From assembly GCA_944324865.1 (NCBI GenBank), contig CALUXW010000001.1, positions 1-64,000 of the forward strand: a stretch of DNA of 64,000 nucleotides, written 5' to 3'. Position numbers and translations under genes: made by a program. The first letter of the stretch is position 1, and each line of letters starts with the position of its first letter. Below the pieces are notes generated by a model, which had not been told where the DNA came from, ran no database searches, and saw only the letters and a program-made list of their open reading frames with translations. Below are positions 1 through 64,000 of this stretch, in pieces. Source of the stretch: Candidatus Gastranaerophilales bacterium. GTDB lineage: Bacteria; Cyanobacteriota; Vampirovibrionia; Gastranaerophilales; Gastranaerophilaceae.

Positions 1-63
1 AAGCACGAAACAAAAGGTTTTATATACCAAGCTGCTCCTTGTTTGACAATTAAATAATAATAT

Positions 64-137
64 CGGGATGTAGCGCAGCTTGGTAGCGCACCGTGTTCGG
101 GTCGCGGGGGTCGCAAGTTCGAATCTTGTCATCCCGA
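64..137 (+). tRNA. tRNA-Pro (anticodon CGG)
   Basis: A full cloverleaf can be folded by eye. The 7-bp acceptor stem is 64-70 with 130-136, followed by discriminator A137. The D stem is GCGC/GCGC. The anticodon stem is 91-95 with 103-107 and encloses the loop TTCGGGT, so the anticodon CGG is at 98-100. The T arm has loop TTCGAAT. CCA is not encoded. The 63 bases before it hold no gene I can support. Confidence 0.95.
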
Positions 138-143
138 TATATT

Positions 144-182
144 AAAAAAAGAGTCCGCGGGGTTCTTTTGCAGACTCTCTTT
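144..182. terminator. Bidirectional intrinsic terminator
   Basis: An 8-bp stem (151-158 with 170-177, one wobble pair) is flanked by seven A on the left and a CTCTTT tract on the right. On the minus strand it reads as a stem followed by seven T, so it can end the outer-membrane channel gene at 243-1664. On the plus strand it can end the tRNA-Pro transcript. A second small hairpin, CGCAAC/GTTGCG at 188-208, lies between it and the channel gene. Confidence 0.8.
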
Positions 183-242
183 CCATTCGCAACATTCCGA
201 AAGTTGCGTTTGCGGATTTTGGATTGAAAAGGAATTGAAATA

Positions 243-1664
243 TTAAATTTGGGCTCCACAGGCTTTATATAGACCTATGTAGTCTACAAGGTATTCTGTT
301 TTTTGTTGTGCAACAAGTTGATTAATGCTCAACAAATTTTCTTTAAATTGTATAAGATCAAGTTTTGAAATTGCTCCTTCATTGTATTTCATTTCATTGT
401 AGCTGTAATCTTTTTCCTCAAGCTCTTGTTGTTTGATAGTTTGCGTTAGTTTATTTAAATCAAGCTTAACACTGACTAATGCATCATTTACTTCTTGAAT
501 TCCTTCAAGATTAGTTTTTAAATATGTTTGTAAGATTCTTTCGTATTCAGCTTTTTTTAAACGAAGATTGGCAATTCTTTTACCACCTGTAAATATTGGC
601 AAAAGTGCTGCTCCGCCAAGTGTCCATAGCATATTTTTAGTTGTAAACAAACTGCCAAAATTTGTGCTTGTAAAGAAAGCAAGTCCGCTCAGGTTAATTG
701 TGGGCAAAAATTCTTTTTTAGCTATTCTGATATCTATCCCAGCTTTTTCTACCATTTTTGCTGCTTTTAAATAATCCGGCCTGTTTTCTATTACCTGTGA
801 TGAAATTTCCTGAGGAATATCCTTGTTAACAATCAGCTCGTTCAATGCAGTTCTTTTAAGTGATGATATATTTTCAGGACTTTCACCAATTAATACCGCC
901 AGTTGATTTAATGCCTTCTCTCTTTGTTTGCAAAGTTCTATTAAGTCACATTGCCCTTTTATAAGTGCTTTATTTGCTTTAATTGTGTCAGATGTGCTTA
1001 CAAGTCCTTCTTTATTGCTCAATAACATTAAATCGTATATTTCTTGTCTTTGTTTATTAATTTCTTCTTGCAATTTTATAGATTCATCCAATCTGACAAC
1101 ATTAAAATATGTTGTTCCAACGGCAGAAGCTATGGATATATATACAGCTCTTTCATCATCTAATGAAGCTTCGAATTGTTTTTGGACGGATTTAGTCTTA
1201 TCCCTGTTTTTTAAAAAGATATCTGCTTCATAACTTACAATACCCGGAAGTGCAAAAGCGCCTACTGTATCTGTAGAACCTGGTAACTTTGCAAGTGCAG
1301 GTGAAAATGCTGCACCTATTTGAGGTAATTCAGATCCAAATTGTATTTTATAATTTTGATAATACTCTTGTGTACTTATTGTTGCAATTTTCAAGTCATG
1401 ATTTTTTTGTAATGCTCTTGCTATATAGTCATTTAAATAAGGATCTTGAAAATTGTTCCACCAGTCTGTATTAATATATTCTGCCTTAACTTTGAAATTA
1501 GGTGTATTTTGTTTTTTATTAAAAAAACGTCCATCTTTTTTACTTTTTTTGACACTTACAATTGTCGCATCCTGACTGTTTGTATTTTCATCTATGGCAA
1601 AAACAGGAGTATAAAAATATATATTAAAAATAGCCAAAAGTGTTAATGCTGTAATCTTTTTCAT
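243..1664 (-). CDS. TolC/NodT-family outer-membrane efflux channel
   Basis: A 473-residue protein of the outer-membrane efflux factor family, which forms the trimeric exit duct of tripartite pumps. Residues 1 to about 23 form a signal peptide ending VFA; no lipobox cysteine is present, unlike classic NodT lipoproteins. Two long helical repeats follow (about 60-260 and 270-470), with family phrases such as ALQKNHDLKIA near 85 and ENRPDYLKAAKMV near 295. The start is supported by AAGGA upstream. It diverges from marR across a palindrome-rich gap, and the EmrA-like adaptor lies beyond marR, so the three probably form one MarR-controlled efflux locus. The exact substrate cannot be read. Confidence 0.85.
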   Translation of the reverse strand: MKKITALTLLAIFNIYFYTPVFAIDENTNSQDATIVSVKKSKKDGRFFNKKQNTPNFKVKAEYINTDWWNNFQDPYLNDYIARALQKNHDLKIATISTQEYYQNYKIQFGSELPQIGAAFSPALAKLPGSTDTVGAFALPGIVSYEADIFLKNRDKTKSVQKQFEASLDDERAVYISIASAVGTTYFNVVRLDESIKLQEEINKQRQEIYDLMLLSNKEGLVSTSDTIKANKALIKGQCDLIELCKQREKALNQLAVLIGESPENISSLKRTALNELIVNKDIPQEISSQVIENRPDYLKAAKMVEKAGIDIRIAKKEFLPTINLSGLAFFTSTNFGSLFTTKNMLWTLGGAALLPIFTGGKRIANLRLKKAEYERILQTYLKTNLEGIQEVNDALVSVKLDLNKLTQTIKQQELEEKDYSYNEMKYNEGAISKLDLIQFKENLLSINQLVAQQKTEYLVDYIGLYKACGAQI

Positions 1665-1680
1665 TTTTTTTCCTTTTAGT

Positions 1681-1750
1681 GTTGCAATTTTTATAACAAT
1701 ATGCTAGCATAAGATTGTTGCATTTGCAACATGTAATTTTTACAACATAA
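1681..1750. promoter_or_regulatory. Candidate MarR operators in divergent promoter region
   Basis: The gap between the channel gene and marR carries a perfect palindrome ATGCTAGCAT (1701-1710), a 7-bp inverted repeat TGTTGCA-TT-TGCAACA (1716-1731) and a shorter GTAA/TTAC repeat (1733-1743). MarR dimers typically bind 16-20 bp palindromes in exactly this position. That the neighbouring regulator binds here is inference. Confidence 0.55.
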
Positions 1751-1761
1751 AGCATAAAAAT

Positions 1762-2241
1762 ATGACATTAAAAATTTGCGATAAAAATTATATGCACTAT
1801 ATTGACACGCCATCATATGATATGGAGTTGACATCTAAGTATTGCAAAACTCTTTTGGTTCAGCTTTTCAATAAAGTATGTTCAGAAATTTCACCTGAAG
1901 AGTTTATTGTATTAGACACTATTTCTTGCAATCATGGTCTTTGTCAAAGAGATCTCGCAAAAATGCTTTTAAAAGACAGAGCCAATACAGGCAGAATACT
2001 TGATTCACTTGAAAAAAAAGGGCTTATCGCAAGAATAAATGATACAAAAAACAATAGACTTGTAAGAAAAACAGATATTACAAAAAGCGGTGAAGAAATG
2101 TTGGAAACTTTAACACGGAGGTTTCAACCTTATCATCAAAAAATGTGGGAATTATTTACTGAAGAAGACTTACATATTTTAAAATCTTCACTAAAAAAAA
2201 TTAGAGATGCAATTTCTCAAATTGTTGAAATACAAATATAA
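1762..2241 (+). CDS. MarR-family transcriptional regulator
   Basis: A 159-residue winged-helix regulator of the MarR type, usually an autorepressor of efflux genes. The recognition region reads CQRDLAKMLLKDRANTGRILDSLEKKGLI (split here as CQRDLAKMLL and RILDSLEKKGLI, about residues 70-97), followed by the wing with NNRLVRKTDIT. A C-terminal dimerisation helix completes the usual length. The start is uncertain: no Shine-Dalgarno precedes 1762, and ATG codons at 1792 and 1822 are alternatives. The EmrA-like gene follows 9 bases after the stop, so they are probably co-transcribed, as in mprA-emrAB of E. coli. Confidence 0.85.
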   Translation: MTLKICDKNYMHYIDTPSYDMELTSKYCKTLLVQLFNKVCSEISPEEFIVLDTISCNHGLCQRDLAKMLLKDRANTGRILDSLEKKGLIARINDTKNNRLVRKTDITKSGEEMLETLTRRFQPYHQKMWELFTEEDLHILKSSLKKIRDAISQIVEIQI

Positions 2242-2250
2242 GAGGTAATT

Positions 2251-3234
2251 ATGGCTGAAGAAAACAATGAAAAAGAAACTAAAAAACCGCTTGACAAAAA
2301 AGTAGTTATTGGAATTCTTATTATCATAGCAGTGTTTGCCGGTATTTTCGTGCATAATTCAATGAAATATCAATCCACAGATGATGCTTATGTGGAAACA
2401 ACAACAGTACAGGTTGCACCAAGGGTCTCGGGACAAATTATTGAAGTACATATTGATGATAACCAAAGAGTTAAAAAAGGTGATTTGGTTGCGGTTATTG
2501 ACCCGGCCGACTATGAAATTAAACTTGAACAAGCTCAAGCAAAATATGAAAAGGCGCTTTTTGAACAAAAAAATGCAGTTGTGGCAAGAAAGGCTGCAAA
2601 TTCGGAAATCTCTGCTGCAAAGGCTGACCTGGACAGGTACACAAATTTGTATAAAGGTGGTGCTGTTTCAAAACAAATGCTTGATGCTGCTCAAACAAGA
2701 TATGACAATGCTTTGGCAAGACAGATGGCAGCAGAACAGGCGGTTATGTCGAATGGTAAAAATATAAAAGTAGCCGATGCGGAAATAAAAGAGCTTAAGG
2801 CTTCACGAGATCAGGCAAAATTAAACTTGTCATATACTAAAATATATGCACCACAAGACGGTACTGTTTCAAGCAGAAAAGTTGAAGAAGGAATGTATGT
2901 AAACGTTGGGTCACCTTTGTTTACAATAGTTCCGGATGATGTGTGGATAGTGGCAAATTTTAAAGAAAATCAACTTAGACATATGAAAGCAGGGCAAATT
3001 GTTGAAATAAAAATTGATACTTACCCTGATAAAAAATTTAAAGGTAAAATTGATTCTATACAAAGAAGTTCCGGTGCAAAATCAAGTATGTTTCCACCAG
3101 AAAACGCAGTAGGCTCTTTTGTAAAAATTGTTCAAAGAATACCCGTAAAGATAGTTTTTGATGAACCAATAGATAAGAATATTTACAATATTGTTCCAGG
3201 CATGTCGGTTGTGCCGAAAGTTAAAGTTAAATAA
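2251..3234 (+). CDS. EmrA-like HlyD-family membrane-fusion protein
   Basis: A 327-residue periplasmic adaptor anchored by one N-terminal membrane helix (about residues 20-38). The sequence STDDAYVETT and the split lipoyl half-motifs around APRVSGQIIEVHIDDNQ and YAPQDGTVSSRKVEEGMYV are typical of EmrA/FarA adaptors that join an MFS pump to an outer-membrane channel. A coiled-coil hairpin spans about 90-190. The start has AGAGG upstream. The usual partner EmrB does not follow; the next gene is a histidine kinase on the opposite strand, overlapping by 8 bp. It may use a pump coded elsewhere. Confidence 0.87.
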   Translation: MAEENNEKETKKPLDKKVVIGILIIIAVFAGIFVHNSMKYQSTDDAYVETTTVQVAPRVSGQIIEVHIDDNQRVKKGDLVAVIDPADYEIKLEQAQAKYEKALFEQKNAVVARKAANSEISAAKADLDRYTNLYKGGAVSKQMLDAAQTRYDNALARQMAAEQAVMSNGKNIKVADAEIKELKASRDQAKLNLSYTKIYAPQDGTVSSRKVEEGMYVNVGSPLFTIVPDDVWIVANFKENQLRHMKAGQIVEIKIDTYPDKKFKGKIDSIQRSSGAKSSMFPPENAVGSFVKIVQRIPVKIVFDEPIDKNIYNIVPGMSVVPKVKVK

Positions 3235-4228
3235 ACTCTTGTTTGACATTTGATGGCATTATTATGCTAAACTCGGCACCTTTATTTTCTTCACTGGCGG
3301 CACAAATTCTGCCGCCAAGTGTGTTTATAATTTTATTTGACAAATATAACCCTAATCCCATGCTTGCTTTTGAGTATAGCTCTGCGGCAGAATAATATTT
3401 GTTAAATATTTTATCCATATTTTCTTTTGAAATGCCTAGTCCATAATCTCTGACACGTATTATATATTGTATATCATTATTTTCAATTGTTATATCAATA
3501 TAATCAGAGTTTATCCCATACGTAATTGCATTTAAAATAAGGTTTTGGATGACTCGCCTTAAAAGAAAAACATCTGTGCTTATTGCATATCCTGGTTCTA
3601 AGTGATCATATAATCTTATTATTTTATTATGCAAAGAAGCAATTGAATTTGCTTGAGCAATAATGTCATCCGTAAATTCTCTTAAGTTTATATTTTCTTG
3701 AATTTTTGGTGTAAAACCCTTTTTTTCAAACTTGTGTGAATCAAGCAACGATTCGACAAGATGCCTTAAATCTGAATTTGATATCTTGATATTTTTTATT
3801 GCATTTTTTTGCTCATTACTTAATTCTCCGAATTTACTTTCTAATAACAAATCTAAAGTATTATCCTGTGCAATAATCGGTACTTTTAAGTCATGTGTTA
3901 ACATGGCGATAAAATCTTCTTTTATGTCATTTACCTCTTTTTCTTTTTGGACATACTCCTGAATCATTTTATCTCTATCTAAAATACTTTCCAAAAGGCT
4001 GTTTAAACTTTTTGATATATCTTCTGTTAATATAGAAGGTCCCTTTCCGGCCTTTATTTGCAAGTTGCCCCATCTTGCAGAGGAAATACAATAACTCAAT
4101 GATTTTAAATATTTTAATAATTCATGATACTTGCTTAAAAGCTTTGAATACCTAATCAAAATTATAGCGTTTAAAATTGCACAAATTGCAAAAAAAATAG
4201 CTGTTGCACATAATATTACATATTTCAT
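3227..4228 (-). CDS. Orphan membrane sensor histidine kinase
   Basis: A 333-residue kinase with a single N-terminal membrane helix (about 3-26) and hardly any periplasmic part, so the input is probably cytoplasmic or membrane-borne. The phosphoacceptor is His112 in MLTHDLKVP. The ATPase domain has an N box (QNLILNAITYG), G1 (VRDYGLGIS), F (DKIFNKYY) and G2 (GLGLYLSNKI). No response regulator is adjacent. There is no good Shine-Dalgarno; TATATT stands 6 bases before the ATG, suggesting a leaderless message. It is divergent from the MntP-like gene with only 36 bp between starts. Confidence 0.88.
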   Translation of the reverse strand: MKYVILCATAIFFAICAILNAIILIRYSKLLSKYHELLKYLKSLSYCISSARWGNLQIKAGKGPSILTEDISKSLNSLLESILDRDKMIQEYVQKEKEVNDIKEDFIAMLTHDLKVPIIAQDNTLDLLLESKFGELSNEQKNAIKNIKISNSDLRHLVESLLDSHKFEKKGFTPKIQENINLREFTDDIIAQANSIASLHNKIIRLYDHLEPGYAISTDVFLLRRVIQNLILNAITYGINSDYIDITIENNDIQYIIRVRDYGLGISKENMDKIFNKYYSAAELYSKASMGLGLYLSNKIINTLGGRICAASEENKGAEFSIIMPSNVKQEFI

Positions 4229-4264
4229 CTTTCCAATATAACATAACTTTGCTAAAATTATTTA
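4229..4264. promoter_or_regulatory. Compact divergent promoter pair (leaderless candidates)
   Basis: Only 36 bp separate two divergent start codons. TAAAAT at 4253-4258 lies 6 bases before the plus-strand ATG (4265). TATATT on the minus strand (4240-4235) lies 6 bases before the minus-strand ATG (4228). Neither start has a clear Shine-Dalgarno, so both transcripts could begin at or next to the start codon. Promoter calls are by eye only. Confidence 0.4.
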
Positions 4265-4813
4265 ATGAATTTATTTGATATTTTTTTTCTTGCAATAGCT
4301 TTATCAATTGATGCAGGTGTAGTTTCATTTTCGCAAGGTTTATTAATTTGCAAAAATAAGCACAGAAATTCTTTTTTTCTTGCCATATTCACAGGTTTTT
4401 TTCAATTTGTCATGCCGATACTTGGTTTTATTCTTGCAAGCATAATATATAAATACATAAAACCCTTTACTACTTTTATTGCTTTTGTAATTTTTTTGGC
4501 ACTAGGGATGAAATTTATCTTGGATGCAATAAAAAAAGGCGCAAATAAAACTAAGGAAATTTGTTGCCTTTCCCTTCAATGTCTTTTGTTAATTGCAATA
4601 GCAACAAGTATTGATGCTCTTGGTGCAGGTATAAATTTTCGTTTTCTGGATGTACCCTTGTTATATGCATCTGTAATAATAGGTATTACTACATTTATTA
4701 TTTCGTTATTAGGATTTTATTCGGGATGTATTTTTAAAAAATTTCCTTCAAAATATCTTGAAATTATTTCGGGGTTAATTTTAATTATTCTTGCCTTGAA
4801 AGTTTATATTTGA
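4265..4813 (+). CDS. mntP: MntP-like manganese efflux membrane protein
   Basis: A 182-residue, six-helix membrane protein matching the MntP (DUF204) family in length and layout. Two related halves each carry the signature: ALSIDAGVVSFSQG near residue 13 and AIATSIDALGAG near 115, with the aspartates needed for transport in MntP. MntP exports Mn2+ from the cytoplasm. There is no Shine-Dalgarno; a TAAAAT box ends 6 bases before the ATG. No manganese riboswitch fits in the 36-bp gap. The gene stands alone, ahead of dnaK. Substrate assignment rests on family resemblance. Confidence 0.78.
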   Translation: MNLFDIFFLAIALSIDAGVVSFSQGLLICKNKHRNSFFLAIFTGFFQFVMPILGFILASIIYKYIKPFTTFIAFVIFLALGMKFILDAIKKGANKTKEICCLSLQCLLLIAIATSIDALGAGINFRFLDVPLLYASVIIGITTFIISLLGFYSGCIFKKFPSKYLEIISGLILIILALKVYI

Positions 4814-4840
4814 ATTATTAATTTTTTGTTTATTTTTTAA

Positions 4841-6745
<1,905 letters not shown>

Positions 6746-6764
6746 CACTAGTGCAATTAATAAC

Positions 6765-6791
6765 AAAACGGCGGAAATGCCGCCGTTTTTT
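6765..6791 (+). terminator. Intrinsic terminator after dnaK
   Basis: A 10-bp perfect stem (6765-6774 with 6780-6789, core ACGGCGG/CCGCCGT) closes a 5-base loop and runs into TTTTTT. It is a textbook rho-independent terminator and makes dnaK the last gene of its transcript. Confidence 0.93.
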
Positions 6792-6896
6792 ATTGCTACT
6801 TGAGTATTTTGGGTGTTTTTAAATTTTAAAGTATGACTTATAATTAATATGTCGCTTATTTTTTGGCCTTTCTTTAAAAATAGAAAGGTTATTTAT

Positions 6897-7565
6897 ATGT
6901 CAAAATCAAGTAAAACAATTTATTACAATCCCTCATCCAGTATAAAACTAAACGGAGAAGATAAAGCAGGCGTGAATATTTCACCTTGGGGTACTTCAGG
7001 CTATTATAACATGGATGAAAGTGAAAAATCTGCTTTTGATTATGCTGGTGAGCAGTTTGCACTGAATTTACCGGAATTAAATGTATTTGATGCCGATACG
7101 CAACGTAGATTTGAAAACCAGGTACAAAATTACATCAATAAAGGAGTTGAAGATATTAATGATATTTACACTCCAATACTAAACGATTTGCAAAATGATA
7201 TTGCATCTCGCTTTGGTAATTTAGATAATTCAATCTTTATGGATAATTTATCTGAAATAGAAAATAGTCGTGCTGATGCAGTGTCTGCACTATCACAAGA
7301 TGTACAAACATACAGACAAGATTTAATCAATAATGAATTGGCAAACAGGTATGAATATCTCGATTATTTAAATAATTTCAGACAACAATTGTTATCTAAT
7401 GCGCTAGATGCACTTGGTGAAAGTCAAAATCTTTCAAATTTATCTAACTCATACTATTCAAATCTAAATGGTATTGTAAGTAAAAATAATCAAAATAGCG
7501 GTTTAGATTATGGCAGATTATTAAGCAATGCGCTAAGTGCTGCTATGTCAAAATTCCCATTGTAA
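6897..7565 (+). CDS. Unrecognised acidic, Asn-rich helical protein
   Basis: About 222 residues with no family I recognise. The N-terminal 45 residues are polar and glycine/serine-rich (SKSSKTIYYNPSSSIKLNG); the rest is predicted mostly helical, rich in Asn, Asp, Leu and Tyr, with no signal peptide, no membrane helix and no cysteine. I chose ATG 6897 because AGAAAGG lies upstream and a TATAAT box at about 6838-6843 would give a short leader; the in-frame ATG at 6849 sits immediately after that box. The gene is isolated between two strong terminators, so it is monocistronic. It could be a structural or secreted lineage-specific protein. Confidence 0.7.
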   Translation: MSKSSKTIYYNPSSSIKLNGEDKAGVNISPWGTSGYYNMDESEKSAFDYAGEQFALNLPELNVFDADTQRRFENQVQNYINKGVEDINDIYTPILNDLQNDIASRFGNLDNSIFMDNLSEIENSRADAVSALSQDVQTYRQDLINNELANRYEYLDYLNNFRQQLLSNALDALGESQNLSNLSNSYYSNLNGIVSKNNQNSGLDYGRLLSNALSAAMSKFPL

Positions 7566-7585
7566 TTTAAATTTGAAAATTCTTG

Positions 7586-7616
7586 GCGGAAACATTTAAA
7601 TGTTTCCGCTTTTTTT
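7586..7616 (+). terminator. Intrinsic terminator (perfect 24-base palindrome)
   Basis: GCGGAAACATTT is followed directly by its reverse complement (7586-7609) and then by seven T. The stem is 10 bp or more once a tetraloop is allowed. It ends the unknown gene at 6897-7565 and insulates the following operon. Confidence 0.93.
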
Positions 7617-7666
7617 ATTTATGTTGTATTATATATTATGTTAAACGTATTTTACTGGAGGTAAAA

Positions 7667-8527
7667 GTGGGATATAAAATTCTATACAAAAAAGAACTTT
7701 GTCAAAATCAATACGAAATAAGAATAAAAGCACCTTTTATTACAAGAAATGCTCAGGCAGGACAATTTATAATATTGAGAACTGATAAAAATTCAGAGAG
7801 GATTCCATTAACAATAGCTGATTACAATAGAGAAACTCAAGAGTTAACAATTGTATATATGGCTGTTGGCTATACTACAAAGAAACTTTCAAAGCTTGAA
7901 GTGGGTGATGAAATTGAAGATATAGTAGGACCATTGGGAGTACCTACACACATTGAAAAATACGGTACAGTTGTTTGTCTTGCGGGCGGATATGGCGCAG
8001 CACCTTGTTATCTAATTGCAAAAGCTTTTAAAGATGCGGGAAATAAAGTTTATATGATTATGGGTGCAAGAAATAAAGACCTTATTTTCTGGCAAGATAA
8101 AATGAAAAATGCGTGTACGGAATTATTTATTACTACTGACGATGGTTCACTAGGTACAAAAGGTTTTGTAACAGGTGTTATGCAAGATATTATGAATAAA
8201 GAAAAAGTTAACTATGCAATTGCAGTTGGTCCAATGCCTATGATGAAAGCTGTTGCAGACTTAACAAGAGGTAAGGGCATTAAAACTGAAGCTTCCATGA
8301 ATCCTATTATGGTTGATGGTACAGGTATGTGCGGAGCATGCCGTGTTACTGTCGGAGGTGAAGTCAAGTTTGCTTGTGTTGATGGTCCTGATTTTGATGC
8401 TCATAAAATTGATTTTGACGAAGTAATAAATCGTACAAGAATATACAAAGATCAAGAAAAACATTGTGATGATACAAACTGTAATATGATTAGACAAGCG
8501 ATAGAATTAGAAAAATGTAAACAATAG
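7667..8527 (+). CDS. FAD/NAD-binding ferredoxin reductase subunit (NfnA/PyrK-like)
   Basis: A 286-residue flavoprotein of the group containing ferredoxin-NADP reductase subunit alpha (NfnA/SudB) and PyrK. It has a ferredoxin-reductase FAD domain (AGQFIILRTDKNSERIPLTI, about 37-56), an NAD domain (LAGGYGAAPCYLIAKAF near 105) and a C-terminal cysteine cluster (GMCGACRVTVGG ... FACVDGPDFD) expected to bind [2Fe-2S]. The start is GTG 7667 with GGAGG five bases upstream; an in-frame ATG at 7583 lies inside the preceding terminator and is rejected. The usual large partner (GltD-like NfnB or PyrD) is not next to it. It heads a five-gene run ending with dacB. Confidence 0.88.
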   Translation: MGYKILYKKELCQNQYEIRIKAPFITRNAQAGQFIILRTDKNSERIPLTIADYNRETQELTIVYMAVGYTTKKLSKLEVGDEIEDIVGPLGVPTHIEKYGTVVCLAGGYGAAPCYLIAKAFKDAGNKVYMIMGARNKDLIFWQDKMKNACTELFITTDDGSLGTKGFVTGVMQDIMNKEKVNYAIAVGPMPMMKAVADLTRGKGIKTEASMNPIMVDGTGMCGACRVTVGGEVKFACVDGPDFDAHKIDFDEVINRTRIYKDQEKHCDDTNCNMIRQAIELEKCKQ

Positions 8528-8539
8528 AAAGAGGAAAAT

Positions 8540-8710
8540 ATGGCTTCAATTCCTATATGTCCATTAATGTCTGCCGGTAATGAACAAAGTGTTGTTTGTT
8601 TACAAGAACGATGTGCTTGGTATATGACCGGTTCTAAAACTTGTGCATTATATGTAATGGCACACAATGCTATTATGGATATAAAATCTAAACAAGCGGA
8701 GAAGAAATAA
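8540..8710 (+). CDS. Small four-cysteine protein (56 aa)
   Basis: Read directly from sequence: ATG 8540 to TAA 8708-8710, with AGAGGA seven to eight bases upstream. It has 56 residues with cysteines at 7, 20, 25 and 35 in the pattern C-x12-C-x4-C-x9-C, around [17 protein letters not shown] and TCALYVMA. The spacing could bind a metal ion or iron-sulfur cluster, but I cannot name a characterised family. It sits 12 bases after a [2Fe-2S] flavoprotein gene and 1 base before leuC, both iron-sulfur proteins, which makes a redox or cluster-related role plausible. This is inference. Confidence 0.85.
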
Positions 8711-8711
8711 T

Positions 8712-9977
8712 ATGTCAAAACCGATGACAATCACTGAGAAAATTTTTGCTGCGCATAGTGGGAGAGATTTTGTAAAAAGCGGTGAACTGATAAATGCTAA
8801 AGTTGACATTACACTTGCAAATGACATAACTGGACCAATAGCTATTTCTGAATTTAAAAAAATTGGTGTCAAAAATGTTTTTGATAACTCAAGAGTTGTT
8901 TTTGTCCCTGATCATTTTGTGCCAAATAAAGACATAAAATCAGCAGAGCAAGCAAAAATTGTAAGAGATTTTTCCAAAGAACAAAATCTTGCAAACTACT
9001 TTGAAGTTGGCAGAATGGGAATTGAACATGCTTTATTGCCCGATAAAGGTATTGTTACAGCAGGCGACTTGATAATTGGTGCAGATTCCCACACCTGTAC
9101 ATATGGTGCCTTGGGTGCTTTTTCAACAGGTGTCGGTTCGACAGATTTAGGCTGTACAATGGCATCAGGTGAAACATGGTTTAAAGTGCCAACTACTATT
9201 AAAGTTGAATTTTATGGAAAACTTAATAAATGGGTTTGTGCAAAAGACCTGATTTTACATCTCATTGGCGACATTGGAGTAGATGGAGCATTGTATAAAA
9301 CTCTTGAGATTGGTGGAGAAGTCATAGAAAATATGCCAATGGATGGTAGGTTTACTATTTGTAATATGGCAATTGAAGCCGGTGCAAAAAGCGGAATTAT
9401 AGCTCCTGATAAAATTACAAAAAAATTCTTAAAAGGTAGAAGCTTGAGGGAACCTATTTTTTATAAGAGTGACGAAGATGCTGAATACGAGCGTATTTTA
9501 AGATACGATGTATCTAGAATCGAACCTACTGTTGCAAAACCTCACTTACCTGAAAATACTTGCCCGATATCTAAAATCGGAAACATAAAAATAGATCAGG
9601 CAGTTATCGGAAGCTGTACAAACGGCAGATTAAGCGACTTAAAAGCAGCGTCTGAGATACTTGAAGGCAAAAAAGTTCATCCCGACGTGCGTTTAATTGT
9701 TTTCCCCGGAACTCAAGAAATATACCTTGAAGCACTAAAATTGGGATACATAGAAAACATTATAAAAGCAGGTGGGGCAGTTTCTACACCTACTTGTGGT
9801 CCATGTTTGGGTGGTCACTGTGGAATTTTGGCTAAAGGCGAAAGAGCAATTTCAACAACAAACAGAAATTTTGTTGGCAGAATGGGGCATCCGGAAAGTG
9901 AAGTATATCTTGCATCACCTGCTGTTGCAGCGGCAAGTGCGATTTTGGGTAAAATTTCATCACCCAAGGAGTTATAG
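8712..9977 (+). CDS. leuC: 3-isopropylmalate dehydratase/homoaconitase large subunit (paralogue 1)
   Basis: A 421-residue protein of the aconitase superfamily, of the shorter archaeal/Thermus-like LeuC/HacA type. The [4Fe-4S] ligands are visible: the first cysteine in [12 protein letters not shown] (about 302) and the pair in [13 protein letters not shown] (about 362 and 365). [15 protein letters not shown] near 117 is another family hallmark. GGAGAAG precedes the ATG. The small subunit leuD is absent here and anywhere in the window, which is unusual. A second paralogue lies at 15274-16515. Which of the two makes leucine and which does something else cannot be decided from sequence alone. Confidence 0.88.
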
Positions 9978-10820
9978 GTGAAAAAAAATATTCTGGCAAT
10001 TCAAATTCCATCAGCTATTGCTGATTTACAAAGTAATTTTGATAATTTGGAATTTTATCTAGATAAAATTTTGCAAAATACTGATATAAAACCGGATTTT
10101 TTGTTTTTACCCGAGGTATGGTCTATAGGTTGGTTTCCTCCATGTTTTATGAATTTTTCAAACGATGAAGAAACACTAAGATTTTTGACATTTGTGGCAA
10201 AAAAATATAGCGTAAATATTTTTGGGGGTTCGTTTATAAGAAATGACAAAGGTACTTTAAAAAACTCTATGCCTGTAATCTCCAGAAAAGGCGACCTCAT
10301 AGGTTATTATGATAAAATACATCTTTATACCCCTGATGGAGAGGGCGTCTTGGCATCTGGCACGAATCCTTGTTTATTTGAAATAGAGGGGTTAAAAATA
10401 GGGGTATCAATTTGTTATGACATAAGATTTCCTGAACTTTACAGATCGTATATGAGTGTTGAGATTCCCCCTCATTTATTAATTAATTTGTCTGCTTGGC
10501 CAAAAACACGATCAAACCAATATTATTTGATGGCTTCTTCAAGAGCTGTTGAAAATCAGTCTTACTTTCTTGCACTTTCTCAGTGTGGCGAAATTAAAGA
10601 TGGAATTTACAACTCAGGATGTTCATGTTTGATAAATCCTATGGGTGAATGTTTAAGTATCCTTGATGAAAATATTGGTTATATTTTTTATCAAATTGAT
10701 ACAAGTATTGTAGACAATGTTAGAAATATTTATCCTAATTTAAAAAACAAAAAAATAAATGATTTTGGTTTTAAGGTAAAAGAATTTTTATACGACGAGG
10801 TAAAATGTTTAAAAAAATAG
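9978..10820 (+). CDS. Carbon-nitrogen hydrolase (nitrilase family), paralogue 1
   Basis: A 280-residue nitrilase-superfamily amidase. The Glu-Lys-Cys catalytic triad is visible: Glu in LFLPEVWSIGW (about 48), Lys in YDKIHLYTPDGE (about 112) and Cys in SICYDIRFPELYRS (about 146). The form resembles omega-amidase/Nit2-like enzymes that hydrolyse small amides. The start is GTG 9978, directly after the leuC stop, with AAGGAG in the end of leuC, so the two are translationally coupled. A paralogue is at 17965-18783. The substrate is unknown. Confidence 0.85.
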   Translation: MKKNILAIQIPSAIADLQSNFDNLEFYLDKILQNTDIKPDFLFLPEVWSIGWFPPCFMNFSNDEETLRFLTFVAKKYSVNIFGGSFIRNDKGTLKNSMPVISRKGDLIGYYDKIHLYTPDGEGVLASGTNPCLFEIEGLKIGVSICYDIRFPELYRSYMSVEIPPHLLINLSAWPKTRSNQYYLMASSRAVENQSYFLALSQCGEIKDGIYNSGCSCLINPMGECLSILDENIGYIFYQIDTSIVDNVRNIYPNLKNKKINDFGFKVKEFLYDEVKCLKK

Positions 10821-12184
10821 TTTTATTGACAATATTTATGTGTTTTTCGTTATGCCCCTCGTTTCCGGCGATATTTTCATATGACTTTTCAAAAGTAATT
10901 TCCGAGCAGGATTTCGATGGTAGTTCTATTGTAGCGATTTCGGTTATTGATAATAAAAATTCAAAGACCTTATATTCTAAAAACGAAAATAAGCTTCTAA
11001 ATACTGCCTCTGTATTAAAATTGTTTACATTTGCCAGTGCTCTTGACACGCTTGGCCCTGATTACAAATTTGAAACATCTTTTTATGTATATGGGAATAG
11101 TTTGTATTTAAAGCTTGGTGCTGATCCATTATTAAGAAAGAATGACTTAGATATTTTAGTTAAAAAATTAAAAAATAGTGTTAATTTTAAAACTATTAAA
11201 TACATATATATTGATGATAACATAATAAGTTCAACACCCTACCCTGACGGATGGTGCGTAGACGATTTTTGGCCAAATATTGCTCCGCTTAGTCCCTATA
11301 TAATAGATGGGAATAAGGTTAAAATTTTAATAAATTTATCACAAAATAAGGATTTTATAAACATTATACAGGCTGACAAATATAAATTCTCATTCATTAA
11401 TGAACTAAAAATCGCCGATATTAATGATATTTCAGTACAAAAAAATTACGCAAGTATGCAAAACGTAATTACTCTAAAGGGAAGTATCAAAGAAGATTTT
11501 TTGTTGGAAATTCCTGTTAGTAATCCTAAACAACTCTTTATAATGCGCTTAGAGGAAGCATTTGGCAAATATTCAATCCCTTATTCGGACAAATTTTATT
11601 TTAACAATACGCCAATTAATGCTAAAAAAATTGCTTCTGTTTTTCATACGATGGATGAAGTATCTGCGCCCATTTTAAAAAATTCTGATAACTTTTGTGC
11701 AGAGGTTCTTTTCCGCGTTGCAGGCGCAAAATATGCACAAAAACATAATATTCATGCCCAAAATGCTAAACAAAGTCTTGGCACAACTAGTAATGCTATA
11801 TTAATGTTTTATAATTATTTTGAAAAGTTAGGTCTTGATATGAAACACATAAAAATTGTTGATGGAAGTGGTGTTTCAAGATATAATGCCGCAAGTACTT
11901 CTTGGCTTTCTGAGGCACTTTTATTGCTTGACAAAAATACTGACATAAAACAATATATGGAGGGAGCCGATGAAGGTACTTTAAAAAGACGCTTAAGATA
12001 TCTAAAAGGTAATATTTGGGCTAAAACAGGAACACACAAAGGTTTAAGTTCGCTTGTGGGTATTATGAAAACCGGAAAAGAAAACTATGTTACTTTTGCG
12101 ATTATCATTCAAAGTTTTTCTAAAACAACCAGTATGCTAAAAGCTTTTGAAGATGATCTTGTTGATTGTATCTTTAATCTTTGA
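10805..12184 (+). CDS. dacB: D-alanyl-D-alanine carboxypeptidase/endopeptidase (PBP4, DacB family)
   Basis: A 459-residue class C penicillin-binding protein that trims or cuts peptidoglycan cross-links in the periplasm. A signal peptide covers about residues 1-22. The three active-site motifs are present: SVLK in LNTASVLKLFTF (about 68), SDN in ILKNSDNFCAEVLF (about 300) and KTG in IWAKTGTHKGLSS (about 405). The start has GAGG five bases upstream and overlaps the nitrilase gene by 16 bp, so it is the last gene of the 7667-12184 run. It overlaps the convergent patatin gene by 11 bp and has no room for a separate terminator. Confidence 0.92.
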   Translation: MFKKIVLLTIFMCFSLCPSFPAIFSYDFSKVISEQDFDGSSIVAISVIDNKNSKTLYSKNENKLLNTASVLKLFTFASALDTLGPDYKFETSFYVYGNSLYLKLGADPLLRKNDLDILVKKLKNSVNFKTIKYIYIDDNIISSTPYPDGWCVDDFWPNIAPLSPYIIDGNKVKILINLSQNKDFINIIQADKYKFSFINELKIADINDISVQKNYASMQNVITLKGSIKEDFLLEIPVSNPKQLFIMRLEEAFGKYSIPYSDKFYFNNTPINAKKIASVFHTMDEVSAPILKNSDNFCAEVLFRVAGAKYAQKHNIHAQNAKQSLGTTSNAILMFYNYFEKLGLDMKHIKIVDGSGVSRYNAASTSWLSEALLLLDKNTDIKQYMEGADEGTLKRRLRYLKGNIWAKTGTHKGLSSLVGIMKTGKENYVTFAIIIQSFSKTTSMLKAFEDDLVDCIFNL

Positions 12185-13367
12185 TTTCCAGTGTTTTGAG
12201 TGTTAGTGTTTTTATTATCTCGTCAGAATATCTTTTTACATATTGTTTATTTTTTAAATGCAAACTTTTAATTGAAAAAATATTTGATTTTTCATAAAGG
12301 TTAGCATCAAACTTTTTTTTAAAGTCTGATAATTTATTATATATGTCAATATCAATATATTTCTTGTGTTCGCATAAATGGGAAAAAAGCTCACAAATTG
12401 CAATATAAGCATCTTTTATTTTATTATTATCAATTTCATTTTTAAACTTTAACATGTAAAGTTGTATTTGTTGGTAATTTTTAAACAATTTTTTTCGCTT
12501 TTGTAGCAAAATATTTTGGAAATAGTTCATCGTAATATTATAGCCTGTATCAATCATTTTCACTTTCTTTGTATCAGGTAACATGAAATCCATTACAGAA
12601 ATATTATCAGTATCTATTTTAATATAATCAAACTTGTCTTTTTGTCCGTACAAATCAATAATATAATCTGTAGCAAAGCCAGAAATAGTGTTATAGACTG
12701 CATTTAAGTAATCAAGAGCAGTTGTAATTTCACGTTTATTTCGAGTGTCTTCAAGTCTAAATTCTAAAATTCTTTCTTTTTTATTGCTTATAGTCTTACT
12801 AATACGCCACAATGGCCAGCTTTTTACAAGGTCACCGTCAACAATCATATTGTTGTTGATATCAAGCGGTTTGAAAAGACCGGGCATGCTGACAGATGCG
12901 CGGACTGCAAGTGCAACTTCCGCATCCGGAGTTACTTCTTTTGAAAATTCATTGTATTGGTTGTTGGTTATATCTGTAGAGTATATAATTAACTCATCTT
13001 TTAAATCTTTAAATTTTACAGGAGGCATTTGCCCTTTTTTGTACGCATTTTTATAAAATTTCTTTTCAATTTTGTCCTTCATCCATTCCAGAAACAACTC
13101 ACCCTTAGAAAGAGCAATCTGATTTGTGAAATTAAAATTAATATCTTTAAAAAAATCCATATTAATTGAACAAAAAAAATCTCTAATTTCATCAATGCTA
13201 TAACCGAGTGCACACAATGTTGCAAAGACAGAACCAATTGAAGACCCGGCATAACCGGTTATTTTTACAGCACAATCCATAAGGGCCTTGTAAGCACCTA
13301 TATAGCTAATACCCCTTATACCACCACCACCAAAAATAACGAAATATTCAAATCTTTTATTGTCCAT
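12174..13367 (-). CDS. Patatin-like phospholipase
   Basis: A 397-residue patatin-domain protein. The oxyanion-hole sequence FGGGGIRGISY is at about residues 12-22, the nucleophile elbow GSSIG gives Ser43 (G41-G45), and the catalytic Asp lies in IVDGDLVKSW near 165, with DGD in place of the usual DGG/DGA. Patatins hydrolyse acyl groups of membrane lipids. The C-terminal 170 residues are Lys-rich, helical and not recognised. No signal peptide is seen. The start lies 3 bases after motB, so it is probably the third gene of the motAB transcript. Confidence 0.88.
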   Translation of the reverse strand: MDNKRFEYFVIFGGGGIRGISYIGAYKALMDCAVKITGYAGSSIGSVFATLCALGYSIDEIRDFFCSINMDFFKDINFNFTNQIALSKGELFLEWMKDKIEKKFYKNAYKKGQMPPVKFKDLKDELIIYSTDITNNQYNEFSKEVTPDAEVALAVRASVSMPGLFKPLDINNNMIVDGDLVKSWPLWRISKTISNKKERILEFRLEDTRNKREITTALDYLNAVYNTISGFATDYIIDLYGQKDKFDYIKIDTDNISVMDFMLPDTKKVKMIDTGYNITMNYFQNILLQKRKKLFKNYQQIQLYMLKFKNEIDNNKIKDAYIAICELFSHLCEHKKYIDIDIYNKLSDFKKKFDANLYEKSNIFSIKSLHLKNKQYVKRYSDEIIKTLTLKTLEIKD

Positions 13368-13370
13368 TTT

Positions 13371-14330
13371 TTACTCCAGAAAATCCGGTTTTTGTAGCAT
13401 TTTATTTATGTTTGAGCCTTCATTAATTTGGTCAATTCTTTTTGTTTCGTTTTTGTAAACTTGTTTAAAATCAATAACATTCTCAAGCAATTTTTCATCT
13501 TCACCAGTTAATTTTCTTGCAGCTTCAGAAACTGTTGCATTTTTTTTGCCACCAAGACTTTTAAGTGTATCCATGTTCTTAGAATCGACATACCTGTATT
13601 TATTTTTAAGAATAACAATTTCAACACGTCTGTTTTTTTGTTTTGCACTCTGTGAATTCCCCTGTGCAACAGGTACAGTGTCCGCATACCCTGATGCAAT
13701 AAAAATAGATGGACTAAAGTTATAATTATTTATTAAATGCCTTACTATGCTGGATGCCCTTGCGCTTGATAATTCCCAATTTGAAGGATATTTGTCACTA
13801 TTTACTGGATCAGAGTCAGTATGCCCTTCTACCCTAATTATATGTATTGCAAAGCGTTCTTTGATTAACTCTGCAACAGTATTAAGGGGTATAAGAGAGT
13901 CAGGTGTTATTTCCGCTGAGCCTGACTTAAATGTAAGTGCATTATCTGCCAGTTTAATAACTAGTCCGCGATTATCTATTTCTGCCTTAACGCCGTCCAA
14001 TTTCATATCATCGATAACTTCTTTAATATCTTCATACGAATCCTGCTCATATTTTGGACTTAAGTATTCAAGCATAACAGGGTTTGTAGCTCCATTATAG
14101 CCTTCAAATATTGAATCCGAACTTTCAAGAATACTTTCTTGTCCATCAAACATATTAGACTGAAATGCTCTTTTTAAGGCTTCTTCCAGCTTGCCAAAGT
14201 CACTCATATCAACTTGTGAAAGAGCATATAAGACAACAAATGTCGCAAAAAGGAGCGTCATAAAATCAGCATAAGAAACAAGCCAACGTTCCAGATTTTC
14301 ATGGTCTTCTTGTTTTTTTCTTTTTGCCAT
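13371..14330 (-). CDS. motB: Flagellar motor protein MotB
   Basis: A 319-residue stator subunit. The single membrane helix (about 18-40, YADFMTLLFATFVVLYALS) carries the essential proton/ion-binding Asp at residue 22. The OmpA-like peptidoglycan-binding domain follows (about 130-250, with VEGHTDSDPV and NWELSSARA). The C-terminal 60 residues are charged and unusual for the family. The start overlaps the motA stop by one base. No other flagellar gene is in the window, so the flagellum itself must be coded elsewhere. Confidence 0.94.
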   Translation of the reverse strand: MAKRKKQEDHENLERWLVSYADFMTLLFATFVVLYALSQVDMSDFGKLEEALKRAFQSNMFDGQESILESSDSIFEGYNGATNPVMLEYLSPKYEQDSYEDIKEVIDDMKLDGVKAEIDNRGLVIKLADNALTFKSGSAEITPDSLIPLNTVAELIKERFAIHIIRVEGHTDSDPVNSDKYPSNWELSSARASSIVRHLINNYNFSPSIFIASGYADTVPVAQGNSQSAKQKNRRVEIVILKNKYRYVDSKNMDTLKSLGGKKNATVSEAARKLTGEDEKLLENVIDFKQVYKNETKRIDQINEGSNINKMLQKPDFLE

Positions 14331-15109
14331 TATTGAGCTTTATCCTCTTTCTTTTCTGCTTTCTTTTTATCAAGCAAGTATGTTTCTAATTTGCGTTCAA
14401 TAAGCGCAGGACTTTCCCCTGCTTGTATAGAAAGTACACCGGATATCATAATTTCCTTTGCTACAAATATTTTCTGGTATTTTTGCTTTATACGAGTTGA
14501 ATACGGAATAGTAATTAGGTTTGCAAGAAACAAACCATATATTGTTGCAACAAAGGCAACGGCAATACCTGCCCCTAGCTTTGTAGGATCTGACAGGTTT
14601 TGCATTACTTGTATAAGCCCCATAACTGCACCAATAATACCTAATGTCGGAGCATAACCACCTGCTGACTCATAAACCTTTGCACCGGTTTGCACTTTAT
14701 CTTGAAGTCTTGCCAATTGGTTTTCCATCATTTCTCTAACAAGAGAAGGGTCTGCACCGTCTGCAACTGCTTCTAATCCTAAAGCCAGAAGTGGGTCAGA
14801 TGCTTTTTTTGCTTCTTTTTCAAGTATTATTACGCCTTCTTTTCTTGCTTTTTGACTGTAGTCAACAATTTCTGCTATAAGTTTATCCATATTTGGAACT
14901 TCATTAAAATACACAGTTTTTAATAATGAAAATGCTATTTTAAAATCCGCAATCGGAAAACTTAAAAATACTGCACCGGATGTACCTCCAATTACTATAA
15001 AAGCTGCGGTAATTTGCAGTATTTGACCAATATTACCGCCTTCAAGTATCATGCCCGCTAGTATAAAAGCGAATCCCAAAAAAGTACCTATTACTGCTGC
15101 AAAATCCAT
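14330..15109 (-). CDS. motA: Flagellar motor protein MotA
   Basis: A 259-residue, four-helix stator subunit that forms the ion channel with MotB. The typical third and fourth helices are visible with APTLGIIGAVMGLIQVM near 150 and AVAFVATIYGLFLANLI near 183. The cytoplasmic loop carries the charged residues that contact the rotor. A Lys/Glu-rich tail ends the protein. CGGAGAA lies upstream of the start. It is the first gene of motA-motB-patatin. Confidence 0.94.
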   Translation of the reverse strand: MDFAAVIGTFLGFAFILAGMILEGGNIGQILQITAAFIVIGGTSGAVFLSFPIADFKIAFSLLKTVYFNEVPNMDKLIAEIVDYSQKARKEGVIILEKEAKKASDPLLALGLEAVADGADPSLVREMMENQLARLQDKVQTGAKVYESAGGYAPTLGIIGAVMGLIQVMQNLSDPTKLGAGIAVAFVATIYGLFLANLITIPYSTRIKQKYQKIFVAKEIMISGVLSIQAGESPALIERKLETYLLDKKKAEKKEDKAQ

Positions 15110-15238
15110 TGTTCAATTTTCTCCGATTATCATTTTTATTATCTCTGAAAAACTATTTTATGGTATCAACCGTATAATTGAATTAATTCTAGCATTTTTA
15201 AGCATTTTGGGCAAATTTTACAAATTTATTTTTTTAAA

Positions 15239-15269
15239 TATAATTGTTTTATATAGTTTGTGGAGGATA
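15239..15269 (+). promoter_or_regulatory. Candidate promoter and ribosome-binding site of leuC paralogue 2
   Basis: TATAAT at 15239-15244 is followed by a short leader with GGAGG (about 15262-15266) before ATG 15274. The -35 region at the proper distance is weak (TTTTAC). The rest of the 164-base gap to motA shows no other feature. Confidence 0.45.
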
Positions 15270-15273
15270 TTTT

Positions 15274-16515
15274 ATGTCGGGATTAACGCTGGCTCAAAAA
15301 ATAATTTCAAAGCATTGTGATAAAACAGTTAGCCCCGGAGAACTTGTAATCGCACGTGTTGATGTTGCCGCAGTTCAAGATGGCACAGGACCTTTGACAA
15401 TTCAGGAATTTAAAAAATTATCAAAAGGCAAGTTGGCAAATCCTAAACGAACAATACTTTTTATCGACCATGCTGCTCCAAGCCCACGCAAAGAACTATC
15501 AAATTCGCATATTATAATAAGAGATTTTGCAAAAGAATATGGTGCGGTTCTTTCTGATATTGGAGAGGGTGTCTGTCATCAGAGATTGGTGGAAAGTTTT
15601 GTAAATCCAGGTGAAATACTTGTGGGTGCAGATTCGCATACTTGTACTTCGGGTGCTCTTGGTGCATTTGCTACCGGAATGGGGTCAACTGATATAGCTG
15701 TTGCTTTTGCGCTTGGCAAAACATGGCTTAAGGTTCCTGCTTCATACAAAATTATTGTGAATGGAAAATTTAAACAAAATGTATCCTCTAAAGATTTAAT
15801 GCTTTACATAATAGGTAAAATTGGTGCAGATGGTGCCACATACAAAGCTTTAGAATTTTGTGGCGAAACTATTAAAAATATGTCTATGGCTGAGCGTTTT
15901 ACGTTGGCAAATATGGCTGTAGAAGCTGGTGCAAAAGCAGGACTTTTTGAAACCGATGAAAAAACTTTAGAATTTTTAAAAGAAAACGGACGTGAAAATA
16001 ATTATACAGAAGTAAAAATGGATAATGATGCCATATATGAAAGAGTTATTGAAATAGATGTATCGGAAATTGATTCTTGTGTGTCATGTCCGCATACTGT
16101 GGATAATGTAAAATTTGCAAAAGAATTAAATAATATAAAAATTAACCAAGTTTTTGTTGGTACTTGCACAAATGGCAGAATTGAAGATTTACGTGTTGTT
16201 GCTGAAGTTCTAAAAGGCAAAAGAAAACATCCTGAAGTACGCTTGATTATTGTACCTGCTTCACCAAAGGTATATTTACAGGCTGTAAAAGAAGGTTTGA
16301 TGGAAATTTTTGTCAAGGCAGGAGCAAGTTTTTTGCCTGCAGGATGTGGACCTTGTGTAGGAGTGCATGGTGGAATTTTGGGTGATGGTGAAGTTTGTCT
16401 TGCAACTCAAAACAGAAATTTTCAGGGCAGAATGGGTAATACAAAAGGTTTTATTTATCTTGCCTCTCCGTATGTTGCTGCAAAATCTGCTATCGCAGGC
16501 TATATTACAGATTAA
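15274..16515 (+). CDS. 3-isopropylmalate dehydratase/homoaconitase large subunit (paralogue 2)
   Basis: A 413-residue aconitase-superfamily protein, clearly related to the one at 8712-9977 but diverged. Cluster cysteines are present: VGTCTNGRIEDL (about 294) and AGCGPCVGVHGG (about 354 and 357). [15 protein letters not shown] is also conserved. I chose ATG 15274 because GGAGG precedes it; the ATG at 15244 overlaps the -10 box. There is again no leuD. In this family HacA-like copies act on homocitrate or related acids, so the two paralogues may serve different pathways; the sequence does not say which. Confidence 0.87.
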   Translation: MSGLTLAQKIISKHCDKTVSPGELVIARVDVAAVQDGTGPLTIQEFKKLSKGKLANPKRTILFIDHAAPSPRKELSNSHIIIRDFAKEYGAVLSDIGEGVCHQRLVESFVNPGEILVGADSHTCTSGALGAFATGMGSTDIAVAFALGKTWLKVPASYKIIVNGKFKQNVSSKDLMLYIIGKIGADGATYKALEFCGETIKNMSMAERFTLANMAVEAGAKAGLFETDEKTLEFLKENGRENNYTEVKMDNDAIYERVIEIDVSEIDSCVSCPHTVDNVKFAKELNNIKINQVFVGTCTNGRIEDLRVVAEVLKGKRKHPEVRLIIVPASPKVYLQAVKEGLMEIFVKAGASFLPAGCGPCVGVHGGILGDGEVCLATQNRNFQGRMGNTKGFIYLASPYVAAKSAIAGYITD

Positions 16516-16831
16516 TCAAACTTTCCGATTGATTTTATGTTAATGCTTAATTGTAAACTAGGGTTTTTACTAATTATTTGTTGAACAATTGTACTTGATT
16601 TTCATGTCTTTTTCTGATAACTTTATTCATGTAGTTATTAAAGTGAGGCTGTAACAGCCTGAATAGACTGTTTTTTAACTTTTGTACATTTTGTTAATAA
16701 GTAAATCTAAGTCGTCACGGGCCTGTGGCACTCTGCCGAGAAAAAGGTGACTAAATGTCACGTTTTTTGAGAGGGAAGGTAGCGCAGCTACCGCAAGCCC
16801 GATTGATAATTAAATAAATCTAAGTCGTCAC
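16516..16831 (+). other. Structured non-coding stretch before tRNA(CAU)-DUF475
   Basis: This 316-base stretch has no credible ORF but several hairpins. A weak AATCAA/TTGATT hairpin ends leuC paralogue 2. AGGCTG-TAA-CAGCCT (16646-16660) overlaps an alternative AACAG/CTGTT stem (16653-16672) that runs into TTTT, an attenuator-like arrangement. From 16718 to 16801 a junction can be drawn: outer stem CGGGC/GCCCG encloses GGCA-CTC-TGCC, GTGAC-TAAAT-GTCAC followed by TTTTTT, and GGTAGC-GCA-GCTACC. It could be a decayed tRNA copy or a regulatory RNA for the metal-related gene downstream. The signature of the yybP-ykoY manganese riboswitch (GGGGAGUAG) is not seen. Confidence 0.5.

Positions 16832-16842
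<11 letters not shown>
16702..16842 (+). repeat. 28-base direct repeat including the tRNA 5' end
   Basis: Bases 16702-16729 and 16815-16842 are identical, 113 bases apart. The repeat covers 17 bases of leader and the first 11 bases of the tRNA(CAU). In the first copy the tRNA sequence breaks off, but GGTAGCGCAG, part of the D arm, recurs at 16779-16788. This looks like a duplicated tRNA interrupted by a segment with a terminator-like hairpin. Confidence 0.8.
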
Positions 16843-16903
<61 letters not shown>

Positions 16904-16924
16904 GTTTTTTAGTTTTTTTTGTTT

Positions 16925-17968
16925 ATGGATATGTTGAAATATTTTACAGGCTCATATATAGTTACATTTTTTGGACTACTTTTAGCTTATTTTTGGGGCG
17001 AACATGTTCATAGCGGTTCTGGGTTATCATCTCTCTTTATTGCATTTGTGTTAAGTATCCTAGAAGTAAGTTTATCGTTCGATAATGCTGTTGTAAACGC
17101 TGCAAGACTTGAAAAGATGTCACCAAAATGGCAACACAGATTTTTGACTTGGGGTATTATAATTGCGGTTTTTGGAATGCGTTTTTTATTTCCGATTTTA
17201 GTTGTTTCGATTTTTGCAAATCTAGGACTAATCGAAGTGGCAAATATGGCTTTAACAAATGCAGATAAATATGCGCATTATTTGCACATTTCTCATCCAC
17301 CCATAATAACTTTTGGCGGAACATTTTTAATGATGTTGTTTTTTTCTTATTTTATTAGTTCAAAAAAAGAAATACATTGGATTAGATTTGTCGAAGAAAA
17401 ACTAGTTCATTTGGCTGATTTTAAAGGTATTCAAGTAATTTTTACATTAATTTCACTGTATTTAATGCAAAATTTTTTACCTGAAGACATAAGACTAGAG
17501 GTTATATTGGCAGGAATTTGGGGTATAATAGTATACCTTTTAATCGATGGCATTACTCATATGCTTGAAAATAAAAGCGAAAAGAATGTTTGTAATATTA
17601 AAGTTACAAATACAGGCCTAAAAAGCAGCTGTTTTGCAGGTTTTTTGTATCTCGAATTAATCGATGCATCCTTTTCTTTAGATGGTGTTTTGGGTGCATT
17701 TGCGTTAAGTAAAGATATTTTAATTATTACAATTGGTCTTTCAATAGGGGCAATGTTTGTACGCTCTTTAACCATAATGTTAGTTGAGAAAAAAACTTTA
17801 AATCAGTATATATACCTTGAACAAGGTGCACATTGGGCAATTGGTGCACTTAGCTTTATAATGTTATATAGTGCAATTCATGAAGTTCCTGAAATTGTAA
17901 CAGGTCTTTTAGGATTAGGTTTCATAGTTTGTGCTTTTATTTCTTCATTGATTTATAATAAGCACTAA
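16925..17968 (+). CDS. DUF475/TerC-like integral membrane protein
   Basis: A 347-residue membrane protein with about nine helices, resembling the DUF475 branch of the TerC superfamily. Acidic membrane motifs typical of the group are present twice: LSFDNAVVNAARLEKM near 55 and ASFSLDGVLGAFALS near 245. TerC relatives move or sense metal ions, often manganese, which is inference here. The start at ATG 16925 lies only 21 bases after the tRNA, behind a T-rich stretch with no Shine-Dalgarno; ATG 16931 and TTG 16919 are alternatives. With no room for a promoter it is probably co-transcribed with the tRNA. It overlaps the convergent nitrilase gene by 4 bp. Confidence 0.82.
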   Translation: MDMLKYFTGSYIVTFFGLLLAYFWGEHVHSGSGLSSLFIAFVLSILEVSLSFDNAVVNAARLEKMSPKWQHRFLTWGIIIAVFGMRFLFPILVVSIFANLGLIEVANMALTNADKYAHYLHISHPPIITFGGTFLMMLFFSYFISSKKEIHWIRFVEEKLVHLADFKGIQVIFTLISLYLMQNFLPEDIRLEVILAGIWGIIVYLLIDGITHMLENKSEKNVCNIKVTNTGLKSSCFAGFLYLELIDASFSLDGVLGAFALSKDILIITIGLSIGAMFVRSLTIMLVEKKTLNQYIYLEQGAHWAIGALSFIMLYSAIHEVPEIVTGLLGLGFIVCAFISSLIYNKH

Positions 17969-18783
17969 TCTATATTGTAAATAGGATATTCTTTTTTGAG
18001 TTTTCTGACAAAAGACATGTCTAAGGTTTGTAATATCAGATTTTCTGTATTTTGCGCATTAGCAAGCACTTTTCCTATTGGATTGACAACCATAGAATTT
18101 CCTATTGAATATAAAAACGGGTTACTTGTGCCTACCAAATTAGAACTCACAAAATAAACAAGATTCTCACTTGCCCTTGCTATATTTAAAGCGCGCCAAC
18201 AGTTAATAAAATCTGCAATATCTTCTTCGTTTGACTTGCTTGGTATACACCATGCTGAAGGTGAAACAATAATTTGAGCTCCCATTTTTATAAGCGTTTT
18301 GTATAAAAGCGGATATCTGATGTCAAAACATATACTTAAACCAACACAACCAAAGTCAAAATTCGCAACTACAGGTGTATTCCCGGCAGTTATTATGTTG
18401 CCTTCATTCCCGCCAAGATAATCATACAAATGAATTTTTCTGTATTTAGCTACTATTGCACCTTTTCTGTCAAGCGCATAAGAACTATTATAGAGTCTTC
18501 CGTCATGCGCTTTTTCAATTATCGTACCACAGATGATATTTGTACTAAATTGTCGTGCCAGCTGAGAAAAATATGCAATTACACCTGAAGAATTATCTGT
18601 TTCTGCATTTGACAAGAAACTTCTTTCATCAATCCCTGTGGTAAAAAATTCGGGCAACACAATAAGATCCAGACCCTCAGAGGCGTTGTCACATATCATT
18701 TGTCCTATTCTGTTGCAATTATACATTTTATCCCCAATTTTTGGACAAAATTGCACTGATAATATTTTTGCTTGCAAACTCAT
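17965..18783 (-). CDS. Carbon-nitrogen hydrolase (nitrilase family), paralogue 2
   Basis: A 272-residue nitrilase-superfamily amidase. The Glu-Lys-Cys triad is visible: Glu in VLPEFFTTG (about 45), Lys in YRKIHLYDYLGG (about 115) and Cys in LSICFDIRYPLLYK (about 150). AAGGA precedes the ATG. It is divergent from bioA with 65 bases between starts. Its relative at 9978-10820 is shorter in the substrate-lid regions and not closely similar, so they probably differ in substrate. The next-gene context suggests no clear pathway. Confidence 0.85.
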   Translation of the reverse strand: MSLQAKILSVQFCPKIGDKMYNCNRIGQMICDNASEGLDLIVLPEFFTTGIDERSFLSNAETDNSSGVIAYFSQLARQFSTNIICGTIIEKAHDGRLYNSSYALDRKGAIVAKYRKIHLYDYLGGNEGNIITAGNTPVVANFDFGCVGLSICFDIRYPLLYKTLIKMGAQIIVSPSAWCIPSKSNEEDIADFINCWRALNIARASENLVYFVSSNLVGTSNPFLYSIGNSMVVNPIGKVLANAQNTENLILQTLDMSFVRKLKKEYPIYNID

Positions 18784-18848
18784 TTTATATCCTTTTTTGC
18801 ACTACAATTTTTAAGTTATATAATAATTTTAGCTTAAGAGGATTAATT

Positions 18849-20204
18849 ATGCATACACTAAATGATGAACTTATAGAAAAAGATTTAAAATATGTCTGGC
18901 ACCCGTGTTCACAAATGAAAGATTATGAAGAATTAAAACCAATAATTGTCAAGAAGGGAGAAGGAGTTAATCTTTATTCTGTTGATGATAAAAAATATAT
19001 TGATGTAGTAAGTTCTTGGTGGTGCAATCTTTTAGGGCATTGCAATAAAAGAATATCAAATGCAGTAAAACAACAGTTAGATACACTGGAACATGTTATC
19101 TTCGCTAATTTTTCTCACCCGAAAGCTATTGAACTTTGTGAAAAGCTTGCTAATCTATTGCCCGTCGGTTTAGAAAAATTTTGTTTTACTGACAACGGTT
19201 CTTCTGCAATTGAAGCAGCTATGAAGATGAGTTTCCAATATCACTATCAAACAGGAAATCCACAAAAAACTCGATTTATGGCATTGTCAGATGCGTATCA
19301 TGGTGAAACAATAGGTGCATTATCGGTTGGCGGAGTTGACTTGTATTCTGAAATTTATAAACCTGTGTTGCTTGATATAATTAGAATACAAGGTCCAGAT
19401 TGCTACAGATGTCCTTTTGGCTTAAACTGTAAAAATTGTGAGGCACAGTGTATAAATTTTGCACAAGAAAGTTTTAAAAAATGGGGGAATGAGTCTTGTG
19501 CCATTGTAATAGAGCCATTGGTCCAAGCTGCAGCAGGCATGAAAATTTATTCTCCAAAATATTTGAACAAATTGCGCAAGCTTTGTGATGAATATAATGT
19601 ACATTTAATTGCGGATGAAATAGCAACAGGTTATGGTAGAACGGGTAAAATGTTTGCTTGCGACCATGCGGGGATTTCGCCTGACATCATGTGCCTTTCA
19701 AAAGGTCTAACAGGTGGCTATATGCCTATGGCACTTGCTGTTACTACAAAAAAAATATTTAATGCTTTTTATGCGCCATATTCTGAAGGCAAGGCATTTA
19801 TGCACTCACATACATACAGTGGCAATCCGCTTGCATGTGCTGCAGCATGTGAAGTTTTGAATATTCTGAGAGATGAGAACATAATTGAAAAAGCACAAGA
19901 AAAAGCTATTTATTTTAACAAAATTATAAATGAAAAATTTTCAAATTTTAAATTTGTTGGTGATATACGTTCAATAGGATTAATTAATGCAATTGAACTT
20001 GTAAAAAATAAAAACTCAAAAGAGCCTTTTGATTCAAAATTAAGGATAGGATATCAAATATATAAAGAAGCATTAAAATATGGTGTAATACTTCGTCCAC
20101 TGGGTAATGTTATATATTTTAATCCCCCATTAATAATTGAAAAAGATGACATGAACTATGTCACCGATGTTGCTTATAAATGTGTGAAAAAAGTTCTTGA
20201 CTAG
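18849..20204 (+). CDS. bioA: Adenosylmethionine-8-amino-7-oxononanoate aminotransferase (BioA)
   Basis: A 451-residue class III PLP aminotransferase that makes diaminopelargonic acid in biotin synthesis. Near the N-terminus KYVWHPCSQMKDY and the SSWWCNLLGH motif are BioA-typical. NGSSAIEAAMKM, YHGETIGALS, ADEIATGYGRTGKMF and the PLP lysine in CLSKGLTGGYMP follow in order. A cysteine-rich insert (CYRCPFGLNCKNCEAQC near 185) may bind a metal. I chose ATG 18849 because AGAGGA precedes it; an in-frame ATG at 18741 lies inside the divergent gene. No other bio gene is present. Confidence 0.92.
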   Translation: MHTLNDELIEKDLKYVWHPCSQMKDYEELKPIIVKKGEGVNLYSVDDKKYIDVVSSWWCNLLGHCNKRISNAVKQQLDTLEHVIFANFSHPKAIELCEKLANLLPVGLEKFCFTDNGSSAIEAAMKMSFQYHYQTGNPQKTRFMALSDAYHGETIGALSVGGVDLYSEIYKPVLLDIIRIQGPDCYRCPFGLNCKNCEAQCINFAQESFKKWGNESCAIVIEPLVQAAAGMKIYSPKYLNKLRKLCDEYNVHLIADEIATGYGRTGKMFACDHAGISPDIMCLSKGLTGGYMPMALAVTTKKIFNAFYAPYSEGKAFMHSHTYSGNPLACAAACEVLNILRDENIIEKAQEKAIYFNKIINEKFSNFKFVGDIRSIGLINAIELVKNKNSKEPFDSKLRIGYQIYKEALKYGVILRPLGNVIYFNPPLIIEKDDMNYVTDVAYKCVKKVLD

Positions 20205-20257
20205 CAAATTTTTAAATTTACGATTTTTGTATTTTTTGTCAAAAGTGAGAGGAAAGT

Positions 20258-21739
20258 ATGAAAGTAAACCCGGTTTGTCTTAATAATGTATTTAGTATTA
20301 AAAAAAATAAATATTATACAGCAGATAAGTTAAGTAGTAGCGAGAAAAAAATTTTAATGCCTACATATGAACATTACATAAGTTTTATGGGAGGCAATAG
20401 TCTTGATTTAAAACAGAGTGTAATAAACTTAAACAGTCTTTCAAACGGTGATGGTTCAAAATTTCCGCCTGATATTTTGAATATGGCAAAGGAAGTTATA
20501 AAATCAGGAAATCCTCAGGACAGAACACTTATTGATATCCATAAAGATAAATATGGAAAATTAAATGACTGTTATAATTTAGAAGATGCGAAAGAGCTGT
20601 TTGATGAATTTAAAGGTGTTTTATCTGACAAAGATGTTATTGCACTTGATGGTTCTTTCATTTCCAGAGTAAAAAATGGAGAAATTGAAAATTTTAATAA
20701 AGATGAGGACTTGGCCTTTCAGCTTTTAAAACTATACTGGGCAGAAGGATTTTCTTTAAATGACTTGAAGCAATATACGGGTACAAATCTTTATCATACA
20801 ATGTCAAAATTTAAAATTCCTTTAATGGATAGAGATTATGCTCATGTGCTTAAATTTTCTGACAAAGAATATAATGAGCGTTTAACTGAACTTTTAGCAA
20901 AAAAAGCAATGGAGTCTTCTGACAGGCGTGCACAGAAAACAAGTGGAGAGCCTGTCTATATACCACATGGACCTTTAAGCGAAATTCACAAAAAGCATAT
21001 TTCAGAAGGATTAATAAAACATTATGCACAGCATCCTGAAAAACTGACTGCTATGTCAAAAAGGCAAGTCGAATATTTTGAAAAAAATCCTGAACAGAAA
21101 TTACTGTTGCAAAGGGCTATGCTTTACGCTTGGAATAAAACTCAAGAAGGTAAAAGCATAAAAAAACACCTTGTTAAATTTTTCAAAAAATATAATGTGC
21201 AACTGACAGAGTCGTTATATCAAGCAGATTATGACAAAATATCACAACCACAAAGACAAGCACTAAAATTATTTTGGGAGAAAAACGGTTGGGCAAGAAA
21301 AGCTTTTTCAGCTGCAGTTAGGCAGGGTTGGAATAATGTGAAAGAAAAAAAACAAATTTTATACAATACAATAGAAACATGTTCGTGCATTGGGGGTTTA
21401 ATCTCGATTAGAAATGAAATACTTGATAATAAAATTCCTAAAAATATTTCTGACAATAGAGATTTTTTGAGTAATGTTTCAATGTTTATAGACACTCTCA
21501 TTTACCCCGAAACAATTGGTAAAAGAAAGCAGAACATACCACCGGTTTTTCCTGAAATGCAGGATATAGATAAGATTTTGGGTGCTATTGAAAGATTATC
21601 AAAGCTTTATGATCAAGAAAAATTCTTAGACTACTTGCTTGTTAAAATAAAAACCTCGACAGAACTATTTTTAAAAATTCCTAATCAGCAAAACAATATT
21701 GACTATATGAAATTTATGGGTGTAATTTCAAATGATTGA
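20258..21739 (+). CDS. Unrecognised helical protein (493 aa)
   Basis: I do not recognise this family. The protein has 493 residues, is basic in the middle and mostly helical, with no signal peptide or membrane helix. The central part (about 235-375) contains loosely repeated segments of about 35 residues, each with aromatic and Lys-rich helices, e.g. HKKHISEGLIKHYAQHPEK and AFSAAVRQGWNNVKEKK; the first resembles the short NUMOD3-like DNA-binding motif, which hints at nucleic-acid contact. AGAGGAAAG precedes the ATG. It lies alone between bioA and the RND operon. Confidence is for the gene, not for any function. Confidence 0.8.
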   Translation: MKVNPVCLNNVFSIKKNKYYTADKLSSSEKKILMPTYEHYISFMGGNSLDLKQSVINLNSLSNGDGSKFPPDILNMAKEVIKSGNPQDRTLIDIHKDKYGKLNDCYNLEDAKELFDEFKGVLSDKDVIALDGSFISRVKNGEIENFNKDEDLAFQLLKLYWAEGFSLNDLKQYTGTNLYHTMSKFKIPLMDRDYAHVLKFSDKEYNERLTELLAKKAMESSDRRAQKTSGEPVYIPHGPLSEIHKKHISEGLIKHYAQHPEKLTAMSKRQVEYFEKNPEQKLLLQRAMLYAWNKTQEGKSIKKHLVKFFKKYNVQLTESLYQADYDKISQPQRQALKLFWEKNGWARKAFSAAVRQGWNNVKEKKQILYNTIETCSCIGGLISIRNEILDNKIPKNISDNRDFLSNVSMFIDTLIYPETIGKRKQNIPPVFPEMQDIDKILGAIERLSKLYDQEKFLDYLLVKIKTSTELFLKIPNQQNNIDYMKFMGVISND

Positions 21740-21759
21740 TGTATAAAATTCATTATAGA

Positions 21760-21800
21760 TTGACAGTACAAAATAAAATATTTTAAAATATGATTATAAT
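21760..21800 (+). promoter_or_regulatory. Candidate promoter of the RND efflux operon
   Basis: TTGACA at 21760-21765 stands 18 bases before TAAAAT (21784-21789), and a second -10-like TATAAT is at 21795-21800. The -10 region lies inside or next to a 14-base A/T palindrome (ATATTTTAAAATAT, 21778-21791) that could be a repressor site. No regulator gene is adjacent. Confidence 0.45.
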
Positions 21801-21842
21801 TTGTCCTGCCTATAAGCATGGATGCAGTGGGGAGTAACAATT

Positions 21843-22988
21843 GTGAAGATTAATTTAACCAGAAAACAGTGGGCAGTTGTTGTTTTGTTAATTATTATTC
21901 TGCCTATTTTGTATAACAAAACTGCAGGATTAGTAGGTGGTATAATTCAAAAGCGTCTTATGATGATGCCAAAAGAAGTTGAGGTTGACAAAGCACATCT
22001 GGAAGAAATTAACGTTAGTGCTGAAGCAACAGGTAGAGTAGAGGCAAAATACTCTGTTGATTTGGTTGCCAGGGTGTCAGGTTTTTTAATAAAAAAATAT
22101 TTTACAGAAGGGGACTTTGTTAAAAAAGGACAGGTGCTTTTTCAAATTGACCCTCGTGAATTTCAAATTGAAGTTAACAATGCACAAGCTACTGTAAATC
22201 AGTACAGTGCTTTGTTAAAAAATGCCCAACAAGAGTTAAACAGAGCAAATGCACTGATTAAAGAAGATTTGATAAGTCGCTCTGATGTCGATCAAAGTCT
22301 TGCAACAAGAAATCAAAACAAGGCTCTATATGATGCTGCTCGTCAACAACTTGAATTAGCACGTGTTAATTTAAGTTATACTACAATAAAATCCCCAATT
22401 GATGGAAGAATTGGCAAGGTTAATATTACAGAGGGTAATTATGTCACACCTACATCAGGACCTCTTGTTAATATTGCAAGTATAAGTCCCGTATATATAA
22501 CATTTAGTCTAAAAAGTGATGATTTTATAAAGCTTTTAAAAGCGAGTGATAAATTTAAAGATGTTATAGTGCGAGCACAATTTGGGGGAGGCAGTTGGTA
22601 CTATAAAACAGGTAAAATAAATTTTGTTGACAATAAAATAGATAAAGATTCAGGCTCAGTCACAATGCGGGCAGTATTTGATAATGAAAAAAGTTGGCTT
22701 ATGCCCGGTGATTATATGAAAATTGAGCTAATAGCCCCACAAAAAGTTAAATTTATTACTATACCACAATCTTGTACAAAAGGTGATGCAATGAGCGGGT
22801 ATTACGTATGGACGGTAAAGGATAATAAGGCTGTAAAGACAAATATCAAAGTTTCTGACGATATTAACAACAATTGGGTAGTAGATAGTGGACTTTCACT
22901 TGACGATATGGTTGTTGTGTCTGGTACACAAAATATCGCCTCAGAAGGTCAAAAGCTAAAAATTTTAGAAAAAAAGAAAAGTAAATAA
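21843..22988 (+). CDS. RND efflux periplasmic adaptor (AcrA/MexA-like)
   Basis: A 381-residue membrane-fusion protein. The N-terminal membrane anchor (about 8-24) is uncleaved and lacks a lipobox cysteine. The lipoyl halves read [21 protein letters not shown] and [18 protein letters not shown] (given in part), separated by a coiled-coil hairpin at about 95-160; beta-barrel and membrane-proximal domains follow. The start is GTG 21843, with GGGGAG eight bases upstream; an ATG at 21822 precedes that ribosome site and is rejected. The permease gene begins 2 bases after the stop, so this is the first gene of a complete tripartite operon. Confidence 0.92.
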
Positions 22989-22990
22989 TC

Positions 22991-25900
22991 ATGAAAAAAA
23001 TATTCGATAAAGATAAATTGTTCTTTTTTATACAAAAACCACGCTTTGCGCTTGTTATTTCAATATGTATTGTGATATTAGGTTTAATTTCAATACTCGG
23101 TTTAAAACAAGAAAGTTATCCAGACGTCACTCCTCCGCAAGTCAGAGTGAGCGCATCATATCAAGGAGCAAGCGCAGAAGTAATAGAATCCTCTATAGCT
23201 ACTGTATTGGAAAACAAACTAAATGGTGTTGAAGACTTAACATACATGACATCAACTTCAAATGATGGGAGTTATTCTTTGACTTTATATTTTAAAGTTG
23301 GTTCGGATAAAAATATTAATTTGATGAATGTACAAAACAGAATTCAACAAGTTCAATCACAATTGCCGGAAGATGTACAGAGAACAGGTGTTACTGCAAT
23401 AAGCCGTTCCTCAGGTTCAGGTGCTGTTATTTTAACACTATATCCAGAATCAGGTGATTGGTCTCAACTCGATTTAACAAATTACGGTTCAATATATATT
23501 AAAGACGAATTAAAACGAGTAGAGGGTGTTGCAGATGTAAGCGTTTTTGGTGGTGGCAACTATTCAATGAGAATATGGCTTGATCCGCAAAAAATGGCAG
23601 GCTTAAATATTTCCTCGAGTGAAGTACAAAATGCAATCACATCCCAAAACACACAAGTAACTGCAGGTGCATTAGGACAATTGCCTACTGATTCAAAACG
23701 GGCATTACAAATAACACTTAAAACGCAAGGCCGACTTGACAAAGTGGAAGAATTTGAAAATATTATTATACGTTCAAATTCGGACGGCTCAAATGTTAAA
23801 ATAAAAGATATTGCTAATGTAGAACTTGGAGCTGAATCATATTCTAATTTAGGTTTAGTTAATGGAAAACCATCTGCTGTTGTTGTAATATCTCAACTGC
23901 CCGATGCTAACATCATAAATCTTTCAAAAGCAGTGAAGGAAAAAGTTGAAGAGCTAAATTCCAGACTTACTAACGGAATTAAAATACTTTATGTAAAAGA
24001 CGATGCCGATTTTATTCATGAATCCATGAAAGAGGTTGAGTTTACAATATTTTTAACTGCGATAATTGTTGTAATAATAATATTTCTTTTCTTGGGTGAT
24101 GCTATGGCCACCCTCGTGCCTTGTATTACAATTCCTGTATCTCTCATAGGAACATTTTTTGCACTTAAGGCATTTGGCATGTCTATAAACCTTTTGTCTT
24201 TATTTGCGCTTGTTTTAGCTGTAGGTGTTGTTGTTGACGATGCAATTGTTGTTATCGAAAACGTAAACAGGCATATAAAAGAGGGGAAATCAGCAATTAT
24301 CGCTACTCAACTTACAATGCAAGAAGTTGGTTCTGCCCTTGTTGCAATGGCTTTAGTATTAATGGCTGTTTTTGTGCCAATTATTTTTATGGGTGGAATG
24401 ACAGGAGTTATGTATAAACAATTTGCAGTTTGCATAGCTGTATCAATAGCTATTTCTGCAATTTGTGCACTTAGCTTATCACCTGCGATGTGTTCGCATT
24501 TTTTAGGCAGGCATGATGAGAATGAAAAAGGTATTGGGATTACCAAACATCCACAATTTAAGCTGTTAGTTCGTTTTATAAATAAAAAACTAAAACTTAT
24601 TGTTAATAAATTTAACCAACAATTTCAAAAAGTTGAAGATTTCTATATGGAGTTTGTTGAAAAATTTGTTTATAACAAAAAACTTGTAGCAATTTTTTAT
24701 GTAACAATTGTTGTGCTTACATTATTTTGTTTTAAAACTATTTCTACAGGTTTTATACCTGATGAAGATCAAGGGATGTTGTTGGCAAGCATTACATTGC
24801 CCGATGGTGCCTCTTTGCAGCGAACAGAAGAAGTTTCAAGAAAATTCGTAGAAGAAATAAAAAACATCGAGGGTATTAATCCGGAAAAGTTAACTGTATT
24901 TGGTGGGGACGGGGCTACTAACCAATCTACTGTTATTATACAATTGCTTGAATATAAAGATAGGAGAATAAATCCTGTAACTTGGGTTATTAGAAAAATA
25001 CAGGGAAAATCAACTGACCTATCACATGTTGCTATATTGAACCAAGTTCGTGCAGTCGCATCAAACACAAAAGAAGCTTCTATAGTTGCCTTTTCTCCGC
25101 CGGCAATTATGGGAATGAGTATGATGGGCGGTTTCGAATTTCAAATGCTTTCACAAGGCGAATATAGTGCACAAGAACTTGAAGGTTGGGCGCAAAAATT
25201 AATTGCCGCCGCTAATCAAAACCCTGCTTTATCAAGCGTCTATACTTCATTTCAGGCAAATGTTCCACAGTATATAGTTGAAATTGATTACGAAAGAGCT
25301 ATGGCTCAAAATATAGATTTACAGGAGCTTTATACAACTCTGGGTTCAATGTTGGGTACTAGGTATGTCAATGATTTTAACAAATATGGTCGTGTTTTTA
25401 AAGTTCAAATGCAAGCTCAGAGTAGATTTAGAGATAAAGCTACAGATTTATCAGGAATATATGTTAAAAATAAAAATGGTGTAATGGTTCCAATATTGTC
25501 AGTTGTAAAATTAAGACAAACGGTAGGTACTGCATCGATTACAAGGTATAACCAGTACGAGTCTGTACAAATACAAGGCCAGCAAGCATCCGGGAAGAGT
25601 TCTGGGGATGCAATGAATGCAATGGAAGAAGTTGCAAAAGACGTTTTGCCATCTGATATGACGTTCGACTGGTCTGGTACATCTGCACAAGAACGTGAAG
25701 CATCGGGGCAAACCGCCATGGTGGTTTCCATGGCACTGATATTTGTGTATTTGTTTTTGGTTGCTTTGTACGAAAGTTATACTATCCCTGTTGCAGTTTT
25801 GCTTATATCTCCGATAGCTGCACTTGGTGCGCTCATATTTCAGATGATGATAAATCAATCTTTTGATATATATTCACAAGTTGGTATGATTACACTTATC

Positions 25901-26242
25901 GGTCTGGCCGCAAAGCAGTCAATATTAATTGTCGAATTTGCCAAAGAAGAACATGAGAAGAACGGTTTATCTGTCAAAGCAGCAGCAATTAAGGCAGCTA
26001 AATTACGTTTTAGAGCAATTATGATGACAGAACTTGCTTTTATAATAGGTGTTTTACCAATGATTTTTGCTCAAGGGGCAGGTGCAAATTCAAGAATTTC
26101 TGTAGGTTCTACAGTTTTTGGTGGAATGATTGCTGCTTGTACATTAGGTGCAGTTTTAACACCAGCGTTTTACGTAATTGTTCAGGAATTTGTAGATAAA
26201 TTCCCAAAAAGAGAAATAACTCAAAAGGACTTGGAGTACTAA
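22991..26242 (+). CDS. RND multidrug efflux permease (AcrB/MexB, HAE1 type)
   Basis: A 1083-residue inner-membrane proton/drug antiporter, slightly longer than AcrB. Twelve helices and two large periplasmic loops can be recognised. The N-terminal [19 protein letters not shown] is typical, and the proton-relay aspartate pair lies in [15 protein letters not shown] near 410. The late signature [16 protein letters not shown] near 970 is also typical of HAE1 permeases. A 30-residue extra Lys-rich stretch lies near 500-540 in the central cytoplasmic loop. It is flanked by its adaptor and outer-membrane channel; substrates are probably hydrophobic drugs, bile salts or lipids. Confidence 0.95.
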
Positions 26243-26248
26243 TCTTTT

Positions 26249-27853
26249 ATGAAAAAAATATTTTTAACACTGTTAATAATGACATTTTTAATATCTAATG
26301 CGGAACAGAGTTGGTCTTTTTCTGTTTTTAAAAAAAAGTCACAAACTAATACTGAGGAAAATCTACCTAAAACTGATGATTCGAAAAAGTCTATATTTAA
26401 ATTTAAAAAAGAAAAAACAAAAGATGATGATGTGATTCATATTGTTGAACCTGAGAAAAAATCTAAAAAGCGCCTTAAAAAACAAGCAAAAAATGATGCA
26501 AAAAAGAAAGTTCAAAATGAAAAAACAAAAAAAGAAACTTCAAAGGAAGCAGAAGGAATGTACGAAACTAAATTTCCTGAGATTGCTTCAAAGATTGAGT
26601 ATAACCAAATTAATGGTGAAGTTAGTTTAGTTGACTGTATTAAGCTTGCAATTTCAAATCATCCTGCTATTGTATCAGCAATTAGTAATTCGCAAATATA
26701 TGAATCTCGAATAGGACAGGCATGGGCTAATTATTTCCCCACAATAAGCGCTGGAGTAAACTATTCAAGAAATGATATGTTAAATACTATGGGTAATAAT
26801 GCCTACTCAAGAATGATAGCGCAAAGATATAATATGTTTTATGTTCCTACAATTAGTGCAAACATGTTGCTTTTTGACTTTGGTAAAACAAAGGCTATGG
26901 CCGATGTTGCAAAAAGAAATTATGAGTCTTCACGCTATGATGCAGAAACAAGTATAGAAAGTGTTATATATAATGTAAAAGTTGCTTATTACAATATGGT
27001 ATTTGCACAGCTACAAAAAATTGTTTATGAAGATACTGTAAAAGACTATGAATTGCAATTAAAGCAAGCCCAGGCGTATTATAATATCGGAAAAAAAGCA
27101 AAAATTGATGTGACAACAGCGCAGTACAATCTCGGCAATGCAAAAGTTAATTTAATTAAAGCTAAAAATACTCTTGAATTAGCCGCAGTGGAGCTTGCCA
27201 ATGCTGTTGGAATACCTCAAATGGAGAATGTTACTCTTAAGGATCAGATGAACACAAAAATGTTTGACGTTAATTTTCCGGATTTAATTAAAACAGCTGA
27301 GGAAAGTCGTCCTTCGCTCCTTTCAGCAAAAAAGAAAATGGATGCTGCAGAATTAAACATAAGAGGAGCTAAGCGTGCATTTGCACCTGATTTAAGTGCT
27401 TTTGGTTCTTATGATCACGGTGGTAGGGAAATTGATAGCGATTATGGTTACCAATTTGGAGTTCAGTTTAGTTATACTTCTCTAAATTTGTTATCGCTAA
27501 AAAAACAGCTGGATGAAGCAAATGCTACATATAAAAAATATGCCGCAGACTTTGAACAAGAAAAGCAAAATGTGTATCTTGAAGTAAAGAGTGCCTATAT
27601 AAGCTTGCTAAATTCTCATGATAGTTTAGGGGTTGCAAAACTTGCGCTGCAACAAGCAAAAGAACAACAATATCAAGCATTTAGGCGTTATCAAGTAGGC
27701 CTTGGTAATGCAATAGAATTTAAAGATGCCGAAAACACATATCTTAATGCTCAGTTAAGTTATTATTCAAACTTGCTTGACTACAATGTCAATGCTGCAG
27801 AGCTTGAAAGGGTTGTAGGCGCTCCCATTAAAGAATCTAATATAGATTTATAA
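26249..27853 (+). CDS. TolC-like outer-membrane channel of the RND operon
   Basis: A 534-residue outer-membrane efflux protein, third gene of the RND operon, starting 6 bases after the permease. A signal peptide (about 1-24) is followed by FSVFKKK and a very Lys/Glu-rich linker of about 75 residues, not found in classical TolC. The channel proper starts near residue 125 (VDCIKLAISNHPAIVSA) and shows the second repeat near 375. The linker may be unstructured and lie in the periplasm. A similar FNIFKKK start is seen in the channel gene at 32634-34169. Confidence 0.9.
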   Translation: MKKIFLTLLIMTFLISNAEQSWSFSVFKKKSQTNTEENLPKTDDSKKSIFKFKKEKTKDDDVIHIVEPEKKSKKRLKKQAKNDAKKKVQNEKTKKETSKEAEGMYETKFPEIASKIEYNQINGEVSLVDCIKLAISNHPAIVSAISNSQIYESRIGQAWANYFPTISAGVNYSRNDMLNTMGNNAYSRMIAQRYNMFYVPTISANMLLFDFGKTKAMADVAKRNYESSRYDAETSIESVIYNVKVAYYNMVFAQLQKIVYEDTVKDYELQLKQAQAYYNIGKKAKIDVTTAQYNLGNAKVNLIKAKNTLELAAVELANAVGIPQMENVTLKDQMNTKMFDVNFPDLIKTAEESRPSLLSAKKKMDAAELNIRGAKRAFAPDLSAFGSYDHGGREIDSDYGYQFGVQFSYTSLNLLSLKKQLDEANATYKKYAADFEQEKQNVYLEVKSAYISLLNSHDSLGVAKLALQQAKEQQYQAFRRYQVGLGNAIEFKDAENTYLNAQLSYYSNLLDYNVNAAELERVVGAPIKESNIDL

Positions 27854-27876
27854 TAAGAGCGCATACAAATTATATT

Positions 27877-29460
27877 TTATACTGGTATAAATACGTGATA
27901 TTGTGCATCCCTATTTACTTCTTGAGCTATAATGTGATCGCTGGATTCACGACCATCACCTAATGAGATTGAAATATGACCATGTACGTTTTGTGGGTCT
28001 TGTTCCCAAACGACAATTGCGCCCGCAGGTAGTGATGCTAATTCTTCACGTGATACAGAGTCTGTAACTTCTTCAAATTTACTTGCAAAATTTTCATATC
28101 CTGAAACATTGCCTTGAAGTGCATCTATAGCCATATATGCACTTTCAAACCACATGCCGTCACCGAAATATTCGGTATTGCACAATGAATTATTAACCCC
28201 ACCGAGGCATCTGCCATATGTGCCGGGCACATTTAATGCGGAATTAGCTAGTGCTTGACCTGCTTCGGCATTATAATTTGCAAATGGACCCGAGCTGGCT
28301 TTGCCGGTTAGTTCACCTAACTGTTGTTGTTGCTCTATAATTTCTGTTCGTTTTTCTTCTATCTGTTTATCAATTTGTGCTACCTTTTTGTCTCTATCTG
28401 TTCTTATTTGTTCTATATTACTTTGAATTTCTTGCATTGATTTAACTGCATCATTTTTCGAGTTTGTCTGTAATTCAGCTAATTTATCTTCTGCAGTTTT
28501 CTTATTTTGTTCTTGTGTTTCGATTGATTTCTCATATCTTTCGATTCTATTTTCCAGAAGTTCAATTTTATTTTCAATTTCTTTTATTTGTTCTTGAATT
28601 TCTGATTTTCTTTCTTCATTTGCTTTGTTAACTTCATCATTTTTCGTATCGGTCTTTATAGCATCATACTCGGCCTGTAAATTACTTAAAGTGCTTTCAT
28701 ATCCAAATTTTTCAGAGTTAGCATCATCTATATTTTTATTGTAATTATCTATTTGATCATTTGCCTTTTGTATTTGTTGAAAATACTGATTATCATCACT
28801 TAAAATATTATTATTATTTTTAACTAAAGTGTTTAAACTATTATTCTGTTCTTCAATTGCTTCATCTGCCTCGGCAATAATTTGTTCTTTTTGTTCTTCA
28901 AGTGCAGGTATATCTTCTTCTAGGGCTTTATCAATTGTACTTTGAAGTGATTCGGTTGCATTTGATGAAGTTTTGGAAACCCCACTTCCAGTAGAGCCAG
29001 TTGAGCTTGTAGAACTTGAATTGTTTGTGGTTGAACTACTTGCTTGTGCCGCTGCTTGTGCTCTATAGTCGTCAATTTGTTCTTCACAATTATCAATAAT
29101 TTTTTGGTATTGTTGTTTATTAAACAATTGGGTAATGTCATAGGATGATATATCTTCTTCGTTTCCATCACTGGATGCAACTTCATTCAATTCATCATCG
29201 TCGATTACGCCATCTCCATTTTTATCAAAGTAGTCAAAGACACTCTCAACTCCTGCACTTTCTATGGTTTTATAGAAAATGCTGCTACTTCCATCTAAAT
29301 TTAATCCATCGGCAATTTTTTGTTTAAAGCCTTCTAAGTCCACATTTGAAAATATATTTGTATCAATTGTGTAGCTATTTAATGAAGGTACTTGTACACC
29401 TGATTCACTCTGTGCTGCGAGTGAATCTTCTAATTTGTTAAAAAAAGGTTCAAATAACAT
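27877..29460 (-). CDS. EF-hand, coiled-coil and CHAP-like domain protein
   Basis: A 527-residue modular protein. An EF-hand calcium loop, DKNGDGVIDDDE, is perfect at residues 79-90. A Ser/Thr/Gly-rich linker lies near 140-175. A long Glu/Lys/Gln coiled coil spans about 180-385. The C-terminal 130 residues look like a CHAP/amidase-type peptidoglycan hydrolase, with candidate nucleophile Cys418 in YGRCLGGVNNSLC and His495 in NVHGHISISLGDG. No signal peptide is visible, so export, if any, is non-standard. GGAGAG precedes the start and a perfect A/T hairpin abuts it. The domain assignment of the C-terminus is by motif only. Confidence 0.78.
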   Translation of the reverse strand: MLFEPFFNKLEDSLAAQSESGVQVPSLNSYTIDTNIFSNVDLEGFKQKIADGLNLDGSSSIFYKTIESAGVESVFDYFDKNGDGVIDDDELNEVASSDGNEEDISSYDITQLFNKQQYQKIIDNCEEQIDDYRAQAAAQASSSTTNNSSSTSSTGSTGSGVSKTSSNATESLQSTIDKALEEDIPALEEQKEQIIAEADEAIEEQNNSLNTLVKNNNNILSDDNQYFQQIQKANDQIDNYNKNIDDANSEKFGYESTLSNLQAEYDAIKTDTKNDEVNKANEERKSEIQEQIKEIENKIELLENRIERYEKSIETQEQNKKTAEDKLAELQTNSKNDAVKSMQEIQSNIEQIRTDRDKKVAQIDKQIEEKRTEIIEQQQQLGELTGKASSGPFANYNAEAGQALANSALNVPGTYGRCLGGVNNSLCNTEYFGDGMWFESAYMAIDALQGNVSGYENFASKFEEVTDSVSREELASLPAGAIVVWEQDPQNVHGHISISLGDGRESSDHIIAQEVNRDAQYHVFIPV

Positions 29461-29469
29461 ATTCTCTCC

Positions 29470-29505
29470 GATATATTTTTTATATACATATATAAAAAAT
29501 ATATC
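29470..29505 (-). promoter_or_regulatory. 17-bp perfect A/T inverted repeat abutting a ribosome-binding site
   Basis: Bases 29470-29486 and 29489-29505 are perfect reverse complements with a 2-base spacer. On the minus strand the repeat ends directly before GGAGAG and the ATG of the EF-hand/CHAP gene. In RNA it would form an almost pure A-U stem. It could be a temperature-sensitive leader, a translation-control hairpin or an operator; the function is inferred from position only. Confidence 0.75.
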
Positions 29506-29552
29506 TTACTTATATGTGCTATTTATTAATTTAAAATTTACAAATTTTAACA

Positions 29553-30782
29553 TTACTCATACCTGAGCGCATCAATCGGGTTTAAAAGAGAAGCCTTATA
29601 AGCAGGATAATAGCCAAATGTCATCCCTACTACACCGGAGAATCCAAAGGAAACAAGGATGGGCATTAATGTTATCGCAACTTTCATTTCTGAGAACATA
29701 CCTATAAGTTGCGCTATCACAACGCCGCTTAAAACGCCTATTAAGCCGCCAATTAAAGATAAAACAAGTGCTTCAACTAAAAATTGTACTCTTATGTCCA
29801 TTGCTTTTGCACCAATGGCCATTCTTATGCCTATTTCCTTTGTTCTTTCTGTAACAGAAACCAGCATAATATTCATAATGCCTATTCCCCCAACAAGTAG
29901 TGAAACTGAAGCTATTGCACCAAGTAAAAGTGCCATGGTATTGGATGCTTGTTTAACGGTTTCAAGCATTTGGGTAAAATTTCTAATAGTAAAATCGTCT
30001 TCATCGTTTTTACCTATTCTGTGACGCTCACGCAAAAGTTCTTTAACTTCTTGTTCTGCAGATGTTAAGGAATCAGCATCATTTGCTTGTATGTTTATGA
30101 ATTTAACAGTTCCTGGAAATGCGGTACCAAAAAGTTTCTTTTGAGCTGTTGTGACAGGCACAAGTACGGTATCATCTTTATCTTGCCCCATGCCATTTTG
30201 CCCCTTTTCTTTTAAAAGTCCCACAACCTTAAATGGAAGCCCATTAATCCTTATAACCTTGTTTATTGGATTAACATCTCCAAAAAGATTTTGAGCTACT
30301 GTTGAACCAATTAAAGCGGACTTTGTGTTGTTTTTTACATCATCTTTTGTAAGATTTCTTCCACTTTCTACTTCCCATAGCTGAACTTCCATATACTCTG
30401 GGGTAATTCCATATACGGAAGTTGACCAGTTTTGATTTGAATATACTATTTGACCTACCCCATTAACAGTTGGTGCAGAAATTTTTACTGATGGACAATT
30501 TTTAACTATTGCTTCTGCATCTTTTATTGTCAGAGTTGGCTGTGAACCCGACCCCATTCGAACACCACCGGAAGTTGTCGAACCTGACATTACCATCAAA
30601 ATATTAGAGCCCATTGATTCTATATCTTTTGTAATTCTTTGTTTTGCACCTTCGCCAATTGACAGCATTATAATAACCGCCGCAACCCCTATTATTATCC
30701 CAAGACTAGTTAATATTGAACGCATTTTATTAACCTTAAGGGACCTCATTGAAATTTTAAGAGTTGAAGAAAAATCAATCAT
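29553..30782 (-). CDS. macB: MacB-type ABC transporter permease
   Basis: A 409-residue permease with the four-helix MacB/FtsX architecture: helix 1 near 20-45 (LTSLGIIIGVAAVIIM), a large periplasmic domain (about 50-280) and three C-terminal helices including GGIGIMNIMLVSVTERTKEIGIRMAIGA, given in part. MacB normally fuses ATPase and permease; here they are separate genes. It overlaps the ATPase gene by 4 bp (ATGA type). It works as a mechanotransmitter, pushing periplasmic substrates through MacA and TolC. It is the last gene of a four-gene operon; a LolCE-type lipoprotein exporter is less likely because MacA and TolC are adjacent. Confidence 0.9.
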   Translation of the reverse strand: MIDFSSTLKISMRSLKVNKMRSILTSLGIIIGVAAVIIMLSIGEGAKQRITKDIESMGSNILMVMSGSTTSGGVRMGSGSQPTLTIKDAEAIVKNCPSVKISAPTVNGVGQIVYSNQNWSTSVYGITPEYMEVQLWEVESGRNLTKDDVKNNTKSALIGSTVAQNLFGDVNPINKVIRINGLPFKVVGLLKEKGQNGMGQDKDDTVLVPVTTAQKKLFGTAFPGTVKFINIQANDADSLTSAEQEVKELLRERHRIGKNDEDDFTIRNFTQMLETVKQASNTMALLLGAIASVSLLVGGIGIMNIMLVSVTERTKEIGIRMAIGAKAMDIRVQFLVEALVLSLIGGLIGVLSGVVIAQLIGMFSEMKVAITLMPILVSFGFSGVVGMTFGYYPAYKASLLNPIDALRYE

Positions 30783-31477
30783 ACTCTTGCTCCACTTTTT
30801 AGTTCATCACTAATTATTTTTCCATCCTTAAATCTTACGATTCGTTTTGAATACTCGGCAATATCTGGTTCATGGGTTACTAGTATAATAGTTTTTCCAT
30901 TTTTTTCATTAAGTTTAACAAAAAATTCCATTACTTCTATACTTGTTTTTGTGTCCAAGTTTCCTGTGGGCTCGTCCGCAAGTATTATAGGTGCATCATT
31001 TACAATAGCTCTGGCAATTGCTACTCTTTGTTGTTGTCCACCTGACATTTGATTTGGCAGATGGTGTTCTCTGTGTTCCAATCCTACAATTTTTAATGCA
31101 TTGCGTGCCTTTTCAAGTCTTTCTTGTGCTGCTATACCTTTGTATATCATGGGCATTTCAACATTTTCTATTGCTGAGGTTCTGGGTATCAAATTAAAAC
31201 CTTGAAACACAAAGCCAAGTTTTAAATTACGTATTTCAGATAATTCATCTGCATTGAGATTTAAAACATCAATTCCATCAAGAAAATAACTGCCTGACGT
31301 TGGTTTATCTAAGCAACCCAAGGTATTCATAAATGTTGATTTTCCTGAGCCTGACGCACCCATAATTGCAACAAATTCACCTTTATCTATGTTCAAAGAA
31401 ACATCGTCAAGCGCCCTAAAAGAACTTTCTCCTGTTTCATATATTTTTATAAGATTTTTAATTTCAATCAGGCTCAC
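30779..31477 (-). CDS. MacB/LolD-type ABC transporter ATPase
   Basis: A 232-residue ATPase. Walker A is GASGSGKST (about 40-48), the signature MSGGQQQR is near 143 and Walker B is IILADEPTGNLD near 164, followed by the switch histidine in LVTHEPD. The family includes MacB N-termini, LolD and FtsE. The operon context with MacA, TolC and a MacB permease points to a macrolide/peptide/toxin-type exporter. It overlaps the MacA gene by 1 base and the permease gene by 4. Confidence 0.93.
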   Translation of the reverse strand: MSLIEIKNLIKIYETGESSFRALDDVSLNIDKGEFVAIMGASGSGKSTFMNTLGCLDKPTSGSYFLDGIDVLNLNADELSEIRNLKLGFVFQGFNLIPRTSAIENVEMPMIYKGIAAQERLEKARNALKIVGLEHREHHLPNQMSGGQQQRVAIARAIVNDAPIILADEPTGNLDTKTSIEVMEFFVKLNEKNGKTIILVTHEPDIAEYSKRIVRFKDGKIISDELKSGARV

Positions 31478-32637
31478 TAAAACATCCTCATAGGTCGTTT
31501 TTGTACATTTTGCTGTTTATCGTTTGAACTTCCGATAATTACTTTGTCACCTTCTTTAATTGCACCTTCTTTTATTGCAGTGTAGTCACCGTCTGATGCA
31601 CCGGTAGTAACTTCAACCCTTTGTGGTTTTTTATTTTTACCTACTATCCAGACTCCTTGCTTGTCGTATTTTTTGCCGCCGGTAATTTCTTTAGGTGTAA
31701 ATCTGAAAGCTGCAATAGGTACACTGACTACATTTTCGCTCTTATTTGTTATAACGGAAACATTTGCTGTCATGCCCGGGATTAATATGTTGTCATTATT
31801 CGATACATCGACAATCACTGTATATGTAACAACATTTGAAACAGTAGTTGGAGAAATTCTCACCTGAGATACTTTTCCATGAAATTCTTGATTATTATAT
31901 CCGTCAAGAGTATATGTAACTTCTTGCCCAACTTTTATTCTACCAATATCAGCTTCTGAAACATTGACTTCTATTTGCATTTTAGTTAAATCTTGTGCAA
32001 CCATAAAAAGCGTAGGGGTTTGAAAACTTGCAGCAACTGTTTGGCCAACATCAACACTTCTTGATACAACAACACCATCAACAGGAGATATTATTTTTGT
32101 ATATCTCAAATTTGTTAAATTATTTTCAAGTGTTGCACTAGCTTGATTAATTTGAGCTTTCATAGCATTAACTTCTGCAAGATTGGATTTGTAATTTGCT
32201 TCTGCAAGATCTACTTCGCTTTTTGACACATAATTTTTTGTATACAGTCTTGCATAGCGTTCATAGTTTTTCTTTTCGTATTCAAGCATACTTTTAGATT
32301 TTTGATAATTTGCCCTTGCTGCATTTAAATCACTTCTTGCTTTATCGACTTGTGCTTGAAAAAGTGCGGGGTCTATTTGTGCCAGTAAATCTCCTTTTTT
32401 TACTTCAGAATTATAGTCAACATAAATTTCTTTAATTGTTCCTGATACTTGTGTACCTATATCTACAGTTTGCACGGGATTAATTGTGCCGGAAGCCTCT
32501 ACACTTTCAATGATTGTCCTTTTTTTTACAGGTACACTTTTATAATGAACAGTTTTTTTGCCCGCTACCTGTTTTATACCCAGAAACAATATTGCAATTA
32601 TCAAGATTATACATATTATAATTATTTTTTTTCTCAT
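31477..32637 (-). CDS. macA: MacA-like periplasmic adaptor
   Basis: A 386-residue membrane-fusion protein with an N-terminal membrane anchor (about 4-23). Lipoyl halves are seen in IGTQVSGTIKEIYVDYNSE near 62 and SPVDGVVVSRSVDVGQTV near 185, with a long alpha-hairpin between about 95 and 175. The beta-barrel and membrane-proximal domains follow. It overlaps the upstream TolC gene by 4 bp and the ATPase gene by 1. MacA couples MacB to the outer-membrane channel and stimulates its ATPase. Confidence 0.92.
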   Translation of the reverse strand: MRKKIIIICIILIIAILFLGIKQVAGKKTVHYKSVPVKKRTIIESVEASGTINPVQTVDIGTQVSGTIKEIYVDYNSEVKKGDLLAQIDPALFQAQVDKARSDLNAARANYQKSKSMLEYEKKNYERYARLYTKNYVSKSEVDLAEANYKSNLAEVNAMKAQINQASATLENNLTNLRYTKIISPVDGVVVSRSVDVGQTVAASFQTPTLFMVAQDLTKMQIEVNVSEADIGRIKVGQEVTYTLDGYNNQEFHGKVSQVRISPTTVSNVVTYTVIVDVSNNDNILIPGMTANVSVITNKSENVVSVPIAAFRFTPKEITGGKKYDKQGVWIVGKNKKPQRVEVTTGASDGDYTAIKEGAIKEGDKVIIGSSNDKQQNVQKRPMRMF

Positions 32638-34169
32638 CTTACCCCCATGGATTTTTTAAATTCTTCACGCGCAACATTGTATTCAAAAACAGATTGTACA
32701 AATGCAAGCTGGGCGTTGTTGTAGTTTGTTTGTGCATCCTGAAGCTCGATAAAATTATTTAAACCTACTGCATATCTGCCATCTGCAAGCTCGAAATTTT
32801 CCAATGTCTGCCGGACTTTATCAGCCATAAGAGGAATTGTTTTTTCAAGCCTTCTCATTGCTAAATAATATTTTTGAACCTCAAAATTAATGTTTTTTTC
32901 GGATAAATCTATATTATCTTGTGCAATTCTAAGATAGGATTTGCCTTCATCGATCCTATATTTTATATCCATCATATTTATCATTGGAAAGTCGAGATTT
33001 GCACTTGCTGTAAAACCTGTGTTGGATTTTGAGTCCATATATCTCAAATTATAACCTGCGCTTGCAGAAATTTCAGGAGTCCAGCTTCTTTTTATTTGTT
33101 TTAAAGACTCTTCTTGAGCCCTAAGTACCATTTTTAAAGACTTTAAATCGGGTCTGTTTTCGTAAGCGGTATCAATAGCTTCTTTTAATTCGATAATTAA
33201 CGGATCAAATTTATAATCTTTTAATATATCTTGCTTTTGAATTCCTGAAGTCAAAAGAACGGCTGAATGCTCAAAATCTGTATCTTCACCATTTTTCTTT
33301 ATTGTTCCTATTTCAACGGTTTGCATCTTGTAATTATTTCTAAGAAAGTCAAAATTTTCTGTGTTTTCTATAAGAAAATCTTTTTGTTCTACATAAAACA
33401 TAGAATTTTTAAGATTTACCATTGCAGTGTCATATTGAAATTGAGCATCTATGAGCTGAGTTTTGGCATCTGTAAGATAAACCTCAGCATTAACAACATC
33501 AATGCGAGACTTTAATCCTTCGTCAAACATTGCTTTTGTTCTTTCGTAATTTAATGTATTAATTTTTACAGATCGTTCATAAATATCTACATTGGCAAGA
33601 GCAGCAAGAACGGCAAAGTATGCTGTTTTTACATTATATACAGTTTGTAAAATACTGTAGTCTAAATCATACCCTGCAGATTCACGGTTAAATTTTTGCA
33701 TATTTATTCCTGCAGTAGTCCTGCCAAAATTCCATATAAGTTGATTAACACTTGCATTTAATTGATAATATCCGTTAGAATTGCCACTTCCACCGCTACG
33801 CCACATGCTGCTTGAAGTATAACCGGAGGAGTTACTATACTGATAATTGTAGCCACTACCAATACCAAGCATGGGAAAATAGTCTGATTTTGCTTGTCCT
33901 ACTCTGCTTTTTTGGACTTCATAGTTATTTGCTGAAATTCTAATGTTTGGGTCGTTATTTATGGCATATTCGACACACTCATCAATTGAAAGCGTTTTTT
34001 TACCTTTTTCTTTTTCTTCAGGAGTTATTATTTGTTCCGTATTTTGCTGATTGTTTTTCTTTTGTTTCTTTTTGAAAATATTAAAACTTATTGCCGAAGC
34101 GCTCTGAGTTGTTAATATAACGACAATAAAAATTAAAACAAATTTTTTTATAAAATTTTGACTATACAT
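32634..34169 (-). CDS. TolC-like outer-membrane channel of the MacAB operon
   Basis: A 511-residue outer-membrane efflux protein and first gene of the MacAB operon. The signal peptide (about 1-27) ends SASA, and is followed by FNIFKKKQKKNN and a short polar linker before the channel begins at LSIDECVEYAINNDPNIRIS (given as two halves of one phrase). A Ser/Gly-rich insert near 120 carries YNYQYSNSSGYTSSS. The second helical repeat begins near 340 with ENRPDLKSLKMVL. It is divergent from the parvulin gene. Confidence 0.9.
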   Translation of the reverse strand: MYSQNFIKKFVLIFIVVILTTQSASAISFNIFKKKQKKNNQQNTEQIITPEEKEKGKKTLSIDECVEYAINNDPNIRISANNYEVQKSRVGQAKSDYFPMLGIGSGYNYQYSNSSGYTSSSMWRSGGSGNSNGYYQLNASVNQLIWNFGRTTAGINMQKFNRESAGYDLDYSILQTVYNVKTAYFAVLAALANVDIYERSVKINTLNYERTKAMFDEGLKSRIDVVNAEVYLTDAKTQLIDAQFQYDTAMVNLKNSMFYVEQKDFLIENTENFDFLRNNYKMQTVEIGTIKKNGEDTDFEHSAVLLTSGIQKQDILKDYKFDPLIIELKEAIDTAYENRPDLKSLKMVLRAQEESLKQIKRSWTPEISASAGYNLRYMDSKSNTGFTASANLDFPMINMMDIKYRIDEGKSYLRIAQDNIDLSEKNINFEVQKYYLAMRRLEKTIPLMADKVRQTLENFELADGRYAVGLNNFIELQDAQTNYNNAQLAFVQSVFEYNVAREEFKKSMGVR

Positions 34170-34189
34170 TACAAAAGCGATATCCCCAT

Positions 34190-34206
34190 GTAAATATTGT
34201 ATTTAC
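34190..34206. promoter_or_regulatory. Inverted repeat in divergent tolC/parvulin gap
   Basis: GTAAATA-TTG-TATTTAC (34190-34206) is a perfect 7-bp inverted repeat, 21 bases upstream of the minus-strand tolC start and about 85 bases upstream of the parvulin start. Position and symmetry suit a repressor or activator site for the MacAB operon; no regulator is adjacent. Confidence 0.35.
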
Positions 34207-34292
34207 TCAGTATAAGCTGTCAACCATGCTAACGGATGATTTGATTATATTTATTTATGCTAAATTGATAATATACAGTTAGAGGGGTTGAT

Positions 34293-34661
34293 ATGAAAAA
34301 AATATTTTTTGTTATTTTAACATTGTTTGTGTTTTCTTTAATTAGCAATGCAAAAGTTGAGGTTGAATCACCTATATCACAATATACACAGGTAAAAGCG
34401 GCGCATATACTAGTTTCCAGTGAATCTAGGGCTAAAGCATTAAAGAACAGAATTGATAATGGCGAATCATTTAGTGAGGTTGCAAGAAAATATTCTGCTT
34501 GCCCATCAGGAGAATTTGGTGGAAATTTGGGTTATTTTGAGCGGGGAAAAATGGTAAAGGAGTTTGAAGATGTAGCCTTTTCATTGCCGGTTGGCGTTGT
34601 TTCAGATCCGGTGCAAACACAATTCGGGTGGCATCTGATTAAGGTTTACGATAAGCGATAG
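34293..34661 (+). CDS. Small periplasmic parvulin-type peptidyl-prolyl isomerase (PpiC-like)
   Basis: A 122-residue protein made of a signal peptide (about 1-21, ending SNA) and one parvulin domain. Family residues are VKAAHILVSSESRAKAL (about 34-50), FSEVARKYSACPSGEFGGNLGYF (core CPSGEFGGNLG) and FGWHLIKVYDKR at the end. Single-domain parvulins accelerate proline isomerisation; the signal peptide places this one in the periplasm, perhaps assisting folding of envelope proteins. AGAGGGG precedes the ATG. It overlaps the convergent MATE gene by 23 bp. Confidence 0.9.
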   Translation: MKKIFFVILTLFVFSLISNAKVEVESPISQYTQVKAAHILVSSESRAKALKNRIDNGESFSEVARKYSACPSGEFGGNLGYFERGKMVKEFEDVAFSLPVGVVSDPVQTQFGWHLIKVYDKR

Positions 34662-35991
34662 TTTTTTGTATATTTTTGATTTTATTCATTAAAATTGTGG
34701 ATGAAATTATGCAAGCGCTAAAAAGTGCCATAGCTAGGCCTATCCAAAAACCTAAAAGTACAATATTAAACTTAAAAGCCAATACACAACCAATTGGAAT
34801 ACCTATTAATAAATAAGCGATACCCATAGTGAGCATTATAGGCTTAGTATCTTTAAGTCCTTTTAGTGAACCGACACAAGAACACTGTATTCCATCAAAA
34901 AACAGATAGTATAAAACTATATTCATAACAGGCAGTGCGGTCAAAATTACTTTTGAATCATTAGTAAAGAGTGAAAGCAAATACTCTGGGAAAAATACGT
35001 ATAATAAGGCATTTATAGCCATAAATATTACAGACAAATATATCCCTGCAAGTGAGTATCTTTTAATATTTAAAATATTTTTCTCACCATTAGCAAAACC
35101 TACTTTTATCGCAATGGCATTTGAAACTGACATTGGAAACATATATGTTATGCTTGTAATCGTTATTATTATATTATGTGCTGCTGCAAGTGTAGATGAA
35201 AATTTACCTACTAGAACAGCAGTAATATTAAAGCCTAAAAATTCAAAAAAAAGCGCAAAAGATATGGGCCAACCTGTTTTTAATAATTCTTTAATATAGG
35301 ATTTTACTCTTTTTGAACGTCCTTTTAAAAAAGGCAAACAATATAAAAATATTGCAAGAGCGCCAAAAGTCCTTACAATCAAACTTGCAATCGCAAGCCC
35401 TTTTACTCCAAGTTGTGGAAACCCCCACATTCCGAAAACCAATGCTATGTTTAAAAATAAATTTAAGAATATTTGTGCTATTGTGATTAAATTTGGAAAA
35501 TAGACTATTTCATATGCTTGTAAAAATTCCTTTAGTGCAACAAAAAGTAATCCCCCAAACATTCCCCAGCTGCTAATATCCAGGTATTCGATTACTAAAG
35601 GATATAAATCCGGCGCAAGACCTATGTTTTCGATATGCCCTATTACAAATCTTATCAATAAATAAAATAATAAACCAGTAAATAGAGAATACTTAACTGT
35701 AGCGCTAAAGAGGGTTTTTGTTGTCTTTCTTTCGCCTCTAAGGTTTGATACAACAGGTGATATGCTTGCCATTAAACCAACTGCAGCAATCATAAAAGTC
35801 ATAAATATGGCAGATGCAACACTTATTGCGCCAAGTGTAACAGTAGAGTGTCTTCCTGCTACAATAACATCTCCAACATTTATAAGCATATTAGCCAAAT
35901 TTCCGGCCATGATTGGTGCAGATAACTTTATTAAATCTTTGGAATAGTTTTTGTAAATTTGAAATTTAGTCGTTAATGATTCCATAAGCAA
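34639..35991 (-). CDS. MATE-family multidrug/cation exporter
   Basis: A 450-residue membrane protein with about twelve helices in two related six-helix bundles. The N-terminal phrase LIKLSAPIMAGNLANMLINVGD (core APIMAGNLANM) and the repeat in the second half match MATE (NorM/DinF-like) transporters, which exchange drugs for Na+ or H+. A further FAD-oxidase gene lies 20 bases upstream of its start on the same strand, but nothing shows a shared pathway. No strong Shine-Dalgarno is visible; the start is the most N-terminal that keeps helix 1, and M3 is equally possible. Confidence 0.88.
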   Translation of the reverse strand: MLMESLTTKFQIYKNYSKDLIKLSAPIMAGNLANMLINVGDVIVAGRHSTVTLGAISVASAIFMTFMIAAVGLMASISPVVSNLRGERKTTKTLFSATVKYSLFTGLLFYLLIRFVIGHIENIGLAPDLYPLVIEYLDISSWGMFGGLLFVALKEFLQAYEIVYFPNLITIAQIFLNLFLNIALVFGMWGFPQLGVKGLAIASLIVRTFGALAIFLYCLPFLKGRSKRVKSYIKELLKTGWPISFALFFEFLGFNITAVLVGKFSSTLAAAHNIIITITSITYMFPMSVSNAIAIKVGFANGEKNILNIKRYSLAGIYLSVIFMAINALLYVFFPEYLLSLFTNDSKVILTALPVMNIVLYYLFFDGIQCSCVGSLKGLKDTKPIMLTMGIAYLLIGIPIGCVLAFKFNIVLLGFWIGLAMALFSACIISSTILMNKIKNIQKTIAYRKP

Positions 35992-36011
35992 TAAGATAAC
36001 ATAAAAAAATA

Positions 36012-37388
36012 CTAAAATATTTTATCCGGATTGATAATATTTTTAGGATCAAAAAGCGCCTTAATTTTTTCCATATATTCAAGTGCACCAATGTCAAGTG
36101 CATCTTTGAGATATTTTTTCTTTTCGTCGCCTATACCATGCTCACCTGAGAGTGACCCCCCTAATTTAAGGGCAAGAGCGAAAAGCTTATCTTTCAATAT
36201 TTCAAAATCTTTTCTTTCTTTTTCGTTTGACAAATCAAGAGCAAAGTTTGGATGAATATTTCCATCTCCTGCATGCCCCATTATACAAACTGTAATATTG
36301 TACTCGCTACAAATTTTTTGAATCCCTTTCACCAGAGGAACAATCTTTGAACGTGGTACAACAACATCTTCTGTAATAACATTTGGTTTTAATTTTGTAA
36401 CTGCAGCAAAAGCACTTCTTCTTGAACGCCATATTTGTTCGTTTTCTTCTTCATTTTGTGCTTGTACAATTTTTGCTGCATTTGATTTTTTCAGTATTTC
36501 AAATAATTTTTTACACTCATAATTTAAATTTTCTTCAAATCCGTCAAGTTCGATTAAAAGAGCAGCTTCTTTTGTACATAAAAGTCCGCATGGATTAAAT
36601 TTTTCAATAGTTTCAAGTGTATTTTTATCTAATAAATCAAGTGTTGCGGGGATAAAGCCTGAATTTATTATGTTATTAACTGCCGCAGTAGCTTCAATTA
36701 AATCATCAAAATAAGCTAAAGTAACTTTTCTGGATTGAGGTTTTGGAATTAGTTTTATTGTAATTTCGGTTATTATCCCCAGTGTGCCTTCAGAGCCGAC
36801 AAACAGTGAAGTTAAATTGTAACCTGTTACATCTTTAGCAATATCGGTACCTGTTTTAATGATTTTACCATCTGCCAAAACTACTTCAAGATTTATTATG
36901 TAATCTTTTGTTGTTCCATATTTAAAGGTTCGCGGACCACCGGAACTAAGCGCAACAGCTCCGCCAATTGTCGAAACGGTAAGATTGGAGGGGTCTGGAG
37001 GAAAAAACAGGCCTAATTTTTCCACTTCATCATTTATTTTTTTAATCACAACATTAGGCTGTACTTTTGCAATCAAGTCTTCTTTATTTATTGATAAGAT
37101 TTTATTCATTTTAGAAAAATGCAATATAACGGCAGGTTTTTTTACCCTGCAGCCTCCACAGTGACATGTACCTGCTGCACGAGCAACTACGGGCACGTTA
37201 TATTTTTTGCAAATCAAAATAGTTTGTGAAACTTGTTGTGAATTTGTGGGAAACACAACAAATTTTGGTAGGATTAAAACATTTCTATTTGGCGATGTGT
37301 CATATGCATAAGGATATAAGTCTTCCTTTTCAAAAAGAATATCCTCTGAGTATATTTTTTTAAGCTCGGCATATAAGATTTTATCCAT
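36012..37388 (-). CDS. FAD-linked oxidase of the GlcD/D-lactate dehydrogenase group
   Basis: About 458 residues. The PCMH-type FAD domain occupies about 40-215 and includes IGGAVALSSGGPRTFKYG near 140. The C-terminal substrate domain ends with GHAGDGNIHPNF and SGEHGIGDEKKK, hallmarks of glycolate/D-lactate oxidases. The first FAD loop reads AGTCHCGGCRV, with three cysteines where relatives usually have TGLSGG, an unusual feature. I chose ATG 37388, directly behind a TATAAT box; an upstream ATG at 37403 lies inside that promoter. The gene appears leaderless. Alternative names include alkyl-dihydroxyacetone-phosphate synthase-like. Confidence 0.85.
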   Translation of the reverse strand: MDKILYAELKKIYSEDILFEKEDLYPYAYDTSPNRNVLILPKFVVFPTNSQQVSQTILICKKYNVPVVARAAGTCHCGGCRVKKPAVILHFSKMNKILSINKEDLIAKVQPNVVIKKINDEVEKLGLFFPPDPSNLTVSTIGGAVALSSGGPRTFKYGTTKDYIINLEVVLADGKIIKTGTDIAKDVTGYNLTSLFVGSEGTLGIITEITIKLIPKPQSRKVTLAYFDDLIEATAAVNNIINSGFIPATLDLLDKNTLETIEKFNPCGLLCTKEAALLIELDGFEENLNYECKKLFEILKKSNAAKIVQAQNEEENEQIWRSRRSAFAAVTKLKPNVITEDVVVPRSKIVPLVKGIQKICSEYNITVCIMGHAGDGNIHPNFALDLSNEKERKDFEILKDKLFALALKLGGSLSGEHGIGDEKKKYLKDALDIGALEYMEKIKALFDPKNIINPDKIF

Positions 37389-37394
37389 ATGTAA

Positions 37395-37400
37395 ATTATA
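37395..37400 (-). promoter_or_regulatory. -10 box of a likely leaderless gene (FAD-linked oxidase)
   Basis: TATAAT on the minus strand ends 6 bases (TTACAT) before ATG 37388. No Shine-Dalgarno exists in that space, so the transcript probably begins at or beside the start codon. Confidence 0.55.
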
Positions 37401-37458
37401 CAACGGGAACCAAAAAATAAAAGCAACGTCTTTAACATCAATGCCGTATTTGCTACTA

Positions 37459-37510
37459 GGCTCAAAGGAAGGATATAGGTAAGTTTATAAAGTACTTTGA
37501 GCCTTTTTTT
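37459..37510 (+). terminator. Plus-strand terminator-like hairpin between two minus-strand genes
   Basis: GGCTCAAAG (37459-37467) and CTTTGAGCC (37495-37503) form a perfect 9-bp stem with a 27-base loop, followed by seven T on the plus strand. Both neighbouring genes run on the minus strand, where no T tract follows. It may end an unseen plus-strand transcript, or serve as a non-canonical end of the rfb operon. Confidence 0.5.
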
Positions 37511-38399
37511 ATTTTATTAAATTTAGTATATAATTGTAATAATCGCTGTTTTTATATTTTTGCGCAACTTCTTTTATTGATTTTTTGTCCAAAAAACCCA
37601 TAGTATAGGCAATTTCTTCAAGGCAAGCTATCTTTACACCTTGATTTTCTTCAATTGTTTCAACATATTGGCCGGCTTGCAAAAGAGAGTTGTGCGTGCC
37701 TGTATCTAACCAAGAAAAACCTCTTCCGAATAATTTTACTTCAAGTTTATTGTATTTAAGATATATGTTATTTAAATCAGTGATTTCCAATTCTCCCCTT
37801 TTTGATGGTTTTAAGGATTTTGCATATTTTACGACATTGTTATCATAGAAGTAAAGCCCGGTAACCGCATAATCAGATTTCGGATTTTTAGGTTTTTCTT
37901 CTATTGATTTAACTTGTCCGTTTTTATCAAAATCTACAACTCCATACCTTTCGGGATCTTTTACTCTGTAGCCGAATACTGTTGCGCCTCCCGAATTTTT
38001 AATTTTCCAAGACACCTCTCTTAACATTGTTGAAAAAGACTGTCCGTAAAAAATATTATCACCCAATATCAATGCTACGGATTCGTTTGCTATAAATTCT
38101 TCTCCAAGAATAAATGCTTGTGCTAATCCATCTGGAGAAGGTTGGACAACATAGGAAAATTTAACACCAAATTGAGAACCGTCACCCAAAAGTTTTTTAA
38201 AATTTGCTATATCATATGGTGTTGAAATTATTAATATATCTCTAATACCTGCCAACATAAGGACAGAAATAGGATAATAAACCATTGGTTTATCATAAAT
38301 AGGTAAAAGCTGCTTTGACACCGCAATCGTACTTGGATAAAGCCTGGTTCCAGAACCTCCGGCAAGAACTATCCCTTTTTTAACAGCATTTTCAGTCAT
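37509..38399 (-). CDS. rfbA: Glucose-1-phosphate thymidylyltransferase (RfbA/RmlA)
   Basis: A 296-residue nucleotidyltransferase that makes dTDP-glucose, first step of dTDP-L-rhamnose synthesis. The nucleotide-binding signature [11 protein letters not shown] is at about 14-24; [21 protein letters not shown] and the GDNIFYG motif near 110 follow. It is the last gene of rfbC-rfbB-rfbD-rfbA, 1 base after rfbD. Length and motifs are standard. Confidence 0.96.
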
Positions 38400-38400
38400 T

Positions 38401-39222
38401 TTAACCTCTCAAATTAATATACTCTTTTAATGAACTTTTCCAATCGGGGCAAATTGAATCATTTTCCATAACGCTATATTGAGGACGTTTGGCATCTCGC
38501 ACAAAATCCTCTGTCAAACACGGTTGCAAGTTTGCAGGCAAATTCATCAATGAAAATATTTCTTTTGCAAAGTCATACCAACTTGCATAACCACTGCCAC
38601 ATATATGGTAAACACCGTATGGTTTTTGTGCAGCTAACAATTTTACTATTGCACGGCTTAACTCAACAGTCCAAGTGGGGCAGCCAATTTGGTCGTTTAC
38701 AACTTTTAATTCAGGTTTGTTTGCCAAAGAAATCATTGTTTCAACAAAATTTTTACCATTATGTCCATATAACCAACTTGTCCTTACGATATAAAATTTT
38801 TTGCAATTTTTTTTAACAGACTGCTCTCCGGCAAGCTTGGATGCGCCATATACATTTATGGGATTGGTTGCATCTTTAATTGTATATGGAGTTTTTTTAG
38901 TGCCATCAAAAACATAGTCTGTCGAAATGTACACAAGTAAAGCATTATTTTCGCTTGCTGCAAGTGCAACATTTTCGCTGCCCTGTGCATTAATTTTAAA
39001 GACTAATTCACTTTCTTTTTCAGCTTTATCAACATTAGTATATGCTGCACAATGCATAATAACATCAGGGTGTATCTGTTTTACAAAATTATTTACGTCA
39101 TTTTTTTTTGTAATATCAAGATTTGATCTGTTGGTTGGAACAACAAATGCCCCAATGTTTTCAAGTATTGGACACAAATCTTGTCCCAGCATGCCACTTG
39201 CACCGGTGACTAATACTTTCAT
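38401..39222 (-). CDS. rfbD: dTDP-4-dehydrorhamnose reductase (RfbD/RmlD)
   Basis: A 273-residue short-chain reductase that performs the last step to dTDP-L-rhamnose. The NAD(P) site [10 protein letters not shown] is at residues 7-16, and YGASKLAGE holds the catalytic Tyr-x3-Lys near 130. [10 protein letters not shown] is another RmlD hallmark. It overlaps rfbB by 4 bp and is the third gene of the operon. Confidence 0.95.
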
Positions 39223-40199
39223 ATCAAGGCCGCCTTTTTGCTTTCAATTGATTTAATCCAATCTTGATTATTTAAATACCAATTAATTGTTAATTTGATT
39301 CCCTCTTCAAATGTTAATGATGGTTTCCAACCCAGCTGTGTTGTGATTTTATTATTATCAATCGCATACCTTTTGTCATGTCCCAGTCTGTCTTTAACAT
39401 ATTCTATTGAATTTTCATCTTTGCCCATTTCATTTAATATTATTTTTGTAATTTCAAGATTAGTTTTTTCATTATGTCCTCCGACATTATAAACTTCGCC
39501 TACATTCCCCTTGTGTAGTACGGTATCTATTGCTTCGCAGTGATCGTATACATAAAGCCAATCTCTTACATTTAATCCATCGCCATATACAGGAACTTTT
39601 TCACCCTTTAAAAGTTTGGAAATAAAAAATGGAATAAGCTTTTCTGGATATTGGTATGGGCCATAATTATTTGAACATCTTGTAGTTAAAACCGGAGTTT
39701 TGTATGTTTCAAAGTATGCCCTTACGAGCATATCTGCACTTGCCTTTGAGGCACTGTAGGGAGAATTTGGTGCAAGTGGAGTTGTTTCATAAAAATAACC
39801 TGTTTTGCCCAAAGTTCCATATACTTCATCGGTTGATACCTGTAAATATCTTTGTATATTATTTTGTTTTGCATTTTCAAGCAAATTTAACGTGCCCTGT
39901 ACATTTGTTTCTATAAAAATTTCTGGGTTTAAAATTGATCTGTCAACATGACTTTCTGCAGCAAAATTAACAATACAGTCTACTTCAGAGGTGATTTGAA
40001 ATACAAGATTTTTATCACAAATATTACCTTTTATAAATGTATAATTAGAGTTATCTTTTATGTCATTAAGATTTTCAATATTGCCCGCATAAGTAAGACA
40101 ATCAAGATTAATAATTTTGTAATCCGGATGTTTTTTTAACATGTGCCTTATAAAACAACTTCCAATAAAACCTGCTCCGCCGGTCACTAATATCTTCAT
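39219..40199 (-). CDS. rfbB: dTDP-glucose 4,6-dehydratase (RfbB/RmlB)
   Basis: A 326-residue extended short-chain dehydrogenase. The NAD site GGAGFIGSCF is at residues 7-16. The catalytic triad shows in STDEVYGTLG and YSASKASADML, and CSNNYGPYQYPEKLIP is a family hallmark. It removes water from dTDP-glucose to give the 4-keto-6-deoxy sugar. It overlaps both rfbC and rfbD by 4 bp, a sign of translational coupling. Confidence 0.96.
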   Translation of the reverse strand: MKILVTGGAGFIGSCFIRHMLKKHPDYKIINLDCLTYAGNIENLNDIKDNSNYTFIKGNICDKNLVFQITSEVDCIVNFAAESHVDRSILNPEIFIETNVQGTLNLLENAKQNNIQRYLQVSTDEVYGTLGKTGYFYETTPLAPNSPYSASKASADMLVRAYFETYKTPVLTTRCSNNYGPYQYPEKLIPFFISKLLKGEKVPVYGDGLNVRDWLYVYDHCEAIDTVLHKGNVGEVYNVGGHNEKTNLEITKIILNEMGKDENSIEYVKDRLGHDKRYAIDNNKITTQLGWKPSLTFEEGIKLTINWYLNNQDWIKSIESKKAALI

Positions 40200-40762
40200 A
40201 ATAAATCTTCCTTTTTTATATCTTTTAACAATGGTTGTTTTTTATCTTTTTCACTTAATATTGGTTTAAAATTCAATCCGTATTTTCCCCAGTTAATATT
40301 AATATCAGGATCGTTCCACAAAATTCCTTTATCGTTTTGCGCGACATATTCACCACTTGCCTTATACAGTAATTCAGCTGTATCTGACAAAGTTAAAAAG
40401 CCATGAGCAAAACCTTTTGGAATATATAGCATATTTTTATTTTCTTCACTTAAAATTGTACCTGTCCATTTTCCAAAAGTGGGAGAATTTTTTCTTATAT
40501 CGACAGCAACATCAAAAATTTCACCCCTGATGCACCGCACTATTTTTGCCTGCGCATAAGGATTGCTTTGGTAATGCAATCCCCTTAGAACACCATGTGA
40601 AGATTTTGAATGATTATCTTGATTAAATTCATCAGTTATTCCATTGTTAAAAAAATCAGACTTTTTATATCCTTCAAGAAAAAAACCTCTGTTGTCTTGA
40701 AACACTTTTGGTACAATAAGGATTACATCCTCTATATTTATTCTCTTAAATTCAAAAGGCAT
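40196..40762 (-). CDS. rfbC: dTDP-4-dehydrorhamnose 3,5-epimerase (RfbC/RmlC)
   Basis: A 188-residue cupin-fold epimerase, first gene of the rhamnose operon. GVLRGLHYQSNPYAQAKIVRC (core RGLHYQ, with the active-site His) and GFAHGFLTLSDTAELLYK match RmlC. GGGGGAG precedes the ATG and a good promoter lies about 25 bases further up. L-Rhamnose would be used for O-antigen-like or surface glycans. Confidence 0.95.
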   Translation of the reverse strand: MPFEFKRINIEDVILIVPKVFQDNRGFFLEGYKKSDFFNNGITDEFNQDNHSKSSHGVLRGLHYQSNPYAQAKIVRCIRGEIFDVAVDIRKNSPTFGKWTGTILSEENKNMLYIPKGFAHGFLTLSDTAELLYKASGEYVAQNDKGILWNDPDININWGKYGLNFKPILSEKDKKQPLLKDIKKEDLL

Positions 40763-40784
40763 TATCTCCCCCTACATATGTTGG

Positions 40785-40814
40785 ATTATACATTAAATAT
40801 ATAGGTAAAATCAA
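40785..40814 (-). promoter_or_regulatory. Promoter of the rfbCBDA operon
   Basis: On the minus strand TTGATT (40814-40809) stands 18 bases before TATAAT (40790-40785). The short leader then contains GGGGGAG before the rfbC start. Confidence 0.6.
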
Positions 40815-40823
40815 TAGAATATT

Positions 40824-40855
40824 AAAAAGTCTGCATTTTAATGTGCAGACTTTTT
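40824..40855. terminator. Bidirectional intrinsic terminator
   Basis: AAAAAGTCTGCA (40824-40835) pairs perfectly with TGCAGACTTTTT (40844-40855) around an 8-base loop. It ends the minus-strand gene at 40886-41371, whose stop lies 30 bases upstream. The same symmetry would also stop plus-strand transcription. Confidence 0.85.
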
Positions 40856-40885
40856 AAAGCTTCCCTATCCTTATTTATATATCAT

Positions 40886-41371
40886 TTATGATAATTTAAT
40901 TGCACTGTTTTTAATACTGTCATCCATTGCTTGATCAAGTGATTCAAGTTCAGCTTGTGCAGCTTGAAGTTGAGTTTCGATTTGCGTTTGCTCTGCCTCA
41001 AGTTGTTGATCTCGTCTATTGACATCTGCCATAAGTGCATCTTCGTAACCTTGGAAAATAGAATCAGCTGCCATTTGCTGTCTAGATTGGACTAATGATA
41101 ATTGATCAAGTGCATTTTGATATATGCTCCATTCACCCGATGTGGGATCGGTATCGGCATTTGCTCCTTGCAGTTCTTGAACAGCCGACATATAACTGTC
41201 TGTAATGCCATTATATTGCTGGTTTTTCATTGCATTAATATAACGTTGAGTATATTGCGATTGGTTAGCAATCGTCTGCCTTTCCTGACTGATTTGTAAC
41301 AGTCTGTATTGCAGGTTTGATACCCTTTGTTTTAATGCCATTTTTCTGAGTGAAATTGTAACCCAGCCCAT
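40886..41371 (-). CDS. Unrecognised coiled-coil protein (161 aa)
   Basis: I do not recognise this family. The 161 residues include an N-terminal heptad-like segment (SLRKMALKQRVSNLQYRLL, about 7-25), a polar, Asn/Tyr-rich middle, and a strong Gln/Glu coiled coil at about 115-150 (EAEQTQIETQLQAAQAELES). No signal peptide, membrane helix or cysteine is present. AAGGAG lies eight bases before the ATG, so the gene is well expressed on its own transcript, ended by a bidirectional terminator. The layout resembles small filament, chaperone or secretion-apparatus proteins, but that is a guess. Confidence 0.75.
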   Translation of the reverse strand: MGWVTISLRKMALKQRVSNLQYRLLQISQERQTIANQSQYTQRYINAMKNQQYNGITDSYMSAVQELQGANADTDPTSGEWSIYQNALDQLSLVQSRQQMAADSIFQGYEDALMADVNRRDQQLEAEQTQIETQLQAAQAELESLDQAMDDSIKNSAIKLS

Positions 41372-41470
41372 GACTGTTCTCTCCTTTAATTAGTTCCTCG
41401 TGTAAATTACTCTTTACTCTTTTATAAAAAAAATCTTTTCTTGAAAATTGCGTTTTCGTGTTTATAATGT

Positions 41471-41543
41471 TAACTTTTGTAAAGTTAGTATCATAATTCC
41501 TAATATAAGAGCGCTTTTCAGTATTAGTTTATAGTGCTATAAT
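41471..41543 (+). promoter_or_regulatory. Inverted repeats and -10 box upstream of a leaderless kinase gene
   Basis: The 178-base gap between the coiled-coil gene and the kinase gene holds TAACTTT-TGT-AAAGTTA (41471-41487) and a CTAATA/TATTAG repeat around 41500-41527. TATAAT at 41538-41543 ends six bases (AAGACA) before ATG 41550. No Shine-Dalgarno is present. The repeats may be regulator sites. Confidence 0.45.
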
Positions 41544-41549
41544 AAGACA

Positions 41550-42071
41550 ATGAAAAAGATAATTGTTATTTCAGGAAAGCAATATTGTGGCAAGGATACA
41601 CTTGCCAAATTTCTCTTAGATGGTTTAAATGATTTTATACGTGTAGGAATAGGTGATGCAATTAAAATTAAGTACGCAAATGAACATAATATAACATTTG
41701 ATGAAATTGAAAGTAATAAACATCTTTACCGTTCGGATTTGATAAAATTAGGCAATTGGGGGCGTCAACAAGATCCAGACTATTGGCTAAAAAGTATAAT
41801 AGAACTGCCTAATAACGTTATTGTACCTGATGTAAGAGTAGAACATGAGATTAATCTTTTTAAATCATATGGCGCTTTTACAATACGCGTTGAGTCCAGT
41901 TTTGAAAATCGTGCTAAACGTGCAAAAATTACTAATGCAGATGATCCTACCGAAACAGCTCTTGATAATTATGCATTTTGGGATGCAGTAATTGATAATA
42001 ACTCTGATTATGAACACTTAAAAATGCAAGCACAAGAGTTAATAGTTAAACTTCGCAAAAATTATTTGTAA
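41550..42071 (+). CDS. P-loop nucleoside-monophosphate or phosphomevalonate kinase-like protein
   Basis: A 173-residue P-loop kinase. The Walker A motif is GKQYCGKDT at about residues 9-17, followed by a lid-type region and DVRVEHEINLFKSYGA near 93. The fold resembles dNMP kinases of the T4 type and animal-type phosphomevalonate kinases; the substrate cannot be read from the sequence. It is preceded by a -10 box with no room for a leader. It overlaps the convergent uridine-kinase-like gene by 26 bp. Confidence 0.7.
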   Translation: MKKIIVISGKQYCGKDTLAKFLLDGLNDFIRVGIGDAIKIKYANEHNITFDEIESNKHLYRSDLIKLGNWGRQQDPDYWLKSIIELPNNVIVPDVRVEHEINLFKSYGAFTIRVESSFENRAKRAKITNADDPTETALDNYAFWDAVIDNNSDYEHLKMQAQELIVKLRKNYL

Positions 42072-42912
42072 TTAAGTTTATGTATTCAAGAATTTGTGTA
42101 AAATATTCCAAATTGCACTCTCCATTTGCTATTATGTCGCATTTTTCTTTTGCGGGTACAACATATTTTCTGCCTGCATCGCAAACATAATCCCAATGTT
42201 TGAGTGCATTTTCATGGTCCTGATTTCTTACTTGTGCTCTCTCTAAAAAACGTTTTTTTCTGATTTTATTATTTAAATCTATATAAATTTTAATATCAAA
42301 CATATCATGCACTTCTTTATATGTTGCAGCCATGCCCTCTACTATTATTATTTTTTTACTTTTAATTTCTATGGCATTAGGTATACTTATTCCTGTACCA
42401 TTAACTAAATACTTGGGAATTTTAACGTCAGAACCGTTTGCCAGTTTTTCAATATCATCTCTTAATAAATCCAATTGGAAATTATGTGGTGAATCAACAT
42501 CATAGCCTGCATCTCTAAGCGCATCAAAAGTGCCATATTGATTGATTAATTCTGAAATATCGTTAAAATAATTATCAGTATTAACAATTGAAATAGGCAA
42601 GTTTTTATCATTAATACATTTTTGTATTTGAGCACATATTGTTGATTTGCCACTTGCTGATTCGCCGGTTATTGAAATCAAAATTTTTCTTTTGGGATTA
42701 TTTATTAATCTATCTAAAAACTTTTCCAAAAAATCTGGACTAACTTGCAAAAATAATGATTTTGCTGCTTTTTTATCATAGTTAATTATTTGTTTAAATT
42801 TTGTCTTCAAATAAAAAGCAAGAAATTCTCTGCCAACTCTTGTGTCAAAATTCGGCTTTTGGATTTTTTCTGTTTCTTTATTGTTAACTAAATCATTAAT
42901 TAATGCGTTCAT
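42046..42912 (-). CDS. Uridine kinase-like P-loop kinase with N-terminal extension
   Basis: A 288-residue kinase of the uridine kinase/phosphoribulokinase group. Walker A is GESASGKST at residues 83-91; NTDNYFND (about 108), DSPHNFQLDLLRDD (about 133) and IIVEGMAATY (about 175) follow in family order. The 80 residues before the P-loop are helical and not part of usual uridine kinases (about 210 aa). A perfect TATAAT box stands six bases before the ATG, in the 18-base gap after rnpA, so it can be transcribed independently and leaderless. The substrate may be uridine or another small metabolite. Confidence 0.78.
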   Translation of the reverse strand: MNALINDLVNNKETEKIQKPNFDTRVGREFLAFYLKTKFKQIINYDKKAAKSLFLQVSPDFLEKFLDRLINNPKRKILISITGESASGKSTICAQIQKCINDKNLPISIVNTDNYFNDISELINQYGTFDALRDAGYDVDSPHNFQLDLLRDDIEKLANGSDVKIPKYLVNGTGISIPNAIEIKSKKIIIVEGMAATYKEVHDMFDIKIYIDLNNKIRKKRFLERAQVRNQDHENALKHWDYVCDAGRKYVVPAKEKCDIIANGECNLEYFTQILEYINLITNNFCEV

Positions 42913-42918
42913 GTGAAT

Positions 42919-42924
42919 ATTATA
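42919..42924 (-). promoter_or_regulatory. -10 box of the leaderless uridine-kinase-like gene
   Basis: TATAAT on the minus strand ends six bases (ATTCAC) before ATG 42912 and lies directly after the rnpA stop codon. There is no Shine-Dalgarno between them. Confidence 0.55.
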
Positions 42925-42930
42925 ATAACT

Positions 42931-43299
42931 CTAAAAATATTTTATTGCCAAAAGTTGAATTAATTTCTTAACACTTGAACATATTTCTTTATAATTTTTA
43001 TTCAAGGCACCTTCTTTGGCTAAAAAAATTAAACTTTGATAAGCTTGACTATGAGGTATTTCACCGTTTTTTAGCAGCGTTCTGTATGCCTCTCTTGTAA
43101 GTCTTTTTATTTTATTTCTTTTCACTGCACGTTTATTAATTTTTTTACTTACAACAAAACCTACCCTTGTAGGGTAGTTTTGCTCTACTTTATTTTTTCC
43201 GCAATATAAAACAAAATGTTCGTCGGAAACTATTCTTTTTTGATTGTATGTTGCGGCAAAAGCACTGTGTTTTGTTAATCTTTGGTTTTTACTAAGCAC
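42931..43299 (-). CDS. rnpA: Ribonuclease P protein component
   Basis: A 122-residue basic protein that binds the RNase P RNA and helps it cut tRNA 5' leaders. The family signature [14 protein letters not shown] is near 60-73, after a central strand region with [18 protein letters not shown] (core [12 protein letters not shown]). The start is GTG at 43299, which lies inside the end of rpmH with an 8-base overlap, so translation is coupled. It follows rpmH as in most bacteria, but yidD and yidC do not follow. Confidence 0.93.
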
Positions 43300-43444
43300 G
43301 ATTTTTAGCTGTTATTGCCAATTTATGGCGACCTTTGGCACGACGTCTGTTGATAACACCTCTGCCGCCGGGTGTTGCCATTCTTGCGCGAAAACCGCTG
43401 ACGTTCTGTCTTTTTCTTTTTGTGCCTTCCAATGTTCTGCGCAT
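43292..43444 (-). CDS. rpmH: Ribosomal protein bL34
   Basis: Read directly from the sequence: ATG at 43444-43442, TAG at 43294-43292, 50 residues. The product begins [20 protein letters not shown] and continues [20 protein letters not shown], the L34 consensus, and ends [10 protein letters not shown]. The family is usually 44-46 residues, so it is slightly long. AAGGAG precedes the start. It lies at the head of rpmH-rnpA and shares 8 bases with rnpA. Confidence 0.96.
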
Positions 43445-43516
43445 TTATTTTCTCCTTGACTTTATTTTATTATCAGTATTAACTATACTAAGTAAAACAA
43501 AACGGGGTGTCAACTT

Positions 43517-44335
43517 ATGGTTAATAATATTTCTTATTCAAGCAAAAAGATAGGCTTCATTGGCGGAGGGAAAATGGCATCTGCTATTATGGGGGGAATT
43601 ATAAAAAGTTCCTTTGTCAGCCCTTTGGATATATTTGTATATGATATAAATAATGATACCCTTGATGCACTATCTAGCAAATTTAATGTTAATCATACAA
43701 GTTCTATTAGAAATCTTGCAAAATCAGCAGACGTAGTAGTTATTGCTACAAAGCCTTTTGCAATTGATGATGTATTAAATGAGTTGAGAGGTTATACTGA
43801 AAATAAACTAGTAGTTTCAATACTTGCAGGAGTAACGTCCGAGAGAATTGAAAACGGTTTAAAAGAAACAAAAGTTGTGCGTGTGATGCCAAATACCCCA
43901 GCCTTTGTTAATGAAGGCATGTGTGCACTTTGTAAAGGTAAACTTGCGCAAACTAAAGATGTTGAGTATGTGGAATCAATGTTGAAGAATATTGGGCGCA
44001 CTGTTGTAATAGATGAAAAATATATAGACATTGTTACTGCAATTTCAGGTTCAGGTCCTGCATTTTACTACTATATTATCGATTTAATAGCAAAAGCGGG
44101 TGAAAAATTGGGGCTGGATTATAACACTTGTCTGATGCTCTCTTCGCAAACTGCTCTTGGCTCAGCTAAAATGCTACTAGAGAGCAAACAAAGCCCGCAA
44201 GAGCTTATAAACGCCGTTACTACTCCGGGAGGTTGTACAGCAGTTGGAAATGATGTGCTTAAAAACTCAAACATTCAAGAAATTATAAATAAAACAATAA
44301 AAGATACAATGGAAAAAGCTAGCGCATTGGGTTGA
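43517..44335 (+). CDS. proC: Pyrroline-5-carboxylate reductase
   Basis: A 272-residue enzyme that makes proline from pyrroline-5-carboxylate with NAD(P)H. The dinucleotide site GFIGGGKMASAIMGGI is at about 12-27, RVMPNTPAFVNEGM near 120 and the signature region SGSGPAFYYYIIDL near 175 with TTPGGCTAVG near 235 follow. GGGGTG precedes the ATG. It diverges from rpmH with 72 bases between starts. Confidence 0.95.
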   Translation: MVNNISYSSKKIGFIGGGKMASAIMGGIIKSSFVSPLDIFVYDINNDTLDALSSKFNVNHTSSIRNLAKSADVVVIATKPFAIDDVLNELRGYTENKLVVSILAGVTSERIENGLKETKVVRVMPNTPAFVNEGMCALCKGKLAQTKDVEYVESMLKNIGRTVVIDEKYIDIVTAISGSGPAFYYYIIDLIAKAGEKLGLDYNTCLMLSSQTALGSAKMLLESKQSPQELINAVTTPGGCTAVGNDVLKNSNIQEIINKTIKDTMEKASALG

Positions 44336-45349
44336 TTACCTTTTTGAGCGAGATAGAAGAAAATCAACTTTATCTAATTCATGTTTTTTGTTTCCGAGCA
44401 TAATATCTTCAGCATCTTCCAATATTTTTGTAATCATAAAACCGTTTTCACCATCGGAACGAGGTTTTTTCCCTGTTTCAATACTTTTAATAAAATGCTG
44501 ACATTCTAGTTTCAGGGGTTCTATTTCCAGATAGTCAAAAATTTCAATACTCTGTTGTGCAGGAGTTTTATTATCAAAAATTTGTAACTTGTTTTCAAGC
44601 AGTGTATCATCTAAAATAGCTGTAGCTTTGTCACCCCTAACAAGTAACGTTACACGTTTTTGAGGATGTATCCAACTATCACTGACATGCGCAATTATTC
44701 CTTTTTCAAACTGTATTGTCAGGTGAGTAATATCAAATATATTTTCATACTCTGCACAACAACCGGTTGCATTTAACACTCTTATTGGGTCAAGGTCTAA
44801 AACATGGGCTATCATAGATACATCATGCGGTGCTAAATCCCACATAACACTTCTGTCGTTTTTAAAATAATTAATATTTAATCTGTCACTTTGAACATAT
44901 TTTATATTACCCAAAATGCCTTCTTGTATTAACATTTTTAATCTGTTTACTGCAGGGTGGTATAAAAGTAAATGACCAACCATTAATATTAAACCTTTTG
45001 CATTAGCCAATTCCTTGAGTTTGCGAGCTTCATCCGCTACAGTCGAAATTGGTTTTTCAACATAAACATGCTTCCCTGCTTCAAGAGCTTTTCTGACAAG
45101 ATTGAAGTGTGTATGACTGGGTGTAACAACACACACTGCTTTAATTTCAGGATTTGTTAGTACTTCATCAAAATTTTTGGTCGTATTTGTACCGTCATAT
45201 TGTGCCTCAACCATTTTAAGATTTTCATCATCTATATCGCAAACTGTATGCAAAGCTTTTAAATTGTAAAAGTTTCTTACAATATTTCGGCCCCATATGC
45301 CACAACCAGTAACTGCTACAAATTTTTCCCCTAATTCCCTGTTTTGCAT
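44336..45349 (-). CDS. Gfo/Idh/MocA-family oxidoreductase
   Basis: A 337-residue NAD(P)-dependent sugar dehydrogenase-like protein. The Rossmann start is VTGCGIWGRNIVRNFY (about 13-28). The family motif EKPIS is in HVYVEKPISTVADEA near 97. The catalytic-region phrase MWDLAPHDVSMI near 172 resembles UDP-N-acetylglucosamine 3-dehydrogenases (WlbA type). Neighbouring surface-polysaccharide genes (WecG family next door) make a nucleotide-sugar role plausible. It ends one base after the proC stop on the opposite strand. Confidence 0.85.
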   Translation of the reverse strand: MQNRELGEKFVAVTGCGIWGRNIVRNFYNLKALHTVCDIDDENLKMVEAQYDGTNTTKNFDEVLTNPEIKAVCVVTPSHTHFNLVRKALEAGKHVYVEKPISTVADEARKLKELANAKGLILMVGHLLLYHPAVNRLKMLIQEGILGNIKYVQSDRLNINYFKNDRSVMWDLAPHDVSMIAHVLDLDPIRVLNATGCCAEYENIFDITHLTIQFEKGIIAHVSDSWIHPQKRVTLLVRGDKATAILDDTLLENKLQIFDNKTPAQQSIEIFDYLEIEPLKLECQHFIKSIETGKKPRSDGENGFMITKILEDAEDIMLGNKKHELDKVDFLLSRSKR

Positions 45350-45373
45350 TTATATCACCCGTTGACCTATTTA

Positions 45374-45397
45374 AAATTATTTTATTTAAAATAATTT
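45374..45397. promoter_or_regulatory. 24-base A/T palindrome in divergent gap
   Basis: AAATTATTTTA-TT-TAAAATAATTT (45374-45397) is a perfect 11-bp inverted repeat with a 2-base spacer, between the Gfo/Idh gene and the WecG-family gene. It could be a shared operator. A -10-like TATTAT (45435-45440) lies 6 bases before the ATG at 45447. Confidence 0.4.
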
Positions 45398-45446
45398 AAT
45401 TATTCAAGTTAAAAATATATTAAAATTTTTATGATATTATTTTTTT

Positions 45447-46172
45447 ATGAATAAGAGAGTTTTTTTACAAGGTTTTCCTGTTGATTGCATTGCATATAAT
45501 GATGCTGTTAATTTTGCCAGCATGGCAATTGATAATGGTGAAAATCTGCACATTATTACAATTAACCCTGAAATGCTTATGTATGCAAAGAAAGATTTTG
45601 AATTTGCTAATATTTTAAAGCATGCTGAATTAATTATTGCAGACGGCGTAGGAATAAAAATTGCATTAAGATTGAAGGGAATTTCTCAAGAACGTATTGG
45701 TGGTGTTGATTTTTCGCGTTCTTTAATAAAACTATGTGCCGACAAAAATCTAAGACTTGCACTTTTAGGTGCAAAAGAGGAGGTAATTAGTACGCTTGAG
45801 AAAAAATTGAAAATCGAATTTCCAAATTTAAATATAGTATTTTCTCATAACGGGTATTTTGATGCTGATAATAAAATTTTGGAACAAATTAAACAAGTGC
45901 ACCCACAAGTATTTCTTTGTGCACTCGGCTCACCAAAGCAGGAATTTTTTATTTCAAGATTAAAAGAAATGTTACAAGGTTGTGTAATGATTGGAATTGG
46001 CGGAAGTTTCGACGTTTTTGCTGGTTATGTCAAACGTGCGCCTATAATATGGCAAAAACTTGGTCTGGAGTGGCTTTATAGAGTAATTAAACAACCTGAA
46101 AGATTTAAACGTATATTTCCGACTTTGCCAATATTCTTGTTTGAGAGTATAATTGATAGTGTGAAAAAGTAA
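45447..46172 (+). CDS. WecG/TagA/CpsF-family glycosyltransferase
   Basis: A 241-residue glycosyltransferase of the family that adds ManNAc or related sugars to a lipid-linked GlcNAc. Family motifs are ITINPEMLMYAKKD (about 36-49), ADGVGIKIALRLKG (about 66-79), and LGSPKQEFFISRLK near 154. No Shine-Dalgarno precedes the ATG; a TATTAT box stands six bases upstream, suggesting a leaderless start. The neighbours and the rfb operon 5 kb away point to a surface polysaccharide. Confidence 0.9.
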   Translation: MNKRVFLQGFPVDCIAYNDAVNFASMAIDNGENLHIITINPEMLMYAKKDFEFANILKHAELIIADGVGIKIALRLKGISQERIGGVDFSRSLIKLCADKNLRLALLGAKEEVISTLEKKLKIEFPNLNIVFSHNGYFDADNKILEQIKQVHPQVFLCALGSPKQEFFISRLKEMLQGCVMIGIGGSFDVFAGYVKRAPIIWQKLGLEWLYRVIKQPERFKRIFPTLPIFLFESIIDSVKK

Positions 46173-46200
46173 TTTGACAGTTTATTGAGGGTTAAATTAA

Positions 46201-47007
46201 TTGAATAGTTTTAACAATAACGTCAGGTGCGATATTTTAAAAATGATACATGCCGCAAAATCAGGACATCCTGGTGGTTCGCTTTCCTGTGTTGAAATTC
46301 TGAGTGTACTTTACAATAAAATAATGTTTATTCCAAAGGATTGGAAAAAATCTCCAGATTTTCCAAAAAGAGACAGATTTATACTTTCAAAAGGACATGC
46401 AAGTGCTGCATTGTATAGTGTTCTTGCAAGAAATGGTTTTTTTCCTCTGGATGAACTTTTAACATTTAGAAAATTAGGCTCCAGGCTACAAGGTCATCCT
46501 TCCAGCCGAGTAGGATTAGAAGGAATAGAAGTTTCTACAGGTTCACTCGGACAAGGTTTATCAATGGGTGTTGGTATAGCTTTGGCATTGAAATTAAATA
46601 ATATAAATTCAAAAGTATTTGTACTTTTAGGTGATGGTGAAATGCAAGAAGGAAGTGTTTGGGAGGCACTAATGAGTGCTTGCCATAAAAAGCTTAACAA
46701 TATTATAATTATTATTGATAAAAATAATTTGCAAATAGATGGTAATACCTGTGATGTAAAATCATTAGAGCCATTTGATAAAAAGTTAGAATCGTTTGGG
46801 TGGGTAACAAAAACTATTGACGGACATTGTGAAGATGAATTGGAAAAAGTATTTTTGGAAGCAAAAAAATCAAACACACCATTTGCAATAATTGCAAATA
46901 CCATAAAAGGTAAGGGTGTTTCCTTTATGGAGAATAATGTCGGTTGGCATGGAAAAGCACCAAATGATAATGAATTAAAACTTGCGCTGGAGGAATTAAA
47001 TGCTTAA
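46201..47007 (+). CDS. Transketolase, N-terminal subunit (split form)
   Basis: A 268-residue protein equal to the thiamine-diphosphate-binding half of transketolase. Typical phrases are AKSGHPGGSLSCVEIL (about 18-33), LSKGHASAALYSVL (about 61-74) and the ThDP motif LLGDGEMQEGSVWEAL ... IIDKNNLQIDG near 140-180. The start is TTG 46201 with GAGGG nine bases upstream. It overlaps the C-terminal-subunit gene by 8 bp. Split transketolases are common in anaerobes; a 1-deoxyxylulose-phosphate synthase is excluded by the layout. Confidence 0.9.
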   Translation: MNSFNNNVRCDILKMIHAAKSGHPGGSLSCVEILSVLYNKIMFIPKDWKKSPDFPKRDRFILSKGHASAALYSVLARNGFFPLDELLTFRKLGSRLQGHPSSRVGLEGIEVSTGSLGQGLSMGVGIALALKLNNINSKVFVLLGDGEMQEGSVWEALMSACHKKLNNIIIIIDKNNLQIDGNTCDVKSLEPFDKKLESFGWVTKTIDGHCEDELEKVFLEAKKSNTPFAIIANTIKGKGVSFMENNVGWHGKAPNDNELKLALEELNA

Positions 47008-47956
47008 AAAGACTATTGAAATTAAGTCCCCCAGAAATGCTTATGGAGAAACACTTGTAGAACTGGGCTCAATTAATAAAAATATTGTTGTACTCGATGC
47101 TGATTTGTCTTGCTCAACGCAAACTTGTAAGTTTCAAAAAGCTTTTCCGGAAAGATTTTTTAATTCCGGTATCGCTGAACAAGATATGATTTGTACTGCG
47201 GCGGGACTTGCTACGGAAGGAAAAATCCCTTTCGTTAGTACATTTGCGATGTTTGCTACCGCCAGGTGTCTTGATCAGATTAGGAATTCATTGTGCTATC
47301 CGAGATTAAATGTAAAAATAGTTGCCACTCATGGTGGTGTTACAGTTGGAGAAGATGGTGCTTCACATCAAGCATTAGAAGATATTTCTTATATGCGTTC
47401 AATTCCTGATATGTGTGTAATTGTTCCTGCAGATTACAATGAAGTAAAGCAAGTTGTTAAGTATGCTTGTGAAATTTACGGACCAGTTTATATAAGAATT
47501 GCAAGGACTAATTTAAAAACAGTTTTTGATGAAAATGAATACATTTTTAATCCCGAACATGCCGTAAAAGTCTGCGAAGGCAATGATGTTACAATAGTCA
47601 CCAACGGAGAAACACTGTGTGAAGTTGTAAGTTGTGCAGATATGTTAAAAGAAAAAGGAATTAATGCTGAAGTTTTGCATGTTCCTGTTGTAAAACCATT
47701 TTTTGCCGCATCTGATATAATTAAAAGTGCTCAAAAAACAGGTTTAGTTATTACTGTTGAAAATCACAGTATTATTGGCGGATTAGGAAGTGCAGTTTGT
47801 GAAACCTTAAGTCAAAATTTACCTACTAGAGTACTAAGAATTGGTACTCCGGATTGTTTCGGACAAAGCGGAGAACAGCGTTCATTGTTAGAATTTTATG
47901 GTTTAACTGACAAAAAACTATATGAAAATATAAGCAGGTACTTGGATAAAAAATGA
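47000..47956 (+). CDS. Transketolase, C-terminal subunit (split form)
   Basis: A 318-residue protein equal to the pyrimidine-binding and C-terminal domains. It includes FNSGIAEQDMICTAAGLA (about 54-71) with the catalytic glutamate, FVSTFAMFATARCLDQIR near 77 and ATHGGVTVGEDGASHQALED near 113 (given in part: GGVTVGEDGASHQ). It pairs with the N-terminal half to move two-carbon units in the pentose phosphate cycle. GGAGG precedes the ATG and it overlaps ftsE by 4 bp, so ftsE is probably in the same transcript. Confidence 0.93.
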   Translation: MLKKTIEIKSPRNAYGETLVELGSINKNIVVLDADLSCSTQTCKFQKAFPERFFNSGIAEQDMICTAAGLATEGKIPFVSTFAMFATARCLDQIRNSLCYPRLNVKIVATHGGVTVGEDGASHQALEDISYMRSIPDMCVIVPADYNEVKQVVKYACEIYGPVYIRIARTNLKTVFDENEYIFNPEHAVKVCEGNDVTIVTNGETLCEVVSCADMLKEKGINAEVLHVPVVKPFFAASDIIKSAQKTGLVITVENHSIIGGLGSAVCETLSQNLPTRVLRIGTPDCFGQSGEQRSLLEFYGLTDKKLYENISRYLDKK

Positions 47957-48627
47957 TAGTTGTACGAGATTTAATTAAACAGTATAAAAATAAATTTGCC
48001 CTTTATAATGTAAATTTGCACATTAGGCCGGGTGAGTTTGTTTTTTTGGTTGGCTCCTCTGGTGCGGGAAAATCTACGCTAATGAAAATGCTTTATCTGG
48101 AAGAACGTCCTACAAGGGGAACTGTTTTAGTTGGCGGAATAAATATTAATAACTTAGCACCGAATAAAATACCCAATTTAAGAAGATGTATGGGTATAGT
48201 ATTTCAAGATTATAAATTGCTCCAAAATCATACTGTGTATGATAATATTGCATATGTAATAAGAACAATGGGTGTTTCATCAAAAGAAATAGAAGCACGA
48301 GTGTATGGTGCACTAAAGGTAGTTGGTCTTGAAGATAAATACAGGTCAAAACCATGTGAACTTTCAGGTGGCGAACAACAGCGTGTAAGTATTGCAAGGG
48401 CAATAGTTAATGGTCCACCCTTGCTTATTGCCGATGAGCCTACAGGAAATTTAGACCCAAAAAATTCAATGGAGGTTATGCAGATTCTTGAACAAGTTAA
48501 TCAAAGGGGTATTACAATACTTGTTTCTACACATGATCATGCTATAGTTAACCATTTTAGAAAAAGAGTTATTACCCTTGAAAAAGGACAAATTGTAAGA
48601 GATGTCCAGGCAGGTACGTATGATTAA
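47953..48627 (+). CDS. ftsE: Cell-division ATP-binding protein FtsE
   Basis: A 224-residue ABC ATPase. Walker A is GSSGAGKST (about 34-42), the signature LSGGEQQR is near 137 and Walker B LLIADEPTGNLD near 158. It works with FtsX at the inner membrane to control septal peptidoglycan hydrolases. It follows the transketolase subunit with a 4-bp overlap and is followed by ftsX. Size and motifs are standard. Confidence 0.94.
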   Translation: MIVVRDLIKQYKNKFALYNVNLHIRPGEFVFLVGSSGAGKSTLMKMLYLEERPTRGTVLVGGININNLAPNKIPNLRRCMGIVFQDYKLLQNHTVYDNIAYVIRTMGVSSKEIEARVYGALKVVGLEDKYRSKPCELSGGEQQRVSIARAIVNGPPLLIADEPTGNLDPKNSMEVMQILEQVNQRGITILVSTHDHAIVNHFRKRVITLEKGQIVRDVQAGTYD

Positions 48628-49534
48628 CAGTACTAAAAGAAACAGGCTAAAACAAAAAGTAAAGTCACATATTCCAAAAGACTGGCTTACCGAGATAAGG
48701 ATTACTTATCGTATATGTATTGAAACAATAAAAGGTGTAGCGCAAGCAGGATTAATTAATATTGCAATTATTACTACCATGGCAGCTATACTTACAATTT
48801 TTGGCGCAATATTCAGAACTACTTTAAGTGTATCAAGCATGGTAGGAGCAATGGGCTCTGTCCTTGAGATTTCTGCATATTTAACACCTGATGCTGATAT
48901 TAATCAAACAGTAAAAACCATTAAAGATTTAAAGCATGTAAAAGGGGTTAAATATATTTCACGTGAAGCATCATGGGCTGAATTGAAGCGTGAAATTGAA
49001 ATGCCAGATGTTCAAAACCCACTACCGGACACTTTACATATAAAAGTTGACGATCCAAAAAATATTGAACAGGTTATGCGTGAATTAAAACCCGTTAATG
49101 GTGTTGCAGACTTAAGTTATGCAAAGGATTTGGTAAGCAAATTTCAAATGATAAACAAAATAAGTCATACAATTACTCTTGTTGTAGTAATTATTGCATG
49201 TATTTTGACAATTACTATTATAAATAATACAATTGAATTGGTTATCCAATCGCGGAAAGAGGAAATCGAAATTATGCGTTTAATGGGAGTATCTAATTGG
49301 TATATAAAATCACCACTCGTTCTACAGGGTGCTATATATGGATTCTTAGGTGCTTTGGTTGCAATAATTCCTATTAATATCGTGCAAGGTTATTTACAAA
49401 AAATGCATGAATTTTTTATGATGCCTGCTTATTCATATTCTCAAGGGCTTGTTGTTTTCTCTGTCTTATTGATAGGAGTTGCTTTTTCTGCAGGCGGTAG
49501 TTTTATGAGTATAAAGAAACATCTTCAGGTATAA
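48620..49534 (+). CDS. ftsX: Cell-division protein FtsX
   Basis: About 304 residues with a cytoplasmic N-terminus and four membrane helices: one near 38-60, then a periplasmic domain, then three C-terminal helices. The phrase TIELVIQSRKEEIEIMRLMG near 205 is FtsX-typical (core RKEEIEIMRLMG). I chose ATG 48620 because AGG is five bases upstream; ATG 48602 is an alternative. It overlaps ftsE by 8 bp. Its stop codon TAA lies within a TATAAT box that probably drives the next gene. Confidence 0.92.
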   Translation: MINSTKRNRLKQKVKSHIPKDWLTEIRITYRICIETIKGVAQAGLINIAIITTMAAILTIFGAIFRTTLSVSSMVGAMGSVLEISAYLTPDADINQTVKTIKDLKHVKGVKYISREASWAELKREIEMPDVQNPLPDTLHIKVDDPKNIEQVMRELKPVNGVADLSYAKDLVSKFQMINKISHTITLVVVIIACILTITIINNTIELVIQSRKEEIEIMRLMGVSNWYIKSPLVLQGAIYGFLGALVAIIPINIVQGYLQKMHEFFMMPAYSYSQGLVVFSVLLIGVAFSAGGSFMSIKKHLQV

Positions 49535-49535
49535 T
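49530..49535 (+). promoter_or_regulatory. -10 box overlapping the ftsX stop codon
   Basis: TATAAT at 49530-49535 contains the ftsX stop TAA (49532-49534) and ends eight bases before ATG 49544. No Shine-Dalgarno is present, which fits a leaderless HDOD gene. Confidence 0.5.
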
Positions 49536-49543
49536 GACACAAT

Positions 49544-50365
49544 ATGGATAATAATCGTATAAACCCACAACAATATGTAGAAGAATTTAAAGATATACCA
49601 CCGATGCCAAATGTAATGGTGCGTGCACTTGAGGTTATTAAGAATCCTCAGACTGGTATTAGAGAATTATCGAATATTATGTCTGTAGATCAGGCGATTT
49701 CCACAAAAACACTAAGCCTTGTAAACTCTGCTTATTATGGTTTTCACCAACAAATTACATCAATAAACAAGGCACTTGTAATTTTAGGTATGATGAAAGC
49801 TAAAAATATCATTATGAGTTTGGCTCTAAAACAAATGATGACTGCTCAAGGGTCACGTGAACTCTGGGAGCATTCAACAAAATGCGCTATAGCTTCTGAA
49901 ATGCTTGCAGAAGAATACAAAGTTATTAACCCTGATGATGCATTTGTTATAGGCTTTTTACATGATATTGGAAAGATTCTGCTTAATGCGAAAAATCCAA
50001 TTAAATACTCAAAGGTGCGCTATATTGCGCAACAAAATCAAGCAGATTTAGTAGAAGTCGAAGATTCCTTTTTCGGGACAAATCACTGCGTACTCGGCGC
50101 TTTGGTTTCTAAAAAATGGCAATTACCTGTTATATTAACAAACTGTATAAGATATCACCATAATCCGGTGCAATCTTCCTTGCCTGTGGCATGTGGGATT
50201 GTATATATTGCAGACAGGCTTGTGCAATCTAAAATTCCTAATCCGATTTTAGATCCAAAAATTATGGATAGATTAGATATTCAAATAAGTGATCCGCTAG
50301 CTTTAAGAGAAAGTATATTAGCACGTGCCTCTATATTCTTAAAAGAAATGCAAAGTCCTACATAA
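49544..50365 (+). CDS. HDOD-domain signalling protein
   Basis: A 273-residue HDOD protein. The domain starts near residue 13 (FKDIPPMPNVMVRALEVI) and includes STKTLSLVNSAYYGF near 50 and FLHDIGKILLNAKNP near 140; HDOD proteins keep the HD-type fold with partly altered active-site residues. They often link second-messenger or stress signals to motility and cell-cycle control; the partner is unknown. The gene ends next to ruvB on the other strand. A leaderless start is suggested. Confidence 0.88.
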   Translation: MDNNRINPQQYVEEFKDIPPMPNVMVRALEVIKNPQTGIRELSNIMSVDQAISTKTLSLVNSAYYGFHQQITSINKALVILGMMKAKNIIMSLALKQMMTAQGSRELWEHSTKCAIASEMLAEEYKVINPDDAFVIGFLHDIGKILLNAKNPIKYSKVRYIAQQNQADLVEVEDSFFGTNHCVLGALVSKKWQLPVILTNCIRYHHNPVQSSLPVACGIVYIADRLVQSKIPNPILDPKIMDRLDIQISDPLALRESILARASIFLKEMQSPT

Positions 50366-51454
50366 TTAAAAAAGACTCACTTGCCCATTCGAATCACAAT
50401 AGTTTATACCAAGATGCTTATATGCCAATTTAGTCGCACGGCGCCCCCTGTTGGTACGTGCAATTAATCCTTTTTGTAATAAAAATGGTTCGTAAACGTC
50501 TTCTATGGTTCTAATATCTTCACCAAGTGCTACTGACAAGGTTTCAATACCTACCGGACCACCGTCATAATTATTTATTATAAGCTTAAGCAGTTCTCTG
50601 TCTGTATTATCGAGTCCCAAATTATCTATACATAAAGAATCCAGTGCTTCTTTTGCAATTTCTTTTGTAATTTTACCGTCATATTTTACAAGGGCATAGT
50701 CTGCTGTTCTTTTTATTAATCTGTTAGCTATTCGTGGTGTTGCTCTGGAACGTGATGCTATTTCTTTTGCGCCATCATCACTTATTTTTATATTTAATAT
50801 TTTTGCACTTCTTTTTATAACTTGTGCAAGCTCATCTATTGTGTAAAATTCCAGCCTATGAATTATGCCAAACCTGTCACGCAATGGACCTGAAAGTGCA
50901 CCGGCTTTAGTGGTAGCTCCAATTAAAGTAAATTTAGGTACTGCTACACGCATAGTTTTGACACTTTGGCTTTTTCCGGTAGTCAAATCAATAAAAAAAT
51001 CTTCCATTGCGGGATATAGAATTTCTTCCGCCACTTTGTTTAATCTGTGTATCTCGTCAATAAACAATATTTCCCCACCTTTTAATGACATTAAGATTCC
51101 TATAATATCTCGCGGACGTTCTAATGCCGGCGCAGAGGTTATTTTTATATTTACTCCAATTTCATTGGCGATGACTCCAGCAAGAGTAGTCTTACCTAAT
51201 CCTGGAGGCCCGTAAAACAGTAAGTGATCAAGAGGTATATTTCTTTTTTTACTTGCTTCTATTGTAATTTTTAATGTTTCTTTAAGAGCGCTTTGGCCTA
51301 TGTATTCATCAAACGTCTTGGGGCGAATATTTTTTTCATATGATTTATCAAATTCGAGCTCTTTTGTATCTAAATCCTGAACTCTATAGCTAGGCGCAGC
51401 ATTTGATGCGCCTTTGTTATTTTCATTTTTATTGTTATCATCCGATATAATCAT
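50366..51454 (-). CDS. ruvB: Holliday junction branch-migration helicase RuvB
   Basis: A 362-residue AAA+ motor. An Asn-rich 30-residue N-terminal tail precedes the conserved [13 protein letters not shown]. Walker A is GPPGLGKTT (about 85), Walker B LFIDEIHR near 132, sensor 1 TTKAG near 184, and the arginine finger GPLRDRFG near 193; the winged-helix C-domain follows. It drives branch migration with RuvA, which is not in the window. It is directly downstream of the ArsB/NhaD gene on the same strand. Confidence 0.96.
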
Positions 51455-52774
51455 TTACCTTAAAAATCTTAAATAAATATATGCAGTACTCATTAACAAT
51501 GCTACAAAAGTTGTCAATGAGCCGTATTTTAGATAATACATAAATGGAATTGGATGTCCGTGTTTTGCAGAGTTTTCACTTACAATAACATTGGCAGCGG
51601 CACCAATTATTGTTAAGTTACCACCAAGGCAAGCACCGAGTGACAAACACCACCAAAGCGGATGAGCATAATGTGCACCCATAGTTTGAGAAATAGTTGC
51701 GAGCATTGGTGCCATTGTTGCAGTGTAAGGAATATTGTCAATAATACCAGATAGGATGCCCGAGGCCCAAAGAATAATCATTGCGGTTGCGCCTTGTGAG
51801 CCATTTGTTACCTCGAGCAACCAATTTGCCATAAGCTTAATACCACCTGATGCTTCAAGACCACCTATAATAATGAATAAGCCAATGAAAAAGAAAATTG
51901 TATTCCATTCAACTTCAACTAAAATTTTTGCAGGTTTTTCAAATATTAAAAGTATGCTTGCGCCAATCATAGCAATTAAAAAAGTTGGAATATGTGTAAT
52001 GTCATGTGCAATAAAACCAAGAATTACAAGCAATAATACAATACCTGAGCGTAGTGCTAATAATTTATCACTAATCGTGTTTGAATTATCAATATCTGTA
52101 ACTAAAGCCATTTTTTCAGGTGTACTTTTTAATTGTTTCCTAAACATAAAAATCAACAAACCGGTACAAACAAGAAAAATATATGCAACAATATTTGTTA
52201 ATTCTTTTATGAAGTCCATAAAACTAAACCCTGCTGCAGATCCAATAATTATATTTGGTGGGTCTCCTATAAGTGTTGCGGTTCCACCTATATTTGAGCA
52301 AATAATTTCAGTAATTAGAAATGGAACAGGATTTAAATCCAGTTTTTTACATGCTGCAAAAGTAATAGGCATTACAAGTATTACTGTTGTCACATTATCC
52401 AAAAAAGCACTTGCAATTGCTGTAAATGCTGCAAGAGCAAATAAAACCAATTTTGGTTTACCTTTTGTGTGTTTTAAAATTTCATTTGCCATCCAAGTAA
52501 ACATACCTGACTTTGCAGCAATATGAACAATTATCATCATTGAAACTAAAAGAAAAATTACATTAAAGTCAATAAAGTTTGCGAAATATTCACCTAATGA
52601 CAGTGGATTTTTTTCAGTTTGTAAAAGACCTAAAAATAAAGTAAGGCAAGCACCCAGCAGTGCAATTGTCACTTTTGATATTTTTTCCCATGCAATAAAA
52701 ATATATGCAATAATCAGGATTGAAGCTGATACGATTACTGCGTTCTGACTTATAAGTGTATGCATATGTTCCAA
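51455..52774 (-). CDS. ArsB/NhaD-family ion transporter
   Basis: A 439-residue membrane protein of about twelve helices in the ion-transporter superfamily that includes NhaD and ArsB. Family phrases are ALAAFTAIASAFLDNVTTVILVMP (core SAFLDNVTTVILV near 120) and IGGTATLIGDPPNIIIGSAAG (core TATLIGDPPNIIIG near 167); a second DNIPYTATMAPM near 350 repeats the motif in the other half. The substrate could be Na+/H+ or oxyanion; no ars operon is seen. It lies one base upstream of ruvB and is probably co-transcribed. Confidence 0.87.
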   Translation of the reverse strand: MEHMHTLISQNAVIVSASILIIAYIFIAWEKISKVTIALLGACLTLFLGLLQTEKNPLSLGEYFANFIDFNVIFLLVSMMIIVHIAAKSGMFTWMANEILKHTKGKPKLVLFALAAFTAIASAFLDNVTTVILVMPITFAACKKLDLNPVPFLITEIICSNIGGTATLIGDPPNIIIGSAAGFSFMDFIKELTNIVAYIFLVCTGLLIFMFRKQLKSTPEKMALVTDIDNSNTISDKLLALRSGIVLLLVILGFIAHDITHIPTFLIAMIGASILLIFEKPAKILVEVEWNTIFFFIGLFIIIGGLEASGGIKLMANWLLEVTNGSQGATAMIILWASGILSGIIDNIPYTATMAPMLATISQTMGAHYAHPLWWCLSLGACLGGNLTIIGAAANVIVSENSAKHGHPIPFMYYLKYGSLTTFVALLMSTAYIYLRFLR

Positions 52775-52816
52775 AATTCGTCTCCTCTATTAAAATAATA
52801 ACTAAGCTTATTCTAT

Positions 52817-52833
52817 CTAATAAAAATTATTAG
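52817..52833. promoter_or_regulatory. Inverted repeat in ArsB/secA divergent gap
   Basis: CTAATAA-AAA-TTATTAG (52817-52833) is a 7-bp perfect inverted repeat between the divergent ArsB/NhaD-family and secA genes. The role is unknown; the gap is A/T-rich, so chance is possible. Confidence 0.3.
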
Positions 52834-52906
52834 TCAAAGGCACAATAATTTTTTTTTATTTTTTTGTGATAGTATTTATTTATAGGGAGAAATTCAGGAG
52901 AGTTTA

Positions 52907-55735
52907 ATGAGTTTAGTTGATATACTTTTAAAAATTTTTAAAGATCCTAATGAGCGCAAAATTAACAAAATTATGCCAATTGTAGAGCATATCAATGCGC
53001 TTGAGGAGGAATTTTCAAAGCTTTCCGATGATGAACTTAGGGCTAAAACTACTGAGTTTAAAGAAATATTAGCTCAGCGTGAAAAGTCAAATGATTTTAA
53101 AAAAGATAGAGAGTTAGAAAAAGCGGCATTGGATTCTATTTTGCCCGAAGCTTTTGCTACTGTTAGAGAGGCGGGCAAAAGAGTTTTAAACATGCGCCAT
53201 TTTGATGTGCAATTAATTGGTGGAATATTTCTACACAACGGGCATATTGCTCAAATGCGTACAGGTGAAGGAAAAACTCTTGTTGCCACATTACCTGCAT
53301 ATCTTAATGCATTGACTGGAAAGGGTGTACATATAATCACGGTTAATGACTATCTTGCAAAACGTGACAGAGACTGGATGGGAAAAATCTATGAATTTTT
53401 GGGCTTAACTGTAGGCGTAATACTCTCGCAAGGTTCTACCCATAGTGACTTTGAAACTAAAAAAGCAGCTTATGCATGCGATATTACATATGGAACAAAT
53501 AATGAATTTGGTTTTGATTATTTGCGTGATAACATGTCTTCTTCGCTAGATGCACTTGTTCAAAGACCTTATAATTATGCAATTATAGATGAAGTTGACA
53601 GTATTTTAATTGACGAAGCAAGAACACCCTTAATTATATCCGGTCGGCTTGAAAAATCTGCACAGACATATAAACTGATGGCTCAAATAGCTCCGCAATT
53701 AAATAAAATTGAGCATTACGAAGTTGATGAAAAAAATAAAAATATTATTTTAACGGAAGATGGAATTGATAAGGCTTGCGAACTTTTGGGTGTTACTGAT
53801 TTATTTGATATTCAAACTCAATATGCTCATCATCTTTTACAAGCACTAAAGGCAAAAGAGTTATTTATTAAAGACACAGACTATGTTGTAAAAAATAATG
53901 AGGTTATGATAGTAGACGAGTTCACCGGTCGTATTATGGAAGGCAGGCGTTGGAGCGAGGGTTTGCATCAAGCAATTGAAGCAAAAGAAGGTGTGCCAAT
54001 ACAAGATGAAACACAAACACTTGCAAGTATTACCTTTCAAAATTTGTTCAGGCTTTATCCGAAATTATCTGGCATGACAGGTACTGCTATGACTGAAGAA
54101 GCAGAATTTGGCAAAATTTACAATCTCCCATGTACTGAAATCCCTACAAATAAGCCTGATATAAGAATAAATTTCCCTGATGTTATCTATAAGACTAAAG
54201 AAATGAAATATCAGAAAGTTGCTGAAGAGATAGAAAAAATGGCAAAAATGGGCAGACCAACTCTTGTCGGTACAATCAGCATTGAAAAATCAGAATATTT
54301 ATCTGCTATACTCAAAAAACGTGGAATTAAACATAACGTCTTAAATGCAAAGGCGCACGAGCGCGAAGCATATATTATTGCACAGGCTGGCAGAGTCAAT
54401 GCTGTTACTATTGCAACAAATATGGCAGGTCGTGGTACTGATATTTTGCTGGGTGGTAATCCTGAATATCTTGCAAAAGAAGAATTAGACAAGATGGGAA
54501 TTGGTGCACAAAGCCCGGACTATGAACAACAAAAAGAGGCTGCGCTTGTCCGTGCTAGAAAAATAACGGAAGAAGAGCATGCTAAGGTTGTTTCTTTGGG
54601 TGGTCTACACGTAATTGGTACTGAACGTCATGAATCAAGACGTATAGACAATCAGTTAAGAGGTCGTGCTGCACGTCAGGGGGACCCAGGTTCAACGAGG
54701 TTTTTCTTATCTTTAGAAGATGATTTGATGAGAATTTTTGGTGGCGATAAAATTTCAGCATTAATGAATATGCTTAATATCGAAGAAGATATGGCAATTG
54801 AAAATCCGCTTATTACACGCCAAATTGAATCTGCACAAAAGAAAGTCGAAACTTATCATTTTGATATAAGAAAAAGTGTTCTTGAATATGATGATGTTAT
54901 AAATATTCAAAGAGAAAAATTTTATATCCAAAGAAGGAAGGTTCTTGCCTCCAAGAGTTTGAAGTCTGATATTGATTATATGATTAATCTTGAAGTTGAT
55001 AAAATTTTGAAACAGTATATATCTCCGGATATGCCACCTGCAGAATATGTCAAAGATGATATCAAAATGCTTACAAATGAAATTCATCTTGTATTTCCTC
55101 AACTTGTTGATGTCAGTGTAGATGATTTAATGGAAAAAAGATATCAGGAGATGTCGGATTATCTAAAAGACCTTGTTAACAATGCGTATAAAGATATGGA
55201 GCTAAAATCAGTTCAAGGTTTTAATGATGTTATGTTAAAATACGGTTCTTCTGATACACCAAAACAAGAACCGTTTTCGGATAATAATGTTATGAGGACC
55301 CTTGAAAGAGATATTCTTTTGCAAGTTATTGATTCAAAGTGGATTGACCATTTAAACAATATTGATGCATTGAAAGACTCTATCGGACTGGTTGCTTATG
55401 GTCAAAAAGACCCACTTATTGAATACAAAAAAGAAGCATTTAATTTATTTAATGCTATGATGTCAGATATTCAGTCTGAAACTGTTAGACACTTGTTCAG
55501 AGCTCGTTTTGGAATACAAATAATTGATGAAAATCAAAATGCACTTGAGGATATTCCATTTATGGTTGAAGATTTTGAAAGAGAAACTGAGCTAACCCGT
55601 GCGCTTAAAAATTCAACACCAAACTATGTCGACGAGCAACCTCAAGAAGACCTGCCGAAAGTTGGCAGGAACGACTTGTGTCCTTGTGGAAGTGGCCTAA
55701 AGTACAAAAAATGTTGTGGTAAGGGTAAGGTATAA
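52907..55735 (+). CDS. secA: Protein translocase ATPase SecA
   Basis: A 942-residue motor that drives proteins through SecYEG. Walker A is MRTGEGKTL (about 117-125), the DEAD-like motif YAIIDEVDSILIDEARTPLI (core DEVDSILIDEA) is near 230, and NMAGRGTDILLG near 507 and RGRAARQGDPGSTRF near 586 mark nucleotide-binding fold 2. The C-terminus has a zinc motif, CPCGSGLKYKKCCG, near 928, used to bind SecB or lipids. GGAG elements precede the ATG. A terminator follows. Confidence 0.97.
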   Translation: MSLVDILLKIFKDPNERKINKIMPIVEHINALEEEFSKLSDDELRAKTTEFKEILAQREKSNDFKKDRELEKAALDSILPEAFATVREAGKRVLNMRHFDVQLIGGIFLHNGHIAQMRTGEGKTLVATLPAYLNALTGKGVHIITVNDYLAKRDRDWMGKIYEFLGLTVGVILSQGSTHSDFETKKAAYACDITYGTNNEFGFDYLRDNMSSSLDALVQRPYNYAIIDEVDSILIDEARTPLIISGRLEKSAQTYKLMAQIAPQLNKIEHYEVDEKNKNIILTEDGIDKACELLGVTDLFDIQTQYAHHLLQALKAKELFIKDTDYVVKNNEVMIVDEFTGRIMEGRRWSEGLHQAIEAKEGVPIQDETQTLASITFQNLFRLYPKLSGMTGTAMTEEAEFGKIYNLPCTEIPTNKPDIRINFPDVIYKTKEMKYQKVAEEIEKMAKMGRPTLVGTISIEKSEYLSAILKKRGIKHNVLNAKAHEREAYIIAQAGRVNAVTIATNMAGRGTDILLGGNPEYLAKEELDKMGIGAQSPDYEQQKEAALVRARKITEEEHAKVVSLGGLHVIGTERHESRRIDNQLRGRAARQGDPGSTRFFLSLEDDLMRIFGGDKISALMNMLNIEEDMAIENPLITRQIESAQKKVETYHFDIRKSVLEYDDVINIQREKFYIQRRKVLASKSLKSDIDYMINLEVDKILKQYISPDMPPAEYVKDDIKMLTNEIHLVFPQLVDVSVDDLMEKRYQEMSDYLKDLVNNAYKDMELKSVQGFNDVMLKYGSSDTPKQEPFSDNNVMRTLERDILLQVIDSKWIDHLNNIDALKDSIGLVAYGQKDPLIEYKKEAFNLFNAMMSDIQSETVRHLFRARFGIQIIDENQNALEDIPFMVEDFERETELTRALKNSTPNYVDEQPQEDLPKVGRNDLCPCGSGLKYKKCCGKGKV

Positions 55736-55748
55736 TAAAAATACTTTA

Positions 55749-55779
55749 AAAAAAAGAGCCGCGCGCGTGGCTCTTTTTT
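55749..55779. terminator. Bidirectional terminator after secA
   Basis: AAAAAGAGCC (55751-55760) pairs with GGCTCTTTTT (55769-55778) around an 8-base GC-rich loop. It can end both secA and the convergent radical SAM gene, whose stop is 12 bases beyond. Confidence 0.9.
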
Positions 55780-55790
55780 ATTTTCGTATC

Positions 55791-56726
55791 TTAATTCGCG
55801 CACTTTGATTGAAATTTTGATGCTTGTCTTGTTTTCCTTTGTTCAAAAATTTTGTCTATTAAATTAAGTGTTTCAAACTTGTTGTTTACCCATTTTGGTG
55901 CCACAAGGGTTTTTGAATAACCGCTACCTGCAAGTCGATGAATTGTTGTAGTAGGAGGTAATAATTCCAAAAAATCACAGACAATTTCACAGTACTCTTG
56001 CATATTAAATAATACAAAAGGATTGTCTTTATATATTTTTGCAAGAGGTGCATCTTCAAGTATGGTAAGCATGTGTAATTTTATGCCGTCAATACCTAGA
56101 TAGGCCAGTCTTTTTGCACTTTTTAACATCATTTCCTTTGATTCGTCAAAGAGCCCTAAAATCATATGTACGCAAACATTAATATTTCTTTCTTTTGCTA
56201 GCTTATATGCCCTCAAAAAGCACTCATAATCATGCCCACGATTAATTTTTTTTAGCGTACTGTTGTGTGTACTCTGTAAACCTAATTCAAGCCAAGGATT
56301 TTTATATGTTGAAATTAAATCAAGTTTTTTCTCATCAATACAATCAGGGCGTGTACCTATAGAAATTCCAAGTATCCGCTCGTCGCAAAATGCAGCATTA
56401 TATATTTTTTTAAGTTCTTCAACGGATGCATAAGTGTTTGTAAAAGCTTGAAAATATGCAAAAAACATGTTTGCTCCAAAGCGTTCACCAAGATTTTTAA
56501 TACCAGTCCTTATTTGATTTTCAATGTTCAAACAACTTGAATGTGCTTTTGAAAAACTGCCTGATTCATCACAAAATACACAACCACCCTTTGAGATTGT
56601 GCCATCTCTGTTTGGACAAGAAAAGCCCGCATCTATAGTAACTTTATAAACTTTTTCCCCAAACTTCTCTTTAAGGTAGTCTCTAAAGGTATAATACGCT
56701 TTTTGCATTTTTTTATCCAATTCCAT
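55791..56726 (-). CDS. Radical SAM protein (YhcC/TIGR01212-like)
   Basis: A 311-residue radical SAM enzyme. The cluster motif is FSCPNRDGTISKGGCVFCDES (Cys at about 34, 46 and 49), the YhcC-type variant with a long first spacing. GISIGTRPDCIDEK near 133 and WLELGLQSTHNSTLKKINRG (core LELGLQSTHNSTL) are typical. The reaction of this family is not firmly known to me. No Shine-Dalgarno is visible; a -10-like TAAAAT lies eight bases before the ATG. Confidence 0.87.
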   Translation of the reverse strand: MELDKKMQKAYYTFRDYLKEKFGEKVYKVTIDAGFSCPNRDGTISKGGCVFCDESGSFSKAHSSCLNIENQIRTGIKNLGERFGANMFFAYFQAFTNTYASVEELKKIYNAAFCDERILGISIGTRPDCIDEKKLDLISTYKNPWLELGLQSTHNSTLKKINRGHDYECFLRAYKLAKERNINVCVHMILGLFDESKEMMLKSAKRLAYLGIDGIKLHMLTILEDAPLAKIYKDNPFVLFNMQEYCEIVCDFLELLPPTTTIHRLAGSGYSKTLVAPKWVNNKFETLNLIDKIFEQRKTRQASKFQSKCAN

Positions 56727-56820
56727 CTGTTAAAATTTTATATTCTATTATGATATTTGGCAAATTTATTAATAATTGTGGTATAATTATATTTATTGAC
56801 AGTTTATTCCAGGTGGATTT

Positions 56821-57642
56821 ATGAGAATTTTAATTTCTAATGACGACGGTATAGCAGCAACAGGTATAAAAGCCCTTATCTCAAGATTATCGCAAGAGCA
56901 CGATGTTTATGTTGTAGCGCCTGACCGGGAAAGAAGTGCTGCAGGACATTCCCTGACACTGCATACACCTCTTAGGGTTGAAGAATTAGAACCCCAATAC
57001 GGTGCTAAAAGAGTGTGGGTAACATCTGGTACGCCAGGTGATTGCATAAAATTAGGCATTTGCGCTGTTTTAGAACAAGGCGAATTGCCAAATATTGTAA
57101 TATCTGGAATAAATCATGGCCCTAATTTAGGAACCGATATATTATATTCAGGAACAGTGAGTTGCGCCATGGAGGGTGCAATGCTTGATTATCCAAGTAT
57201 TGCAGTTTCGCTTGCAAGTATGACTTCTGATCCTACCTACTTTGACGTTACTGCCGATTTTGTTGCAAAATTTTTACCAAAAATAAAGAAAATTAACTTT
57301 CCAAAGAAAACGATTTTAAATATTAACACCCCTGCTCTTGAAGAAGAAGATATTGCAGGTGTTGAAATAACAAAACTTGGTACAAAAATGTTTACAGACA
57401 GTTATGAAAAACGTATTGACCCAAGAGGCAAGATTTATTATTGGATGGCGGGCGAATTAACAACTAAGCATGAGGAAGATGGTACTGACATCAGCGCAGT
57501 CCGTGCAAATAGAATTTCGATTACTCCTGTTACTTTTGAGATGACTCACAAAAGTATTATGGCTGATTTAGAAAAAGAATTTTGTAAAGATGGAATTTGC
57601 GATTGGTATGGTTATGGTTCAAATAATTCTCAACGGTCATAA
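56821..57642 (+). CDS. surE: 5'-nucleotidase SurE
   Basis: A 273-residue metal-dependent phosphatase acting on nucleoside monophosphates. The first motif ILISNDDGIAATGI (about 3-16) gives the metal-binding Asp pair, APDRERSAAGHSLTL near 39 and SGINHGPNLGTDILYSGTV near 98 follow. A TATAAT box (56782-56787) and AGGTGG precede the ATG. It overlaps thiS by 29 bp and starts a likely four-gene transcript surE-thiS-purH-fsr. Confidence 0.95.
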   Translation: MRILISNDDGIAATGIKALISRLSQEHDVYVVAPDRERSAAGHSLTLHTPLRVEELEPQYGAKRVWVTSGTPGDCIKLGICAVLEQGELPNIVISGINHGPNLGTDILYSGTVSCAMEGAMLDYPSIAVSLASMTSDPTYFDVTADFVAKFLPKIKKINFPKKTILNINTPALEEEDIAGVEITKLGTKMFTDSYEKRIDPRGKIYYWMAGELTTKHEEDGTDISAVRANRISITPVTFEMTHKSIMADLEKEFCKDGICDWYGYGSNNSQRS

Positions 57643-57814
57643 AAAAGAAATACAAGAAAATACTACACTTGAACAGTTTTTGTCAGGCATTGAATTGCCA
57701 AAATTTTATGTTGTAGAAAAAAACATGCAAATAATATACAAAGAAAATTTTGCTAATGTAATTTTAAAAAATGGTGACAATGTCGAAATTGCAACTTTTT
57801 GCGGAGGTGGCTAG
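57614..57814 (+). CDS. thiS: ThiS/MoaD-family sulfur-carrier protein
   Basis: A 66-residue ubiquitin-like protein. It begins MVQIILNGHKKEIQENTTLE and ends EIATFCGGG, with the C-terminal Gly-Gly that receives sulfur from an adenylyltransferase. I chose ATG 57614 because it aligns with the usual start of ThiS; ATG 57608 and 57590 are alternatives. It overlaps surE by 29 bp and no thiazole or molybdopterin genes are nearby. It may be a ThiS acting with enzymes coded elsewhere. Confidence 0.88.
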   Translation: MVQIILNGHKKEIQENTTLEQFLSGIELPKFYVVEKNMQIIYKENFANVILKNGDNVEIATFCGGG

Positions 57815-57863
57815 TATAATTAAAATGCTTGTGTTAAAATTCTTGCGTAGATTTTAACGAGGA
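57815..57863 (+). promoter_or_regulatory. -10 box and leader hairpin of purH
   Basis: TATAAT at 57815-57820 follows directly after the thiS stop. GTTAAAAT (57833-57840) and ATTTTAAC (57851-57858) form a perfect 8-bp hairpin that abuts the purH ribosome site GAGGA (57859-57863). This could regulate purH initiation or be a repressor site. Confidence 0.55.
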
Positions 57864-57867
57864 ATTT

Positions 57868-59373
57868 ATGAAAAAGCGAGCATATATAAGTGTATTTGAC
57901 AAAACTGATGTTGTTAAACTTGCAAAAAAATTAGAATTATCCGGTTGGGAAATTGTTTCAACAGGTAATACTTGTAAACTTTTAAAAGACAGTGGAATAA
58001 ACGCACTGGAAAGTTCGACAATCACGGGTTTTAATGAACTTTTAAGTGGCAAGGTTAAGTCGTTGCATCCTAAAATTTTTGCTTCAATTCTTGCTAATGA
58101 AAATGAACTTTCACAACTTGAAGATGGATTATTTTCATTAGTTGTGGTTAACTTATATCCTTTTGAGAAATACATTGGTGTTGATACAGATGTTAATACA
58201 TTGCTTGAAAATATTGACATAGGTGGTGTTGCACTATTACGTGCGGGTGCAAAAAATTACAAAAACGTAACTGTGGTATGTGATATAGATGATTATGAGC
58301 TTGATTTTGATAATATTGACGAAAATACTAAACAGATGCTTGCTTTGAAAGTATTTGAAAAAACTTCAAAATACGATTATTTAATATTTGAAGAGCTTTC
58401 ATATAATTTTGGTATACAAAAAACTAATACTTTGGGTAGCTCAAAAGCTCTGTATTTAAATAAAATACAAGATTTAAGATATGGTGAAAACCCTCATCAA
58501 AAAGCCGCTCTTTACTCATACGGAAAACAACTTGATTATGAAATTTTGAACGGTAAGGAAATGTCATATAACAATATTTCTGATGCAACTGCGGCACTTG
58601 GTATTGCTTCAGAATTTTATGACGTCAATGCATGTGTTATTGTAAAACACACTAATCCTTGTGGAGTTGCATTAGGAAAAAATACCGAAGATGCCTGGAA
58701 AAAGGCGCTTGATTGTGATCCAATAAGTGCTTTTGGCGGAATAGTTGCTTTTACAAAAGAAATAGATGATACTGTTGCTAAACATTTGATTTCAATGTTT
58801 TTAGAAATTGTTATTGCACCATCATTTACACAAAAAGCACTTGAGTTATTAAAAACAAAGAAAAATTTGAGGGTAATAAAAATTAATACTGCTTATGATA
58901 AATTTTCAAATTTCGTAGCACAAGAGGTTAAACTCACGCCATTTGGTGCTCTTGTGCAAGAAAAAGATACTCTTGAGCTAGATCCTGACAAATTTAAAAT
59001 AGTTACAAAGTTAAAACCTACACAAGAACAAATTGAAGATATGGTCTTTGCATTCAAAATTGCTAAACATGCCAAATCTAATGGTATTGTAATTGCAAAG
59101 GATTTAAAAACATTGGGTATCTGTGCTGGACAAACAAGTAGAGTTGGCGCAGTAGAAATTGCAATAAATCGTGTCTGTGATTCACCAAAGAATGCAATAC
59201 TTGCAAGTGATGGATTTTTCCCTGCTACAGATAACATACATCTCGCTGCGCAGAATAGAATTGCAGCAATTATTCAACCTGCAGGTTCTATTAAGGATAG
59301 TGAGGTTATTGAAACTGCAGACAAAATGGGGCTTATAATGGCAACAACAGGTATAAGACATTTTAAACACTAG
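57868..59373 (+). CDS. purH: Bifunctional AICAR transformylase/IMP cyclohydrolase
   Basis: A 501-residue enzyme for the last two steps of IMP synthesis. The N-terminal IMP cyclohydrolase part starts AYISVFDKTDVVKLAKKL and contains GRVKSLHPKIF-like SGKVKSLHPKIFAS near 63. The transformylase part has LRYGENPHQKAALY near 205 and CVIVKHTNPCGVALG near 255. It is somewhat shorter than the E. coli enzyme (529). GAGGA precedes the ATG. Its leader has a hairpin just before that site. Confidence 0.94.
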   Translation: MKKRAYISVFDKTDVVKLAKKLELSGWEIVSTGNTCKLLKDSGINALESSTITGFNELLSGKVKSLHPKIFASILANENELSQLEDGLFSLVVVNLYPFEKYIGVDTDVNTLLENIDIGGVALLRAGAKNYKNVTVVCDIDDYELDFDNIDENTKQMLALKVFEKTSKYDYLIFEELSYNFGIQKTNTLGSSKALYLNKIQDLRYGENPHQKAALYSYGKQLDYEILNGKEMSYNNISDATAALGIASEFYDVNACVIVKHTNPCGVALGKNTEDAWKKALDCDPISAFGGIVAFTKEIDDTVAKHLISMFLEIVIAPSFTQKALELLKTKKNLRVIKINTAYDKFSNFVAQEVKLTPFGALVQEKDTLELDPDKFKIVTKLKPTQEQIEDMVFAFKIAKHAKSNGIVIAKDLKTLGICAGQTSRVGAVEIAINRVCDSPKNAILASDGFFPATDNIHLAAQNRIAAIIQPAGSIKDSEVIETADKMGLIMATTGIRHFKH

Positions 59374-59394
59374 AAAAGAAAAGGTATTAACAAC

Positions 59395-60573
59395 ATGAAA
59401 AATGCAGATAAAAGAGCTCTTGCTGGATTAAGTACTGGGCATTTTATGGTAGATTGGTTTGCTTCCATACTTGTTCCTCTATACCCAAGTATAACTGCAA
59501 AACTTGGTATTTCGCTTTCTTATATTAGTACAATTATTGCCTTTGGGCACATGCTATCATCTATGCTACAGCCTATTTTTGGTTATATATCAGACAAATT
59601 GCGTCATAGAACTTTTATGTTTTGGGGACTTGTAATGTCATCAATTTTTATTCCTCTTACTGTTGTTTCGCCAACTGCAAGACTTTTAACATTATTTTTA
59701 ATTTTGGGCATGTGTGGTAATGCGTTTTATCATCCGCAAGTAACATGTCTTGTAAATACGTTTAGTTACAATAATCCAAAACTTGCAAAATATATGGGGA
59801 TATTTTTGGGTATGGGTACAATAGGTTATGCACTCGGTCCAGTTTGCTCCTCTAATGTAGCTGCAGCATTTGGCAATAATGCTTTGTTGTTATTTTCCAT
59901 TCCGGGCATATTAAGCGCAATCTTAATTTATTTTGCAGTACCTAAAATACCTACAGATACTGTTTGTGCAACAAAAGAACCTTTTTTATCTATAATGAAG
60001 GATATTTTAAGTTCAAAAATTATACTTGGATTAATCTTAATCTCTGTTGTCAAGTCAGGTGTAAGTATAAGTTTTGGCACATATATGCCATTTTTACTTG
60101 AGAAAAACGGTTTTAGTCTGCATCAAATAGGGCTTATTGTTACTTTGTTTTTTACTATTAGTGGCATAGCAACAATGTTAAGTCCTAAAATTGAAGAAAA
60201 AATAGGCGGTACAAATGTAATAAGGCTTTCTTTCTTTTCTATTTTGCCGCTTACACTTTTAACTCTTTTCCTTTTGGATAAATATTCTTACATTTCAGCT
60301 TTTTTATTTATTTTAACTGGTTTTTTTATTCTACTTTCTGTATCTGTTACCCTTGTAAGTGCCCAAAAACTTGTTAGCAAAAATAAAGGTGTAATTTCAG
60401 GGATAATGCAAGGTTTTAGCTGGGGGTTAGGTGCACTGTTTTTAGCACCTATGGGTTTTGTAGGACAATATTTTGGAATTGATAAAATTCTTGTAATCAT
60501 GAGCACAATTGCATTTTTAACTGGACTTTTTGGAATAACTAATGATTTAAAGAAAGTTCTTGAAAGGGCATAG
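59395..60573 (+). CDS. fsr: MFS transporter, fosmidomycin-resistance (Fsr) type
   Basis: A 392-residue twelve-helix major facilitator. LSTGHFMVDWFASILVPLYP (core GHFMVDWFASILVPL, about 16-30) and the motif-A-like GYISDKLRHRTFMFWG near 64 match the Fsr family, known for fosmidomycin efflux. AAAGG precedes the ATG. It follows purH by 21 bases. Substrate by family resemblance only. Confidence 0.87.
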   Translation: MKNADKRALAGLSTGHFMVDWFASILVPLYPSITAKLGISLSYISTIIAFGHMLSSMLQPIFGYISDKLRHRTFMFWGLVMSSIFIPLTVVSPTARLLTLFLILGMCGNAFYHPQVTCLVNTFSYNNPKLAKYMGIFLGMGTIGYALGPVCSSNVAAAFGNNALLLFSIPGILSAILIYFAVPKIPTDTVCATKEPFLSIMKDILSSKIILGLILISVVKSGVSISFGTYMPFLLEKNGFSLHQIGLIVTLFFTISGIATMLSPKIEEKIGGTNVIRLSFFSILPLTLLTLFLLDKYSYISAFLFILTGFFILLSVSVTLVSAQKLVSKNKGVISGIMQGFSWGLGALFLAPMGFVGQYFGIDKILVIMSTIAFLTGLFGITNDLKKVLERA

Positions 60574-60677
60574 GCTATTTACAATTCTTAATAAAATTTT
60601 ATTTATCAGCAATTTATTCGTAATAAAATACTTTATTAAAATGTAGGAAATGGGATAAATTTTATAGGGAGAATATA

Positions 60678-60944
60678 ATGGCAATTGGCGCAAAGGATAA
60701 AATCGACGCACTTTTGGTAAAAAAATATCAAGGATTAAAAGTTGATAATCCTGTTGTTCAATCTTCAATGGTTGATCCTCAAAAAATGCTTGATGCCATG
60801 AATGACTTTGCGATGGTGCAAATGAATGCACTGAATATACAGCAGCAGCTTAAAACAACTTGTATAAAGGCGATATCTTTAAATATTCAATATCGCAAAT
60901 CAAAACATATTAAAATAAAAAAGCCTGCACAAGCTCTTAAGTAA
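60678..60944 (+). CDS. Unrecognised small basic protein (88 aa)
   Basis: I do not recognise this protein. It has 88 residues, a helical central part with several Met and Gln (QKMLDAMNDFAMVQMNALN, about 35-53) and a Lys-rich tail (KSKHIKIKKPAQALK). No signal peptide. AGGGAGAA seven bases before the ATG gives good support for translation. The gene is preceded by 104 bases with A/T-rich, unstructured sequence and is followed by maf, whose -10 box starts 8 bases after this stop. Possibly a small structural or nucleic-acid-binding protein. Confidence 0.7.
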   Translation: MAIGAKDKIDALLVKKYQGLKVDNPVVQSSMVDPQKMLDAMNDFAMVQMNALNIQQQLKTTCIKAISLNIQYRKSKHIKIKKPAQALK

Positions 60945-60951
60945 TTGTGCT

Positions 60952-60957
60952 ATAATT
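60952..60957 (+). promoter_or_regulatory. -10 box of likely leaderless maf
   Basis: TATAAT at 60952-60957 ends five bases (TGCAA) before ATG 60963, with no Shine-Dalgarno. Confidence 0.5.
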
Positions 60958-60962
60958 GCAAA

Positions 60963-61580
60963 ATGAACAGTTTTGCAAAAAAAATTATACTTGCTTCAAA
61001 TTCACCTCGTCGCATAAATATTTTGCGTGAATACGGTTATGAATTTGAAATTGTAAAACCACTTTATAGGGAAGAGAAATTTGACAAATTTTTACCAGAA
61101 AATATAAAAAAGAATTCATTGGGCAAAGCATTAAGCGTTGCTCAAAGTATAAAATGTGATGCAGTGGTCATTAGTGCTGACACTGTGGTAATCCTCGATA
61201 GTGTGTGTTTGTTAAATAAGCCTCGAGATGAAAACGAGGCTTTTTCTATGCTTAAAAGCTTAAGTAATAAAACTCATAAAGTTACTACGGCAATTTCACT
61301 AGTTGATTCAAAAAATATGTCTAATTTAACAGAATTTTGTACAACATCTGTCACTTTCAGAAAATTGAGCGATGATGATATTGTAAAATATATTAACGAA
61401 AAAAGACCTCTTGATAAAGCTGGTAGCTATGGAATTCAAGATTTTTTAAATGTAAATAATTATAAAAACCCTCCGGAAAAAAGTTTTATAAAGGAAATTA
61501 AAGGTGATTTTTTAAATGTAGTCGGCTTTAGTATTGTGACTTTTGAAAATATGCTTAATAATTTTAAGGGTTTACTTTAA
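60963..61580 (+). CDS. maf: Maf-family nucleotide pyrophosphatase
   Basis: A 205-residue nucleoside triphosphate pyrophosphatase of the Maf family, which removes non-canonical nucleotides. Hallmarks are LASNSPRRINILRE (about 11-24), VVISADTVVILD near 70 and DKAGSYGIQDF near 152. The start at ATG 60963 follows the -10 box; an in-frame ATG at 60945 lies upstream of that box and is rejected. A terminator-like hairpin lies within the coding sequence at 61218-61245. Confidence 0.88.
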   Translation: MNSFAKKIILASNSPRRINILREYGYEFEIVKPLYREEKFDKFLPENIKKNSLGKALSVAQSIKCDAVVISADTVVILDSVCLLNKPRDENEAFSMLKSLSNKTHKVTTAISLVDSKNMSNLTEFCTTSVTFRKLSDDDIVKYINEKRPLDKAGSYGIQDFLNVNNYKNPPEKSFIKEIKGDFLNVVGFSIVTFENMLNNFKGLL

Positions 61581-61631
61581 TTTTTTTGTGTAGTTTAATT
61601 AAATTACGGCAAGATAGCGGATGTGGTTTGG

Positions 61632-62582
61632 ATGATAGAGATTTTAAAAACACAAGAAAATAATGAACTTGTAGAATTAAGTATTTCCGAGGCACAATGT
61701 GGTTCTTGGTTTAATATGATTGATCCTACTTACGAAGAAATCCAAAAAGTATCCTTAGTCTTAAATTTAGATGAAAGTTTTCTGAGAAATTCACTTGACG
61801 TTGACGAGCGTTCTCGTATGGAATATGAAGATGGACATTTGTTAATTATTACAAACATTCCAGTAATGGAAGATGAAGGCGCTTTTGATACGCTGCCTCT
61901 TGGTATAATATTTACGCCTACAAGCTTTATAACTGTATGTTCCAAAGAAAATCGTATTATAAGTTCCTTTAATAAAGAAACTGCAAGTTTTTTTGATACA
62001 AGAAATAAAACAAGATTTCTACTTAATATCCTTTTTCGTTCGACAAAATACTATTTAAGGTATTTAAACTTTATCAATAAGCAAACTGATAAAATAGAAG
62101 ACGATCTCAGAAGAACAATGAAAAACAAAGCATTATTTCAATTATTTGAAGCGCAAAAATCATTGGTATATTTTACAACTGCACTTAAAGATAATTATAT
62201 AGTTTTACAAAAGATAATGCGTCTTACAAAATCAAGCTTTATTACGCCATTAAAATTTAATGAAGATGATATTGATTTGTTGGAAGATGTTATTATTGAA
62301 AATAAACAGGCACTTGAAATGGTCGAAATGCACAGGAATATTCTTGAAAATATGATGGATGCATTTGCTTCAATAATTTCAAATAATCTAAATATTGTAA
62401 TGAAATTTCTGACTTCAATAACAATAATTCTTGCAATACCTACAATGTTTGCTAGTTTTTGGGGAATGAATGTTAATCTACCTTTTGCAGCGCATCAGTT
62501 CGGGTTTATAATTGTTATTCTAATCTCAGCTGTTGCATCTATGCTTGCAGCTGCCCTTTTTGCGAAAAAAGGCATGTTTTAA
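61632..62582 (+). CDS. corA: CorA-like divalent cation transporter
   Basis: About 316 residues. A cytoplasmic funnel domain is followed by two C-terminal membrane helices; the first ends in FWGMNVNLPF with the GMN selectivity motif (about 280). CorA proteins import Mg2+, sometimes Co2+ or Zn2+. The start is uncertain between GTG 61623 and ATG 61632; neither has a strong Shine-Dalgarno. It overlaps the convergent HI0933-like gene by 44 bp. Confidence 0.9.
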   Translation: MIEILKTQENNELVELSISEAQCGSWFNMIDPTYEEIQKVSLVLNLDESFLRNSLDVDERSRMEYEDGHLLIITNIPVMEDEGAFDTLPLGIIFTPTSFITVCSKENRIISSFNKETASFFDTRNKTRFLLNILFRSTKYYLRYLNFINKQTDKIEDDLRRTMKNKALFQLFEAQKSLVYFTTALKDNYIVLQKIMRLTKSSFITPLKFNEDDIDLLEDVIIENKQALEMVEMHRNILENMMDAFASIISNNLNIVMKFLTSITIILAIPTMFASFWGMNVNLPFAAHQFGFIIVILISAVASMLAAALFAKKGMF

Positions 62583-63630
62583 TATTTTCTGCAACACAAT
62601 AAGCACTGCTCCAACAATTTTGCAAGTTGTAGCCACCGCAAAAACCATCAATATCCATTACTTCGCCACAAAAATATATTTTTGGATTTATTTTGGATTG
62701 ACAATGATTGTTTATCTCTCGCAAATCAACCCCTCCACAGGTAACAATTTCACCTTTTGCATCACATCCGACAACTTTAAATGTTATATTTTCGAGTTCT
62801 TTTATTTCATTATTTGTAATGTTCGCACATTTTTTATCGTGGTTATTTAAAATTGTTCGGGCAAGCGACTTTGGAATATATTTGCTAACTATGTTTCCAA
62901 TAGTTTTTTTTGGATTTTCCCTTACACTTTTTTCAAGCTCTTGTATATCAATTATTGGTATTGTGATTTCGTATGGAAAATTTTTCCGTGCATTTATAGA
63001 TGAAATCTTATAAATCAATGGACCGGAAACACCGTTTTTTGTAAATAAGATATCACCGCAGTTTGTTCTTAAAACAACTCCTTGTGGGTATTTAGGACTA
63101 TCGGCACTTAGTTTTAATCCGCATAGAGCAGCCTTAGGTTCAACAATTTTGTGTCCTGCTTCATTAGCTAAATTATAACCATTCCTTGAACCTGTAGAAA
63201 TGATGATAATTTCATAATTAATTAATTGTTTTAAACTTTTTATTTCTTTTTTTATAATTGCAGGGCCTTTGAGCGCATTAAGCATTTTTATTCTCATATC
63301 TTTTGCACTGTTTGATATTGGAAAATACCTAAGGTCATCCTGCATATATGTTTTTATATCAATACTATTAAAAAAACTAAGTGTATCTGAAACGAAATGT
63401 CTGGAAAAAACCGAATACAAAAACTTTTCACCACGAGGGTAATTAGATGCAAAATCTTTTATATCCTCTGCATAATGTGTTAAATTGCATCTACCACCAC
63501 CTGTAGGAAGTAATGTTTTGAGTGCAATATCTTTTTCATATATGTCTATATTTATATTTGTTAAATTTTGCAGGTGTAATGCACAGTAAATACCCGCGGG
63601 TCCTGCTCCTATTATTGCAATTTTTATCAT
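62539..63630 (-). CDS. HI0933/YhiN-family flavoprotein
   Basis: A 363-residue FAD-binding oxidoreductase-like protein. The dinucleotide site is IAIIGAGPAGIYCALHLQ (about 3-20), the motif PTGGGRCNLTHY is near 42-53 and FCGEVMDIDGFCGGYNLQ near 325 closes the FAD site. Proteins of this family are conserved but of unclear substrate. It overlaps folK by 4 bp and the end of corA by 44 bp. Confidence 0.88.
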   Translation of the reverse strand: MIKIAIIGAGPAGIYCALHLQNLTNINIDIYEKDIALKTLLPTGGGRCNLTHYAEDIKDFASNYPRGEKFLYSVFSRHFVSDTLSFFNSIDIKTYMQDDLRYFPISNSAKDMRIKMLNALKGPAIIKKEIKSLKQLINYEIIIISTGSRNGYNLANEAGHKIVEPKAALCGLKLSADSPKYPQGVVLRTNCGDILFTKNGVSGPLIYKISSINARKNFPYEITIPIIDIQELEKSVRENPKKTIGNIVSKYIPKSLARTILNNHDKKCANITNNEIKELENITFKVVGCDAKGEIVTCGGVDLREINNHCQSKINPKIYFCGEVMDIDGFCGGYNLQNCWSSAYCVAENIKTCLFSQKGQLQA

Positions 63631-64000
63631 TTATTTTTTTCCGGCAAAACTGTTCCATACAAAAATACATCCTCAGGATTATCAAGTTCTTCGTGCATTT
63701 GTATTATTGTCTTATTTAAAACAGGATGCACATAATTTGCATTTACTTCAATCATTGGCACAAGCGCAAATGCTCTTAGATGGACAAATTTATGTGGGAT
63801 TTCTAAAATCTCATTTTTAAAGATCAGGTTGTCGTAAAATAATATATCGATATCTATTACTCTCTCGCTCCACTTTGGTTTACCTTCTCTTATTCGACCG
63901 AGTTTTGCTTCAATGTCTTGGCAAACCCTTAAGAGTTCAATGGGTGAAAGTTCTGTCTGCACAGCTATTGCGGCATTTATAAACCAATTTTGCGAACTTA
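63627..64000 (-). CDS. folK: Partial 2-amino-4-hydroxy-6-hydroxymethyldihydropteridine pyrophosphokinase (5' end beyond window)
   Basis: The C-terminal 123 residues of FolK, which transfers pyrophosphate from ATP to the pterin in folate synthesis. The reading frame is open to the window edge; a GTG at 63962 is not the true start, since the family sequence continues upstream with NWFINAAIAVQTELSPIELL (core WFINAAIAV). The signature WSERVIDIDILFYDN follows, then IPHKFVHLRAFALVPM. It is the upstream partner of the HI0933-like gene, overlapping by 4 bp. Confidence 0.9.
   Translation of the reverse strand, partial: SSQNWFINAAIAVQTELSPIELLRVCQDIEAKLGRIREGKPKWSERVIDIDILFYDNLIFKNEILEIPHKFVHLRAFALVPMIEVNANYVHPVLNKTIIQMHEELDNPEDVFLYGTVLPEKNK

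Follow-up and report, generated by a model that had tools for sequence, protein, structure and literature searches.

A conserved gene for a small four-cysteine protein

The 56-codon open reading frame (ORF) between an NfnA-like gene and leuC in the window (the whole stretch of 64,000 nucleotides that was analyzed) is a real gene, its coding nature being confirmed by conservation. With its product, the Gastranaerophilales (non-photosynthetic relatives of cyanobacteria) and their relatives gain an unnamed protein family that is deeply conserved and usually single-copy; the energy metabolism of this lineage is known mainly from genome sequences. No description of the protein was found in the open-access literature, which suggests that the family is apparently undescribed there. 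We read the product as a stand-alone four-cysteine (Cys4) metal or Fe-S protein that, in the window's family (f1), is tied to a flavin electron-transfer cassette; both cofactor and function are what we infer from the evidence laid out below.

The window sequence and the ORF translation place the start codon ATG at 8540 and the stop codon TAA at 8708-8710 (Table 1). The gap to the stop of the preceding gene (8527) is 12 nt and that to the leuC ATG (8712) is 1 nt. The sequence-only reading had described a C-x12-C-x4-C-x9-C layout with the phrases CPLMSAG and CAWY, a ribosome site, tight spacing and a position between a flavoprotein and a dehydratase subunit, all of which match the sequence; the upstream protein belongs to NCBIfam PRK06222 (sulfide/dihydroorotate dehydrogenase-like, FAD/NAD-binding, with a DHODB-type Fe-S domain), and the downstream protein matches LEU2. 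An SD-like motif lies at most 18 nt from the start in 82 of the 85 f1 loci. Across all six frames of the window, the cysteine pattern has a single occurrence, and 20 mononucleotide shuffles produced none. Terminator-like hairpins, identified by consensus match only, number two against 1.7 expected.

Table 1. Features at the window locus
Feature	Position	Strand	Basis or remark
Terminator-like hairpin between preceding gene and nfnA-cys4-leuC run	7585..7610	+	consensus match only
NfnA-like FAD/NAD-binding, Fe-S electron-transfer subunit, GTG start	7667..8527	+	PRK06222 type
Ribosome-binding site AAGAGG of the 56-aa gene	8529..8534	+	5 nt before ATG; read from sequence
Cys4 protein gene, 56 aa (C7, C20, C25, C35)	8540..8710	+	sequence, homologues, selection
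leuC, 3-isopropylmalate dehydratase large subunit	8712..9977	+	LEU2 match

Ten congeneric copies of the gene gave a pooled pS of 0.71 versus a pN of 0.08 (pN/pS 0.11), and the plus-strand frame is therefore under strong purifying selection. A 92-codon ORF on the minus strand overlaps the gene, and no second gene needs to be assumed there. The earlier claim of a real gene was borne out by this ratio together with clear homologues in 275 of the 286 genomes of the order (E <= 6e-9). In total, 277 order genomes match at E <= 1, two further matches (E 0.03 and 0.095) not being counted, and in the window's genome one copy is credible.

Conservation of the cysteines

From 164 loci, some of which share a genome, 132 distinct ORFs were taken. 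The pattern CP...C-x4-C...C is carried by 130 of them, although the loci were collected by similarity, so that cysteine conservation is partly a matter of selection, and x4 in all 130 was demanded by the search pattern. The spacing is exactly x12-x4-x9 in 110 ORFs; in those that depart from it, the first loop has 11, 13 or 16 residues, and the last loop differs once. The finding that would have overturned the sequence-only reading, a lack of homologues with conserved cysteines, was thus not made. In the most divergent set, the invariant positions are reduced to M1, C-P, C, C and C, and the cysteines are the core common to the family. Among 106 sequences chosen by exact spacing, Ser +5 (99%), Trp +21 (94%), Tyr +22 (98%), Lys +27 (90%) and Tyr +32 (91%) are also highly conserved. 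The position of His42 is occupied by His in 61% and by Tyr in 35% of the same sequences and is thus not a fixed ligand.

Gene order in the window's family

Synteny in f1 was counted over loci from 85 distinct genomes. In all 85, the gene immediately before cys4 is NfnA-like and on the same strand, with gaps of mostly 8-32 nt. Behind cys4, 30 of these genomes have etfB and 11 have leuC. The neighbor leuC is limited to the window's own genus and a few others; its adjacency is incidental, and a constant position beside leuC was dropped on this count. In all six longer f1 stretches that were read, etfB is followed by etfA, and Pfam ETF models confirm both subunits in one of them. The etfB gene behind cys4, with etfA next, lends some support to a redox setting. 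At loci L201-L206, which come from several genera, nfnA-like, cys4, etfB and etfA form a compact run, and no acyl-CoA dehydrogenase gene was seen directly adjoining etfA (by reading of six stretches).

An NfnB-type gene (TIGR01316) is located at G000 C19 30040-31353, on another contig than the window's NfnA-like gene (7667-8527), and the two do not form one operon at the window locus. Of 14 genomes searched for NfnB, the second Nfn subunit, 13 scored over the cut-off, including the window's own.

Gene order outside the window's family

We read the neighbors in 44 gene-bearing genomes outside f1. At 24 loci (L060-L083), tblastn found no nfnA-like gene within about 1.5 kb, and inspection by eye showed none in the remaining 20 genomes. 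The neighbors tested outside f1 are housekeeping genes. Arginyl-tRNA synthetase (argS) lies upstream of the Cys4 gene in 15 of the 44 genomes, spread over five family groups; other neighbors are ligA (DNA ligase), mlaE, pepA (M17 aminopeptidase)/nusB, an LptF/LptG permease (lptF-like) and a nuoN-type subunit. These names come from Pfam on one or two examples each, the rest, including AroE/AroC and a PilB-like ATPase, being assigned by reading; the one PilB-like candidate put to Pfam (L178) had no match there. At the non-f1 loci read, the gene stands beside neither nfnA nor etf. These varied contexts imply several relocations: the Cys4 gene has moved several times and persists on its own.

The check proposed with the sequence-only reading, whether the gene always sits beside NfnA-like genes or leuC, therefore came out negative on both counts, and a general rule of NfnA adjacency was abandoned since copies outside f1 adjoin argS and other genes. 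The argument from iron-sulfur neighbors to cluster handling survived in part: NfnA linkage holds throughout f1, but leuC is incidental, and neither is present in the other lineages read.

Distribution, losses and co-occurrence with ETF

The Cys4 gene is also found in further families, both within the class and more widely in the phylum. At E <= 0.1, profile A1 matched 167 of 339 genomes from the phylum and 76 of 146 from the class, some of the class matches being weak. The wider profile A2, at E <= 0.01, matched 147 of 292 genomes from the phylum, the majority of which belong to f1. A test of 36 genomes for the photosynthetic reaction-centre family found it in none of the 16 with the Cys4 gene and in 14 of the 20 without it; 6 genomes had neither. 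The Cys4 gene is thus absent from every tested genome with photosynthetic reaction-centre genes.

Of eight order genomes without the Cys4 gene that were tested, four, from genera g21 and g28, retain a complete NfnA-like gene followed by something other than cys4; these two genera have kept nfnA but lost the Cys4 gene. The other four (G198, G216, G254 and G285) gave no NfnA-like match over the family cut-off, which indicates a locus that is entirely absent or unassembled; not a single component of the nfnA-cys4-etf cassette was found in G216 or G285. In G002, G007 and G015, an NfnA-like gene is present and unlinked to the Cys4 gene.

Among the genomes tested first, the four from g21/g28 lacked ETF and all 15 others had it. 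Across the 286 order genomes, 237 have both the gene and ETF, 38 the gene without ETF, 2 ETF without the gene, and 9 neither. The 38 nearly all belong to genera g15 and g16, and strict dependence on ETF was rejected because of them. Outside f1, the phylum sample has 18 genomes with the gene, 16 of which also have ETF, and another 7 with ETF but no gene. Shared ancestry and gaps in the assemblies inflate the association between gene and ETF, which we therefore treat as a hint and not as proof. In genera g15, g16, g21 and g28, all from the window's family of Gastranaerophilales, no sampled genome yielded ETF.

Comparison with known proteins

Searches of Pfam, NCBIfam and PHROGs placed the window protein in no family, and nothing convincing was obtained with Pfam on five diverse members or with Pfam, NCBIfam and PHROGs on 14 members. 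Sequence searches of the PDB gave a best E of 1.1 with profile A1 and of 0.011 (PLS9-PPR) with profile A3, with no stretch passing on its own. Two AlphaFold2 runs with six sequences each yielded models of too low quality to support a fold search (pLDDT 55.3 and 51.4), in the first of which the C-terminal helix alone was moderately confident. In phages and plasmids, tblastn returned no match for a 62-aa member and chance-level matches only for a distant one; viral contigs held no confirmed relative and PHROGs nothing beyond chance. The idea of a phage-borne small protein was therefore discarded.

Small proteins with four invariant cysteines include the WhiB-like proteins of Actinobacteria, in which the cysteines hold one [4Fe-4S] cluster within the motif C-Xn-C-X2-C-X5-C. 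The Cys4 protein differs in its middle x4 (the spacing is x12, x4, x9 in 110 of the 130 ORFs), shows no sequence match and comes from a different phylum, and WhiB-like membership was rejected. Ferredoxins and rubredoxins are likewise small Cys-rich proteins; they serve as electron carriers, and some are encoded near flavoproteins. Unlike them, the Cys4 protein has neither CxxC nor CxxCxxC and no Pfam or NCBIfam match; the ferredoxin hallmark (CxxCxxC...CP or a plant-type motif) is missing, and this assignment was dropped as well. Zinc ribbons and fingers usually have CxxC or CxxxC knuckles; the window protein contains no such pair, and neither it nor the 14 diverse members brought any family over threshold. 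Kinship with cysteine cluster proteins of the YcgN family (NF003504 in NCBIfam) was suggested by a single weak match in one of the 14 members (E 0.013), which we treated as chance. Similar small proteins of the form CP...C-x4-C-AW...C may occur in other phyla, and no conclusion here draws on them.

The NfnAB and EtfAB complexes are encoded next to the Cys4 gene in f1, whereas elsewhere the gene lies apart from them. To our knowledge, the described subunits of these complexes include no such small protein, and we know of no small carrier in the NfnA-EtfAB part of flavin-based electron transfer. The portions of PMC6349859 drawn on here report Bcd with EtfAB in many Melainabacteria and Nfn complexes in Margulisbacteria and Saganbacteria, and those portions name no small partner of these complexes.

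Candidate functions

In a protein of 56 residues, four conserved cysteines with almost constant spacing favor one metal site, and the protein probably binds some metal or cluster; the small metal- or cluster-binding protein first suggested is plausible. The protein has no CxxC pair and thus fits none of the cluster or zinc motifs that we know, and since both AlphaFold2 models are poor, an Fe-S cluster and zinc are not distinguishable. The gene order in f1 favors a redox role and the portability elsewhere a more general one. The explanation that we prefer overall, tentatively, is a small Cys4 protein with one metal site that in f1 serves flavin-based electron transfer. Such a small, soluble protein would hold one metal centre, an [Fe-S] cluster or Zn, between its cysteines, with a C-terminal helix coming after the metal centre, and would be an old, self-standing component of the phylum's non-photosynthetic lineages. 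In f1, its gene lies near enough to the NfnA-like gene for co-translation, often with etfBA behind, and there it would most likely serve flavin-based electron transfer, perhaps as a small redox partner of the NfnA-like and Etf flavoproteins, as one of their subunits or as the source of their clusters, the partner being deduced from gene order. Taken by itself, a redox role with these flavoproteins is rather doubtful. The preferred explanation draws on the near-universal cysteines, the pN/pS ratio, the invariable upstream NfnA-like gene and frequent etfB in f1, and the lack of ETF in 9 of 11 gene-less order genomes versus 38 of 275 gene-bearing ones. Against it stand the non-f1 loci that adjoin neither nfnA nor etf, nfnA without the gene in g21/g28, the gene without ETF in g15/g16, the seven phylum genomes outside f1 with ETF and without the gene, pLDDT values of 55 and 51 with no fold, the missing CxxC pair and the variable His42 position.

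It is quite conceivable that the four cysteines hold structural zinc instead and that the Lys-rich helix docks on RNA, the ribosome or another protein. The partner would then be a housekeeping machine and not the neighboring genes, which would explain the portability: repeated relocation (next to argS in a third of the non-f1 genomes and to ligA, mlaE, pepA/nusB, lptF-like or nuoN-like genes elsewhere) fits this well, as do Lys +27 and the Lys/Gln-rich end. However, the protein has no CxxC or CxxxC knuckle, and the conserved linkage to NfnA and Etf in f1 would be left unexplained. A reading that goes further would be an undescribed small Fe-S family, retained in the non-photosynthetic lineages around the cyanobacteria and absent from the genomes with photosynthetic reaction centres, that carries electrons between the NfnA-like flavoprotein and EtfAB; we consider this unlikely. 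A metal-free thiol-disulfide switch or chaperone, the cysteines of which pair under oxidative stress, is improbable: four cysteines and small size agree with it, nothing direct does, and the near-fixed spacing is what a single site would need, while a CxxC active-site motif is missing. A protein devoted solely to the NfnA-like protein, as its partner or assembly factor, would account for the position directly behind nfnA throughout f1 but is likewise improbable, given NfnA-like genes without a Cys4 gene in four f1 genomes, the unlinked genes in G002, G007 and G015, and copies elsewhere that adjoin unrelated genes. If the nfnA-cys4-etfBA cassette is functional, the protein would be a testable missing part of electron movement in these gut bacteria; as a zinc protein, it would join the other small conserved proteins without known use.

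Divergent members of the family

Two of the 132 ORFs depart from the cysteine pattern. L175 keeps all four cysteines with a shorter last loop. L067 (G005 C25) has an in-frame TGA at the Trp of CAWY. The adjoining argS frame, which runs on the same strand, stays open over its 464 codons and contains no TGA, and recoding was dropped on this ground; a point nonsense mutation or a sequencing error is likelier, decay being a further option. In f8, a family of the class (L075-L081, L143 and L144), the protein is extended by a tail of some 40 residues with NPFALDDLD or -DLE at its end, and the Cys4 gene is followed by one for a conserved coiled-coil-like protein of about 160 aa with an LEGFE motif.
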